Virus record (IMG/VR): IMGVR_UViG_3300009506_000115
Location: 1 to 35,452 of that record
From: a virus
Strand: one strand, 5' to 3'
Length of the DNA: 35,452 nucleotides
The position numbers were made by a program, and so were the translations under genes. Every line of letters begins with the position of its first letter. Positions within the stretch are counted from its first letter, which is position 1. Of this stretch, positions 1 to 35,452 are shown piece after piece. The notes under the pieces were generated by a model. That model had not been told where the DNA came from. It worked only from the letters and a program-made list of their open reading frames with translations, and made no database searches.

Positions 1-291
1 ATATTTGCTTGGCATTTTTTCTTGGTACTTTCCTAACATTTCCAAAGAACAAAAAAAAAGCAACCATCCACTTGTTATTTCTAACAATTGTGGCAAAAAA
101 TTAAGGTTAGATAAAGAAGAAAACACAATACCAAATTCTTTATATTTCTCGCTTTTATGTAATGCTCCACGATGAGTAAATTCATCATAAGGAGGATCAG
201 TCACCACAGCATCTATCCCTGAAAGAGTAGGCAATATTTCAAGGCAATCACCACAATAAAGCTCTGCATTTCCTATAACCACTTTTCCCAT
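1..291 (-). CDS. Site-specific DNA methyltransferase, N-terminal part (cut by window edge)
   Basis: Translation from the ATG at 289-291 stays open to base 1 (97 codons, C-terminus missing). The visible part has [10 protein letters not shown] at about residues 30-39, the DPPY catalytic motif (motif IV) of amino-methyltransferases acting on adenine N6 or cytosine N4, after an N-terminal stretch with [11 protein letters not shown] typical of these enzymes. It would transfer a methyl group from SAM to phage DNA, a usual phage defence against host restriction. It is the last visible gene of the leftward early operon, downstream of a tRNA-like RNA. The SAM-binding FxGxG motif is not visible, so it probably lies in the missing C-terminal part (beta-class order). 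Base specificity is not known. Confidence 0.85.
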
Positions 292-330
292 AATACTAAT
301 TTAGTACCTTTTAGTAGTTGTCAATAGTTG

Positions 331-478
331 GAGGCGAGAGGCCAGATTTGAACTGGCATTGATCGTACGAATCATCCCAAAAGGCTGGAATCGAACCAAC
401 GTGCAGCCAAACTCACTCACTAGAATATTTCCTAGATCGGCATCATTTGGAGCGTCTACCTATTCCGCCACTCTCGCC
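331..478 (-). ncRNA. tRNA-like RNA with oversized core (element 1)
   Basis: On the minus strand GGCGAGAG (478-471) pairs perfectly over 8 bp with CTCTCGCC (340-333). The 5' side is followed by TGGCGGAAT and a GCG...CGC D-arm like that of class II tRNA-Leu/Ser. A canonical T-arm, GCCAG-TTCAAAT-CTGGC, sits at 357-341 next to the 3' acceptor strand. Between D-arm and T-arm lie about 94 nt instead of the roughly 30 expected. This core holds a second T-arm-like hairpin (GTTGG-TTCGATT-CCAGC, 400-384) and a 6-bp hairpin CTAGGA-AATA-TTCTAG. No convincing 7-nt anticodon loop was found and no CCA is encoded. It may be an intron-bearing tRNA, a fused tRNA pair, or a non-decoding tRNA mimic. Confidence 0.6.
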
Positions 479-484
479 ATATAG

Positions 485-967
485 TTATATCTTTATTCCT
501 TCTCGTTTGGCTATTGCTCTAAGGCGATGTTGCCGTTCTTCTTCGAGTTGATATCGCCCGGCTTCAACTGAATCGTTTCCCTGCCAATCAACTTTTCTGT
601 TTATTTTCTTTAAACGGAAATTAGGTTTTCGAAACTTTGCAAACAATTGTTCTTCGGTTATTTTCTTATCCTTAAAGTTGCGATACCTCATCACCATTCC
701 AGTATAACTACCTCCAAGCCTTTTTGCGTGATCGACTAGGGTTCCTGTAAAACCATCAGGGCTAGTTAACTTTATGGTCTTTTGCCCAAATACATACTTG
801 ATAGGGTGTTCACGGTTATTGATAAAAAAGTCTTCCGGTTCCCATTTAAGATCCCGCGTCCACCTTGAAATGGTCGCCTCGCTTACCCCTTTAATTTCTG
901 CAGCCTCTTTGTTAGTGAGTAACCCTTTTTCAGGATGTGGAATATATCGGCGTGGTGGGTGTGCCAT
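485..967 (-). CDS. HTH DNA-binding protein, hypothetical
   Basis: 160 aa. Residues about 16-37 (LLTNKEAAEIKGVSEATISRW) read as a helix-turn-helix of the MerR/excisionase or small-terminase type: the AAEIKGVSEATISRW part has the Ala/Gly/Ile spacing of a recognition helix. The rest is basic and Lys/Arg-rich with a helical C-terminus. The start ATG follows GATGAGG at a good distance. It lies in the leftward early operon between a Cys-rich small protein and the tRNA-like RNA. It could be a transcription regulator or a small terminase-like DNA-binding protein; nothing here decides between them. Confidence 0.6.
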   Translation of the reverse strand: MAHPPRRYIPHPEKGLLTNKEAAEIKGVSEATISRWTRDLKWEPEDFFINNREHPIKYVFGQKTIKLTSPDGFTGTLVDHAKRLGGSYTGMVMRYRNFKDKKITEEQLFAKFRKPNFRLKKINRKVDWQGNDSVEAGRYQLEEERQHRLRAIAKREGIKI

Positions 968-981
968 ATCATATCCTCATC

Positions 982-1269
982 TCAAACCATGCAACTCGCA
1001 CATGGCATTCCAGCATTGCATTCACAGCCGCCAGAAATATTTTTATTCCACGGTTTATCTGGATGGCTTTCACAAACCCATTTTTCATCATAACAAGTCA
1101 TACAATTTATTTTTTTACATCTATTAATTTCAGTTATTCTAATATCTAGTCCCAAGGGGTTTTCTCTTTCAGAATAAACAAGCCCATCTTTGATTTTTAT
1201 TACTCGCTCAATTTTAGATATTTGCAAACAGCTATCCCAAACTTTTACAAAATCGTCTTTTTTCATCAT
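982..1269 (-). CDS. Cys-rich small protein, hypothetical
   Basis: 95 aa with nine cysteines, most of them in the C-terminal half (CKKINCMTC, CESH, CECNAGMPCASC), suggesting one or two zinc-binding sites. No family is recognised. The start MMKK is preceded by GAGATGAAGATATG, nearly the same initiation sequence as the downstream gene at 967. The N-terminal half looks like a small beta-rich domain. Function unknown. Confidence 0.55.
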   Translation of the reverse strand: MMKKDDFVKVWDSCLQISKIERVIKIKDGLVYSERENPLGLDIRITEINRCKKINCMTCYDEKWVCESHPDKPWNKNISGGCECNAGMPCASCMV

Positions 1270-1308
1270 ATCTTCATCTCAGATATAGTTTTGGTTTGAT
1301 GTAGAGAG

Positions 1309-1533
1309 TCATTTGTTTTTTTTGGCTTCTTCGATTGTTTCATCTGGATAATAAATTGTTTTTATCTCTCCCTCTCCAAGAGCTTCAAACAAAGAGGCCA
1401 GGTTTCTTAAAATTATTGCTGTATTTTTACAGAACACAGGCAACTCTTCCTCGGTTATTTCTTCTTCAATAAATGAACATCTTTCTTTTCTTGGCATATA
1501 ATTTAGAATATTCCAGCCTTTTTTTGAGGCCAC
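1309..1533 (-). CDS. Small acidic hypothetical protein
   Basis: 74 aa if started at the GTG at 1531-1533; an in-frame ATG 12 codons on (MPRKERCS) is the alternative. Neither has a clear Shine-Dalgarno, so the start is uncertain. The sequence is Glu-rich in the middle (EEEITEEEL) followed by a helix (NTAIILRNLASLFEALGEG). It overlaps the 33-aa reading frame 1503-1604 by 31 nt. No family recognised. Confidence 0.45.
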   Translation of the reverse strand: MASKKGWNILNYMPRKERCSFIEEEITEEELPVFCKNTAIILRNLASLFEALGEGEIKTIYYPDETIEEAKKNK

Positions 1534-1604
1534 ATCTGCAACGGCAAATTATAGGACCAATATAATTCGTCAAAATGTTCTGTTGAAACAACCTTGTCAT
1601 CCAT
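1503..1604 (-). CDS. Possible 33-aa peptide gene
   Basis: ATG at 1602-1604 preceded by GAGG with 8 nt spacing, encoding MDDKVVSTEHFDELYWSYNL and a short tail before TAA. The same GAGGATRTGAT-type leader precedes other genes of this operon, which supports translation. It overlaps the next gene's proposed GTG start by 31 nt and could be a coupling leader for it. The length is too short to judge by codon use. Confidence 0.35.
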   Translation of the reverse strand: MDDKVVSTEHFDELYWSYNLPLQMWPQKKAGIF

Positions 1605-1606
1605 AA

Positions 1607-1873
1607 TCACATCCTCGTTTCTATCCATGCGAGACTGCTTGTGGCCTCGATTACAGCGCCTTTGGCATTATTCAAAGCATTGGCAAAAGCCTCTTCCTTT
1701 GTATCGCCAGCTCCATACGTGTGAATAAAATGTTTTTCCGATAAGGAAAGAGTACATACAAAAGGTTGGATTTCCCCTTTCTTCATTTCGCCTATACATC
1801 GATCATCAAGCATAATATTCTCTTTGTCAATCGGCTGCGGTGTCGGTGTCTGTGGTTCGTAGGTTATGTTCAT
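1607..1873 (-). CDS. Hypothetical protein, small alpha/beta domain
   Basis: 88 aa. The N-terminus is Pro/Thr-rich, followed by an alternating strand and helix pattern (FVCTLSLSEKHFIHTYGAGD, then a helix KEEAFANALNNAKGAVIEA). This pattern resembles small beta-alpha phage proteins with a dsRBD-like or HicB-like layout, but no motif identifies it. It starts 2 nt after the TAG of the preceding frame (1876-2067), which suggests translational coupling. Confidence 0.5.
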   Translation of the reverse strand: MNITYEPQTPTPQPIDKENIMLDDRCIGEMKKGEIQPFVCTLSLSEKHFIHTYGAGDTKEEAFANALNNAKGAVIEATSSLAWIETRM

Positions 1874-1875
1874 GG

Positions 1876-2067
1876 CTAATCCTCATCAATTCTTTGAATA
1901 CACCAACTTATATTTTGTTCGAAATCGCTTTGAACATAATCCTCTATAAGTTGCTGTTTTTCGTCTTCAGTTTCACATTCTTCTAGTTCATCATCGGGAA
2001 CATCTGTAAAGTGTGGCCGTGATTTTCCGACATATCCATCATCAACCTCCTAAGTAACTTTTGCCAT
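1876..2067 (-). pseudogene. Small acidic ORF interrupted by an in-frame TAG at codon 6
   Basis: ATG at 2065-2067 has a good Shine-Dalgarno (GGGAGGAAGAGAAA) and lies just downstream of the operon promoter. The frame reads MAKVT, then TAG (2050-2052), then 57 codons of gene-like acidic sequence (for example VPDDELEECETEDEKQQLIE) to a second TAG at 1876. No ATG, GTG or TTG exists in this frame after the first TAG. An AGGAGG overlaps the amber and would instead serve ATGATG in another frame, a 19-aa peptide. Options: amber readthrough, a frameshift from the 19-aa frame, or a recently broken gene. Confidence 0.45.
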
Positions 2068-2098
2068 TTTCTCTTCCTCCCATGTTGAATTTTCTGCC

Positions 2099-2126
2099 AG
2101 TATAGCATACTAAAATACATAGTCAA
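2099..2126 (-). promoter_or_regulatory. Leftward sigma70-type promoter
   Basis: Minus strand: -35 TTGACT (2126-2121), 16-nt spacer, extended -10 TGCTATACT with hexamer TATACT at 2104-2099. It points into the leftward operon, about 30 nt before the first ATG. One base off consensus in each hexamer makes it the strongest promoter seen by eye in the window. Confidence 0.75.
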
Positions 2127-2131
2127 GAAAA

Positions 2132-2145
2132 ATCTCAAAAGTGAT
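2132..2145. promoter_or_regulatory. Possible operator (imperfect inverted repeat)
   Basis: ATCTCAAAAGTGAT is an imperfect palindrome (half-sites ATCTC and GTGAT, 4 of 5 matching). It lies between the leftward promoter and the divergent regulator gene at 2191, where a Cro/CI-like protein would bind. Only one copy was noticed. Confidence 0.3.
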
Positions 2146-2190
2146 AAAAAAATAGTTGCTTTCATTTTTCACCTATGTTAAAAAGAAACC

Positions 2191-2400
2191 ATGAAGAAAA
2201 TAACGCATACCCAAATTGTTAAGTTTTTAGGCATTCCAGCCAGTACGTGGGGGATGTATGTAACCGGAAAAAGGCAAATGTCTTACAAACTTGCCGAAAT
2301 AATAGAAGTGAAAACAGGCATAGATACAAAATTCACAATGAAAGCCCCAAAAGACCATATTATCTTGGCTATAACCGCTTACTGTGTGGGGAGGGTGTGA
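2191..2400 (+). CDS. Small Cro/Xre-type HTH regulator
   Basis: 69 aa. Residues about 5-45 (THTQIVKFLGIPASTWGMYV, then GKRQMSYKLAEIIEVKTGID) have the layout of Xre/Cro helix-turn-helix proteins: helix, small loop with PASTW in place of the usual S-TVS, then GKRxM. It is the first gene of the rightward operon, divergent from the leftward promoter, so it probably controls the early switch. The C-terminal 17 codons lie in a 50-nt segment repeated 300 nt downstream. Its stop TGA overlaps the ATG of the next gene. Confidence 0.7.
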   Translation: MKKITHTQIVKFLGIPASTWGMYVTGKRQMSYKLAEIIEVKTGIDTKFTMKAPKDHIILAITAYCVGRV

Positions 2401-2402
2401 TG
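2353..2402 (+). repeat. Direct repeat A, copy 1
   Basis: 50 nt matching 2653-2702 with a single mismatch (2362 A versus 2662 G), exactly 300 nt apart. It covers the 3' end of the regulator gene (DHIILAITAYCVGRV) and the initiation site of the next gene, GGGAGGGTGTGATG. Confidence 0.9.
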
Positions 2403-2612
2403 ACTGAAGAAGAAGCAAAAAAGAAATGGTGTCCCTGGGTTCAGTTTGTCATTGGTCCTAATAATTCTACTTGGCAGAATATTGCTTATACAAACAGGGC
2501 AACTGAATTAAACCATAATTCTTGTTGTTGTCTTGGCCCTGATTGCATGATGTGGATAAAACTACCAGAAAATCTTGGAGGAGATTGTGCGAGGAAGCGT
2601 GGCCACAATTAA
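2400..2612 (+). CDS. Cys/Trp-rich small phage protein
   Basis: 70 aa from the ATG at 2400-2402, which overlaps the preceding TGA; GGGAGGG is its Shine-Dalgarno. An upstream start in the same frame would read through the regulator gene and is not preferred. The pattern KKKWCPWVQF ... SCCCLGPDCMMW ... GGDCA matches a widespread small phage protein type with KWCP and CxxxxCMxW motifs of unknown function, probably zinc-binding. I recognise the pattern but know no role for it. Confidence 0.7.
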   Translation: MTEEEAKKKWCPWVQFVIGPNNSTWQNIAYTNRATELNHNSCCCLGPDCMMWIKLPENLGGDCARKRGHN

Positions 2613-2700
2613 CCAAATACTAGCCATCACAACCGCCTTGCTACTTGCTAAGGACCATATTGTCTTGGCTATAACCGCTTACTGTGTGGGGAGGGTGTGA
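2599..2700 (+). CDS. Possible 33-aa hydrophobic peptide built from two repeats
   Basis: GTG at 2599-2601 is preceded by GAGGA (spacing 3-5) and reads VATINQILAITTALLLAKDH followed by IVLAITAYCVGRV and TGA. The first half is repeat B, shared with the peptide at 3507. The second half is repeat A, shared with the C-terminus of the regulator at 2191. Both halves contain an LAIT motif. It overlaps the preceding gene by 14 nt and the next ATG by 1 nt. It may be a real membrane peptide or a recombination scar. Confidence 0.35.
   Translation: MATINQILAITTALLLAKDHIVLAITAYCVGRV
2611..2649 (+). repeat. Direct repeat B, copy 1
   Basis: 39 nt identical to 3519-3557. It encodes NQILAITTALLLA in both places. 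It abuts repeat A copy 2, so 2611-2702 is a composite of two sequences each found elsewhere nearby. Confidence 0.9.
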
Positions 2701-2702
2701 TG
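2653..2702 (+). repeat. Direct repeat A, copy 2
   Basis: 50 nt with one mismatch to 2353-2402. It places the same initiation region, GGGAGGGTGTGATG, in front of the gene at 2700. Confidence 0.9.
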
Positions 2703-2975
2703 GAAACATGGTATCAATGGAAATGGGGAAGCCTTGAATTAAGGGAAGTTCAAGTTATAAGAGAAACCACACACCAAATAATATATTATGATGAACGATG
2801 GCAAAAAGAGCGTAGAGTCTTTAAAGATAGAGGCAATCCTTTCTTCAAAAATAAACAAAAGGCTATTTCATATAAGAAAAACAAGCTTGTGGGTACTGTT
2901 TATAGCTTAGAAGACAAACTTAAAAGCGCTCAAGAAGGACTAGATGCTTTCCTTGAAAAATATGATCACAGTTAA
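2700..2975 (+). CDS. Hypothetical phage protein
   Basis: 91 aa from ATG at 2700, overlapping the TGA of the repeat-derived frame. The N-terminus is Trp-rich and beta-like (ETWYQWKWGSLELREVQVIR), followed by a basic stretch and a C-terminal helix (SLEDKLKSAQEGLDAFLEKY). No family recognised. Its initiation region is repeat A, so its expression may resemble that of the gene at 2400. Confidence 0.6.
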   Translation: METWYQWKWGSLELREVQVIRETTHQIIYYDERWQKERRVFKDRGNPFFKNKQKAISYKKNKLVGTVYSLEDKLKSAQEGLDAFLEKYDHS

Positions 2976-3001
2976 CCAAACACTAACAAAGGAGAAGAGA
3001 A

Positions 3002-3340
3002 ATGCCTACAATTGAAGTTTCAGACGAAACCTATCAGAAAATCAAACACCAATTACAAGAAGAGGAAAAGGTTGACATTCAGGAACTTGACGACCTTTTG
3101 GGAAAATGTTTCTTTTTCCGTACCGTGACATATCATCTTGTCGGTAAGGTGGTAAAACGAATTGGAATGTTTTTGCAGCTTGAAAATGCCTCATGGATTG
3201 CAGATAGCGGAAGGTTTATGAATGCCATTAAAAACGGAGAATTAAAAGAAGTCGAGCCTGTCGGGTCAGCATTTATAAATCTAAACACCGTAACTGATTT
3301 TTTTCCTTGGAGACATTCTTTACCAAAGGAACAAAAATAA
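3002..3340 (+). CDS. Hypothetical phage early protein
   Basis: 112 aa, ATG preceded by AAAGGAGAAGAGAA. The N-terminus (PTIEVSDETYQKIKHQLQEE) resembles a ribbon-helix-helix or beta-helix start. The middle (VDIQELDDLLGKCFFFRTVT) and a beta-rich part end in FFPWRHSLPKEQK. Similar proteins occur in phage early regions without a known role. Its TAA overlaps the ATG of the next frame (TAATG). Confidence 0.6.
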   Translation: MPTIEVSDETYQKIKHQLQEEEKVDIQELDDLLGKCFFFRTVTYHLVGKVVKRIGMFLQLENASWIADSGRFMNAIKNGELKEVEPVGSAFINLNTVTDFFPWRHSLPKEQK

Positions 3341-3501
3341 TGAATACTGCAATTCTTGAAATTGGGTCGCTATTGGGACCTGGATCGCGGTCGCGGTCGT
3401 GGTCGTGGTCGCGGTCGGGGTCGCGGTCGCGGTCGTGGTCGTGGTCGGGGTCGGGGTCGTGGTCGGGGTCGTGGTCGGGGTCGTTGTCGGGGTCGCGGTA
3501 A
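3340..3501 (+). CDS. Low-complexity Ser/Arg/Trp/Gly repeat peptide
   Basis: ATG at 3340 overlaps the previous TAA and has AAGGA 9 nt upstream. It encodes MNTAILEIGSLLGPG and then about 38 residues of SRSRSWSWS/SGSGSWSGS repeats from the hexanucleotide array. Because the array is open in several frames, an RG-dipeptide frame (3356-3571, TTG start) is an alternative. The initiation context favours this frame. It may be a small early gene whose 3' part was overrun by microsatellite expansion. Confidence 0.4.
   Translation: MNTAILEIGSLLGPGSRSRSWSWSRSGSRSRSWSWSGSGSWSGSWSGSLSGSR
3382..3500 (+). repeat. GC-rich hexanucleotide microsatellite (GGTCGN)n
   Basis: About 19 tandem units of GGTCGC, GGTCGT and GGTCGG variants in otherwise AT-rich DNA. 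The array encodes RG dipeptides in one frame, SR/SW/SG in another and V/G in the third, and is open on both strands over most of its length. Confidence 0.95.
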
Positions 3502-3506
3502 ATATT

Positions 3507-3584
3507 ATGCATATAGCAAACCAAATACTAGCCATCACAACCGCCTTGCTACTTGCTCAGGTGGTTGTTGATATGGTGTTTTGA
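3507..3584 (+). CDS. 25-aa hydrophobic peptide
   Basis: ATG at 3507 directly after the microsatellite; MHIANQILAITTALLLAQVV then VDMVF. Almost entirely hydrophobic, one predicted membrane span. Most of it is repeat B. Its TGA overlaps the ATG of the next gene, which supports real translation, but the Shine-Dalgarno is weak. Confidence 0.4.
   Translation: MHIANQILAITTALLLAQVVVDMVF
3519..3557 (+). repeat. Direct repeat B, copy 2
   Basis: 39 nt identical to 2611-2649, at 908 nt distance. Confidence 0.9.
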
Positions 3585-3760
3585 TGAAAGCCTTATTTTT
3601 TGAATGGTATGGTAGATTGTTTTGTTTCTTGCTTTTTCCGTTTGTTCTAAACTGGTTTTTTAAAAAACGAGGAACAAAAAATAAGTTTGCCGGATGGATG
3701 ATTTCTCAAGCTGGATATATATACCACCCGTCTGTATATGAGAAATATTTAAATAAATGA
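3584..3760 (+). CDS. Small membrane-anchored protein
   Basis: 58 aa; ATG overlaps the previous stop (TGATG). Residues about 5-22 (FFEWYGRLFCFLLFPFVLNW) form a membrane segment followed by a basic loop (KKRGTKNK) and a polar tail ending VYEKYLNK. No family recognised. Coupled to its neighbours on both sides by overlaps. Confidence 0.5.
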   Translation: MKALFFEWYGRLFCFLLFPFVLNWFFKKRGTKNKFAGWMISQAGYIYHPSVYEKYLNK

Positions 3761-3909
3761 AAATCTATACCTACAAAGAAGTCCAAAAAATCTACGACAA
3801 CCAAGAACCACCACCCTGGCCCGATGAAAGAATTGTAATGCCCGAGGACTATGGAGACGATGCAGTGGTGGTTGGTAAACAAATAAAACCAAGGGAGGAA
3901 AGAAAATGA
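3757..3909 (+). CDS. Small acidic hypothetical protein
   Basis: 50 aa; ATG overlaps the previous TGA (ATGA). The sequence KIYTYKEVQKIYDNQEPPPW followed by an acidic stretch (MPEDYGDDAVVV) is compatible with a small soluble protein. Its 3' end carries AAGGGAGGAAAGAAA, a strong Shine-Dalgarno for the ATG at 3906. Confidence 0.5.
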   Translation: MKIYTYKEVQKIYDNQEPPPWPDERIVMPEDYGDDAVVVGKQIKPREERK

Positions 3910-3944
3910 GCAATTCAGTAACTCGGCTACCGGGAAAACCCTAA
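3906..3944 (+). CDS. 12-codon leader frame with a very strong RBS
   Basis: MSNSVTRLPGKP then TAA, preceded by AAGGGAGGAAAGAAA, the best Shine-Dalgarno of the early region. Such a signal before a 12-codon frame is odd. The downstream HExxH frame is already open from 3922 in a different phase. A single-base shift near 3920-3940 would join the two, so this may be the true start of a frameshifted gene. Confidence 0.4.
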   Translation: MSNSVTRLPGKP

Positions 3945-3975
3945 AATCAAAATCGTCCGGCATTCATTACCGGGT

Positions 3976-4170
3976 TTGTTCTGGGAATGTAACAAGAAAA
4001 ACCCGCTTCGGCTTGCCACTCTTGCATTGACTACAGGTTGCGCTACGGTGCCATATGATCCTAATGGGACTTGTGTGGTGCATGTGCATAAAGGAGAGAA
4101 TCCTGTGGCGTTGGAGCATGAGTTGAAACATTGTCACGGCTATTCTGACTCTTGGTTGCCGGGAATGTAA
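3976..4170 (+). CDS. Putative HExxH lipoprotein-like protein, start unclear
   Basis: 64 aa from the TTG at 3976; the frame is open from 3922. After a basic start, LRLATLALTTGCATVP looks like a lipoprotein signal with the lipid cysteine at residue 22. Residues 48-52 (HELKH in VALEHELKHCHGY) match the zinc-protease HExxH motif. Small phage proteins with a TGC lipobox and EHE-LKH motif exist; their role is unknown. No good RBS precedes TTG, and the strong one at about 3890-3905 serves another phase. It ends 4 nt before the second tRNA-like RNA. Confidence 0.5.
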   Translation: MFWECNKKNPLRLATLALTTGCATVPYDPNGTCVVHVHKGENPVALEHELKHCHGYSDSWLPGM

Positions 4171-4174
4171 ATAT

Positions 4175-4334
4175 GACAGGGGTGGCGGAATAGGAACGGA
4201 CGTATCCTTCCTTTGGAACACGCAAAAGGGTCGCGGGCGTACAATGCCAAGGTGAGATAGCAACAAAGCCCGAAAAACAATGCTGATCAGCCTAAGACTC
4301 ACCATAGCCGGTTCGAACCCGGCCCCCTGTCACC
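4175..4334 (+). ncRNA. tRNA-like RNA with oversized core (element 2)
   Basis: GACAGGGG (4175-4182) pairs over 8 bp with CCCCTGTC (4324-4331), followed by ACC. As in element 1, the 5' strand leads into TGGCGGAATAGG and a D-arm-like GCG...CGT. The T-arm is perfect: GCCGG-TTCGAAC-CCGGC (4307-4323). About 103 nt separate D-arm and T-arm. The core includes a 6-bp helix GGTGAG/CTCACC enclosing the palindrome GCTGATCAGC, and a GGCGT-ACA-ATGCC hairpin. No standard anticodon loop is evident. An 8-bp acceptor or a tRNA-His-like G-1:C73 pair are both possible readings. Confidence 0.6.
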
Positions 4335-4350
4335 TATTAGGAGAGAGGCA

Positions 4351-4566
4351 ATGGAATGTCCCTATTGTGGTTCTGAACTAGAACTAGAAGACTATTTTGG
4401 CAGAATTCTGGCACACCAAGATGGATATATCGCCGGAGATATTTATAGATGCCCAAAAGGACTTCAGCAAGATGGCTCATGCGAATCTGAATCATTTCAT
4501 GTAGCCGGGTCTTTTTACACATACAGAGATGGAGATACTTCTTTACATGAAGGATATCCGTGCTAA
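4351..4566 (+). CDS. Small zinc-ribbon protein
   Basis: 71 aa starting MECPYCGSEL with GAGAGAGGCA upstream. CPYC near the N-terminus plus later cysteines (YRCPKG, GSCES) make a probable zinc ribbon. Similar short proteins are common in phage early regions. Function unknown; it lies between the tRNA-like RNA and a small membrane protein. Confidence 0.6.
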   Translation: MECPYCGSELELEDYFGRILAHQDGYIAGDIYRCPKGLQQDGSCESESFHVAGSFYTYRDGDTSLHEGYPC

Positions 4567-4600
4567 TGAAATACATTAACAGCCCAAAAGAAGAGAGACA

Positions 4601-4771
4601 ATGTTAAAAGAATTTGGAGTTTGGTGTTTTGAAACTGGATGGCTAATAACAACTGTTTTAGCTATTCCGATAGGATATTTTTGTGGTTCTAAAGGAATTA
4701 AATATGTGTTGTTATCGGTGATTATAATCTTGGGAATCGGTTTTTTTGCTCTATATGCAAAACATTCATGA
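4601..4771 (+). CDS. Small two-span membrane protein
   Basis: 56 aa, ATG preceded by AAGAGAGA. Two hydrophobic segments, about residues 14-30 (GWLITTVLAIPIGYFCG) and 35-53 (YVLLSVIIILGIGFFALYA), are separated by the basic loop SKGIK. No family recognised. It sits far from the lysis genes, so a holin role is not indicated; inner-membrane exclusion or host-takeover proteins often look like this. Confidence 0.55.
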   Translation: MLKEFGVWCFETGWLITTVLAIPIGYFCGSKGIKYVLLSVIIILGIGFFALYAKHS

Positions 4772-4811
4772 AATTCACTAACAACCTAAACCTACCAGCG
4801 GAGAAGAGATT

Positions 4812-5480
4812 ATGCCTCACCCGAAGTCTGGATATCGGTTAAAGGACAAAACAAGAGTTCCAGGAACAACAACCATTATCGGCAGGTTTAAAGACTCTGC
4901 TGCTCTTTTATGGTGGGCTTTTGCTCAAGGTCAAGCATATGAGCGCGGAGAAATAACCGGGCTTTATGATAAACGGGACCAGGCCGCCGATTCTGGAACA
5001 TTAGCACACTTAATGGTTGAACGACACATCAACGGCCAAAAGCCAGAAGACGTTTTGATTAACGCTCCAGAATCAGTCAAAGAACAGGCGACTAACGCTT
5101 TTCTTTCCTATCTTTCTTGGGAAGAACAGTCTAGGCTTAAAATTACATTACAGGAAATAGAACTTGTAAGTGAAGAATATCGCTTTGGCGGTTGCCCCGA
5201 CGCCGTTGGAGAAATTAACGGGCAGTTAGTTTTGATAGACTGGAAAACTTCAAACGGAATCTATCAAGATTATCTTATTCAGTTGGCAGCATATAAGCAA
5301 TTATGGGAAGAAAACAACCCGCTTCATCCAATAACAGGCGGGTTCCATCTTTGTCGCTTTGCAAAAGAAAACGGAGACTTTGCCCATTATTATTGGCCAG
5401 AATTAAACGACGCATGGGAATCTTTTAAGTTAATGAGAAAACTTTACGATCTGGACAAAATTCTCAAAAAGAGAACATAG
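4812..5480 (+). CDS. PD-(D/E)XK nuclease (RecB/Cas4-like exonuclease)
   Basis: 222 aa. The active site of the PDDEXK superfamily is visible: H67 in GTLAHLMVE, D130 in GGCPDAVGEI, D143-x-K145 in LVLIDWKTS, and the QLAAYK helix at 157-162. Family members degrade DNA from ends and in phages pair with an annealing protein for recombination. The next gene, 12 nt away, is exactly such a protein. The gene starts after GGAGAAGAGATT. It ends in TAG, in the same phase as the next gene. Confidence 0.85.
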   Translation: MPHPKSGYRLKDKTRVPGTTTIIGRFKDSAALLWWAFAQGQAYERGEITGLYDKRDQAADSGTLAHLMVERHINGQKPEDVLINAPESVKEQATNAFLSYLSWEEQSRLKITLQEIELVSEEYRFGGCPDAVGEINGQLVLIDWKTSNGIYQDYLIQLAAYKQLWEENNPLHPITGGFHLCRFAKENGDFAHYYWPELNDAWESFKLMRKLYDLDKILKKRT

Positions 5481-5492
5481 GGAGAAGAGAAA

Positions 5493-6167
5493 GTGGAATT
5501 AACAGAAGAACAAATAAAAAGCCTTAAGAAACTACGAGAACCGTTTCCAGAAAACCAAATTGGCAAACTTGCCAAGGGAAGCAAGGCGCAAACACAATGT
5601 CAACCAAACCAAAAAAAGAAATGTAATATCTGTGGTGGTTGGCACCATCCTGACATGATTCACCTTGATTATGTAGGACATGCCGCCTTAACAGACAGAT
5701 TGCTTGATGTTGATCCATGTTGGTTTTGGGAGCCAATGGGGCATGGTGCCGATGGTTTGCCAGTCCTTGATAACGATGGTGGCTTGTGGATTAAATTGAC
5801 CATTTGCGGAATGACACGAATTGGTTATGGAAATGCAGAAAAATCTCAATATAAAGAAATTGGTGCAAGGGAAAAAGAGGTTATTGGTGACGCGCTTCGC
5901 AATGCCGCTATGCGTTTTGGTGCTGCTCTTGATCTTTGGCATAAGGGAGACTTACATAAAATAGACAACCAAGGGGACACCGAAGAAAAACCACAAGTAT
6001 TCTACGAAGAATATGAAAACGGTCTTGAGGCAGCATTCAAAGAGGGAGGACTAAAAGCTGGCCAAGAATATTATAAAAGAAAAATATCTCTTATAGAAGA
6101 ACAATTTCCCGAAAAGAGAGATGATTTTATAAGCCTTGGCAAGGTATTAGCCCTAAAACATAAATGA
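5493..6167 (+). CDS. Rad52-superfamily single-strand annealing protein
   Basis: 224 aa from a GTG with GGAGAAGAGAAA upstream. The core at about 57-150 (HLDYVGHAALTDRLLDVDP, then GLWIKLTICGMTRIGYG, then IGDALRNAAMRFG at 131-143) matches phage Rad52-type annealing proteins, in which GDALxxAxxxFG is the family hallmark. A CNICGGWHH knuckle (44-52) precedes it and may bind zinc. It would anneal single strands produced by the nuclease encoded immediately upstream. The C-terminal part is helical and charged. Confidence 0.8.
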   Translation: MELTEEQIKSLKKLREPFPENQIGKLAKGSKAQTQCQPNQKKKCNICGGWHHPDMIHLDYVGHAALTDRLLDVDPCWFWEPMGHGADGLPVLDNDGGLWIKLTICGMTRIGYGNAEKSQYKEIGAREKEVIGDALRNAAMRFGAALDLWHKGDLHKIDNQGDTEEKPQVFYEEYENGLEAAFKEGGLKAGQEYYKRKISLIEEQFPEKRDDFISLGKVLALKHK

Positions 6168-6619
6168 AAAAAATAGTCGCCCAACTCAAACCAGGTTATC
6201 TTGTCCCAACCGAAGAATATCAGGATACCCTTTACGAACAGTTCAAAGTAAATCAACTTATTGTTCTTCGGGCCACAAGACTAAACAGTGAGTATGAACC
6301 AAGCATTGAGCAAAATGGACTCTTACATGCCTGTTTTAAGCTCGTATCTGACAACAGCGAAGCGCTACATCTTCAGACACCCGAACACGTAAAACTATCT
6401 TGTAAGCTAGGAATAGGCTTTGTGGACCCAAAGGTGGTAATCGTCAGGCCCGATGGTGGTGTTCAACTTCTACCGCGGTCTTTTGCTTTTGATAAACTCC
6501 GCGGCAAAGAACGCAATTCGATAATAGAAAAAGCTTTTGAATGGTTAGCTGAGACTTTAGGCTTAACTATAGACGAGATGGTAGCAGAGGCTAAACAAAG
6601 AATGCAGGGGAGGATATGA
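6164..6619 (+). CDS. Conserved phage protein of the recombination module
   Basis: 151 aa; ATG overlaps the previous TGA by 4 nt. The part SIEQNGLLHACFKLVSDNSE resembles the SxxQNxxLHA segment of NinB-like recombination proteins. The following VVIVRPDGGVQLLPRSFAF and IEKAFEWLAETLGLTIDEM are characteristic of small conserved phage proteins found beside annealing proteins. A role in recombination or replication is inferred from position only. Confidence 0.55.
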   Translation: MKKIVAQLKPGYLVPTEEYQDTLYEQFKVNQLIVLRATRLNSEYEPSIEQNGLLHACFKLVSDNSEALHLQTPEHVKLSCKLGIGFVDPKVVIVRPDGGVQLLPRSFAFDKLRGKERNSIIEKAFEWLAETLGLTIDEMVAEAKQRMQGRI

Positions 6620-6864
6620 TGTTAGAACTTGATAAATACAATTATGATAATCCGTTTTACCATAATTATGTCTTTTCAGAACAAGACTTGAAACGTGCCA
6701 CTATTAAATGGTGGCAATATCCGGTTCTTTGGTTTAGGCCAACATATACACAAATAAGCCTTTGTGGGTTTGTTTTTTATTATAAAACTACAGGGGATGG
6801 TAGAATATTCATTCTAAAAACAGAACGCCTAAAAAATAATGAAACCCAAAAAGAAGAAATGTAG
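6616..6864 (+). CDS. Hypothetical protein
   Basis: 82 aa, ATG overlapping the previous TGA, preceded by GGGGAGGAT. Aromatic-rich (YNYDNPFYHNYVF, WWQYPVLWF) and probably a compact beta domain. No family recognised. Its 3' end overlaps the ninG start by 26 nt. Confidence 0.5.
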   Translation: MMLELDKYNYDNPFYHNYVFSEQDLKRATIKWWQYPVLWFRPTYTQISLCGFVFYYKTTGDGRIFILKTERLKNNETQKEEM

Positions 6865-7465
6865 AGAAAAGGCTCCCGGATGCCAAGGTGAATATTTCCC
6901 CCGCTCTTCATTTCAAAAAACCTGCCACAATATTTCTTGTGCTATTCAACGAGCAGAAAGGGACCGTAAAGCGAAGAAAAAGAAACAGGCTTGTGAGCGG
7001 GCAAGAAAGGATAGAATCGCAAGAGAGGCACTAAAGCCTCGCAGGAAATGGATTCAGGAAGCACAGCAAGCATTTAACAAATACATATTGGCGAGAGATT
7101 ATGGAAAATCATGCATATCTTGTGGAGTCGCTTTTTCAGAAACATCTTTCGGAAGCAAATTTGACGCGGGTCATTATCGATCAATTGGATCAAGCCATAA
7201 TAACAGGTTTAATTTACACAACATTCACGGTCAATGCGTCAGGTGCAATAGAGATTTGTCTGGTAACACCGTGGAATATAGAAAAGGATTAATTAAGCGA
7301 ATCGGGCTTGAGAAAGTTGAAACCCTTGAGGCTAACAACGAACGGAAAAATTTTGATATTGAGTATTTAAAACGGATAAAGCGTATTTTCAATAAAAAAG
7401 CACGGATGAAGAAAAGGAGGAGAGATATTAATAACTCCACACTCGTGGGCGAAGAGTTCCGTTAA
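6839..7465 (+). CDS. ninG: NinG-family recombination nuclease
   Basis: 208 aa, typical NinG/Rap length. N-terminal Cys cluster (CREKAPGCQG ... TCHNISC), then a long basic coiled helix (about 37-70). The signature core at about 97-150 includes CISCG, FDAGHYRSIGS, LHNIHGQCVRCNRDLSGN and YRKGL. In lambda this protein acts on branched recombination intermediates as a structure-specific nuclease; the zinc-bound HNH-like core is visible here. It ends the rightward operon and overlaps the endolysin gene on the other strand by 38 nt. Confidence 0.92.
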   Translation: MKPKKKKCREKAPGCQGEYFPRSSFQKTCHNISCAIQRAERDRKAKKKKQACERARKDRIAREALKPRRKWIQEAQQAFNKYILARDYGKSCISCGVAFSETSFGSKFDAGHYRSIGSSHNNRFNLHNIHGQCVRCNRDLSGNTVEYRKGLIKRIGLEKVETLEANNERKNFDIEYLKRIKRIFNKKARMKKRRRDINNSTLVGEEFR

Positions 7466-7799
7466 GTGCATCTAAGTGGATAAATCTTTGAGCATGTGGC
7501 CCTTTCTGGCTAATGCCTATTCCGGTAAATCCATAAAATAAAGCTGATTTTATAAGCCTAAAGGCACAATTACCCGAAACCAAAATATCAATCGCCTTAC
7601 CTGTTGTATGCGGTCCATCTCTGCCTGTTGTTGAAACCCTGTTGTTATGTTCAGGACAGCGGAAAGCAGAAGAGACAATCATCGGTTTGCCGTATTCTTT
7701 CCTTAACGCCTCAAGCAAGGCCATGAAACCGACTTTCATTTCTTGCCTTCCACACCCACAACGACATCTTAATTCTGCATCTGAGAAGTGTTCTGTCAT
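7428..7799 (-). CDS. Endolysin, peptidase M15 family
   Basis: 123 aa. FSDAELRCRCGCG at the N-terminus and the zinc site H64 and D71 (GPHTTGKAIDI) with H108 (FIHLD) identify an M15A-type L,D- or D-Ala endopeptidase/carboxypeptidase as used by phages to cut peptidoglycan cross-links. The length is normal for a single-domain M15 lysin. It is the last gene of the leftward late operon, behind spanin- and holin-like genes. No signal peptide, so a holin must release it. Confidence 0.9.
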   Translation of the reverse strand: MTEHFSDAELRCRCGCGRQEMKVGFMALLEALRKEYGKPMIVSSAFRCPEHNNRVSTTGRDGPHTTGKAIDILVSGNCAFRLIKSALFYGFTGIGISQKGPHAQRFIHLDALNGTLRPRVWSY

Positions 7800-7811
7800 G
7801 GCTTACCACCC

Positions 7812-8093
7812 CTATCGCTCGGTAGAGTTTTTAAGTTTCCCTTTCTCCCAAAGTTCCAAAATGGTTAGAATTTTTTCTATTTTCTTTCCAGCATCTTTTT
7901 GAAAATCTTGTTGTTGTTTATGAATATCTTTCACAACAACCTCGACATTTTCAGCTTTAGTTCTTGCCGTCCAGGCAACAGAGGAAAGACCAAGAACAGC
8001 AACAAGAAACACAGGAATCAAGCCTATTGCCCAATTGGTTTTTTTATTAAGTGCCTGTCTACATTGTTCACAGTTCCATTCTTTTTCAGTCAT
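7812..8093 (-). CDS. Membrane-anchored coiled-coil protein (possible i-spanin)
   Basis: 93 aa from the ATG at 8093, which overlaps the upstream stop; a longer TTG-type frame to 8150 exists but has no support. Short cytoplasmic N-terminus with CEQC, one membrane span (about 21-42, AIGLIPVFLVAVLGLSSVAW), then a charged helix (about 45-85). An N-in anchor with a periplasmic coiled coil is the architecture of inner-membrane spanins and of some holin accessory proteins. The place directly before the endolysin fits. No o-spanin partner was identified. Confidence 0.5.
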   Translation of the reverse strand: MTEKEWNCEQCRQALNKKTNWAIGLIPVFLVAVLGLSSVAWTARTKAENVEVVVKDIHKQQQDFQKDAGKKIEKILTILELWEKGKLKNSTER

Positions 8094-8463
8094 TTTCAAA
8101 CCGTTGTTTAAGATTTTGAATCGTTGAGCGTGGGGTGGGGTTTGTTTCACTGGCTTTTTTTACGTTCCCTCCTGAACGTTCAAGTAGGCAGGAAATGAAT
8201 CGTTCCTGTATAAGAAGGGTTAAATATTTGAGGCTTAGTTGTTTATCAAGTGATGTTTCTATTAATCGATCAATAAGCCGATAGAGATCATGTTCTTCTG
8301 GAATGCGTTCAGAAATTACATTCTGGACAACCTTAGTCAAGGCATCAATGTTTAACTGTTGTCCCTGGATAATAACCACTGTTCGATCATTAAATAATCT
8401 TGCCCAATCGTCCGTAACCGTCAGACTTTGCCCGGCAATTATTTCTTGTTTGCTTCCATTCAT
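8086..8463 (-). CDS. Fis-type HTH protein
   Basis: 125 aa. The C-terminal 40 residues (ERFISCLLERSGGNVKKASE, then PRSTIQNLKQRF) match the Fis/HTH_8 pattern: L-x-R-x-GGN-xKA ... RSTxxxLK. The N-terminal 60 residues are not recognised and may dimerise. It sits between lysis genes, so it could act as a late regulator or DNA-binding virion protein. The reading NPTP in the turn, in place of LGI, is unusual. Confidence 0.65.
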   Translation of the reverse strand: MNGSKQEIIAGQSLTVTDDWARLFNDRTVVIIQGQQLNIDALTKVVQNVISERIPEEHDLYRLIDRLIETSLDKQLSLKYLTLLIQERFISCLLERSGGNVKKASETNPTPRSTIQNLKQRFEND

Positions 8464-8819
8464 TGAATGCCGGTTCCACCAGGATCTTCAACAGGTTTCC
8501 AGTCTTGGTCCATCCAGGCACCAGACCAATAACGTATTGCTTCTGAATTAGTATCATAAGCGGAAACCCGATACAGAACAAGGCCGGTATCTGGCTCTCC
8601 TGTAAGATTATAGGTTAAAAGATTGCCAACGTCCATTCTCAAAGTCCACGTGTTGCCGAGATCGGTCGAGCGATAGATTTTGTATCCTGTTGCATCTGCA
8701 CTTGCATCCCATGATACAGTTATGTCTGCGGCTTTGACTATCCCAGAAAAACACAGAAGACCTACAACTACCAGTGCAACCCACACACCAATAGCAATTA
8801 ATTTTTCATATGTTGTCAT
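8460..8819 (-). CDS. Secreted or anchored fibronectin type III protein
   Basis: 119 aa. Residues about 8-31 (AIGVWVALVVVGLLCFSGIV) form a signal peptide or anchor ending VKAAD, followed by one FN3-like domain: ITVSWDASADATGYKIYRS ... TYNLTGEPDTG ... YRVSAYD. FN3 domains bind surfaces or glycans and are common on phage virions. The signal sequence instead suggests export across the inner membrane. It lies between the holin-like gene and the Fis-like gene, overlapping the latter by 4 nt. Confidence 0.7.
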   Translation of the reverse strand: MTTYEKLIAIGVWVALVVVGLLCFSGIVKAADITVSWDASADATGYKIYRSTDLGNTWTLRMDVGNLLTYNLTGEPDTGLVLYRVSAYDTNSEAIRYWSGAWMDQDWKPVEDPGGTGIQ

Positions 8820-8827
8820 GTTTCACC

Positions 8828-9451
8828 TCAATCCATTACTGCTAAAATAAGCGCTTCATGCTTTCTCAAGTGCCCCAAAATCCAGCCGGTATCAAATTCG
8901 TTTAACAATACATTTTGGTCAAGGGCCAAAAGATAAGGGCCAGCAATGATCATAAGTGCATCAATTTCATCTAGTTTACTGCCGATAATCTGAACTACAT
9001 CAGACCCAGTTAGTGTGTTTCCTGCTGCCTCAATATGTGCAATCATTTCCTTAACAGTATTGAGTGCGCTTGCTGCCGTGTAGGCGTCTTTTTTAAGCAA
9101 TGCATAGTTGACCACTAAAAGCCCGGTTTCTGCCGCCTCCGGATTGTCATTGGTTATTTTGCATATCAAAGAGTTGTCTATTCCACTACAGACTGAAACC
9201 GGGGCATTAAATCCAAGTGCTGCGCACCCGGCAAGAAAAGGAAGAACCATAAGCCAGATAGCAAGTTTGTTTCCTTTCAACGAAACCGGACCCTTGGTTA
9301 TTAATCGCATGATAAAGTTAAGAACCACAACCAAGGACACTTGAATTTCTGGATCAACTTCAACACCCCATTGTTTATTAATAATTAACGCAATAAAAGC
9401 CACGGCGTTTGCCCATATTGTTTTGCTTTGTAACACACCTTTTGTTTCCAT
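8828..9451 (-). CDS. Holin-like domain fused to lipoprotein-like domain
   Basis: 207 aa from the ATG at 9451 (AGAGG upstream); an upstream start at 9496 would overlap the spike gene. Residues 8-55 (LQSKTIWANAVAFIALIINK ... LNFIMRLITKGPV) match a small two-span phage holin type beginning SKTIWxN and ending R-x-TK. Residues 62-80 then form a third hydrophobic segment with a lipobox-like LAGC (C76). The remaining domain (SVCSGIDNSLICK ...) resembles separate phage lipoproteins. Usually these are two proteins; here they form one frame. Internal initiation at a second site is possible. Confidence 0.65.
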   Translation of the reverse strand: METKGVLQSKTIWANAVAFIALIINKQWGVEVDPEIQVSLVVVLNFIMRLITKGPVSLKGNKLAIWLMVLPFLAGCAALGFNAPVSVCSGIDNSLICKITNDNPEAAETGLLVVNYALLKKDAYTAASALNTVKEMIAHIEAAGNTLTGSDVVQIIGSKLDEIDALMIIAGPYLLALDQNVLLNEFDTGWILGHLRKHEALILAVMD

Positions 9452-9465
9452 AAATTTTACCTCTT

Positions 9466-11256
9466 TTAATAGACTTTTCCATAGAGGAACCGCCACGTGA
9501 ACACAAGACTTTCTCCCGAACGGTTTTCTAAATAAATTCTCCCTTCGCCAGATGCATAGTGTGGGGAGATTGTTATTTTAGCATCAGTTCCAGTTGTGCC
9601 GGCTAAGGCGCCGGTTGTAGTTTCCACATTGGTCGAAATTCCCAACTCATCAACGGTTTGGGCGGTGGATGTAGCTACATAACCAATCAAGGCTTGACCA
9701 CGAAAGTTACCGTTAGTACGAATCAGGATTATTCCGTTTTGAAAAGTCGCAGACGGAATAGGGATATAGGTTGCTGCGTCATCAGCGATAGTCACATCCC
9801 ATTCTAACTCTCGATCAAAATAAACTTCGCCGCCGTCAGTTCCAGAAACTACCGTAGGAACGGTTGTTAAAAAACGATTGTCATAAATATGTCCACGTGT
9901 TGTATTAGATGTACGAGTCCAACCCGTTGTTTGATTATTAAAATAATTTCTAGTGATAGTGAACCACTGTACTTTTTCACAAACGATACCAACCGTTGAA
10001 GATGACGATATATAGTTATCGCGAATTGTAATGTCAGTAATGGCGGAAGTATTAGCATCATCTCCTAGTTGTATATCGTAATCCGCTCCAGGGTTTTGAA
10101 GGTATAAATTCTCAAATACAAGCCTGGCACCGTAGATTGCTAATATTCCGCCTGTTGTATTACCCTCAATAGTGTAATCACGAAAAACGCTACCTGAACC
10201 GTGTACTGTACCAGTAGCCCCCGCTACTGTACCGATCTGAACGCCTATAGCATTATCTCCAATTTCTCCCTGACCATGAAAAACAATTGCGTTAAAAGAT
10301 TGATTGGTTCCAGTGGCACGATCAACAAAAACACCCTTGCTATTATCTTTAAAGTAAGATGAAACAACTTCTCCTATCCAAACATCATCGTAAAAAAGAA
10401 TACCATTACCGTTAGTAAAATCACCAGAGTATACGTTTTTTATTGTGAATCGTGAACATTCGGTAAGTTTTATTCCTCCTGCGCCCGACGCGCTGCCGAC
10501 TATTCTGAAATCTCTTAAACTCTGATAATTTTGTTGCCCGGCACCATTTCCTCCCATAATTAAAGCATAGCTTGCACCACTATAAGAGATCGTAGTGCCG
10601 TCCATAGATGTGCCGCCAAGGGAAGCACCCTGGATGTTGACATTAATGGTGCCGTTGGTTACATAAGCCCCTGTGAGTTGTACGGGGATATTTCCATTTC
10701 CCCAAGTGATAGCTGCATTAATTTCCGTCTGGTCGGCTGTTCCGTCAACCCCAAACCATTCTGGGTAGATATATGGTATTTTGGGCGATCCACCAGGGGT
10801 AATATTATTTCCGAAAATCTGTTGACCAGGGCTTGCAATAATTCCTCCATTAATTGTAATTGTTTCAGTTGCCCCTCCTGCTGTGCCCTGAATTTTCCCG
10901 CCAGGTTGGAAAATAAGTGTTGTATTAGCGTTTATGGTTAAACTGGCCGTTAACGTCCACGTACAACGGCCAAGGTTTAAAGCTACCTCTGTAGAGCCAA
11001 CTTGATTAATAGCGTTCCTTATTGTTGCATCACTGCATGTTGTCCCGTCTCCATAAACCTGTAAAACATCAATACCGCCATAGTCTAGGTTGTGGAGAGT
11101 GGCCGTGCCGCCGCTTGATGTTGGCCTGGTAAATGTTCCCGTAAGGCCATCAAATAATTGAAAATCTTCTTTACCTATTTTACCCCTGGTAATTGTTCCT
11201 GCAAAAACCTGAGAAGAAATAAAAATAAACAGAATTGTTAAAAGTAGTTTTTTCAT
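9466..11256 (-). CDS. Tail spike with right-handed beta-helix, signal peptide
   Basis: 596 aa. An N-terminal Sec signal peptide (KKLLLTILFIFISSQVFA, cut after VFA) is followed by a short head region. At about 75-420 a Gly/Asn/Thr-rich pattern of short strands (TLIFQPGGKIQG, ITIRDNYISSSS, ITRNYFNNQT) is typical of pectate-lyase-like beta-helices. The C-terminal about 120 residues look like a beta-sandwich cap. Such proteins bind or cleave host polysaccharide. A signal peptide on a virion protein is unusual. The Shine-Dalgarno is poor. Confidence 0.75.
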   Translation of the reverse strand: MKKLLLTILFIFISSQVFAGTITRGKIGKEDFQLFDGLTGTFTRPTSSGGTATLHNLDYGGIDVLQVYGDGTTCSDATIRNAINQVGSTEVALNLGRCTWTLTASLTINANTTLIFQPGGKIQGTAGGATETITINGGIIASPGQQIFGNNITPGGSPKIPYIYPEWFGVDGTADQTEINAAITWGNGNIPVQLTGAYVTNGTINVNIQGASLGGTSMDGTTISYSGASYALIMGGNGAGQQNYQSLRDFRIVGSASGAGGIKLTECSRFTIKNVYSGDFTNGNGILFYDDVWIGEVVSSYFKDNSKGVFVDRATGTNQSFNAIVFHGQGEIGDNAIGVQIGTVAGATGTVHGSGSVFRDYTIEGNTTGGILAIYGARLVFENLYLQNPGADYDIQLGDDANTSAITDITIRDNYISSSSTVGIVCEKVQWFTITRNYFNNQTTGWTRTSNTTRGHIYDNRFLTTVPTVVSGTDGGEVYFDRELEWDVTIADDAATYIPIPSATFQNGIILIRTNGNFRGQALIGYVATSTAQTVDELGISTNVETTTGALAGTTGTDAKITISPHYASGEGRIYLENRSGESLVFTWRFLYGKVY

Positions 11257-11258
11257 AA

Positions 11259-11552
11259 TTATTTAACCATTTTTTTAAAAACCTTAGATTCTTTTATAAG
11301 AAATTCAGCAATAGATATTACTGCTTGTCTATTCTTTTGCATGACTACGATAGCTTCAGCAAGGTTGGCCGGATTTGGTTCTGAATTTAAAGCAGCGATT
11401 GTTTCCAAATCTGTAATTGCCTGATTGTATGCTGTTTGAAAATCTGCTTTATCAGCATCAATTGTTGGTTCGATTAGAGTATCAGCAGAAAGACAATTTG
11501 ATACTATACTAAAAATAAGGATCAATATACTCAGTCCAATTTTCCCTTTCAT
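11259..11552 (-). CDS. Small exported helical protein
   Basis: 97 aa from the ATG at 11552; a longer frame to 11591 has no better start. Signal peptide about 1-23 (KGKIGLSILILIFSIVSNCLS), then a mostly helical domain with Ala/Asn-rich segments (ADFQTAYNQAITDLETIAAL, LAEAIVVMQKNRQAVISIAE). No family recognised. It overlaps the preceding gene by 44 nt and is followed closely by the spike gene, so it may be a fibre accessory or chaperone. Confidence 0.5.
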   Translation of the reverse strand: MKGKIGLSILILIFSIVSNCLSADTLIEPTIDADKADFQTAYNQAITDLETIAALNSEPNPANLAEAIVVMQKNRQAVISIAEFLIKESKVFKKMVK

Positions 11553-11805
11553 ATAAAGCACCGCTTGATATGTAATATTTTTGATTTCCATTTATATCTA
11601 TAATTGTTTCGTTTCCATATCTAAGAAGATCATTGCAAATATCTTTATTATTAGTTGTTTCGTCAATATGATATTCTGATAGTTCAGTGTTTGTTGTGTG
11701 GTGAAACAAATCATATTGTGAGTCTTTAATAGAATAAAAAATTATTCCAGTTGAAGAATCATATAAAAGAAAAAGGAAAATTAAAGTAAATAATATTTTT
11801 TTCAT
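11509..11805 (-). CDS. Small exported protein
   Basis: 98 aa; ATG overlaps the TGA of the upstream fibre gene. Signal peptide about 1-20 (KKILFTLIFLFLLYDSSTG). The mature part is hydrophilic and Asn/Tyr-rich. No family recognised. Base composition is more AT-rich than the flanking fibre genes. Confidence 0.5.
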   Translation of the reverse strand: MKKILFTLIFLFLLYDSSTGIIFYSIKDSQYDLFHHTTNTELSEYHIDETTNNKDICNDLLRYGNETIIDINGNQKYYISSGALYERENWTEYIDPYF

Positions 11806-13676
11806 GGCACTATATAGGCTGGATCTGCTGCAGCGGCAGGATTGTAATCTGTGCCATTTGCATTGTAATATACATTTCCACCAACCGCCCCACCAGCCCC
11901 AACATTAATTGCTATTCCACCCTGAGAGGCTAAAATCCCGGTTGTGCAACTGGTTATTCTGTTCCACCCTTCTGCATTGGCTGAAAACATATTAACCAAG
12001 CTTGCCCTGTCTTCTATACAATTCGATCCACCTGATATTATTGTTCCATATCTTATCCCTATATCTGCATTAACAACCCATACTCCACGAGTGCCATTTG
12101 GAGTAAGTTTACAGCGATAGAGAAACGACCTAACACTAGCAGACAACTGAAAAACATGTCCAGTTGAAGAATCAATAATACATGTATCAAATTCTGCGCT
12201 TGCAGGTTCATAGCCATATACAGAACGCCCAGAGGATGAATTTAAAATATTACACCGTGTAATCATTCCAGATGAATACGTTCTTGGTTTAAAAGTCATA
12301 TTCTCCGGGAATATGCCTGACGTTGTTGAAGATGTTATTTCTAAATCTTGTAATGCGTAATTAGTTGTTTCGGCTTCCAATACAACTGCTGGATTTGAAC
12401 TTCCGCCACTGATTATAACCCCCCAATCGTAGACGGTATAGGTTCCAGTTGGTGCCGCAGACCAAACACCTACAATAGTTGCGGTGTCGGCGGTATCTGA
12501 ATCGATTATACGATATTCAGCATTGTTTGATGAATAGATAAGTAAATCATCATAAGCACCAAAATTCCCGGTATCTGTAATACTACCTTGTGTAGCACTT
12601 GAACCTTGTACCGAGCTGTCTTGAGTTGCGGAAGTTTGCTCAATAAGAGTGCCTATTATAGTGAGGTCTGGTTTTGACAATGAAAGGTTTTCAGAATATG
12701 TCTGTTGACTACCATTAGAATCATTTGTCCAACTGTCAGAACCGGCATTGTTTTTAGCTACATAAATTGTGCAATCACCGTCAGGAGGACAGGCATCTAA
12801 CGCTGCTTGAATAGTTGCAAACGGAACAGAACTCGTGCCGCGATTTTGAGTTGTTAAAGTATCGGCACCACCTTGAGCACCAACATAAAGAGTTATTGAA
12901 GAAATAGTATGAGTCGGTGTCCATGCAGAACCATTATAAAGCCATTGCGAGCTACCCGTTGGAGTATATATTCTACAATCACCAGTATTAGCAGAAGCCG
13001 GAAGAGTATCGGTTGACGGACATTGGTTGGCGAAAGAAGGTGTTGAGTTTTCCCCGTTACTAATTAAAACCTGATATTGAGATCCAAGTGGAAGTTCATT
13101 TATCGCTCCCGCATTTCCTGAATAGAATATTTTATCGTTACCCCCGGAATGATCGGAAGCTGAAGTCATTGTATGTAATCTATTATGATGATTGTTTTCA
13201 GTAATACCAGAAAGACTATCATGGTCAATGCCGCCAGCTATTGCGCTGAGGGTCACAGAGCCATCTCCATCGTCAGTAACAGTTATACTTGCGCTTCCCG
13301 CAATCCAGTTTGCAAGATCAGAACTAATTAAACCCTTACTTCCATCTGTTGCAGTTAATCGAGAAGCAGTAAGTCCAGAAAGCGTAAGTCCTGTAAAGGT
13401 AGGGCTTGCCGCAGTATGAATATCTTGCGGCGTTGAAAGTGTGGCAGTTCCATCAAGATCGTCTGTAACGGTAATTTGATTAGTAGTACCAGCAAGCCAA
13501 TCTGCTAAATCAGAACTAATTAATTTCTTGCCAGAATCGGTCGAAACTAATCTGGAGGCAGTTGTATTGGTCGGCCTAATTACTGAATCTTGAAACGCTT
13601 GACTAATAGTCGGTATAAATCCAAGAGCCAGTATCAGTCCAAACACTATTTTTAAGGACTTGTACTTTAAAATCAT
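11802..13676 (-). CDS. Tail fibre/spike with signal peptide and duplicated module
   Basis: 624 aa. Signal peptide about 1-27 (LKIVFGLILALGFIPTISQA). Two related modules follow (about 39-82 and 103-146), each TASRL-x-TD ... LISSDLA-W-AG ... ITVTDD-DG-TL, separated by a PTFTGLTLSGL motif known from phage fibres. Around 240-262 a WLYNGSAWTPT element is typical of fibre shafts. The rest is beta-helix-like: FATIQAALDACPPDGDCTIY resembles the start of a pectate-lyase fold. It overlaps the upstream gene by 74 nt. Confidence 0.75.
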   Translation of the reverse strand: MILKYKSLKIVFGLILALGFIPTISQAFQDSVIRPTNTTASRLVSTDSGKKLISSDLADWLAGTTNQITVTDDLDGTATLSTPQDIHTAASPTFTGLTLSGLTASRLTATDGSKGLISSDLANWIAGSASITVTDDGDGSVTLSAIAGGIDHDSLSGITENNHHNRLHTMTSASDHSGGNDKIFYSGNAGAINELPLGSQYQVLISNGENSTPSFANQCPSTDTLPASANTGDCRIYTPTGSSQWLYNGSAWTPTHTISSITLYVGAQGGADTLTTQNRGTSSVPFATIQAALDACPPDGDCTIYVAKNNAGSDSWTNDSNGSQQTYSENLSLSKPDLTIIGTLIEQTSATQDSSVQGSSATQGSITDTGNFGAYDDLLIYSSNNAEYRIIDSDTADTATIVGVWSAAPTGTYTVYDWGVIISGGSSNPAVVLEAETTNYALQDLEITSSTTSGIFPENMTFKPRTYSSGMITRCNILNSSSGRSVYGYEPASAEFDTCIIDSSTGHVFQLSASVRSFLYRCKLTPNGTRGVWVVNADIGIRYGTIISGGSNCIEDRASLVNMFSANAEGWNRITSCTTGILASQGGIAINVGAGGAVGGNVYYNANGTDYNPAAAADPAYIVP

Positions 13677-13905
13677 CGCCGTCTTTTATAATTTTCCATG
13701 AACCATCTGTAATGCCATCACCCCAAATAAGCCCACCAGTATTTTGTAAAATTAATTCGGCTGAATAAAATGTAGGCGTCCCGCGTAAGCCTTCAAGCTG
13801 GTCTAATCTGTCTGAAATTCTATTTAAAATAAAATTAAGATTATTTACCAAGGCTTTAAGATCATTTTGCCATATTACTTGAAAAAAATCTCTTTGCTCA
13901 CTCAT
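13603..13905 (-). CDS. Small tail-fibre-associated protein
   Basis: 100 aa. An N-terminal amphipathic helix or coiled coil (about 8-40, LKALVNNLNFILNRISDRLDQ) precedes a short beta domain (GTPTFYSAELILQNTGGLIW ... WKIIKDGDDFKV). Trimeric coiled coil plus beta cap is a common fibre-adaptor layout. It starts 8 nt inside the end of the injection-protein gene. Confidence 0.55.
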   Translation of the reverse strand: MSEQRDFFQVIWQNDLKALVNNLNFILNRISDRLDQLEGLRGTPTFYSAELILQNTGGLIWGDGITDGSWKIIKDGDDFKVQVLKNSVWTDTGSWIYTDY

Positions 13906-15559
13906 TGGTAAACACCTGTTGTCCGCCTAAATGTAATCCGGCTTTTGTTGCCCTTCGTGTCAATCCAACTGCTTCTTTCCCTAGCCTCTCAACAAACTTT
14001 TTAGATCGCGGCGAGAGAATGCCCCATGCTTTAAATACATCCATTCCTGTGGTTGTATCTATCGCTTCAAATTGTGATGAAATTTTGAGATAATAATCCG
14101 CCTCTTTTTTAAGCGGTTGCCAGAGTCCAGGATTAACTGCTTTAACCGTCTTTTCTGATTCGTAAATAAGATTAGCCAATTTAGCCGGCTGTACAACTAC
14201 CTTTCCGGTATCAGGTGCCTCACGCATAGCCTGTCGATAAATATCGCGTAAATAATTCATCTCAAGGCCGGCCCATGCTTCTTTACCACCTTCTTCTGCG
14301 ATAATGGCTTTTCTGATATTAGATATTTGCTCTGGTGATGATTTCAAAATACGCTCAACCGCTCGTTCTGGATATTCTTCAAAATAAAGCCGGTCAGCTC
14401 TGCCGAATTGCATTTTGTCAATTAATGATTTTGCTGTTGGATTCTGCCGAAACCAATTATTGGTTTCACCAAAAATTTTATCAGCCTTTTGTAAAGATCC
14501 CACAAAATCAACAGACTCACCGGCTAGTCGCTGTATGTCTTCAGTTATATTTCGTTTAAATCCTTCTTTCCAATCAACCACCTTTTTAGGGTCGTCACCG
14601 TATGTTTTCCATATTCTTTTGATAAGATAATTAACATCTTTCCCCCTGACAGCTTCATCAAAATAAAACTCTCTTAGCATTCTTCCTTCTTTTGAAGTAG
14701 ATGTAAATCCCAACCACTTTATAGCTTCGTCAATTGCTTGACGTTCGCCCATTTGTTTACCACCCGGAGTAATTTGACCCATAAAATTCTTAACAAGCTC
14801 CTGGAAACTCTCTTGTGCATTTTCGAGAAGAATATCGCCCTTTCCGGTCTTGGATGCTAAATCAATAATTGCATTTGGTTCTTTATATACCTTGTTCCAA
14901 TCAATCTTTTTCCTAAGAGCCTCACCAATTTCCATCCCGGTTTCGGTTTTCGTCTTAGTGCCTAATCGTTTTGTAAAATCAAGCGCATGTTCTGTTGTTT
15001 CACCCATTATTCGTTGACGGGTTTTATTAAGAACTTTCGCTGATTGTCTGGAAGTAACACCACCCAATCTTGTAAAATCTGCCGCCATATTGATTATTGG
15101 TTTGCCTATTTTCTTTCCAAGCCACAACGGCGCTTTTGCCGAAACCCCTAAGGCCGAGGTAATCGCCTCCCCTGCAGCCCCTGTCATTGCTTCCTGTTTA
15201 GCCTGCTCTGTGTCAACATCTTGCCCTAAAATCCAATCGGCTAAAGCAGAGCCACCAAAAGAGCCAACACCAGAGCCTGTCATTCTGCTTATAAGATTCG
15301 CCGCCCTTGGTAGAAGGTTTATTCCTTTTGCCGGTAAAGTAAACTGAGGCGCAAGAGCAGTTCCAGCAATATCGCCGGCAATTGGAAGAACAGTTTCTAA
15401 TGCCTGTTTTGAAGAAGCAGACTGCCGCCCTATTTCGCCGGGTGTTAACTGTTTGCCTGTTTGCACGCTTATATCGCCGGCCTGTTCTGGTCTTGCCTGA
15501 TATTTAGACCAAGGCCCCGTTTCTTGTGGCTTCTGGTATTTTTCCCATGGACCAGCCAT
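13898..15559 (-). CDS. Probable internal virion / DNA-injection protein
   Basis: 553 aa from the ATG at 15559, which overlaps the preceding TAA (TAATG). The N-terminus has two copies of a GPWxKYQ motif (AGPWEKYQ, TGPWSKYQ) as in podovirus internal proteins. A Gly/Ala-rich hydrophobic stretch (about 50-150, AAGEAITSALGVSAKAPLWL) follows, and then a long, strongly helical charged region. Such proteins are ejected with DNA and help it cross the cell envelope. Assigned from composition and position rather than from a diagnostic motif. Confidence 0.6.
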   Translation of the reverse strand: MAGPWEKYQKPQETGPWSKYQARPEQAGDISVQTGKQLTPGEIGRQSASSKQALETVLPIAGDIAGTALAPQFTLPAKGINLLPRAANLISRMTGSGVGSFGGSALADWILGQDVDTEQAKQEAMTGAAGEAITSALGVSAKAPLWLGKKIGKPIINMAADFTRLGGVTSRQSAKVLNKTRQRIMGETTEHALDFTKRLGTKTKTETGMEIGEALRKKIDWNKVYKEPNAIIDLASKTGKGDILLENAQESFQELVKNFMGQITPGGKQMGERQAIDEAIKWLGFTSTSKEGRMLREFYFDEAVRGKDVNYLIKRIWKTYGDDPKKVVDWKEGFKRNITEDIQRLAGESVDFVGSLQKADKIFGETNNWFRQNPTAKSLIDKMQFGRADRLYFEEYPERAVERILKSSPEQISNIRKAIIAEEGGKEAWAGLEMNYLRDIYRQAMREAPDTGKVVVQPAKLANLIYESEKTVKAVNPGLWQPLKKEADYYLKISSQFEAIDTTTGMDVFKAWGILSPRSKKFVERLGKEAVGLTRRATKAGLHLGGQQVFTNE

Positions 15560-16686
15560 TATCTTACCTTTTCCCAATTATTAGGATCTCCAGGATCTCC
15601 ACCTTTAAATCTATATCCACCCTCAACGGTTCCTGGTTGCGGCCCCGATTGTTCTTTTATGGTTTTTCTCATGGAGCCAGAAGGATCAAGAGTGGTAATA
15701 TAACTACTGATAAACTTATCTAATCTATCAAGTTTATTTTTAATAATTCCAGGCGAGCCAAGATCAAGTGGAGACGGTAGATACATCCTAAAATAAGCCG
15801 GCCACTCTTCTTTTGTTACTGCTGCCCCGGTTGCCGCCCTTATTCTTGCATCAAGGGCATCCATAAACATTGATTTTAATTTTCTTCCTTCTCCGACACC
15901 GCCCATTGGTGCCGCTGCTTCAAAAAGAATTTGTTTATTAATTTCCCCCGTCTTTGGATCAATAACCATGCTTCGTGCTTGCTTGGCTATTTCCTGTGCA
16001 TTTATAGAAAGAGTGAGTTTACTTGCCGTTTCTGTGGATAGTGGTTTTTGTTCTTTAATTGGTACTGGATTGGTTAACTCTTTCCCGGTCCTCTTGTCTC
16101 TAATAACACTATATGTTGTCCCGCCCTTTTCATATTCATGTGTTTCCGGCTCTGGACGTTTTGCCAAATCAAGACGTTCCTGAGACATTCTTTCCATTTC
16201 TACATTATGTCTAGTTGTCTCTTTAAATTTAGGAATATCAGTTAAATCAACACCAGTTGCCGCTTTCATCACTGCCGCTGTCATAGGATCAATTTGGGGC
16301 ATTCCTGCCGAAGCAAGAGTATCAGTTAAGCCGCCGCTCGGCTTAGTTCCGGCAAACCCACCTCCACCTTCCATTAATATTTCACCAGGAGATTGCTTAT
16401 ATGGTGGTTGAGTAGGCATTAAATCTGGTTGACCGATAGAAATAGGCGCACCGCCTTGGTCGGTTCCCGTAGAAACTCCACCTTGACTAGTAACAATATT
16501 CTGACCACCAAGAAGATTCATGAGAAAATCATTCATCTTTGACTTGGTTTCAAGCTCTTTTATCTTATAGTTCATTAAGAGCTTGTCCATTTTCATTTTC
16601 TCAGATCGCTCTTTTCGCGCCTCTTTCTCGCGTTCGTTTCGCGCCATTCCTTTAAGGAATCCAGCTAATAATGCACCACCAGGCAT
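15559..16686 (-). CDS. Putative virion protein with coiled-coil N-terminus
   Basis: 375 aa; ATG at 16686 overlaps the upstream TGA. It starts MPGGALLAGFLKGMARNERE, then a Lys/Glu coiled coil (about 15-55), a low-complexity Gly/Pro/Gln linker with GVSTGTDQGGAP, and a helical C-terminal half. Tail or injection proteins of podoviruses have this build. No specific family recognised. Confidence 0.5.
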   Translation of the reverse strand: MPGGALLAGFLKGMARNEREKEARKERSEKMKMDKLLMNYKIKELETKSKMNDFLMNLLGGQNIVTSQGGVSTGTDQGGAPISIGQPDLMPTQPPYKQSPGEILMEGGGGFAGTKPSGGLTDTLASAGMPQIDPMTAAVMKAATGVDLTDIPKFKETTRHNVEMERMSQERLDLAKRPEPETHEYEKGGTTYSVIRDKRTGKELTNPVPIKEQKPLSTETASKLTLSINAQEIAKQARSMVIDPKTGEINKQILFEAAAPMGGVGEGRKLKSMFMDALDARIRAATGAAVTKEEWPAYFRMYLPSPLDLGSPGIIKNKLDRLDKFISSYITTLDPSGSMRKTIKEQSGPQPGTVEGGYRFKGGDPGDPNNWEKVR

Positions 16687-17729
16687 CACGCTACTCCTTT
16701 TATCTGTTTACTAAGAACGGAATAATTAACCATTAATGGTTTTCCATTTTCAAGAATTGTGGCTTCTGGTAAGATTTCAAAAACATCTTCTGCTAAAACG
16801 CCAACACGCTTTTGATTGCCAACATCCCATACATAATTATATTCAATTAACGGAATTTTCCGATTATTCTTGAGAAGAAGTTCACCCACAAAAACAATAT
16901 CACGTTTTAATCGTCTGGTTGAAAATAAAGACCCCAAACCTCCGAGGGCAGAAGTAATGCCAGCACCGACTGAACCCCACGGAATTTTATCAACAGCCCA
17001 TGCCGCACCTTCGCCTAACATTCCTAAAAGATCGTTCTGATTGCCTTGAGCGGCAACAGCAGGACCAAAACCCGCAGCATATGAACTTGCAGCACTACCA
17101 AGGCCAGAAGCTGCGGCTTGTGGTACTCCTGTTGCATAACTGAATGCTTTGTTAAATACATCCTGGGCGAGATTAGATCCATATGTCCCTAGCGCCTCTG
17201 CTGAACCAATTCTTGCTTTTGTGAGTGCATCTACCAAAGTGCCACCAGCGGGCAACATTGAAAGAATACTGTCTTTTGCACCGGCAAAAGCATCTGCAAT
17301 AGATCGTTTTCCTGATTCATACCAAGGCAAACTTGCTACATCAAAAGCCTTGCCGGTTCTTTTCCATGATCCTGGAGTTGTAGTTGTCTGGGCCGCTTGT
17401 ATAGTTTGCTCGGATGAAGTATTTGGTAGTTGTCTATTTATTACCACGTCATCCCATATACTATATGGTTTAGGATAGGCTTGATCTCCCATATATGGCG
17501 GAACGTTTATCGATGTTGGCGAAATAGAACTTTCAGGGGTTATAGTTGTTCCTGGAGTTGTTGTGGTTGTTCCAGGAATATATTCATATCCCATAAATCC
17601 TAAAAGATTATCCCTGATAGCTTGTTCAAGCGGTTTGCTTAATTCGTATCTTTGCCTTGAAATACCAGCTAATTCATTAGCATATTTGTTTTCAGGAACA
17701 TCTGGACTGCCACCAAATAAATCACCCAT
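16686..17729 (-). CDS. Virion protein with C-terminal S74-type chaperone domain
   Basis: About 347 aa from the ATG at 17729 (AGGTGATTG upstream; a GTG 9 nt earlier is the alternative). Thr/Pro linkers and an Ala/Gly-rich central region lead to FSTRRLKRDI and then LIEYNYVW ... RVGVLAEDVFEILPEAT. This is the intramolecular chaperone (peptidase S74) domain that trimerises fibres and usually cleaves itself. The usual catalytic start is S-D-x-R-x-K; here Asp is replaced by Thr, so cleavage may be lost. A similar C-terminus occurs on podovirus tail proteins. Confidence 0.75.
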   Translation of the reverse strand: MGDLFGGSPDVPENKYANELAGISRQRYELSKPLEQAIRDNLLGFMGYEYIPGTTTTTPGTTITPESSISPTSINVPPYMGDQAYPKPYSIWDDVVINRQLPNTSSEQTIQAAQTTTTPGSWKRTGKAFDVASLPWYESGKRSIADAFAGAKDSILSMLPAGGTLVDALTKARIGSAEALGTYGSNLAQDVFNKAFSYATGVPQAAASGLGSAASSYAAGFGPAVAAQGNQNDLLGMLGEGAAWAVDKIPWGSVGAGITSALGGLGSLFSTRRLKRDIVFVGELLLKNNRKIPLIEYNYVWDVGNQKRVGVLAEDVFEILPEATILENGKPLMVNYSVLSKQIKGVA

Positions 17730-17730
17730 A

Positions 17731-18084
17731 TCAATCACCTAATATTGTTTCGTAAACGGTATATATTTTCTTCATTCCCGTTAATCGCACAAAAGCCTTT
17801 TCGCACCTTTTAGAACCTGCCCTCACTCTATAAAAGCCTTCTTTTCTAAAAAAATCTCTTAATTCTTGTATAGACTTCTTCCCGGTTCCAGGAAGAGAAT
17901 AAAACCAAACTACATGAACAATTGAACCATTTGGATAATAGATTATAATTCCCGTATCGTCACATAATGCAGCCTTATAAATTCCTTGTTCAACATTATA
18001 AATTATCTTTTCTGGTGTTATTCCTTCCGGCCCAGTATCCAACCACTTTTTATAATCTTCTATTTGATTGATCTTTAATATCAT
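17731..18084 (-). CDS. GNAT-like small phage protein
   Basis: 117 aa; ATG overlaps the TGA of the upstream nozzle gene (ATGA). Segments IVHVVWFYSLPGTGKKSIQE and a helix-strand end (GFYRVRAGSKRCEKAFVRLT, GMKKIYTVYE) follow the order of an acetyltransferase-like fold and recur in small proteins between podovirus tail genes. No acetyl-CoA loop is convincing, so catalysis is doubtful. Confidence 0.5.
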   Translation of the reverse strand: MILKINQIEDYKKWLDTGPEGITPEKIIYNVEQGIYKAALCDDTGIIIYYPNGSIVHVVWFYSLPGTGKKSIQELRDFFRKEGFYRVRAGSKRCEKAFVRLTGMKKIYTVYETILGD

Positions 18085-19784
18085 TCAAATTCTGCTGCAT
18101 AGATTTCTACCGGGCCTGATCCACTTATCCGAATAGAGGCACGTTTGCCGTTTCCTGTTGTTATCAATCGTCTTTTAGTGTTTCGATCTCCTGAGATAGT
18201 ATGTGATTGAAGGGTAGAGCCATCCATAATCAAACTTCCCGTACAGGTTGTTGTGCTTGAAGCATCAACATCATATTTTGCCCATCTAGGAAAATTACGT
18301 CTGGTTTGTAATATAAAAGCTTTTGATTCTGCTTCCCAATCTATTGCAGTCCCGTTGTCATCTGTTGCCCCTTTATTTTCTAAAACCCATACATAGCCAT
18401 CTGTATCTGCTGCAAGTAAACGATTGTTTGTCTCGTCAATCGCTACACAACGTATTTCGTTTCCCCACGTATAATAGGAAACTCGTTTTGATCTGATATG
18501 AAAAACTAGAACATTAGATGGGTAGTTATCTCCTAAATCACAATAGCCAAAATAAACAATGCCATGAAATTGAATCAGCCAACATCTTGAAAGTTTATTA
18601 AGATCAATTCCAGGAATACCGTTTGTTGTTAATTCTCTAAAAATAGGGAGAAATGCATTTTCAGTAAAATTAATATCTGTTCCAGCAAATACATAATTAC
18701 CATCAAAACCGAGATGAAAAAGTCCTTCACCATGAACAGATAAGGCACATTTTTTAGCCTGTGTTCCGGTTAATGCATCAAGTTGAATCGGGAAAAATGT
18801 TGTGGGCCCTGTCCCTTGAATATGAAAAATTCTATATTTAGTTAGAACGTATAGTTGCCCACCATAAAATGTTGCTGAAATACAAGGATTTTGTAAGGTG
18901 CCAACTTCAACATAATATGTTGTCGGCCAGTATTCAGGTTGTTTTGCTTTACAAAAATAAAGACGATTATCTTTCAGGATAAAACAAACTCCATTAAAAT
19001 TAGGGCCAATTACAAAAGTACCAAGCGGGGGGCGATCATGGTCTGTCTCAACTGCATCACCAAGAGATCCATCGGCAGTATTGGTGTCAACATTTGTCGT
19101 TCCAATTGCCACATCCTGATCATGATAATAAGTAGAACCACCTGCCGTAGTGCGATAGATTCTAACGTGAGTTATTTGACTATCAGTTGAAGCGGTCCAG
19201 GTTACTGATAAGCTGCCATTGGCAAGCGTGACAGCTGCCGCCGCTGCGTCGGATGGGTTAGATTCATAAACAACCGTTGACCCTTCTTTGCGGCAATAAG
19301 TATATTTGGCGTTATAATCGCCCGTTAGTCCAGTTAGGGCGCCTGCAACTATGGTCGGTACTGTTCCGGGTGCAGCAACACCCCATTCATAAACCGTATC
19401 GCTTTCAATCCGTTTTCTATCCGTGCCGTTTAGTGCATAAATATTTTGAGTTGTTGAATTGTACGGATTATATTTTATTCCTGACCACTCAGCGTTTGTG
19501 TGACCAGAAGAAATAGAGGATTCGTTCTTGTATATTTGTGAGCCAGCAAATATATATCTATTGCCAGATTGTTCAATTATGAGATGTGGATCGGTTGAAA
19601 TTGCGGTTGAATTAAGTCTTGTTGAACCATCGCGGGTTTTTAAAACGCCTTGAGTATTAACCCTGAGATTCTTGCAACGTGTTAAAGAATCGCTGGCAAT
19701 TATACTGCCGCTTATTTCCTGCGGAAGATTGCTAGGGTCTTCTGCTATATTAAGTGGACCGTTTGGTTTCCATATAACAGGCAT
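18081..19784 (-). CDS. Tail nozzle / stabilisation protein
   Basis: 567 aa, almost all beta. The N-terminus (MPVIWKPNGPLNIAEDPSNL ... CKNLRVNTQGVLKTRDGSTR) matches the opening of P22 gp10-like and related podovirus tail proteins that close the tail tube. An FN3-like insertion is seen at about 140-220 (SLSVTWTASTDSQITHVRIY). Propeller-like repeats (YIFAGSQIYK, LLAADTDGYVWVLENK) fill the remainder. It lies after the adaptor-type genes, as expected for the distal short tail. Confidence 0.65.
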   Translation of the reverse strand: MPVIWKPNGPLNIAEDPSNLPQEISGSIIASDSLTRCKNLRVNTQGVLKTRDGSTRLNSTAISTDPHLIIEQSGNRYIFAGSQIYKNESSISSGHTNAEWSGIKYNPYNSTTQNIYALNGTDRKRIESDTVYEWGVAAPGTVPTIVAGALTGLTGDYNAKYTYCRKEGSTVVYESNPSDAAAAAVTLANGSLSVTWTASTDSQITHVRIYRTTAGGSTYYHDQDVAIGTTNVDTNTADGSLGDAVETDHDRPPLGTFVIGPNFNGVCFILKDNRLYFCKAKQPEYWPTTYYVEVGTLQNPCISATFYGGQLYVLTKYRIFHIQGTGPTTFFPIQLDALTGTQAKKCALSVHGEGLFHLGFDGNYVFAGTDINFTENAFLPIFRELTTNGIPGIDLNKLSRCWLIQFHGIVYFGYCDLGDNYPSNVLVFHIRSKRVSYYTWGNEIRCVAIDETNNRLLAADTDGYVWVLENKGATDDNGTAIDWEAESKAFILQTRRNFPRWAKYDVDASSTTTCTGSLIMDGSTLQSHTISGDRNTKRRLITTGNGKRASIRISGSGPVEIYAAEFE

Positions 19785-19785
19785 T

Positions 19786-20835
19786 TTACCACCTGTCTGG
19801 ATAAGCGTCCGGAAGTCGCGGTCTTCTTCTTATACGCTTATCAGGCTCTTGATGTGTCCTTAATCTATAGTCCCTATCTGTCCTTCTTTTGCTTGCCCAT
19901 TTTCTGAGAGTTTGTTTGGCTATCTCTTTGCGCCGGCCCCAATAATCGGCCAATGATTCAATCTTGCCATCTGTTGGCATCATATAGGCTTCTTCGCAAA
20001 CACCATATTCAATATACTTCCTGGAAAAAATAGGATATTCGCTTTCTTCATCCATACCACCGGATAACTCGCGTGGTCGTTTCTGGGAAACCGTTAACAG
20101 GCTTTCGTCAATATCTGCCATTGCAACTACAAGGCCCGTGCTGGAATCATCTACAAATCCAGTTGCATCAGCAAGTAATCCATATTCAGAAGAAACTGTG
20201 GCGAATCCATCATCATAAAGCACTGCCCCCTCACCTGATTCTTCTGGCCATGTTCCTATTGTTGGCTGTGGATAAAGGTAAATCAAGTCTCCCTGGTCGT
20301 CTTCACGCCGATAAGCGAATGTTTCACCACCTCTTGTTTGCCATGAAGGATCGTCAATTTGAATACTTTTTAAAGTGATTAAATCAATCGGGTCTTTATC
20401 GTATGCAATAAACTCTATCTGCTCTACATTATTGCCACACCATACCGGGGGCGGTTTGTGGCCGGTATATATAAAAGCTTCCCATGGGTGGGTATAGACA
20501 TAATTTGAATCAACCGTACTGATTGTCGATCCCGCTATCTGAAGCATTTCCCAACGGTAACAAACAGTCTTGTCGGCCTGGCTGTAATTGTAGCCAACCT
20601 GATAAACATAACCTTGTATGTTTTGATTGTGATTCCATTCGAAGTCATAGGTATGTGACATCTGGAACTTGTTAGGAACTGGAGTTGCCTGAACCTGAAC
20701 CAGTAAATCAACAAATTCACGTAATTCTGATTGGTTTTTATTATAAAGCCGTAAAAGCTGAGAGTTCGTCCAAATATTACCGTCTGGATCTCTTAGTTTA
20801 CGTCTTATGCGTGTAAGTTGCTTTGACCAGTCCAT
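19786..20835 (-). CDS. Podovirus-type tail connector protein
   Basis: 349 aa. The N-terminal helix pair (SKQLTRIRRKLRDPDGNIWT followed by NSQLLRLYNKNQSELRE) is typical of head-tail connector proteins, followed by a beta-rich middle and a basic C-terminus (TDRDYRLRTHQEPDKRIRRR). It overlaps the preceding adaptor gene by 31 nt and is followed by the nozzle gene. The exact family is not certain. Confidence 0.55.
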   Translation of the reverse strand: MDWSKQLTRIRRKLRDPDGNIWTNSQLLRLYNKNQSELREFVDLLVQVQATPVPNKFQMSHTYDFEWNHNQNIQGYVYQVGYNYSQADKTVCYRWEMLQIAGSTISTVDSNYVYTHPWEAFIYTGHKPPPVWCGNNVEQIEFIAYDKDPIDLITLKSIQIDDPSWQTRGGETFAYRREDDQGDLIYLYPQPTIGTWPEESGEGAVLYDDGFATVSSEYGLLADATGFVDDSSTGLVVAMADIDESLLTVSQKRPRELSGGMDEESEYPIFSRKYIEYGVCEEAYMMPTDGKIESLADYWGRRKEIAKQTLRKWASKRRTDRDYRLRTHQEPDKRIRRRPRLPDAYPDRW

Positions 20836-21470
20836 TCTTCACGTTTGACAGTCATAAACTGTCTGATTTGGTTTTTATCAAGGTCTTGCATTCCTAGTTT
20901 TGTTAAATAGTTTGAAAAATGTTTTGTTGCGGTCTTGGCATCTCCACGGGAAGCGAAATATTCCGAAACTGCATAGTCGACACAAGCCCATCCATATTGA
21001 TCTCTGATCCTAACTCTATCGGTATCGGTTTCATATCGTTTCGGAATAATCGCCGCTTTTAGTTCCAATATTCCCGTGCTTGATGCCGGCGCAGGATGAA
21101 TACATAAATAGCTAAATCCTACCGGACAATATCTTTCAGGACCGCTGGAATTATAAAGCCATCGTGGATTAAAAGCATTCAATCCAATAAAATCGGTTTG
21201 TTTTAATCTTATCTGTCTTACAACGTCCCAAACACTCTTAATCCAGGCGATAGAGCCACGCCTGAAGTCAAACCGATAGAAGAAACTATTCTCTCGTAAT
21301 GGAATATGGAACGTTTCTTCGCTGCATCCTGTTAATATTGAAATATCTTCAATTGCATCATTGATAGAATCGCGAATCTGCGCCATGCCTTGTTCGGTAT
21401 CGGTGAATACATCCGGGCTGTCTAAATCCTCACCGATTAAATCTAAAACGTGTTTTTCTAGATTATTCAC
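20805..21470 (-). CDS. Head-tail adaptor protein
   Basis: 221 aa from GTG at 21470, overlapping the previous TGA. Helical start (IRDSINDAIEDISILTGCSE), a beta middle (IPLRENSFFYRFDF) and a C-terminal helical part (YGWACVDYAVSEYFASRGDA followed by KTATKHFSNYLTKLG) are the layout of portal-bound adaptor proteins of short-tailed phages. Position before the connector and nozzle genes agrees. Confidence 0.55.
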   Translation of the reverse strand: MNNLEKHVLDLIGEDLDSPDVFTDTEQGMAQIRDSINDAIEDISILTGCSEETFHIPLRENSFFYRFDFRRGSIAWIKSVWDVVRQIRLKQTDFIGLNAFNPRWLYNSSGPERYCPVGFSYLCIHPAPASSTGILELKAAIIPKRYETDTDRVRIRDQYGWACVDYAVSEYFASRGDAKTATKHFSNYLTKLGMQDLDKNQIRQFMTVKREEWTGQSNLHA

Positions 21471-21739
21471 GGTACATACTCAAATATCTGTGCAGCGCCA
21501 CCAGTTCCAGAAACAGAATAATAAATCACATCTGCCGCTTCTATTGGGTTTCCTAGGTAATATCCGGGTTGCTTTGAAGAAAGATCAAAAATAATATCGC
21601 CGGTTGCATTATTCTTTCTTATCACCACAACCGCTGCGTTTGTACCATCGGTAGTTAAAATAATCCCGCCCAACAGTTTTCGCGTAAGGTTGAATGTACC
21701 CGTTCCGGTTACTTTCTCTATGCCCAATGCTCTTAACAT
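21467..21739 (-). CDS. Small beta-rich structural protein
   Basis: 90 aa from the ATG at 21739 with AGGAG 7 nt upstream. Alternating strands (GTGTFNLTRKLLGGIILTTD, AAVVVIRKNNATGDIIFDLS) suggest an Ig-like or jelly-roll fold of the head-decoration type. First gene after the sugar cassette and its bordering hairpin; directly coupled to the adaptor gene. Confidence 0.5.
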   Translation of the reverse strand: MLRALGIEKVTGTGTFNLTRKLLGGIILTTDGTNAAVVVIRKNNATGDIIFDLSSKQPGYYLGNPIEAADVIYYSVSGTGGAAQIFEYVP

Positions 21740-21760
21740 AAGCAACTCCTAAAATGGGGT

Positions 21761-21785
21761 GGCTGACTGGATAGGGCAGTCAGCC
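21761..21785. terminator. 9-bp GC-rich hairpin at the cassette's 3' border
   Basis: GGCTGACTG (21761-21769), 7-nt loop, CAGTCAGCC (21777-21785). It lies between the sulfotransferase stop and the start of the next structural gene. No U-tract follows on either strand, so it is not a standard intrinsic terminator; it may be an RNA-processing or mRNA-stabilising hairpin. Confidence 0.5.
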
Positions 21786-21795
21786 TAAGCCGAAG

Positions 21796-22590
21796 CTACC
21801 CCAAACTTTTCAGCCGTTGTGTTATTTCCTTAGCTTGTCTGTCAAAAGAACCCCATATTTTAGGTATTTCAATTTCTTGCTTTGTCTTGTTGTGATTCTC
21901 AGACAATACCTGTTCTATATGACTTCTTTGTGGCTTGCCAAGTCCTATCCCGCTGAAACCGTTAATAATGGAATCAATTTCTCTGTTTTTAATCCATGCG
22001 AATGGAAAGTTTAAAAACTTACAGCCGCCAATATGCTTTAAAATATATTCATGTAATATTATCCAATACCATGCACATGCTATCCGGCTGTCTTTTATAT
22101 CTTTAGGGAAAAGTCTACCCTGTAATGCCCTATCGTTTCTGCTGTATACTCCCCATCGGGTCATGCTCACTACGCATTCGTCAAAATCACGCCAAAGAAG
22201 AATAAACTTTACTTTCGGAAAAAGCCTTTTAATTGCCGGTAAAAATATGGTTGACCTATGATTGATATCGCCAAAAACAAGGGCGTTGCATTGAGTCACC
22301 GAGCAAACATCTCTACGTGTTGCCCAATATATCTCATCCCATACTTTTGACTTGCAATCGTTTTTATAAACCTCGTCATTAAGATGCCATAACCGTGGAG
22401 CAAGTTCGTGGTATGCGAAAACGTTAGGCACACAATTTAATAAATGTGTAAGTGTAACCGTTCCACACTTACCAGTCCCTAATACACAAATTAAGTTAAC
22501 ATTCTTTGAATCAAACCATCTTGGTGGATAGTTTAATAAAAAATGTTGTAAGACTTGCGCCTTATCTATTACAGGTTGAGTCGCAACCAT
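21796..22590 (-). CDS. Sulfotransferase family protein
   Basis: 264 aa. Residues 37-47 (LGTGKCGTVTL) form the PAPS 5'-phosphosulfate loop of sulfotransferases (family form xGxxKxGTT). Residues 128-147 (VKFILLWRDFDECVVSMTRW) contain the 3'-phosphate motif with R134 and S142. An HELAPR segment follows strand 2. It would move sulfate from PAPS to a hydroxyl or amino group, most likely on a sugar given the neighbouring glycosyltransferase genes. The acceptor is unknown. Last gene of the cassette. Confidence 0.8.
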   Translation of the reverse strand: MVATQPVIDKAQVLQHFLLNYPPRWFDSKNVNLICVLGTGKCGTVTLTHLLNCVPNVFAYHELAPRLWHLNDEVYKNDCKSKVWDEIYWATRRDVCSVTQCNALVFGDINHRSTIFLPAIKRLFPKVKFILLWRDFDECVVSMTRWGVYSRNDRALQGRLFPKDIKDSRIACAWYWIILHEYILKHIGGCKFLNFPFAWIKNREIDSIINGFSGIGLGKPQRSHIEQVLSENHNKTKQEIEIPKIWGSFDRQAKEITQRLKSLG

Positions 22591-22889
22591 TTGTCCATTC
22601 TGTGCAATGCCCTGCCAGTTTCAGGATCGCCAAGCATTCTGCCGTCATTTTTGGGGTTTACCGATTCAATATTATCTACCTGCCGCATCATATCCCGTGC
22701 ATCGTACTCAGTAGGGAATCCGTCACTAAGTCCAACAATCTGATGGATAGTAAATGGCTCCCAACAGGAGCCAACACTAGTCACTACCCTGGCAAAGTCA
22801 GAAAACTTCATAATCTTTTCGCCCTTCGGCTGACCTAATACCTTTGGCATTGCACTGATAAAAATTGTTCTACTTGCTACGCCGCTCAT
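22569..22889 (-). CDS. Hypothetical protein in the sugar cassette
   Basis: 106 aa; ATG overlaps the upstream TGA and has AGGAGG. Segments SDFARVVTSVGSCWEPFTIH and a charged C-terminus (GRMLGDPETGRALHRMDKW) are not recognised. It overlaps the sulfotransferase start by 22 nt, so the two are probably translated together. It could be a partner protein or a fragment of a sulfotransferase or Wzz-like enzyme. Confidence 0.45.
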   Translation of the reverse strand: MSGVASRTIFISAMPKVLGQPKGEKIMKFSDFARVVTSVGSCWEPFTIHQIVGLSDGFPTEYDARDMMRQVDNIESVNPKNDGRMLGDPETGRALHRMDKWLRLNL

Positions 22890-23542
22890 TCTTTTACCTC
22901 CTGAATTGGTCCGTCAATTTCATTATCGAAACGACCCCTTGTGGCGCAATCCAGCGCCGGTATTATTTTATATTCCCCTACCCGCCATGATGGTTTATTG
23001 TTTAAAGTCTTTATAAAGTCGGCAAACTGATAATCTGCCCAGTTAAAATGTCTACAATGTTTCGGAGTCGGCCCCCTGGTATGAGATGAGTTGTTCTCGT
23101 CGTATGGGAATCCGCCATTCTCTTTTAATGCCTCAAGAAACTTCCTTGAACATTTAAGCGCTCGACCATGAATGTAATAGTTCTTTTCGGCATGACTTGT
23201 TGAGCTAAAAAAATACACCTGATCGTCTTTTATCTTAGCGATTGAATCAATAATCTTTGTTGGTCCAACAAACTTGTAATCATGTATTATCGGGCGAAAG
23301 CGTATGTCGTCGTGTAAAAACAAAACGTCTGACTTTCCATCCCATATGTTTTTTAAATAAAAATCATAAGCTCCCCACTCAAGGCCGATATTTTCACGCT
23401 TTGTAACCTTTATTCCGTCCGGTATGTTGTCCCGTTCCCATCTTTTGTTTGCGATTATATGAATTTCATATTTACTCTTTATGTGCGCCATTGCCTGTAA
23501 AAACTCTTCCTTATAATAATAGCCGCAAATACAGATTTTCAT
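22886..23542 (-). CDS. Glycosyltransferase-like protein
   Basis: 218 aa; ATG overlaps the previous TGA. A Rossmann-type start (KICICGYYYKEEFLQAMAHI) is followed by VTKRENIGLEWGAYDFYLKN and DVLFLHDDIRF. N-x-G-x-EWGAY plus a DD motif is typical of proteins annotated as glycosyltransferases of polysaccharide loci (rhamnan-synthesis or DUF3431-like). No full family match can be given. It sits between the GT-methyltransferase fusion and the sulfotransferase. Confidence 0.6.
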   Translation of the reverse strand: MKICICGYYYKEEFLQAMAHIKSKYEIHIIANKRWERDNIPDGIKVTKRENIGLEWGAYDFYLKNIWDGKSDVLFLHDDIRFRPIIHDYKFVGPTKIIDSIAKIKDDQVYFFSSTSHAEKNYYIHGRALKCSRKFLEALKENGGFPYDENNSSHTRGPTPKHCRHFNWADYQFADFIKTLNNKPSWRVGEYKIIPALDCATRGRFDNEIDGPIQEVKE

Positions 23543-24948
23543 TTCGTTGCACCCCCGGCTCTTGGATTCAACATAAACACACAGTTTGAAATAGGTTCCA
23601 TTCCAAGCTCATGCATATATTTGAGAAAATCGCCACGTTCCCAATTTATGTGTTCCATATTGCCGTCGGTGTTATCGAGTAACAGATAATTAGTAAATAA
23701 AACGCCCTGCGGGATAAATCGTTCGACTACTTTTAACAATGGTTCGTGCCAGTCTTTTAAATGCTCAAGACTATCTGAAAAAAGCGCATAGGAGAAAATC
23801 TTCTCATCCGGCCATTCATTAAAGTGCGCCCTGTCGCTTAATCCGTATTTTTTGACTCGCCACTTTAAAAACTCGTATGAACAAGAGCCGTCAATATCGA
23901 AGAAATACATCGTATGGCCACGTTTGAGCATTTCAAAACCGATTGGTGCGGAGCCACAACCAAAGTCAGCACCCGTCAGTTGATGACCGGCGTTAATATT
24001 CATGAATGCAAAACTCATCCATCGTTGTGGATGTTCCGAAAAATGATAAAGAACCTGCCTGGCTAATTGTTCCTTACCCATATGAGCATAATATTCAGGC
24101 GTGCCGAGGCCGTATTTATCGGACAGGTTCATTGCTCTGTAAGCATAGTTCTCATACAAGGTCTTTAATTCTAACTCTTCATGGATGTCTAAATATTCCA
24201 TTGCATCGTATTTGAAGAGATTAAGAACATTATTCGTGTGCCAATCGTTTGATAAATTGGTCGAGGACTTGGAAACATTTTCAGTTCTGAATTGATCCTT
24301 GTTTGCCTTGCTTACAATCACGCTTTTGTTCAACACATGGCCTATCTGAATACCGCTATCGGTATAAACCTTGAAACCCGCCTCCCTTGCCCGTTTACAC
24401 AACTGAACATCGGTTCCATAAGTATGTTCCGGCTCAAACCAGGGCTGTTTTATCTTGTCGAAGATGTGCATCTTGATAAGCATGCACCCACCACCCTGGA
24501 CAGCAACCTCTTGAAGCCCGCCCGTTAACTGTTCGTCATTCATCATTCTAAAAGCGCCGTTTTTCTCTTCCATGACTACCGGACCAGCATTACCGCCACG
24601 GTGATAATAAATCGGGCCGACTATATCAACATCATGAGAGATAAGCCGTTTTAAAAATCCATAACATCCCGCACCCTCGCCAGGAATGCCGGAAGTATCA
24701 TCAACATCAATAATATGATCGTCATCCAACATTAAAAGATAATCCGCGCCAACATCAAGCGCCGCCATGACAAGTGCATTTCTCGCCCTGAATTGTTCGC
24801 TTTTATCTTTCACATGTAAATAAAAGTCAAACTCCGGATATCTGCGCCCGAAATAAAAAGCCATTCTCATGTAGTCTTCAAGTGTTTGTGCGGTTACATT
24901 CTGGTAGCACGGAATGCCGATTAAAATCTTTTTCTTTTGTTCGTCCAC
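23539..24948 (-). CDS. Bifunctional glycosyltransferase (GT-A) - SAM methyltransferase
   Basis: 469 aa from a GTG with AGGGG upstream. N-terminal half: KKILIGIPCYQNVTAQTLED and YLLMLDDDHIID (metal-binding DDD) with later GTDVQLCKRAREAGFKVYTD make a GT-A/GT2-like fold. C-terminal half (about 325-469): GADFGCGSAPIGFEML is SAM motif I, FFDIDG motif II, and SDSLEHLKDWHEPL follows as in class I methyltransferases. It overlaps the acetyltransferase gene by 71 nt. A sugar may thus be transferred and methylated by one polypeptide. Confidence 0.8.
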   Translation of the reverse strand: MDEQKKKILIGIPCYQNVTAQTLEDYMRMAFYFGRRYPEFDFYLHVKDKSEQFRARNALVMAALDVGADYLLMLDDDHIIDVDDTSGIPGEGAGCYGFLKRLISHDVDIVGPIYYHRGGNAGPVVMEEKNGAFRMMNDEQLTGGLQEVAVQGGGCMLIKMHIFDKIKQPWFEPEHTYGTDVQLCKRAREAGFKVYTDSGIQIGHVLNKSVIVSKANKDQFRTENVSKSSTNLSNDWHTNNVLNLFKYDAMEYLDIHEELELKTLYENYAYRAMNLSDKYGLGTPEYYAHMGKEQLARQVLYHFSEHPQRWMSFAFMNINAGHQLTGADFGCGSAPIGFEMLKRGHTMYFFDIDGSCSYEFLKWRVKKYGLSDRAHFNEWPDEKIFSYALFSDSLEHLKDWHEPLLKVVERFIPQGVLFTNYLLLDNTDGNMEHINWERGDFLKYMHELGMEPISNCVFMLNPRAGGATK

Positions 24949-25288
24949 TGTTAGCCCCTATCGCGTTTAGTTTATATCTTACTAATCCGTTTCCCTTGCC
25001 TGAATACTGAAAGTTTAAACTTTTAAAAAAATTGATTGACGGTTTATTTTCTGTTTTTATAAGTGCTATTACGTTCTTATTGCCAAATTCTTTTTTAGCC
25101 TTATCTATCGTCCTGTTTACGAAACGCCGTCCTACTCCTTTTCTATGATATTCAGGAACAATTGTTATGTGGATATATATTCCATGTAGACGGTTTTCAT
25201 AATGGAGTTGACCCACATATCGATCGTTCCATATTTCGTAAAACTGGACTTGATTGTTTTTCAATGTCTGTTTTATGTGAAAATTCAT
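24878..25288 (-). CDS. GNAT N-acetyltransferase
   Basis: 136 aa. IYIHITIVPEYHRKGVGRRF contains the acetyl-CoA loop (RKGVGRR, Q/RxxGxG/A type), followed by a helix and strands (VIALIKTENKPSINFFKSLN, FQYSGKG) typical of GNAT enzymes. It overlaps the aminotransferase gene by 92 nt and the next gene by 71 nt. The last 25 or so residues lie wholly in the overlap and may be an extension. The natural substrate is probably the amino sugar made by the neighbouring enzyme. Confidence 0.75.
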   Translation of the reverse strand: MNFHIKQTLKNNQVQFYEIWNDRYVGQLHYENRLHGIYIHITIVPEYHRKGVGRRFVNRTIDKAKKEFGNKNVIALIKTENKPSINFFKSLNFQYSGKGNGLVRYKLNAIGANSGRTKEKDFNRHSVLPECNRTNT

Positions 25289-26372
25289 AGTCCAACACAG
25301 TGTTTATTACCTTGTCCTGTTCTTCATTTGTCATTTCGGGATACATTGGCAGGCTCAAAAGTTTTGGCCAAATCCTGTCAACATTCCTGCATCTCTGATT
25401 GCTCTTATAGGCTTCAAATAAATAAACCGGCTTATAATGAACACCTGAAACAATATCGTTCTCTAATAAATGAGAATAAAGCCCGTCACGGTCATTCACC
25501 TGAATAGGGAAAAGATGCCACGAAGATTTATAGGTTGAATCATCATAAGCCGGTAATCCAACAAGCGGCGCAATTGCATGATGAGGTCTAAATGCTTTCA
25601 TATATCTTTGAGCCAATCGCCGGCGTTTTTCATTCATCCAATCAAGTTTTTCAAGTTGTGTTAACCCAAGTGCTGCAGTAATATCGTTCATATGATATTT
25701 ATAACCACGCTCGATTATTTCATATTCCCATCCGATTCTCATTCGTTCATAAGTTGATTTACTAATCCCGCACCATCGAAGCCTTTTCAATCGCTCATAA
25801 AGCGTTTTGTTATTTGTGGTTATCATTCCGCCATCACCACAAGAAAGGTTTTTAACAGCATGAAATGAAAAACAGCCTAAATCACCAAAACTCCCAACTT
25901 TCTTCCCATTATAGGTTGCACCACAAGCGTGGGCGGCATCCTCAATTACAACTAGATTTCTTTTTTTGGCAATCCACATAATTTTATCCATATCACATGG
26001 ACGCCCTGAATAATGAACTGGAATAACTGCATCTATTCCATTACAATCAATTTCATCTGGATTTATATTTAAAGTATTCGGATCAATATCAGCATATTTG
26101 ATAATACATCCATTTTCTTCAATTGAACTCACTGTAGAAACAAAAGTAAGCGGAGTTGTTATTATATTTTTTTTATTATAGCATTTAACTGCTAAATTTA
26201 ATGCTGAGGTGCCACTGTTAACAGCAACTGCATATTTAGTTCCAACATAACAAGCAAACCATTTTTCAAATTGTTCAACTGTTGGCCCAAGTCCTGTCCA
26301 TCTTGTTGTTAAAACATTTGCAATTGCCGCAGCATCTCTATAATCATAAAAAGGCTTAAATAATGGAATCAT
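25197..26372 (-). CDS. DegT/DnrJ/EryC1-type nucleotide-sugar aminotransferase
   Basis: 391 aa, full family length. The PLP lysine is K174 in CFSFHAVKNLSCGDGG. Other family motifs: PLFKPFYDYRD at the start, AVNSGTSAL (50-58), PVHYSGRPCDMD and IEDAAHACGATYNGKKVGSF. These enzymes convert a keto-sugar nucleotide to an amino sugar using glutamate. No dehydratase is encoded here, so the keto-sugar must come from the host. ATG follows GAGGAGGG and overlaps the upstream TGA. The last 30 residues overlap the GNAT gene. Confidence 0.9.
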   Translation of the reverse strand: MIPLFKPFYDYRDAAAIANVLTTRWTGLGPTVEQFEKWFACYVGTKYAVAVNSGTSALNLAVKCYNKKNIITTPLTFVSTVSSIEENGCIIKYADIDPNTLNINPDEIDCNGIDAVIPVHYSGRPCDMDKIMWIAKKRNLVVIEDAAHACGATYNGKKVGSFGDLGCFSFHAVKNLSCGDGGMITTNNKTLYERLKRLRWCGISKSTYERMRIGWEYEIIERGYKYHMNDITAALGLTQLEKLDWMNEKRRRLAQRYMKAFRPHHAIAPLVGLPAYDDSTYKSSWHLFPIQVNDRDGLYSHLLENDIVSGVHYKPVYLFEAYKSNQRCRNVDRIWPKLLSLPMYPEMTNEEQDKVINTVLDYEFSHKTDIEKQSSPVLRNMERSICGSTPL

Positions 26373-27058
26373 TTGACCCTCCTCAAATATCCATTAGGAC
26401 AAGCAGTTATGAAAAACTTTTCTCGACTTCTATCTATCTCAAAATCACTATTTGTTGATAGAAATGCAGCAACTGCGGTCAATGGGTTGTCTTGTCCTGT
26501 CTTATCGCATGACTTATATAGTCCGTTGCTGATTATTGTATCTTCAACAATGTAATAACAGCCCTTGGTTACGAGTGGTCCGTATAGCTCGAGGTTTTTA
26601 GTCACATTATCGAATGTATGAGCACAGTCATCAATAACCATGACTGTTTTTGCATATTTCAATAGTTCTTTGACTTTGTTTATCGTTTCAGTTGATTCAG
26701 AGTTTCCGCTAATTGTTATTACATTTTCTGTTTTCTCTTTATGTTCTAAATCAACAGAAACAATAAACTGAGCCGCATCGACTAGATTATTGTGAATATC
26801 TCTTAACCAAAGACAAGATCCTCCCTCACCGCCACCAAGTTCAATTATTACTTCCGGTTGTGTTTCATATATGATTTCCTGATATACCCAAGCATCACAT
26901 GGATGTTGATTTAGTCTTCGACCTTTATAAGTCATATAATTATTTGATGCGTCCTGCATAATCGGAATTAAATGACCGATTGGCATGTGAAGGGTAGAGA
27001 GTTCAAGGTTGCCACCATAAATCTTTTCTCTTGCCTCTCCTGCATCAATTATATTCAT
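26369..27058 (-). CDS. CmcI-family methyltransferase
   Basis: 229 aa. Features of the cephalosporin hydroxylase/CmcI family of SAM-dependent sugar O-methyltransferases: TYKGRRLNQHPCDAWVYQEI, SAM loop ELGGGEGGSC (73-82), SVDL, ISGNSES, VMVIDDCAHTFDNV, GCYYIVEDTI, EIDRSREKFFITACPNGYL. Family members methylate hydroxyl groups in polysaccharides or antibiotics. First enzyme of the cassette; its ATG overlaps the TGA of the zinc-ribbon gene. Confidence 0.85.
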   Translation of the reverse strand: MNIIDAGEAREKIYGGNLELSTLHMPIGHLIPIMQDASNNYMTYKGRRLNQHPCDAWVYQEIIYETQPEVIIELGGGEGGSCLWLRDIHNNLVDAAQFIVSVDLEHKEKTENVITISGNSESTETINKVKELLKYAKTVMVIDDCAHTFDNVTKNLELYGPLVTKGCYYIVEDTIISNGLYKSCDKTGQDNPLTAVAAFLSTNSDFEIDRSREKFFITACPNGYLRRVK

Positions 27059-27291
27059 TCGTCGCTATCCTCAATTGGCGTGAATAGCGCGATATAATCG
27101 GGATCAACTTCTTTTTCTTTTAAGATATCAATCTCTTTGTCGTTAAGAGTTAAAACCGCTTTAACCCTTCTGGAACCACACTTCTTACAACAGCCCACTT
27201 TTTGTAAGGTGGCCCGGAACAACATTTTTTGACAATCGCAACACCTCACAATTGGATCGCTGAAAGGTGCATCAAAACTGTAGTCTACCAT
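27055..27291 (-). CDS. Zinc-ribbon protein at the head of the cassette
   Basis: 78 aa. CCDCQK and CCKKCGS form a CxxC...CxxC zinc ribbon (about 17-40); the C-terminus is acidic. Preceded by AGGGAGGTTTAA and, 20 nt further up, by the hairpin at 27312-27333. Small zinc ribbons also occur between structural genes of other phages, so it may belong to the capsid operon rather than to the sugar genes. Confidence 0.55.
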   Translation of the reverse strand: MVDYSFDAPFSDPIVRCCDCQKMLFRATLQKVGCCKKCGSRRVKAVLTLNDKEIDILKEKEVDPDYIALFTPIEDSDE

Positions 27292-27311
27292 TTAAACCTC
27301 CCTATCAGGCA

Positions 27312-27333
27312 GGGGGTGACCCTACTCACCCCC
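27312..27333. terminator. 8-bp GC-rich hairpin at the cassette's 5' border
   Basis: GGGGGTGA (27312-27319), loop CCCTAC, TCACCCCC (27326-27333), just after the stop of the decoration-protein gene. No U-tract follows. It may mark the end of the capsid transcript, stabilise it, or be a weak terminator lowering expression of the cassette. Confidence 0.5.
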
Positions 27334-27339
27334 GGTTAA

Positions 27340-27798
27340 TTAAAGAGCCTTAATAAAACAGGCAATTGCCGCTGTCGTCCATTTTGTCTGTGCAGCCAGG
27401 GCAAACGCACACGGATACCTGATAGGTGTCGTGGTTGCCGTTGTAACCGCATAGTTTTCAAGACAGAACACAGAACCAGCCGCGTTAAGTGCAAGCGGGG
27501 TCCCTGCTGCAATATTGCCACCCGAAGTATAAACCCTTGTCCGTACCGCACTGTGATACCCATAGACTTGAACAAGCCCATAGGCATCAATTGCAATTGC
27601 TTCCGCTACAATACCAGCGGCAGCAAGGCCAAGGTTCGTAGTAATTGCCGAGGGCATTGTTACACCAACGCCGTCTGCGTCTCCTGTGAAATCCCAAATT
27701 ACCGCCTGACCATTTGAAAGCGCCGCAGTAGCGTAGGAGTTCTGCACAACGATGAAAATACGTTCCGGGTCGTCCCTTTTGATCCTCTGAAATAACAT
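27340..27798 (-). CDS. Head decoration-like protein
   Basis: 152 aa, Ala/Thr/Gly-rich and beta-dominated (ERIFIVVQNSYATAALSNGQ, AAGTPLALNAAGSV). The build and position directly after the major capsid gene fit a capsid-stabilising protein of the DUF2190/decoration type. ATG preceded by AAAAGGAGAAAACA. Confidence 0.55.
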   Translation of the reverse strand: MLFQRIKRDDPERIFIVVQNSYATAALSNGQAVIWDFTGDADGVGVTMPSAITTNLGLAAAGIVAEAIAIDAYGLVQVYGYHSAVRTRVYTSGGNIAAGTPLALNAAGSVFCLENYAVTTATTTPIRYPCAFALAAQTKWTTAAIACFIKAL

Positions 27799-27856
27799 TG
27801 TTTTCTCCTTTTGTGACTGACGATCCCCTATCGACCCGTTTTGTTAGAGTGTAGCG

Positions 27857-28969
27857 TTATGCTACGATGGTTGTAAGTATGTCGTAAGCCACACCGAGCT
27901 TACGAAGGTTGCTACAGGTTGCGTTGCCCATGAACAGAATTTTTGCCGTTTTAGCTGTCTGATTCTCAGGCTCTACAAACGGCGTAGTGATAATGTCCGT
28001 CTGGGAGTCAATGGTCAGATTGTAAAAATTCGTGTTCACGAAAAATGCTGACCCTTTGGTAATTGCGGCAGTTCCAGTTTGAACGTCCGGGGTCACTTCG
28101 TCCCATATACAAGTAGCGCCACGGAGTTTAATGTTATCAAACCCCATATCGGCCATTTGCGTGTTCTGATACCGTTGCCGCTGTCCCATGGCCGATTCAT
28201 AGATTTCATACGAAATCTGGTCGAATACAACTAAATCCGGCGAACCGCCAGAGCCACGGGAGCAATAGTTATACATGCGCTTTAATGCCTGCTCCAAACC
28301 CAAATAAGTGGTAGCGTTCAGGGCAAAATCGTTTCCGGTTTGAGTACCGTTTGAACCGATATTAGCCGTACGGTGCCTCCACCATGAATAACTTGCGCCT
28401 GAAATATTGCCAACATTGCCGCCTGTGGTCGGGTCCGTCCGGTTGAGTTTTCTTAAAAAATAACCCAACGGCAAAAGGCCCACATTCCCACCACTTGACG
28501 TTTCAGGAACAAACGTGGAACTTGAAACTGTACCCAGTAAAAGGTCGTTGTTAAGTTTTTCACGCATTGACATTTCGGCTTGTTTAATCTTCTGTTCAAG
28601 CAAGTTCAAAAGCCGTCCTTCACCTGCGTTCTGCCTTTCCTCTTTCCTGCTAATACTGATCGTCCCGGCAACTTCAGCCCACTCGTAAAATGCCGTGGTC
28701 ATTCCGTCTTGTGGCGTTGTATCAAGGGTTTCATACCCACCAACAGTTTTAACAGTGCTGTTGGTGCCATACATCAGCGGAACAGCGATACGCTCGCCAC
28801 CATCCTGTTTTCGTACAGCGTTAGACATTCGTAAATATGCAAGGAATGCAGAATCCTTAAAAATATTGTCAACCATGACTTTCCGGTACGCAGCAAGAGT
28901 GGTGCTGAGTAGGGCGTCATAATAAACAGTATTAGTACTTGGTGCTGTTGAATCACCAATTGTTGCCAT
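27857..28969 (-). CDS. Major capsid protein
   Basis: 370 aa. The gene follows the scaffold gene and precedes the decoration gene, with the strong RBS GGAGG. N-terminal helix (YYDALLSTTLAAYRKVMVDN), then GGERIAVPLMYGTNSTVKTV and GYETLDTTPQDGMTTAFYEW, typical of N-arm and E-loop regions of HK97-fold capsid proteins. A helix EQKIKQAEMSMREKLNNDLL precedes a beta-rich P/A-domain-like part. No signature motif exists for this family, so the call rests on context, size and composition. Confidence 0.75.
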   Translation of the reverse strand: MATIGDSTAPSTNTVYYDALLSTTLAAYRKVMVDNIFKDSAFLAYLRMSNAVRKQDGGERIAVPLMYGTNSTVKTVGGYETLDTTPQDGMTTAFYEWAEVAGTISISRKEERQNAGEGRLLNLLEQKIKQAEMSMREKLNNDLLLGTVSSSTFVPETSSGGNVGLLPLGYFLRKLNRTDPTTGGNVGNISGASYSWWRHRTANIGSNGTQTGNDFALNATTYLGLEQALKRMYNYCSRGSGGSPDLVVFDQISYEIYESAMGQRQRYQNTQMADMGFDNIKLRGATCIWDEVTPDVQTGTAAITKGSAFFVNTNFYNLTIDSQTDIITTPFVEPENQTAKTAKILFMGNATCSNLRKLGVAYDILTTIVA

Positions 28970-28986
28970 TGTTAAGCCTCCTAAGG

Positions 28987-29802
28987 TTAAGCCGCCTTTT
29001 CAGCCATTTGTTTCTTGGCTAATTGTACCGCTTCATTAAAATTTCGCGGTTCGGCTGTTGTAGTTTCGCTTCTTTTTGTGGTGCTTATCCCGGAGGTGCC
29101 GGCTGATTTAGCTTTGCTTTCCATTTTTTTAGCCCATTTTTGATATGCCCTGCTTTCTAAAACTTCCTTTGGCAAGGCTAGGGTATAAAGGGCCAAAGGA
29201 TCATTAACCAATGAGGGATGTTCCTTTAATTTGTCCATCATCTCGGATTCATACTGCCTCCAATCTGTGGCATTATCATCTAGGAACTTTTCAACGCTCT
29301 GCTTCCGCATATCCTTGATTGAACCAATAAAAGGCTGTAGTTCTTTCATTACTTCCGAAACAGCATCTTGTTTTGCCTTGGTAAAAACATCATTCCATGT
29401 TTGCGGTTCGTATTCTTCATCCTGTGTTTGCTGTTTGTTGGCCGGGGCAAGTGAATAACCCATCTGTTGCGCCAGCTGCTGCATATATTGCACAGGGTTA
29501 GAGTTAAACTGGTCGTATGCTTCTGCTTTGCGTTGTATATCCTTGATGGCTTGTGTTTTCTTGCTAAATGCTTTCTGCATCTGCTTATAACCGGCCATCA
29601 ATTCTGGTTTATCCTTAATGGACTCCGGGTCAAAAAAGGTTTCTTCGGCTACTGGCTGAGTTCCTGCACCTTCGGTTGTCTCAGTTTTTACCCCTTCAGG
29701 TTGTCCGGCAGTTCCAGCAGGGGTAAAGTCTCCCTTCGTTGGATCGTCTGCTTGTCCTGCGGTTGTCTGTTCGGTTCCTGTAGTGATTCCTTCGTCTGCC
29801 AT
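28987..29802 (-). CDS. Scaffolding protein
   Basis: 271 aa from the ATG at 29802 (GGAGG 7 nt upstream, inside the 29809-29835 hairpin); a start at 29826 would read through the hairpin. Acidic, Thr/Gly/Glu-rich disordered N-terminus; central coiled coil (about 60-110, MQKAFSKKTQAIKDIQRKAE); Ala/Lys-rich basic C-terminus (FNEAVQLAKKQMAEKAA). An acidic N-terminus with a basic helical C-terminal tail is the usual scaffold design. It lies between portal and capsid genes. Confidence 0.7.
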   Translation of the reverse strand: MADEGITTGTEQTTAGQADDPTKGDFTPAGTAGQPEGVKTETTEGAGTQPVAEETFFDPESIKDKPELMAGYKQMQKAFSKKTQAIKDIQRKAEAYDQFNSNPVQYMQQLAQQMGYSLAPANKQQTQDEEYEPQTWNDVFTKAKQDAVSEVMKELQPFIGSIKDMRKQSVEKFLDDNATDWRQYESEMMDKLKEHPSLVNDPLALYTLALPKEVLESRAYQKWAKKMESKAKSAGTSGISTTKRSETTTAEPRNFNEAVQLAKKQMAEKAA

Positions 29803-29808
29803 AAAAAA

Positions 29809-29835
29809 ACCTCCACTGTTTTTCAACAGGGAGGT
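29809..29835 (-). promoter_or_regulatory. Hairpin sequestering the scaffold Shine-Dalgarno (or attenuator)
   Basis: In the leftward mRNA, ACCTCC-CTGTT (29835-29825), loop GAAA, AACAG, one unpaired U, GGAGGT (29814-29809): 11 bp with a GAAA tetraloop. The 3' arm is the Shine-Dalgarno of the scaffold gene, followed by a run of Us and ATG. The shape is both that of an intrinsic terminator and of an RBS-blocking switch. Confidence 0.65.
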
Positions 29836-29870
29836 CTAAGACGGGCCTGATTTTATGTTAAGGGGAGGCT

Positions 29871-29981
29871 CTAAGCTGAGCGGGCCTTGATAAACTGTTT
29901 TAAAAGATTAATAAATGCTCTATATGCTTCCGGCCAATGGGTTCTTAATTCTTCTAAAAGTTGCGGAATCGGTTTATCCAT
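29871..29981 (-). CDS. 36-aa helical peptide
   Basis: ATG at 29981 overlaps the end of the upstream gene by 8 nt; MDKPIPQLLEELRTHWPEAY then RAFINLLKQFIKARSA and TAG. Amphipathic helices; gene-like composition. No Shine-Dalgarno apart from the coupling. Function unknown. Confidence 0.5.
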   Translation of the reverse strand: MDKPIPQLLEELRTHWPEAYRAFINLLKQFIKARSA

Positions 29982-30162
29982 TTTTCATTACTTCATCAAT
30001 ATATTCTTTTGCATTTCCAAACGAAGAAGGCAACACGCGGTTTTTTATTGTAAAATCCCACGCCTTTTGACAAAGGGTTTTTATTTGGTCTTCTGACATA
30101 CAATCATCAAAGTTTTTCGAAAACCATTCATCAAATGTTGTAAATTGATCTCTAAAAGACAT
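29974..30162 (-). CDS. Small helical hypothetical protein
   Basis: 62 aa, starting MSFRDQFTTFDEWFSKNFDD, entirely helical, with an acidic first half. ATG overlaps the TAA of the upstream zinc-finger gene. It resembles small proteins found between portal and scaffold genes of other phages but cannot be placed in a family. Confidence 0.5.
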   Translation of the reverse strand: MSFRDQFTTFDEWFSKNFDDCMSEDQIKTLCQKAWDFTIKNRVLPSSFGNAKEYIDEVMKNG

Positions 30163-30338
30163 TATTTTTTCTTTGGCCGTCCTGCTTTCTTTGCTGGTTC
30201 TTTTTTCTGCTCTTTTTTGGTAATTAAATCTTTTATTTTTTCACTACAACTTAAACAAACGTCAAACCGCTCATCTGTTCTCTGAAAAGATACTTGATCA
30301 TTTGCTGCAGCAGAGCATATATCACATATTCTTGCCAT
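30162..30338 (-). CDS. Zinc-finger protein with AT-hook-like tail
   Basis: 58 aa from the ATG at 30338 (overlaps the previous TAA, TAATG). CDICSAA and CLSCSEK form a two-knuckle zinc site. The C-terminus KKAGRPKKK has the GRP core of an AT-hook, a minor-groove DNA-binding element. It could touch DNA at packaging; inferred. Confidence 0.55.
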   Translation of the reverse strand: MARICDICSAAANDQVSFQRTDERFDVCLSCSEKIKDLITKKEQKKEPAKKAGRPKKK

Positions 30339-30622
30339 TATACCCACGCCTTTCCATTTGGTTTTGGAGTATCGCCCTTTTCAGACACGCCCTGTTCTTC
30401 CATAAGCCTACGTTTCTGTGCTAGGGTTTCAATATGCGCTCCTAATGTATCGTCATAATATCCGCCCGTAGGTACTCCGCCCATTGAAATGGCATATTGG
30501 GCATGAGGTACTCTTTTCATTTCTCTTTTACAGTGGGGGCATGGAAGTTTTGTATCGTTCATTCTGGCAAATATATCTATTTGCTTTCCACACCTTTCGC
30601 ATTCATAATCATATAAAGGCAT
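30338..30622 (-). CDS. FmdB-type zinc-ribbon protein
   Basis: 94 aa starting MPLYDYECERCGKQIDIFAR, followed by CPHCKREMKRVPH: the pattern of the FmdB/CxxC regulatory zinc-ribbon family (MPxYxYxCxxCG). Many phages carry such a gene near portal and terminase; its role is unknown. The C-terminal half is Gly-rich then helical. Confidence 0.7.
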   Translation of the reverse strand: MPLYDYECERCGKQIDIFARMNDTKLPCPHCKREMKRVPHAQYAISMGGVPTGGYYDDTLGAHIETLAQKRRLMEEQGVSEKGDTPKPNGKAWV

Positions 30623-30842
30623 TACACATCTCTATATTTAATCGTTTTTTTGTTTCTTTAATCTGCCAAGCAAAAATATCAGTTAAAGATAAACCTTTAC
30701 CATTCTTCAAATGATGCCTATAATTTCTGACCCGTTTAATGCCGTTTTTAACATAAAAACCATAAGGTTTATATTTATAGGCAATCGAATTATATGAAAT
30801 TGGTATTGATATGCTATATTCTTTATGTTTGTAATCACCCAT
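30609..30842 (-). CDS. Hypothetical protein
   Basis: 77 aa, basic, Tyr-rich start (GDYKHKEYSISIPISYNSIA) and a helical end. It overlaps the portal stop by 8 nt and the next gene by 14 nt. More AT-rich than its neighbours. No family recognised. Confidence 0.45.
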   Translation of the reverse strand: MGDYKHKEYSISIPISYNSIAYKYKPYGFYVKNGIKRVRNYRHHLKNGKGLSLTDIFAWQIKETKKRLNIEMCNAFI

Positions 30843-32676
30843 TAATATTCCCCGCCCCTGGTTGATTTAATGATTGTAAGCCGCTCATCTGTCCGGCCAT
30901 TGCGCTACGCGGCCTTACTTCCGATACTCCTGCTGTACTGCCAGGATTTCCAGGTGGTGCCATTTGCCCGGAAACTATCTGCTGACCTAGTTGTAAAAGT
31001 TCTTGCACCAGTGCCTCATCTTCAATATGATGCATCTCCATAACGCGTTTCATAAGTCTCGGGCGGGTCATAATATGTGGGAAGCCAGCCATTACCTGGA
31101 GGAATGCCATAAACGAGGCCCGTTCCATTTGTGGAAGTTGCGGAATCGTGGCCCCAACATTGACAGAATATTCATATTCACCATCAATTTTCTCGTAATC
31201 GGTTTCCCTAACTAGCTGCCACATTTCACCTTGCGGCCCAGTTACAAAAATCGCTGTCTCGCGGTCGATATTGGCTTGAACCAGCATATCAAGTCGCCGG
31301 GCGATATTGGTAACAAAATCCATGACCATGCTTTTTTCGTCTGATTGCCGGATCTCAAGGCGGTTATCAAGAATGCTGGCTTGCGTTGCCGAATCAGCTC
31401 CTGCGATTCCCCTTGATTCGTCACTTGCACCACCAAGCAGTTCTATCATGTCGTTGTTGAGAAAATTCAACTCAATATAGCGTTGCTGGTCAAGTGGTGC
31501 ATCCTGAATCGGCTTGACCGCATCCAATACTTTTGCTTTTATTACTGTACCATCATCACCGTTTTCAAGTTTTGACAGTTCGGTGTCCTCAACTGCTTGG
31601 TCCAGTGCTAGATATTTACGGTTAAATCTTTTCCGGTGAGTCATTACCTGCGACCGCGCCATATTGTATTCTTTTGCAGGATCAAGTCCTTGGGTTAACG
31701 GCGGAATCGGATAAAAAGAATCATCTCGCAAAGTAAACCGCAGAATTGAAAAACAATGCTCATCAATTCCTGGTGGATAATCGTCTGGTTTTAAAAGTGG
31801 TAATTTTGCACCCTCGGCTATTATAAACCACCTTTTTTCTTTTATATCGTAAACTTCCCAATAGACAATGCACTTGTTTGGTTTTTTCTTATTGTAATTA
31901 GAGGAAAACGGGTCTGTATTTCCCAACTCATCACCCTTTTTCCGCTTTTTCCTGTCTTGATTCTCTTGATCTTCAGAGCCGGACGCGTCACTAATGGTAT
32001 TTACTGCCGCTTTGCTGAACCTTTTATCGTTTTTGGCCTCATCAAGTGTTGTTTCAACCCTTTGCGCTATCCATTTCCACGAGGACTCAAGCGGGCCGGC
32101 GTCCTCGTCAACTAGAAAGTCGTCCGGATGGATTCTCATAACCTCATAGCGTTCATTTACCGGGATGTGTTCAGGTTCTAGCATTGGCGCACCGTCTTCG
32201 CCCAATAAAACCGTTTCGTCCTCGGTTACATATTCGCCATAATTGGGGTTTTTCTTCAAGTCGGCTTGGTATTTTGTCTTAATAACACCGTATTGAAAAA
32301 AAGCGTCCTGAATTGCTAGTTTTGCATTGTCCTTTAGTTTGGTTTCACCCTTCAAGTAGTTGAGCATTGCAGCCCGGATTTTCCCGCGCTGTTCCCACAA
32401 TGCAATATTCATAGGATTCGGGCTGAAACTACGCTTTAATTTCACATAAAAATAAGGATCGGTTGGGTATAGACTTGGAATTTGAGCCTTTAGGTGGGAA
32501 TAAATCTTGTTAATGGTTATCCATTCCGCTTCTGCATAACCATAAATATTCTGCCGACCTTCAAAAAACTCTTTACACAATTCAACTTTAAATTGTTTTT
32601 TCCAATTTTCACGTACCTTTTTAGCACGCCGAATTTTTTCTTCCCATTCTGTTTGAAAGTCTGCCAAGTTTGCCAT
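30835..32676 (-). CDS. Portal protein
   Basis: 613 aa. Helical start (WEEKIRRAKKVRENWKKQF), a domain with YEVMRIHPDDFLVDEDAGPL, then FTLRDDSFYPIPPLTQGLDP and KEYNMARSQVMTHRKRFNRK. This is the arrangement of portal proteins of P22-like and related phages, in which the PIPP-Q segment and the following helices form the stem and channel. The C-terminal 60 residues are Gly/Pro/Gln-rich. Its place after terminase and before scaffold and capsid is standard. Twelve copies would form the DNA gate. Confidence 0.85.
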   Translation of the reverse strand: MANLADFQTEWEEKIRRAKKVRENWKKQFKVELCKEFFEGRQNIYGYAEAEWITINKIYSHLKAQIPSLYPTDPYFYVKLKRSFSPNPMNIALWEQRGKIRAAMLNYLKGETKLKDNAKLAIQDAFFQYGVIKTKYQADLKKNPNYGEYVTEDETVLLGEDGAPMLEPEHIPVNERYEVMRIHPDDFLVDEDAGPLESSWKWIAQRVETTLDEAKNDKRFSKAAVNTISDASGSEDQENQDRKKRKKGDELGNTDPFSSNYNKKKPNKCIVYWEVYDIKEKRWFIIAEGAKLPLLKPDDYPPGIDEHCFSILRFTLRDDSFYPIPPLTQGLDPAKEYNMARSQVMTHRKRFNRKYLALDQAVEDTELSKLENGDDGTVIKAKVLDAVKPIQDAPLDQQRYIELNFLNNDMIELLGGASDESRGIAGADSATQASILDNRLEIRQSDEKSMVMDFVTNIARRLDMLVQANIDRETAIFVTGPQGEMWQLVRETDYEKIDGEYEYSVNVGATIPQLPQMERASFMAFLQVMAGFPHIMTRPRLMKRVMEMHHIEDEALVQELLQLGQQIVSGQMAPPGNPGSTAGVSEVRPRSAMAGQMSGLQSLNQPGAGNING

Positions 32677-32894
32677 TATGTACCTAAATATAAACGTTCT
32701 TCTAATATTCCAGTTTTTTGTCTACCAACTTTTTCAATTTCGCCTTCCCATTCTTCAAGCCAAAAACTAGAATTAATTCTTATATAATTACAATTATCTA
32801 TTTTTATTTTATGAACTATAATTTCTTCCATTGGAAAATTTGCTTTTTTCTTTTTTCCACAAGGAAAGCCGTCTGTCCAGTCTCCGTTTGTCAT
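32676..32894 (-). CDS. Hypothetical protein
   Basis: 72 aa; its stop overlaps the portal ATG by 1 nt. Middle part beta-like (EEIIVHKIKIDNCNYIRINS), acidic stretch EEWEGEIEKVG near the end. No family recognised. Confidence 0.45.
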   Translation of the reverse strand: MTNGDWTDGFPCGKKKKANFPMEEIIVHKIKIDNCNYIRINSSFWLEEWEGEIEKVGRQKTGILEERLYLGT

Positions 32895-32897
32895 TGT

Positions 32898-33092
32898 TTA
32901 AAACTCTTTTGAATACCATGCTTCATATTTTTTATTTTCTTCTTCGTCGAAAATTAAATATGTTCGACATGGCGGTGTGTCTTTTTCTTTAACGGCCAAA
33001 TAAAATCCTTTCCCATATCCGGTAAGAATTAACCATTTTTCACCATCAATTTCTTTTTTCTGTCCTAATTGAAGAAAATTTAAAAAGTCCAT
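32898..33092 (-). CDS. Hypothetical protein, in phase with terminase
   Basis: 64 aa starting MDFLNFLQLGQKKEIDGEKW, probably a small beta barrel (LILTGYGKGFYLAVKEKD). It starts 3 nt after the TAG of the terminase gene in the same phase (TAG GGC ATG), so readthrough of that amber would add this domain to terminase. GGGTGAGATAGGGC gives it an ordinary start of its own. Confidence 0.5.
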   Translation of the reverse strand: MDFLNFLQLGQKKEIDGEKWLILTGYGKGFYLAVKEKDTPPCRTYLIFDEEENKKYEAWYSKEF

Positions 33093-33095
33093 GCC

Positions 33096-34580
33096 CTATC
33101 TCACCCTACCATAAGCAGCAGCCAAACTGGTACCGTGCCGCTTTGCGTATTGTTTTGCCCTTATATATCTTGCGCGTTCTGCCTGAAAGGTTCCTTGCGG
33201 GATCGTTTCAATCTTTTTCGGTACCACTGGCCTGAACATGCAAAAATAACGGGTACAGTCATAACCCTCATCCGGTTGCTCGGTGTCAACGTCTTCCGGG
33301 TTTTTCTCGTCCTCTCTTAAATTCTGTATTTCTTCCCACCATCTTTTAACACCGAAAGGGCCGTTTTCATCTTCCTTGAAAACGATCATCCGTGGTTGTT
33401 CGTTTAGAATCTCTCCTGTTTCCCGGTCTATTTCTTCCTCCATCTGCAGTCGCATATGCAATTGTTGCTTGCCCCTAAGACGGTCGTTATCGGCTTTAAG
33501 GAAGAATAGCCCATGTCGCATAGCATCTTCTGCAAATGATGGTCCAAACATAACATTTGAACCTTTAATTTTTGTCGGTCCCCAACATGCAGGATCGGCC
33601 AGCCTGGTATTGATTTTTTCACCGCGTTCGTGTTCTCGTATCATTGCACAAATTTGATCGTTAGTTTGCCGCAGTCCGATATTGGGATCATATTCACCAT
33701 GGTCGTTTTTGCCCATTCCGTAAAATGCTTTGTAAAGGTACGCCACGTTATCATAATCGACTGTAAAGTACAATGCACACCATGGCCTGGCATAGCCCCA
33801 ATCGAATACCATAATTTTCGGCCATTCGGCTGGTATTTTAAACGAGTCAGCTCCATGTTTAATCTGTGAAAGCTCTGTAAATGCCTGGCCTTCAAAAACA
33901 TCCCAAACGCCATGGAGCAAGCGCATTTTCTCAATATGCGGTAGGGCTTCCAGCCGGCGAATATAGAGCGGATCGTTTTCCATGATTGAAGGATTGTCAT
34001 AAACCGTACTCGGTATAAAAACTCTACTCGTGCCTGTTTCGGGGTCTATATAGGTTTGTCCGGGTTTGGCCACATCAATGAATCGTTTTTTAAAGAAGAG
34101 GTGTCCGATACCTCCAGGATTTGTTGTGAGTAAAAACTGCAAACCAAGTTCCGAATTGGACCGTCTAACACGGCTAAAGAGGTACAAATATTGCGAACCT
34201 GTGAATTGCGTAACCTCATCAATTCCGACTTTGTGAAACTCTTTGCCCTGGTAGTTGTACTTGTCGTTTTCATGCTGCATATGCCCCAGAGTTATTCTTG
34301 CGCCGTTTTCCCAATAGAATCGGTGTTCACTTGCTCTATATTCTCCGCCGATTTGCGGATACCACTCAAGGCACCTGTCGATAAGTTCCTGAAGTTGCGG
34401 GAAAGTCCTTCGAAGCAAAAGTCCATGATAACGCGAGTGCCATACATCTCTGCTAAGTTCCATAATGAGACAGTCGGATTTCCCACCTCCTGCCGCACCT
34501 CCGTAAAGGACTTCAAACTCGCCCCTTGCGCAGAACTCTTGTTGTGGTCCTGGGTGTGGATACCATTTGAATCCATTCAT
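33096..34580 (-). CDS. terL: Terminase large subunit
   Basis: 494 aa. Walker A GGAAGGGKSD (28-37), coupling to LLLRRTFPQLQEL, Walker B VGIDEVTQF (118-126, D121 E122), motif III LLTTNPGG (150-157), then the RNase H-like nuclease domain with D260 in IMVFDWGYARPW. It translocates DNA into the prohead and cuts concatemers. ATG overlaps the TGA of the Tat-signal gene and follows GGAGA. Confidence 0.95.
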   Translation of the reverse strand: MNGFKWYPHPGPQQEFCARGEFEVLYGGAAGGGKSDCLIMELSRDVWHSRYHGLLLRRTFPQLQELIDRCLEWYPQIGGEYRASEHRFYWENGARITLGHMQHENDKYNYQGKEFHKVGIDEVTQFTGSQYLYLFSRVRRSNSELGLQFLLTTNPGGIGHLFFKKRFIDVAKPGQTYIDPETGTSRVFIPSTVYDNPSIMENDPLYIRRLEALPHIEKMRLLHGVWDVFEGQAFTELSQIKHGADSFKIPAEWPKIMVFDWGYARPWCALYFTVDYDNVAYLYKAFYGMGKNDHGEYDPNIGLRQTNDQICAMIREHERGEKINTRLADPACWGPTKIKGSNVMFGPSFAEDAMRHGLFFLKADNDRLRGKQQLHMRLQMEEEIDRETGEILNEQPRMIVFKEDENGPFGVKRWWEEIQNLREDEKNPEDVDTEQPDEGYDCTRYFCMFRPVVPKKIETIPQGTFQAERARYIRAKQYAKRHGTSLAAAYGRVR

Positions 34581-34891
34581 TGTCTCCGTATTACTGGTAT
34601 TCCTTTTACCAAAAAATGTTCAATATTAAGGTCGGCTAGTGATCTTTTCATATAAAGAAACGAGCCACCAAATTTATTTTTATTATAATTTATTAGTTCT
34701 TTTTCTGCCCTGTCATAAACATAAGAAGGGACAATAATATATTCTCCACCTTTTCTTGCTTCTTTTATGACATATTCTAAACCACTAGTATCTAATAGTG
34801 CGGCGGTTTCTAATAATGACCTGCCAATAGTTAGGCTTAAACCAATAGCGGAACATCCTAATAAAAATTTTCTCCTGTTAACCACGGGCAA
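34577..34891 (-). CDS. Small protein with twin-arginine-like N-terminus
   Basis: 104 aa from the TTG at 34891 (GTG at 34885 is an alternative). The N-terminus VVNRRKFLLGCSAIGLSLTI has the RRxFL core and hydrophobic stretch of a Tat signal, lacking only the preferred Ser/Thr before the arginines. The mature part (EYVIKEARKGGEYIIVPSYV) is a small alpha/beta domain of unknown type. Lying between small and large terminase genes, an exported protein is unexpected. Confidence 0.5.
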   Translation of the reverse strand: MPVVNRRKFLLGCSAIGLSLTIGRSLLETAALLDTSGLEYVIKEARKGGEYIIVPSYVYDRAEKELINYNKNKFGGSFLYMKRSLADLNIEHFLVKGIPVIRRQ

Positions 34892-34897
34892 TACCCA

Positions 34898-35233
34898 TTA
34901 ATCCTTCTTGCCGCCCTGCATTACTTTCAGGGCCGGGTCTTTTTGTTTCGGGGGTAAACCAATTGCCGGCGCGGTTGTTTGTTTTATATTCACATCCTTT
35001 TCGCTTACGGAAACAATTACCTTGTCATAGTAAAGTTTCATTGCCGCTAGCGCCGTCCTTTTGTCCGCATCCTGATAAATTAAGTCAGCCAACTTGTCAG
35101 ATATGTGCATGCCTGTTTCTTTGGCCTTTTTGCGCATGGCCTTGACAAGCAGCTTGACTTCTTTTTCAGATAATTGATATTGGGGCTTCGGTCCTGACCC
35201 TGGTCTTGCTCCGCCTCTATTTTCTTTCTTCAT
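34898..35233 (-). CDS. Terminase small subunit-like protein
   Basis: 111 aa from the ATG at 35233; a TTG at 35245 is possible. RGGARPGSGPKPQYQLSEKE is the GGxRPGSGxK opening shared by many phage small terminases and DNA-binding proteins. Helices follow (VKLLVKAMRKKAKETGMHIS), then a polar tail ending LKVMQGGKKD. It would recognise the packaging site and load the large subunit. Assigned from this motif and from position upstream of terL. Confidence 0.6.
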   Translation of the reverse strand: MKKENRGGARPGSGPKPQYQLSEKEVKLLVKAMRKKAKETGMHISDKLADLIYQDADKRTALAAMKLYYDKVIVSVSEKDVNIKQTTAPAIGLPPKQKDPALKVMQGGKKD

Positions 35234-35291
35234 AATGCCTAACAAAAACCGTTATACTCTCCATGTGTGGCATGTTAACTAACTATTTAAT

Positions 35292-35452
35292 TTAATTTGC
35301 TTTTACAAATTGCTCCATTTTTGCCTTTTCGGCTATTTCTGGATACTTTTTTATGGTCTTAACTGGTATGTTTAACCGCATTGCTAACAATCTATCGGAA
35401 AGTCTGGTGTTTTTTTTATTCAAAATTTGCGTTTGATCGGGCCATCGGGTGG
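35292..35452 (-). CDS. C-terminal end of an unidentified protein (cut by window edge)
   Basis: Open from the window edge to TAA at 35292-35294, 53 codons visible. The segment NTRLSDRLLAMRLNIPVKTI followed by KKYPEIAEKAKMEQFVKAN looks like a helix-turn-helix or helical C-terminus of a DNA-binding protein. No start visible. It precedes the packaging genes, where replication or regulatory proteins often lie. Joining base 35452 to base 1 does not put it in phase with the methyltransferase. Confidence 0.5.
   Translation of the reverse strand, partial: TRWPDQTQILNKKNTRLSDRLLAMRLNIPVKTIKKYPEIAEKAKMEQFVKAN

Follow-up and report, generated by a model that had tools for sequence, protein, structure and literature searches.

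A phage early-operon element with tRNA-Leu-like ends belongs to a family of tRNA-like elements with exchangeable cores

The question raised by element 2

The rightward early operon of the phage studied here contains a stretch, element 2 (positions 4175-4334, plus strand), in which the ends resemble those of a tRNA and an unrelated sequence stands in place of the anticodon and variable arms. Is it a tRNA gene, the remains of one, or the gene of another kind of RNA? The window, that is the whole stretch of DNA analysed, is a 35,452-base virus record with phage genes including those for terminase and the major head protein, and the rightward early operon encodes an exonuclease, an annealing protein, NinB and NinG in a lambda-like order. 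A similar stretch, element 1, lies in the leftward early operon. The original prediction placed both elements in a family of small RNAs with conserved tRNA-like ends and variable cores, and argued against a single decayed tRNA.

Anatomy of element 2

Element 2 was found as first described and its coordinates were confirmed (Table 1). Its acceptor-like strands, GACAGGGG and CCCCTGTC, are fully complementary as claimed, the T-arm is indeed perfect, and the core has the predicted length. The 12-mer said to be common to both elements, TGGCGGAATAGG (4183-4194), is identical to positions 470-459 of element 1 on the minus strand and recurs in the viral family described below. Element 2 meets the family criteria of a Leu-type D-arm (TGGCGGAATNGG) immediately 3' of the acceptor and of a paired acceptor of at least 7 bp joined to a perfect T-arm. 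It does not meet that of a Levitt pair, its Levitt position being A15-A48. The D-loop is longer than usual by about 2 nt, and the possible pseudoknot stem in the core would compete with a predicted hairpin GGCGT/ATGCC (4236-4248).

Both window elements carry G-1:C73 (4175-4331 and 333-478), the signature pair of tRNA-His; the pair was seen in 5 of 63 long elements with acceptors other than AGTCAGG. The discriminator of element 2 is C73 after a 7-bp acceptor, and A only if the acceptor is taken as 8 bp. An antisense open reading frame (ORF) of 112 aa without family match covers 83% of element 2 and is probably spurious.

Table 1. Coordinates of element 2, its parts and its neighbours in the window
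Feature	Position	Strand	Description
Element 2, acceptor-like helix, 5' strand (G-1 and positions 1-7)	4175-4182	+	GACAGGGG; 8/8 Watson-Crick with 4324-4331
Element 2, tRNA-Leu-type D-arm	4183-4203	+	U8, G9, stem GCG/CGU, loop GAATAGGAACGGA
Element 2, variable core	4204-4306	+	103 nt, in place of anticodon and variable arms
Element 2, anticodon-like hairpin	4204-4231	+	ATCCTT (4204-4209)/AAGGGT (4226-4231), 16-nt loop; predicted from minimum-energy folds, no covariation available
Element 2, possible pseudoknot stem 1	4234-4272	+	CGGGC (4234-4238)/GCCCG (4268-4272); prediction only
Element 2, core helix	4251-4303	+	GGTGAG (4251-4256)/CTCACC (4298-4303); minimum-energy fold; 3' strand adjoins T-arm
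Element 2, T-arm	4307-4323	+	GCCGG-TTCGAAC-CCGGC; perfect 5-bp stem, canonical loop
Element 2, 3' acceptor strand and tail	4324-4334	+	CCCCTGTC (4324-4331), pairs with 4175-4182; tail ACC
Element 1, second member in the window phage	333-478	-	Leftward early operon; paired ends; core related to that of L065
Upstream short ORF	3976-4170	+	64 aa; stop 4 nt before element 2; no family match
Downstream ORF	4351-4566	+	71 aa; ribosome-binding site between element 2 and start; weak Zn-ribbon/PHROG 14974 match

No tRNA was detected at element 2 by ARAGORN or Rfam, and ARAGORN found in it no Leu anticodon in a 7-nt anticodon loop. Rfam at permissive thresholds returned nothing for element 2 and only a sub-threshold tRNA for element 1. 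When introns were allowed, ARAGORN fitted element 2 as tRNA-Phe(AAA) with a 65-nt intron, which favours a tRNA-Leu gene whose intron or insertion is removed to leave a functional tRNA. So do three loci (contigs are denoted by L numbers), L006:2869 (+), L076:3272 (+) and L108:3403 (-), which look like tRNA-Leu(UAA) whose anticodon loop is interrupted after CUU by a short insert of about 50-70 nt, at the position that group I introns occupy in plastid and cyanobacterial tRNA-Leu genes. For element 2 we consider this origin highly improbable: the Phe anticodon contradicts its Leu D-arm, Rfam RF00028 found no group I intron in it, and its insert is only 103 nt. Intron-aware fits were obtained for 112 of 127 real elements (88%) and for 89% with shuffled cores, and a Leu anticodon appeared in 10% and 11% of these fits, respectively. 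Since the fits were no better than those with shuffled cores, intron-bearing tRNAs were rejected at the family level, with L006, L076 and L108 as exceptions.

Comparison of element 2 with shuffled sequences

Element 2 did not arise by chance. The real window has two sites that combine a 7-bp acceptor with U8 and, within 220 nt, a 5-bp T-stem with GTTCRA; they are elements 1 and 2. None of 300 dinucleotide shuffles had such a site. With a profile built from 129 elements of other contigs, element 2 was the top match of the window at 50.7 bits, whereas no shuffled window out of 60 scored above 1.8. The D-arm part of this score is not independent, since the training set was partly gathered with the TGGCGGAAT pattern; the acceptor and T-arm parts are independent. 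The whole element also folds more stably than its shuffles (z -2.3, 3/200).

The core alone was not unusually stable (minimum free energy z -0.65, 51/200 shuffles). Comparison with 149 other long-element cores revealed no similarity, and a 10-nt match to L147 was at chance level. Nor did core 2 resemble core 1, in line with the claim that the two window cores are unrelated. The loops of core 2 were not found within such elements in IMG/VR, where a loop-based pattern gave 4 chance matches. The helix GGTGAG/CTCACC does pair in the minimum-energy fold as proposed; because of the unremarkable stability of the core and the lack of a homolog, this helix and the possible pseudoknot remain predictions. 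A role of core 2 as guide or antisense RNA was rejected, as its longest matches to the rest of the window (13 nt on the same strand, 12 nt in reverse) were within the range of shuffles.

Members of the family in viral genomes

IMG/VR was searched with two patterns. The first consisted of the D-arm 12-mer followed 86-116 nt on by GTTCRA and left the acceptor and T-stem unspecified. It matched at least 119 stretches, and at least about 65 of these have a fully paired acceptor and T-stem, a pairing that the pattern did not require. The second consisted of the T-arm and acceptor strand of the commonest subfamily and was blind to the D-arm and to length; at least 176 distinct elements with the acceptor AGTCAGG/CCTGACT were recovered on at least 120 contigs. 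Two or more of them lie on at least 32 of these contigs, up to six on one, with differing cores, and among the matches listed most retain the Leu-type D-arm. The family is larger than these lower bounds. The expected family of RNA genes with conserved tRNA-like ends and variable cores is thus supported, but core length does not characterise it: the listed elements with AGTCAGG span 68-190 nt with a median of 102, and two longer matches of about 277 nt are tandem elements. A finder for tRNAs and tRNA-like elements gave 443 matches in real loci; shuffled loci amounting to 2.19 Mb gave none. The elements avoid ORFs, with 16% covered against 58% for the background.

The check that more members should turn up in viral genomes was passed many times over, with the correction that they are in mostly unrelated phages. 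In the partial contigs available, the relatives of the window phage lack the element: it was not found in phages related by exonuclease or terminase. An annealing-protein scan turned up no relative of the window phage. In GTDB genomes the 19-mer AGTCAGGTGGCGGAATTGG occurred in only 7 contigs, all from metagenome or uncultured assemblies. No protein partner common to the contigs was detected, no ORF family being present in more than 10 of 90 loci. Members at L094, L095 and L378 lie within tRNA arrays, where tRNA-type processing is in operation.

Gene finding for tRNAs in default mode detected 1 of 143 long elements, and Rfam release 15 contains no family for the cores; as a result, phage RNAs of a common class seem to have been overlooked in annotation, also in published genomes. 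Long-core elements without annotation are present at L378:16863 and 19916 (LR756501.1, a 735-kb phage, inside its tRNA array) and at L376:519 (MW202828.1). The family itself is apparently undescribed, as far as the open-access literature goes, in which we found no account of it, and it is spread through many different phages. The parts of the report on huge phages available to us speak only of tRNAs and tmRNAs (PMC7162821).

An extra D-loop insertion, often hairpin-like, precedes GG-TAGACGC at L295:4730, L366:6249, L155:483, L196:6792 and L218:5005. At L090:3618-3975 (+) a permuted tmRNA called by ARAGORN overlaps the 5' end of a long-core element at 3914.

The discriminator context of the family bears on a further explanation. 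Among the AGTCAGG matches listed, 159 of 176 have A73 and 172 of 176 have C74, and the A73-C74 context of members resembles that of true tRNAs on the same contigs. Together with the Leu-type D-arm, A73 would suit a mimic or decoy whose elbow and acceptor are bound by LeuRS, EF-Tu, the CCA enzyme or a tRNA-cleaving defence nuclease, the insert barring entry to the ribosome. LeuRS is known to ignore the anticodon, and phages do face tRNA-cleaving defences. We regard such a role as quite unlikely for element 2, because C73 instead of A73 in both window elements speaks against charging by LeuRS and because a decoy would have no need of exchangeable cores of 20-130 nt.

Conservation of the elbow

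The tertiary pair of position 15 in the D-loop with position 48, which precedes the T-stem, was compared in 130 non-redundant long elements. It was A-U in 119, G-C in 5, A-C in 4 and A-A in 2; every G15 was combined with C48, and the covariation was significant (Fisher p=4e-7, n=130). With 124 of 130 elements retaining it, the Levitt pair is usual and not universal. The maintenance of a tertiary pair that joins both ends across an inserted core indicates selection on an L-shaped elbow. Element 1 has A-U at this position. Element 2 is one of the two A15-A48 exceptions, and this is its chief weakness as a typical member.

Exchange and structure of the cores

Most cores are unrelated to each other, and twelve small clusters have a common core. 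Some cores recur under different ends. The cores of L060 (acceptor GTGTGAG) and L070 (AGTCAGG) are nearly identical, and L038 (ACCAAAG), L064 (AGTCAGG) and L197 (GGTCAGG) have one core in common, in which the helix adjoining the T-arm shows a compensatory change. Element 1 and L065 have cores that are exactly alike over 19 nt, and an inner helix of these cores shows two double compensatory changes. In all of these groups the seven acceptor pairs have been rebuilt or have diverged and are fully re-paired. The cores are therefore exchangeable between ends, although such recurrence was found in a minority of members, element 1 being one of them and element 2 not.

On average the cores folded more stably than their shuffles (mean z -0.73, SEM 0.10), and a strong helix ending beside the T-arm was present in 63% of 130 cores and 34% of shuffles. 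A common pseudoknot architecture was not claimed: its frequency of 62% versus 38% in shuffles at -14 kcal/mol is only a modest excess, for which the helix beside the T-arm may by itself account. No motif common to the cores was found except the T-arm-like GTTCGA, which was the main enriched motif.

L034, L109 and L135 have a core similar to a stretch of Cellulophaga phages that lacks tRNA-like ends; in the cultured Cellulophaga phages phi10:1 and phi19:1 (L123:1450-1590 and L124:1450-1590) this structured core is intergenic sequence. A long-core element (1734-1606) at L060:1522-1951 (-) lies within a group I intron, recognised by Rfam with 72 bits, where it caps an A/T-rich helix that follows P7; the core of this element is also found outside any intron, in L070. 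Sequences resembling tRNAs, some with a CCA end of their own, are nested in the anticodon region of another element at L016:8098 (-), L076:3272 (+) and L080:3501 (+).

Some cores (L016, L076, L080 and element 1) include another T-arm or an entire nested tRNA. These, the enrichment of GTTCGA and the absence of any relative of core 2 are what might be left by recombination in phage tRNA arrays, whose chimeric or decayed products would be kept briefly without function. This seems very unlikely to us, since decay would break the perfect pairing and covarying 15-48 of the 130 elements, the exchange of acceptors under the same core and the structure of the cores. The argument that one decayed tRNA cannot account for the elements was upheld: decay leaves unexplained the paired acceptors, the covarying 15-48 and the occurrence of the same core on different acceptors.

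Position in the early operons

The two divergent early operons each contain one element, as had been proposed, fitted tightly between ORFs. This position, and the lambda-like order of exonuclease, annealing protein, NinB and NinG, recall phage HK022, in which paired putL and putR RNAs, one per early operon, act on RNA polymerase. Element 2 could likewise be a cis-acting part of the early operon, either acting on RNA polymerase in the manner of putL and putR or marking, by its tRNA-like fold, a processing site at which the polycistronic mRNA is cut, with a core that matters little as free RNA. We consider this unlikely, though not negligible. The elements lie about 1.6-2 kb away from the promoters, the two window cores are unrelated whereas the put sites resemble each other, and other members are in tRNA arrays or within a group I intron (L060), not in early operons.

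Repeats were noticed elsewhere in the window. A G+C-rich hexamer-like repeat (tcgcgg/tcgtgg/tcgggg) at 3372-3500 (+) lies in a short ORF and would encode a Ser/Arg/Gly/Trp repeat; L003:170-245 is similar to it. Between small early ORFs lie direct repeats of about 40-55 bp, nearly identical within each of two pairs (2344-2400/2647-2700 and 2610-2652/3517-3561), which suggest recent duplications.

Comparison with known RNAs

T4 species 1 RNA is the nearest described RNA. It (rnaC, 139 nt) and species 2 RNA (rnaD) are stable phage RNAs of similar length encoded beside tRNAs (NC_000866). Like element 2, rnaC has a canonical 3' T-arm, CCGGG-TTCGAAT-CCCGG; unlike element 2, it shows by eye neither a Leu-type D-arm nor, with the annotated 5' end, a perfect 7-bp acceptor. 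Apart from the T-arm, inspection by eye found no sequence or D-arm similarity between the two.

With tRNA-Leu genes, including intron-bearing ones, element 2 shares the type of acceptor, D-arm and T-arm, U8, A14, G18G19 and the TTCRA loop, but its anticodon and variable arms are replaced. The tmRNAs are likewise non-decoding RNAs with tRNA-like ends, RNase P processing and an insert that often contains pseudoknots. They differ in their Ala-type tRNA domain without D-stem, their coding tag and their length of about 350 nt, and neither ARAGORN nor Rfam found a tmRNA in the window. GOLLD and ROOL are structured phage RNAs of unknown function that often lie near tRNA islands (PMC12286853). Compared with element 2 they are much larger, each has its own conserved fold and neither has tRNA-like ends; no Rfam match to them was obtained here. 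Recombinant tRNA-scaffold vectors follow the same principle and embed foreign RNA in a tRNA scaffold so as to give it defined ends and stability (PMC3753655). Those vectors are engineered, and the phage elements would be their natural counterpart.

Proposed function

On balance we favour element 2 as the gene for an early-operon RNA that is processed like a tRNA, a tRNA scaffold carrying a non-decoding payload; this is probable rather than established, as there are no RNA data. Element 2 would be transcribed within the rightward early operon, and its acceptor, D-arm and T-arm would fold into a tRNA elbow. In tRNA maturation RNase P and RNase Z need no more than an acceptor/T-arm stack with an intact elbow, and cleavage of the early transcript at both ends is therefore expected. 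Given such an elbow, host RNase P at the 5' end and RNase Z or 3' exonucleases may excise element 2 from the mRNA as a stable phage RNA of about 157 nt on a tRNA-Leu-like scaffold. The processing and stability of element 2 are inferred from tRNA biology. The RNA would be non-decoding because an unrelated structured insert replaces the anticodon and variable arms. The scaffold would supply ends and stability, and the insert would do the work, its most likely mode of action being to bind, early in infection, a protein or RNA of the host or the phage. A role of the core in regulation or counter-defence at that stage is a guess, based on the location in an early operon and the fast turnover of cores. 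We hold the evidence for the family to be strong and that for a functional RNA from element 2 to be moderate; expression data are lacking and the IMG/VR contigs are fragments.

More broadly, and only as a tentative proposal that could well fail, the family may be a natural tRNA-scaffold expression system. Common ends, which in one large subfamily are always AGTCAGG/CCTGACT, would present many unrelated and rapidly exchanging RNA modules and equip every phage with its own arsenal of stable small RNAs; element 2 would be an early-operon module. If the elements are processed and stable, phages use tRNA ends to carry unrelated RNA payloads, and the purpose of the stable species 1 RNA of T4 could be asked across hundreds of relatives. 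Functional RNA modules, possibly ones for regulation or counter-defence, have ready candidates in the cores that recur on different scaffolds.

Follow-up and report, generated by a model that had tools for sequence, protein, structure and literature searches.

Virion glycosylation by phages is already known. In mycobacteriophages Che8, Corndog, and Myrna, phage glycosyltransferases (GTs) act on phage structural proteins (Freeman et al., 2023, as cited in PMC12363180 and PMC12619734), the same role that is proposed here from genes alone. The phage proteins of phrog_1574, a group with no assigned function, belong to the GT2 family found at the present locus and often adjoin MCP, adaptor, or tail genes. 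They occur in Manatee Spring phages, cyanomyoviruses, methanogen virus vir323, and Microcystis phage Mel-JY34, where the gene immediately follows the MCP gene. Sulfotransferases have been reported in phage genomes without a known role, and their function in OM43 phages is called unclear (PMC10580990). New here is a GT module that appears to be swapped together with a decoration protein and extended by putative DegT, CmcI, and sulfotransferase genes.

The window, a 35,452-nt stretch spanning positions 1 to 35,452 of IMG/VR virus record IMGVR_UViG_3300009506_000115, is assigned to a podovirus-like phage. Its cassette genes are intact, lie on the minus strand, and fill the slot between a type A decoration (cement) protein (27340–27798) and a head-tail adaptor on the right flank (20805–21470). 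A first-pass annotation had described a carbohydrate-decorating cassette inside the morphogenesis operon, between decoration and adaptor genes, and both points hold, with a sub-threshold PF09956 match for the decoration protein (22.3 bits against a cut-off of 24) and a phrog_399 match for the adaptor (E = 0.0015). ORF calls reproduce its reading frames and coordinates, Pfam searches agree with its DegT, GNAT, GT-methyltransferase fusion, CmcI, and sulfotransferase identities (the GT half through family members), and no NDP-sugar dehydratase occurs among the ORFs scanned, as it had stated. Two further genes absent from its list lie within the same flanks, a 78-aa zinc-ribbon protein (27055–27291) and a 92-aa protein (21467–21745) between cassette and adaptor. 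The latter has a 51% identical relative at the same place in contig L002, and relatives upstream of TerL in other contigs. Down the operon the ORFs overlap by 4, 4, 92, 71, 4, 4, and 22 nt, in order. Promoter-like sites are no commoner than in shuffles in a promoter scan; a terminator scan returns 15 terminator-like sites against 9.4 expected, and neither result is used as evidence.

A sister cassette occurs in IMG/VR contig 3300033145_000625 (L025), which carries the same gene set minus GNAT in the same slot with the same flanks. This recurrence in practice rules out an assembly chimera at 21790 or 27300, and the intact motifs speak against gene degradation. Identity between the window and L025 is 81% for the decoration protein, 65% for the MCP, and 49% for the adaptor.

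Sequence and structure prediction identify two phage-encoded GTs, a GT2-family core enzyme and a second GT with a predicted GT-A fold. The core enzyme is a GT2~methyltransferase fusion (23539–24948) that matches Methyltransf_23 (E = 7.9e-7) and, below threshold, Glycos_transf_2 (E = 0.01) in Pfam; its orthologue in contig L062 passes the Pfam GT2 cut-off (24.5 versus 23.3 bits). D75-D76-D77 is invariant in all 22 fusion family members, 21 of which match phrog_1574 and 10 the PHROG "glycosyltransferase" phrog_12406. Two Manatee Spring phages match the GT2 family with HMM E values of 1e-25 and 4e-29. The phrog_1574 phage proteins consist of the GT alone, whereas the window GT is fused to a methyltransferase and accompanied by DegT, CmcI, a second GT, and a sulfotransferase. 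The second GT (22886–23542) was proposed in the first-pass annotation as GT-like, and its AlphaFold2 model (pLDDT 79.9, pTM 0.83) bears this out, while sequence searches return no family match and profile-profile comparison finds no homology to the GT2 domain. The model aligns with mannosylglycerate synthase (VIA-align Z 13.2, 168 residues, 3.1 Å), Foldseek retrieves chondroitin synthase (E = 3.6e-5) followed by ABO transferases, and an HDD motif is invariant in 5/5 relatives. The neighboring 106-aa protein (22569–22889) is present in 19 related contigs; its model resembles no fold in PDB or BFVD, and profile comparison does not link it to the 109-aa protein of B-type modules.

The GTs of Che8, the only mycobacteriophage compared, have no significant match to the window GT family by BLASTP or profile search; such homology is not required for a virion-glycosylating function. 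The Che8 GTs lie far from the head genes, whereas the window module is tied to the decoration protein, and no member of the three-GT block of Che8 carries a sulfotransferase or aminotransferase annotation.

The DegT/DnrJ/EryC1/StrS sugar aminotransferase (25197–26372; PF01041, E = 2.5e-100) shares its superfamily with the nucleotide-sugar aminotransferases PseC, ArnB, and WecE. PseC is its best NCBIfam model (313.7 bits, cut-off 423.5), WecE scores 201.8 bits (cut-off 434.85), and ArnB is matched in PDB at E = 4e-61. The CmcI/RMNT-type O-methyltransferase (26369–27058) is a full-length match to the CmcI/rhamnosyl O-methyltransferase family (PF04989, E = 1.9e-40) and matches PDB CmcI 2br3 (E = 9e-9), with relatives in L025 and contig L014. 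It scores 80 bits against the 400-bit cut-off of NF045824 and is therefore not that enzyme as such. The GNAT acetyltransferase (24878–25288; PF00583, E = 4.3e-9) occurs, among the contigs compared, in the window only. It overlaps both neighbors, by 92 and 71 nt, outside conserved domains and is absent from L025, so it is probably a later insertion. The idea that aminotransferase and acetyltransferase form the standard pair for N-acetylated amino sugars does not survive, since L025 has DegT without GNAT; with DegT also under both cut-offs, neither a PseC-PseH nor a WecE-WecD pair can be assigned.

The sulfotransferase (21796–22590) scores 26 bits against PF13469 (E = 1.3e-5), just under the 27-bit cut-off, while its orthologues pass their own cut-offs (L041, 51 bits; L025, 28.8 bits with PF17784). 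Its PAPS-site residues R134-D135 and S142 are conserved, as is its N-terminal loop, and the relatives in L025 and L041 keep R134-D135, S142, and K128. These sequence features place it in the sulfotransferase superfamily, as the first-pass annotation had claimed. The OM43 phage sulfotransferases share the broad family PF13469; here, in contrast, sulfotransferases recur in one GT-bearing head-gene slot, a recurrence that provides a candidate substrate.

The slot between decoration protein and adaptor holds a GT of the fusion's family in 36/36 related contigs, 32 of which were retrieved by MCP sequence alone. Each of these contigs follows either architecture A (zinc ribbon, GT2~methyltransferase fusion, and 106-aa protein) or architecture B (GT4, methyltransferase, zinc ribbon, and GT2), and the four cysteines of the zinc ribbon are invariant across 24 A- and B-type relatives. 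The core of the slot is a GT, to which DegT, CmcI, the second GT, and sulfotransferases are added in some contigs but not in others. The sulfotransferases, present in 6 of 37 contigs, represent at least three Pfam types. The recurring pairing is DegT with CmcI, not DegT with GNAT: the two genes are adjacent in the window, L140, and L136, separated by two small ORFs in L025, and near each other in L133. IMG/VR scans with the single sulfotransferase or single fusion protein gave no match, whereas profile scans did, and tblastn found no match to CmcI and the sulfotransferase among 50,697 phage records. As a pointer to the host, only three MAG contigs, two in Gottesmanbacteria bins and one in a Dehalococcoidales bin, contain a relative, and these may be binning errors.

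Phylogenies indicate that the decoration protein and the sugar module move as one unit, since the A/B state changes once on the decoration-protein tree and 8 times on each of the MCP and adaptor trees. A single B clade has support 100 on the decoration-protein tree and is rejected by AU tests for the MCP (p = 1.5e-57), adaptor (5.6e-14), and portal (4.6e-6). The adaptor, with its 8 label changes, does not follow the sugar module. Within type A only, coupling of GT and decoration distances beyond the MCP is not significant (r = 0.23, p = 0.10), nor is the contrast between GT-decoration and GT-adaptor coupling. Joint exchange could also arise from simple linkage, should crossovers fall preferentially in the conserved MCP gene. 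A slot GT that is present in all 36 related contigs and is swapped together with a capsid decoration protein suggests that the virus sugar-coats its own particle.

The favored reading, at a probability of roughly 0.6, is a virion-glycosylation module whose GT2~methyltransferase core modifies a phage head protein, most likely the adjacent decoration protein. The fusion, with its zinc-ribbon neighbor, would transfer and methylate a sugar on a head protein of the same operon, with which it may be co-expressed as a late gene. DegT would aminate a keto-sugar nucleotide supplied by the host, and GNAT may acetylate the amine; CmcI would O-methylate the sugar, the second GT would add a further sugar, and the sulfotransferase would add sulfate from host PAPS, presumably in some such order. 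The capsid surface would then carry a short glycan that is methylated and sulfated (acidic) and might serve shielding, adhesion, or stability. In unrelated phages, too, genes of this GT family adjoin those for the MCP or tail, which is counted in favor of virion glycosylation. Counted against it are the missing sequence match to the Che8 GTs, the sub-threshold Pfam scores of the sulfotransferase and decoration protein, the possible linkage effect, and the non-significant coupling within type A.

Three fates had been offered for the product in the first-pass annotation, and capsid glycosylation is the best supported of them; alteration of the host surface fares less well. Surface polysaccharide pathways typically use enzymes such as DegT, CmcI, GT4, and sulfotransferases, and other phages carry larger sugar cassettes (e.g., L127, L136, and L139), as expected if the cassette modified host surface polysaccharide during infection, for superinfection exclusion or to release progeny from debris that bears the receptor. 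However, prophage O-antigen or serotype conversion (Gtr-like) uses a membrane-embedded GT or a flippase with a lipid-carrier GT. The cassette enzymes have no membrane-like segment, and family scans find no flippase, initiating lipid-carrier transferase, or polymerase among the cassette proteins. Host-surface modification also leaves the head-operon location and the joint exchange with the decoration protein unexplained, and is considered unlikely.

That same exchange is unexplained if the cassette acts on phage DNA, with its GT and tailoring enzymes hypermodifying bases to resist restriction; phage GTs that hypermodify DNA have a precedent (Pyle et al., 2024, as cited in PMC12619734). Weak similarity to the T4-type HMC glucosyltransferase PHROG 842 is seen in 7 of 22 fusions (best E = 0.0013), and to Pfam TAGT in L062 (E = 0.0029, below cut-off). 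A thymidylate-synthase-like base hydroxymethylase (PF00303) is nonetheless absent from 24 related records, which are possibly fragments, and present in 9/14 control genomes; the TET/JBP dioxygenase PF12851 gave no match, but it gave none in the control genomes either. DNA hypermodification is the least probable of these readings. Slightly less improbable, yet still doubtful, is a neutral landing place for cargo in which only the GT has a role and the tailoring genes ride along without sharing a pathway. Slot contents do vary widely between contigs, and GNAT is confined to the window, but the added genes lean strongly towards carbohydrate tailoring, the motifs are intact, the set of DegT, CmcI, fusion, second GT, and sulfotransferase recurs in L025, and L133, L136, and L140 again combine DegT with CmcI.

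Virion glycosylation at this slot would offer a testable role for phage sulfotransferases, sulfation of a capsid-borne glycan, and the decoration protein, being exchanged jointly with the sugar enzymes, becomes the candidate acceptor. A bolder and more tentative version is that these are exchangeable "capsid serotype" modules, in which a decoration protein and its own glycosylation enzymes are block-swapped between otherwise different virions and sulfation is a recurrent finishing step, yielding a sulfated, methylated amino-sugar coat. If true, joint exchange would make virion glycosylation in this group of uncultured phages an evolving surface trait assembled from modules, akin to serotype switching in bacteria.

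The window spans an entire virus record, linear and 35,452 bases long, and has a podovirus-like gene order on its minus strand. A terminase gene (TerL, 33096-34580) precedes a presumed portal (30835-32676) and a presumed scaffold (28987-29826), both named by position, which are followed by the major capsid protein gene (MCP, 27857-28969; phrog_9953). The decoration protein gene (27340-27798) lies between MCP and the sugar cassette (21796-27058), and the adaptor (20805-21470) comes after the cassette, with the distal structural genes next. A second small zinc-ribbon protein directly after the presumed portal (30338-30622; PF09723, E=9.8e-12) is conserved in relatives. The 92-aa protein adjoining the adaptor (21467-21745) has relatives upstream of TerL in contigs L008 (3663-4016), L015 (3230-3508), and L045 (77-364), so its gene moves between two places.

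All seven cassette ORFs named in the first-pass annotation are real, intact, and overlapping, and no cassette enzyme has a membrane-like segment. Pfam recognizes CmcI (PF04989, E=1.9e-40), DegT (PF01041, E=2.5e-100), GNAT (PF00583, E=4.3e-9), and the C-terminal half of the GT2-methyltransferase fusion (23539-24948; Methyltransf_23, E=7.9e-7), while the sulfotransferase falls 1 bit below the cut-off (Sulfotransfer_3, E=1.3e-5). The glycosyltransferase (GT) half of the window fusion gives a weak match only (E=0.01). Because its orthologue in the related contig L062 scores above the Glycos_transf_2 cut-off, 10 of the 22 fusions hit a PHROG annotated as glycosyltransferase, and D75-D76-D77 is invariant in the fusions, sequence comparison makes the GT assignment firm at family level. 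The second GT has no family match. Its AlphaFold2 model predicts the GT-A fold: VIA-align places it on mannosylglycerate synthase with Z 13.2 (168 residues, 3.1 A), and Foldseek matches it to 41 PDB chains at E<=0.001. Sharing a fold is no proof of activity; if the protein is a GT-A enzyme, its invariant HDD would bind the metal.

Related contigs come from MCP-based scans (14 at first, then a wider set; MCP 55-75% identical), a GT-fusion profile scan (four more), and metagenome-assembled-genome (MAG) contigs (three relatives, two covering the slot between decoration protein and adaptor). The stretch after the decoration protein is readable in 36 distinct contigs, two of which stop short of the adaptor. 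A GT of the same family occupies the slot in 36/36; as 32 were picked up by MCP alone, this count is not an artefact of GT-based searching. Close relatives L044, L045, and L046 come from MAGs binned as Gottesmanbacteria (two) and Dehalococcoidales (one), which may hint at the host, although binning errors are likely.

Two architectures fill the slot, and no contig combines their marker genes. Type A (22 contigs and the window) comprises a zinc ribbon, the GT2-methyltransferase fusion, and usually a 106-aa protein. Type B (14 contigs) comprises a GT4, a GT2, and usually a separate methyltransferase and zinc ribbon, with a 109-aa protein in 10 of the 14. Optional genes around the core include CmcI, DegT, the second GT, radical-SAM/SPASM proteins, additional GTs and methyltransferases, and sulfotransferases. 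The last occur in six of 37 contigs (the window, L004, L014 with two copies, L025, L041, and L055) and represent at least three Pfam types (PF00685, PF03567, PF13469/PF17784), that of L004 being assigned by clustering with L014 and L055. Radical SAM/SPASM proteins, a further kind of tailoring enzyme at the type A slot, are found in L012 (7720-8589, Pfam-checked), L013 (11968-12774), and L036 (8422-9129). Beside the type A modules of L013, L014, L032, L033, and L043, the decoration gene is duplicated or triplicated in tandem. A full B module (GT4, methyltransferase, GT2) in L063 (10710-13405), a phage whose MCP shares just 36% identity, indicates that type B reaches outside this clade; none was seen in 46 other distant loci, many of them short.

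The cassette genes recur together in a second viral metagenome contig, L025 (IMG/VR 3300033145_000625, 43.5 kb), which carries decoration protein, zinc ribbon, sulfotransferase, CmcI, two small ORFs, DegT, fusion, second GT, 106-aa protein, and adaptor. A match of this kind is what the first-pass annotation had asked viral metagenomes to be searched for, and it excludes for practical purposes the assembly chimera which that annotation had allowed for. Identity to the window is 81% for the decoration protein but only 65% for MCP, and 49% for the adaptor; within the cassette it is 25% (sulfotransferase), 47% (CmcI), 47% (DegT), 64% (fusion), and 50% (second GT). GNAT, previously paired with DegT as a route to N-acetylated amino sugars, is absent from the L025 cassette and so does not belong to the set that recurs. 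Its window copy looks like an inserted gene, with overlaps of 92 and 71 nt into the two adjoining genes that spare the conserved domains. CmcI and DegT occur together again in phage contigs L133, L136, and L140. A much larger sugar cassette in the 37.7 kb phage contig L127 (3000-13400) holds, with names partly by eye, sulfotransferase-like and nucleotide-sugar epimerase-like proteins, a distant second-GT relative, DegT, and proteins resembling CMP-sugar synthetase and a NeuB/KdsA-type synthase.

In maximum-likelihood trees, a single change accounts for the A/B label in the decoration protein, compared with eight each in MCP, adaptor, and scaffold, and six each in portal and TerL; shuffled labels take about 10 to 11.5. 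A tree that forces the B rows together fails the AU test for MCP (p=1.5e-57), adaptor (5.6e-14), and portal (4.6e-6), whereas in the decoration tree a branch with support 100 already separates them from the rest. Decoration protein and sugar module have thus been exchanged as a block, leaving flanking genes behind. Plain linkage without function may account for this, since the well-conserved MCP gene could be a preferred site of crossover. A finer comparison within type A gives r=0.23 (p=0.10) for GT and decoration protein given MCP and r=-0.08 (p=0.69) for GT and adaptor, a bootstrap difference that is not significant; for the 106-aa protein and decoration protein, r=0.43 (p=0.016).

Other phages carry the same GT2 family beside virion genes. 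In Manatee Spring phages it follows MCP and one small gene, before an adaptor-like gene (HMM E 1e-25 and 4e-29 for two, a third by BLAST); in Microcystis phage Mel-JY34 it directly follows MCP; in methanogen virus vir323 it shortly precedes a tail gene (annotated phrog_1574, on which a literature search found no paper); and in cyanomyoviruses S-SSM7 and ACG-2014f it lies near baseplate or tail-collar genes. That unrelated phages repeatedly hold this family near virion genes favours a target on the virion. Were the cassette instead to modify the host surface, its exchange with the decoration protein would go unexplained. The other rival is DNA hypermodification, for which no thymidylate-synthase-like base hydroxymethylase was found in 24 related records; a TET search of relatives gave no match, but neither did control genomes.

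Virion glycosylation and sulfotransferases are both already known in phages, the former in mycobacteriophages Che8, Corndog, and Myrna (Freeman et al., 2023, as cited in PMC12363180 and PMC12619734) and the latter with unclear function (PMC10580990). The Che8 GTs have no detectable homology to those described here and lie far from the Che8 head genes, whereas these lie within the head operon. The enzyme activities, their order, the acceptor, and the benefit are inferred. The modifying enzymes are most likely produced along with the decoration protein from one operon, and in the cytoplasm the GT2 would most likely link a head protein to a sugar that the fused domain methylates. As no NDP-sugar dehydratase was found among the ORFs scanned, DegT would draw on a host keto-sugar nucleotide. 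DegT, CmcI, the second GT, and the sulfotransferase (with host PAPS) would then extend the sugar to a methylated, sulfated amino-sugar glycan.
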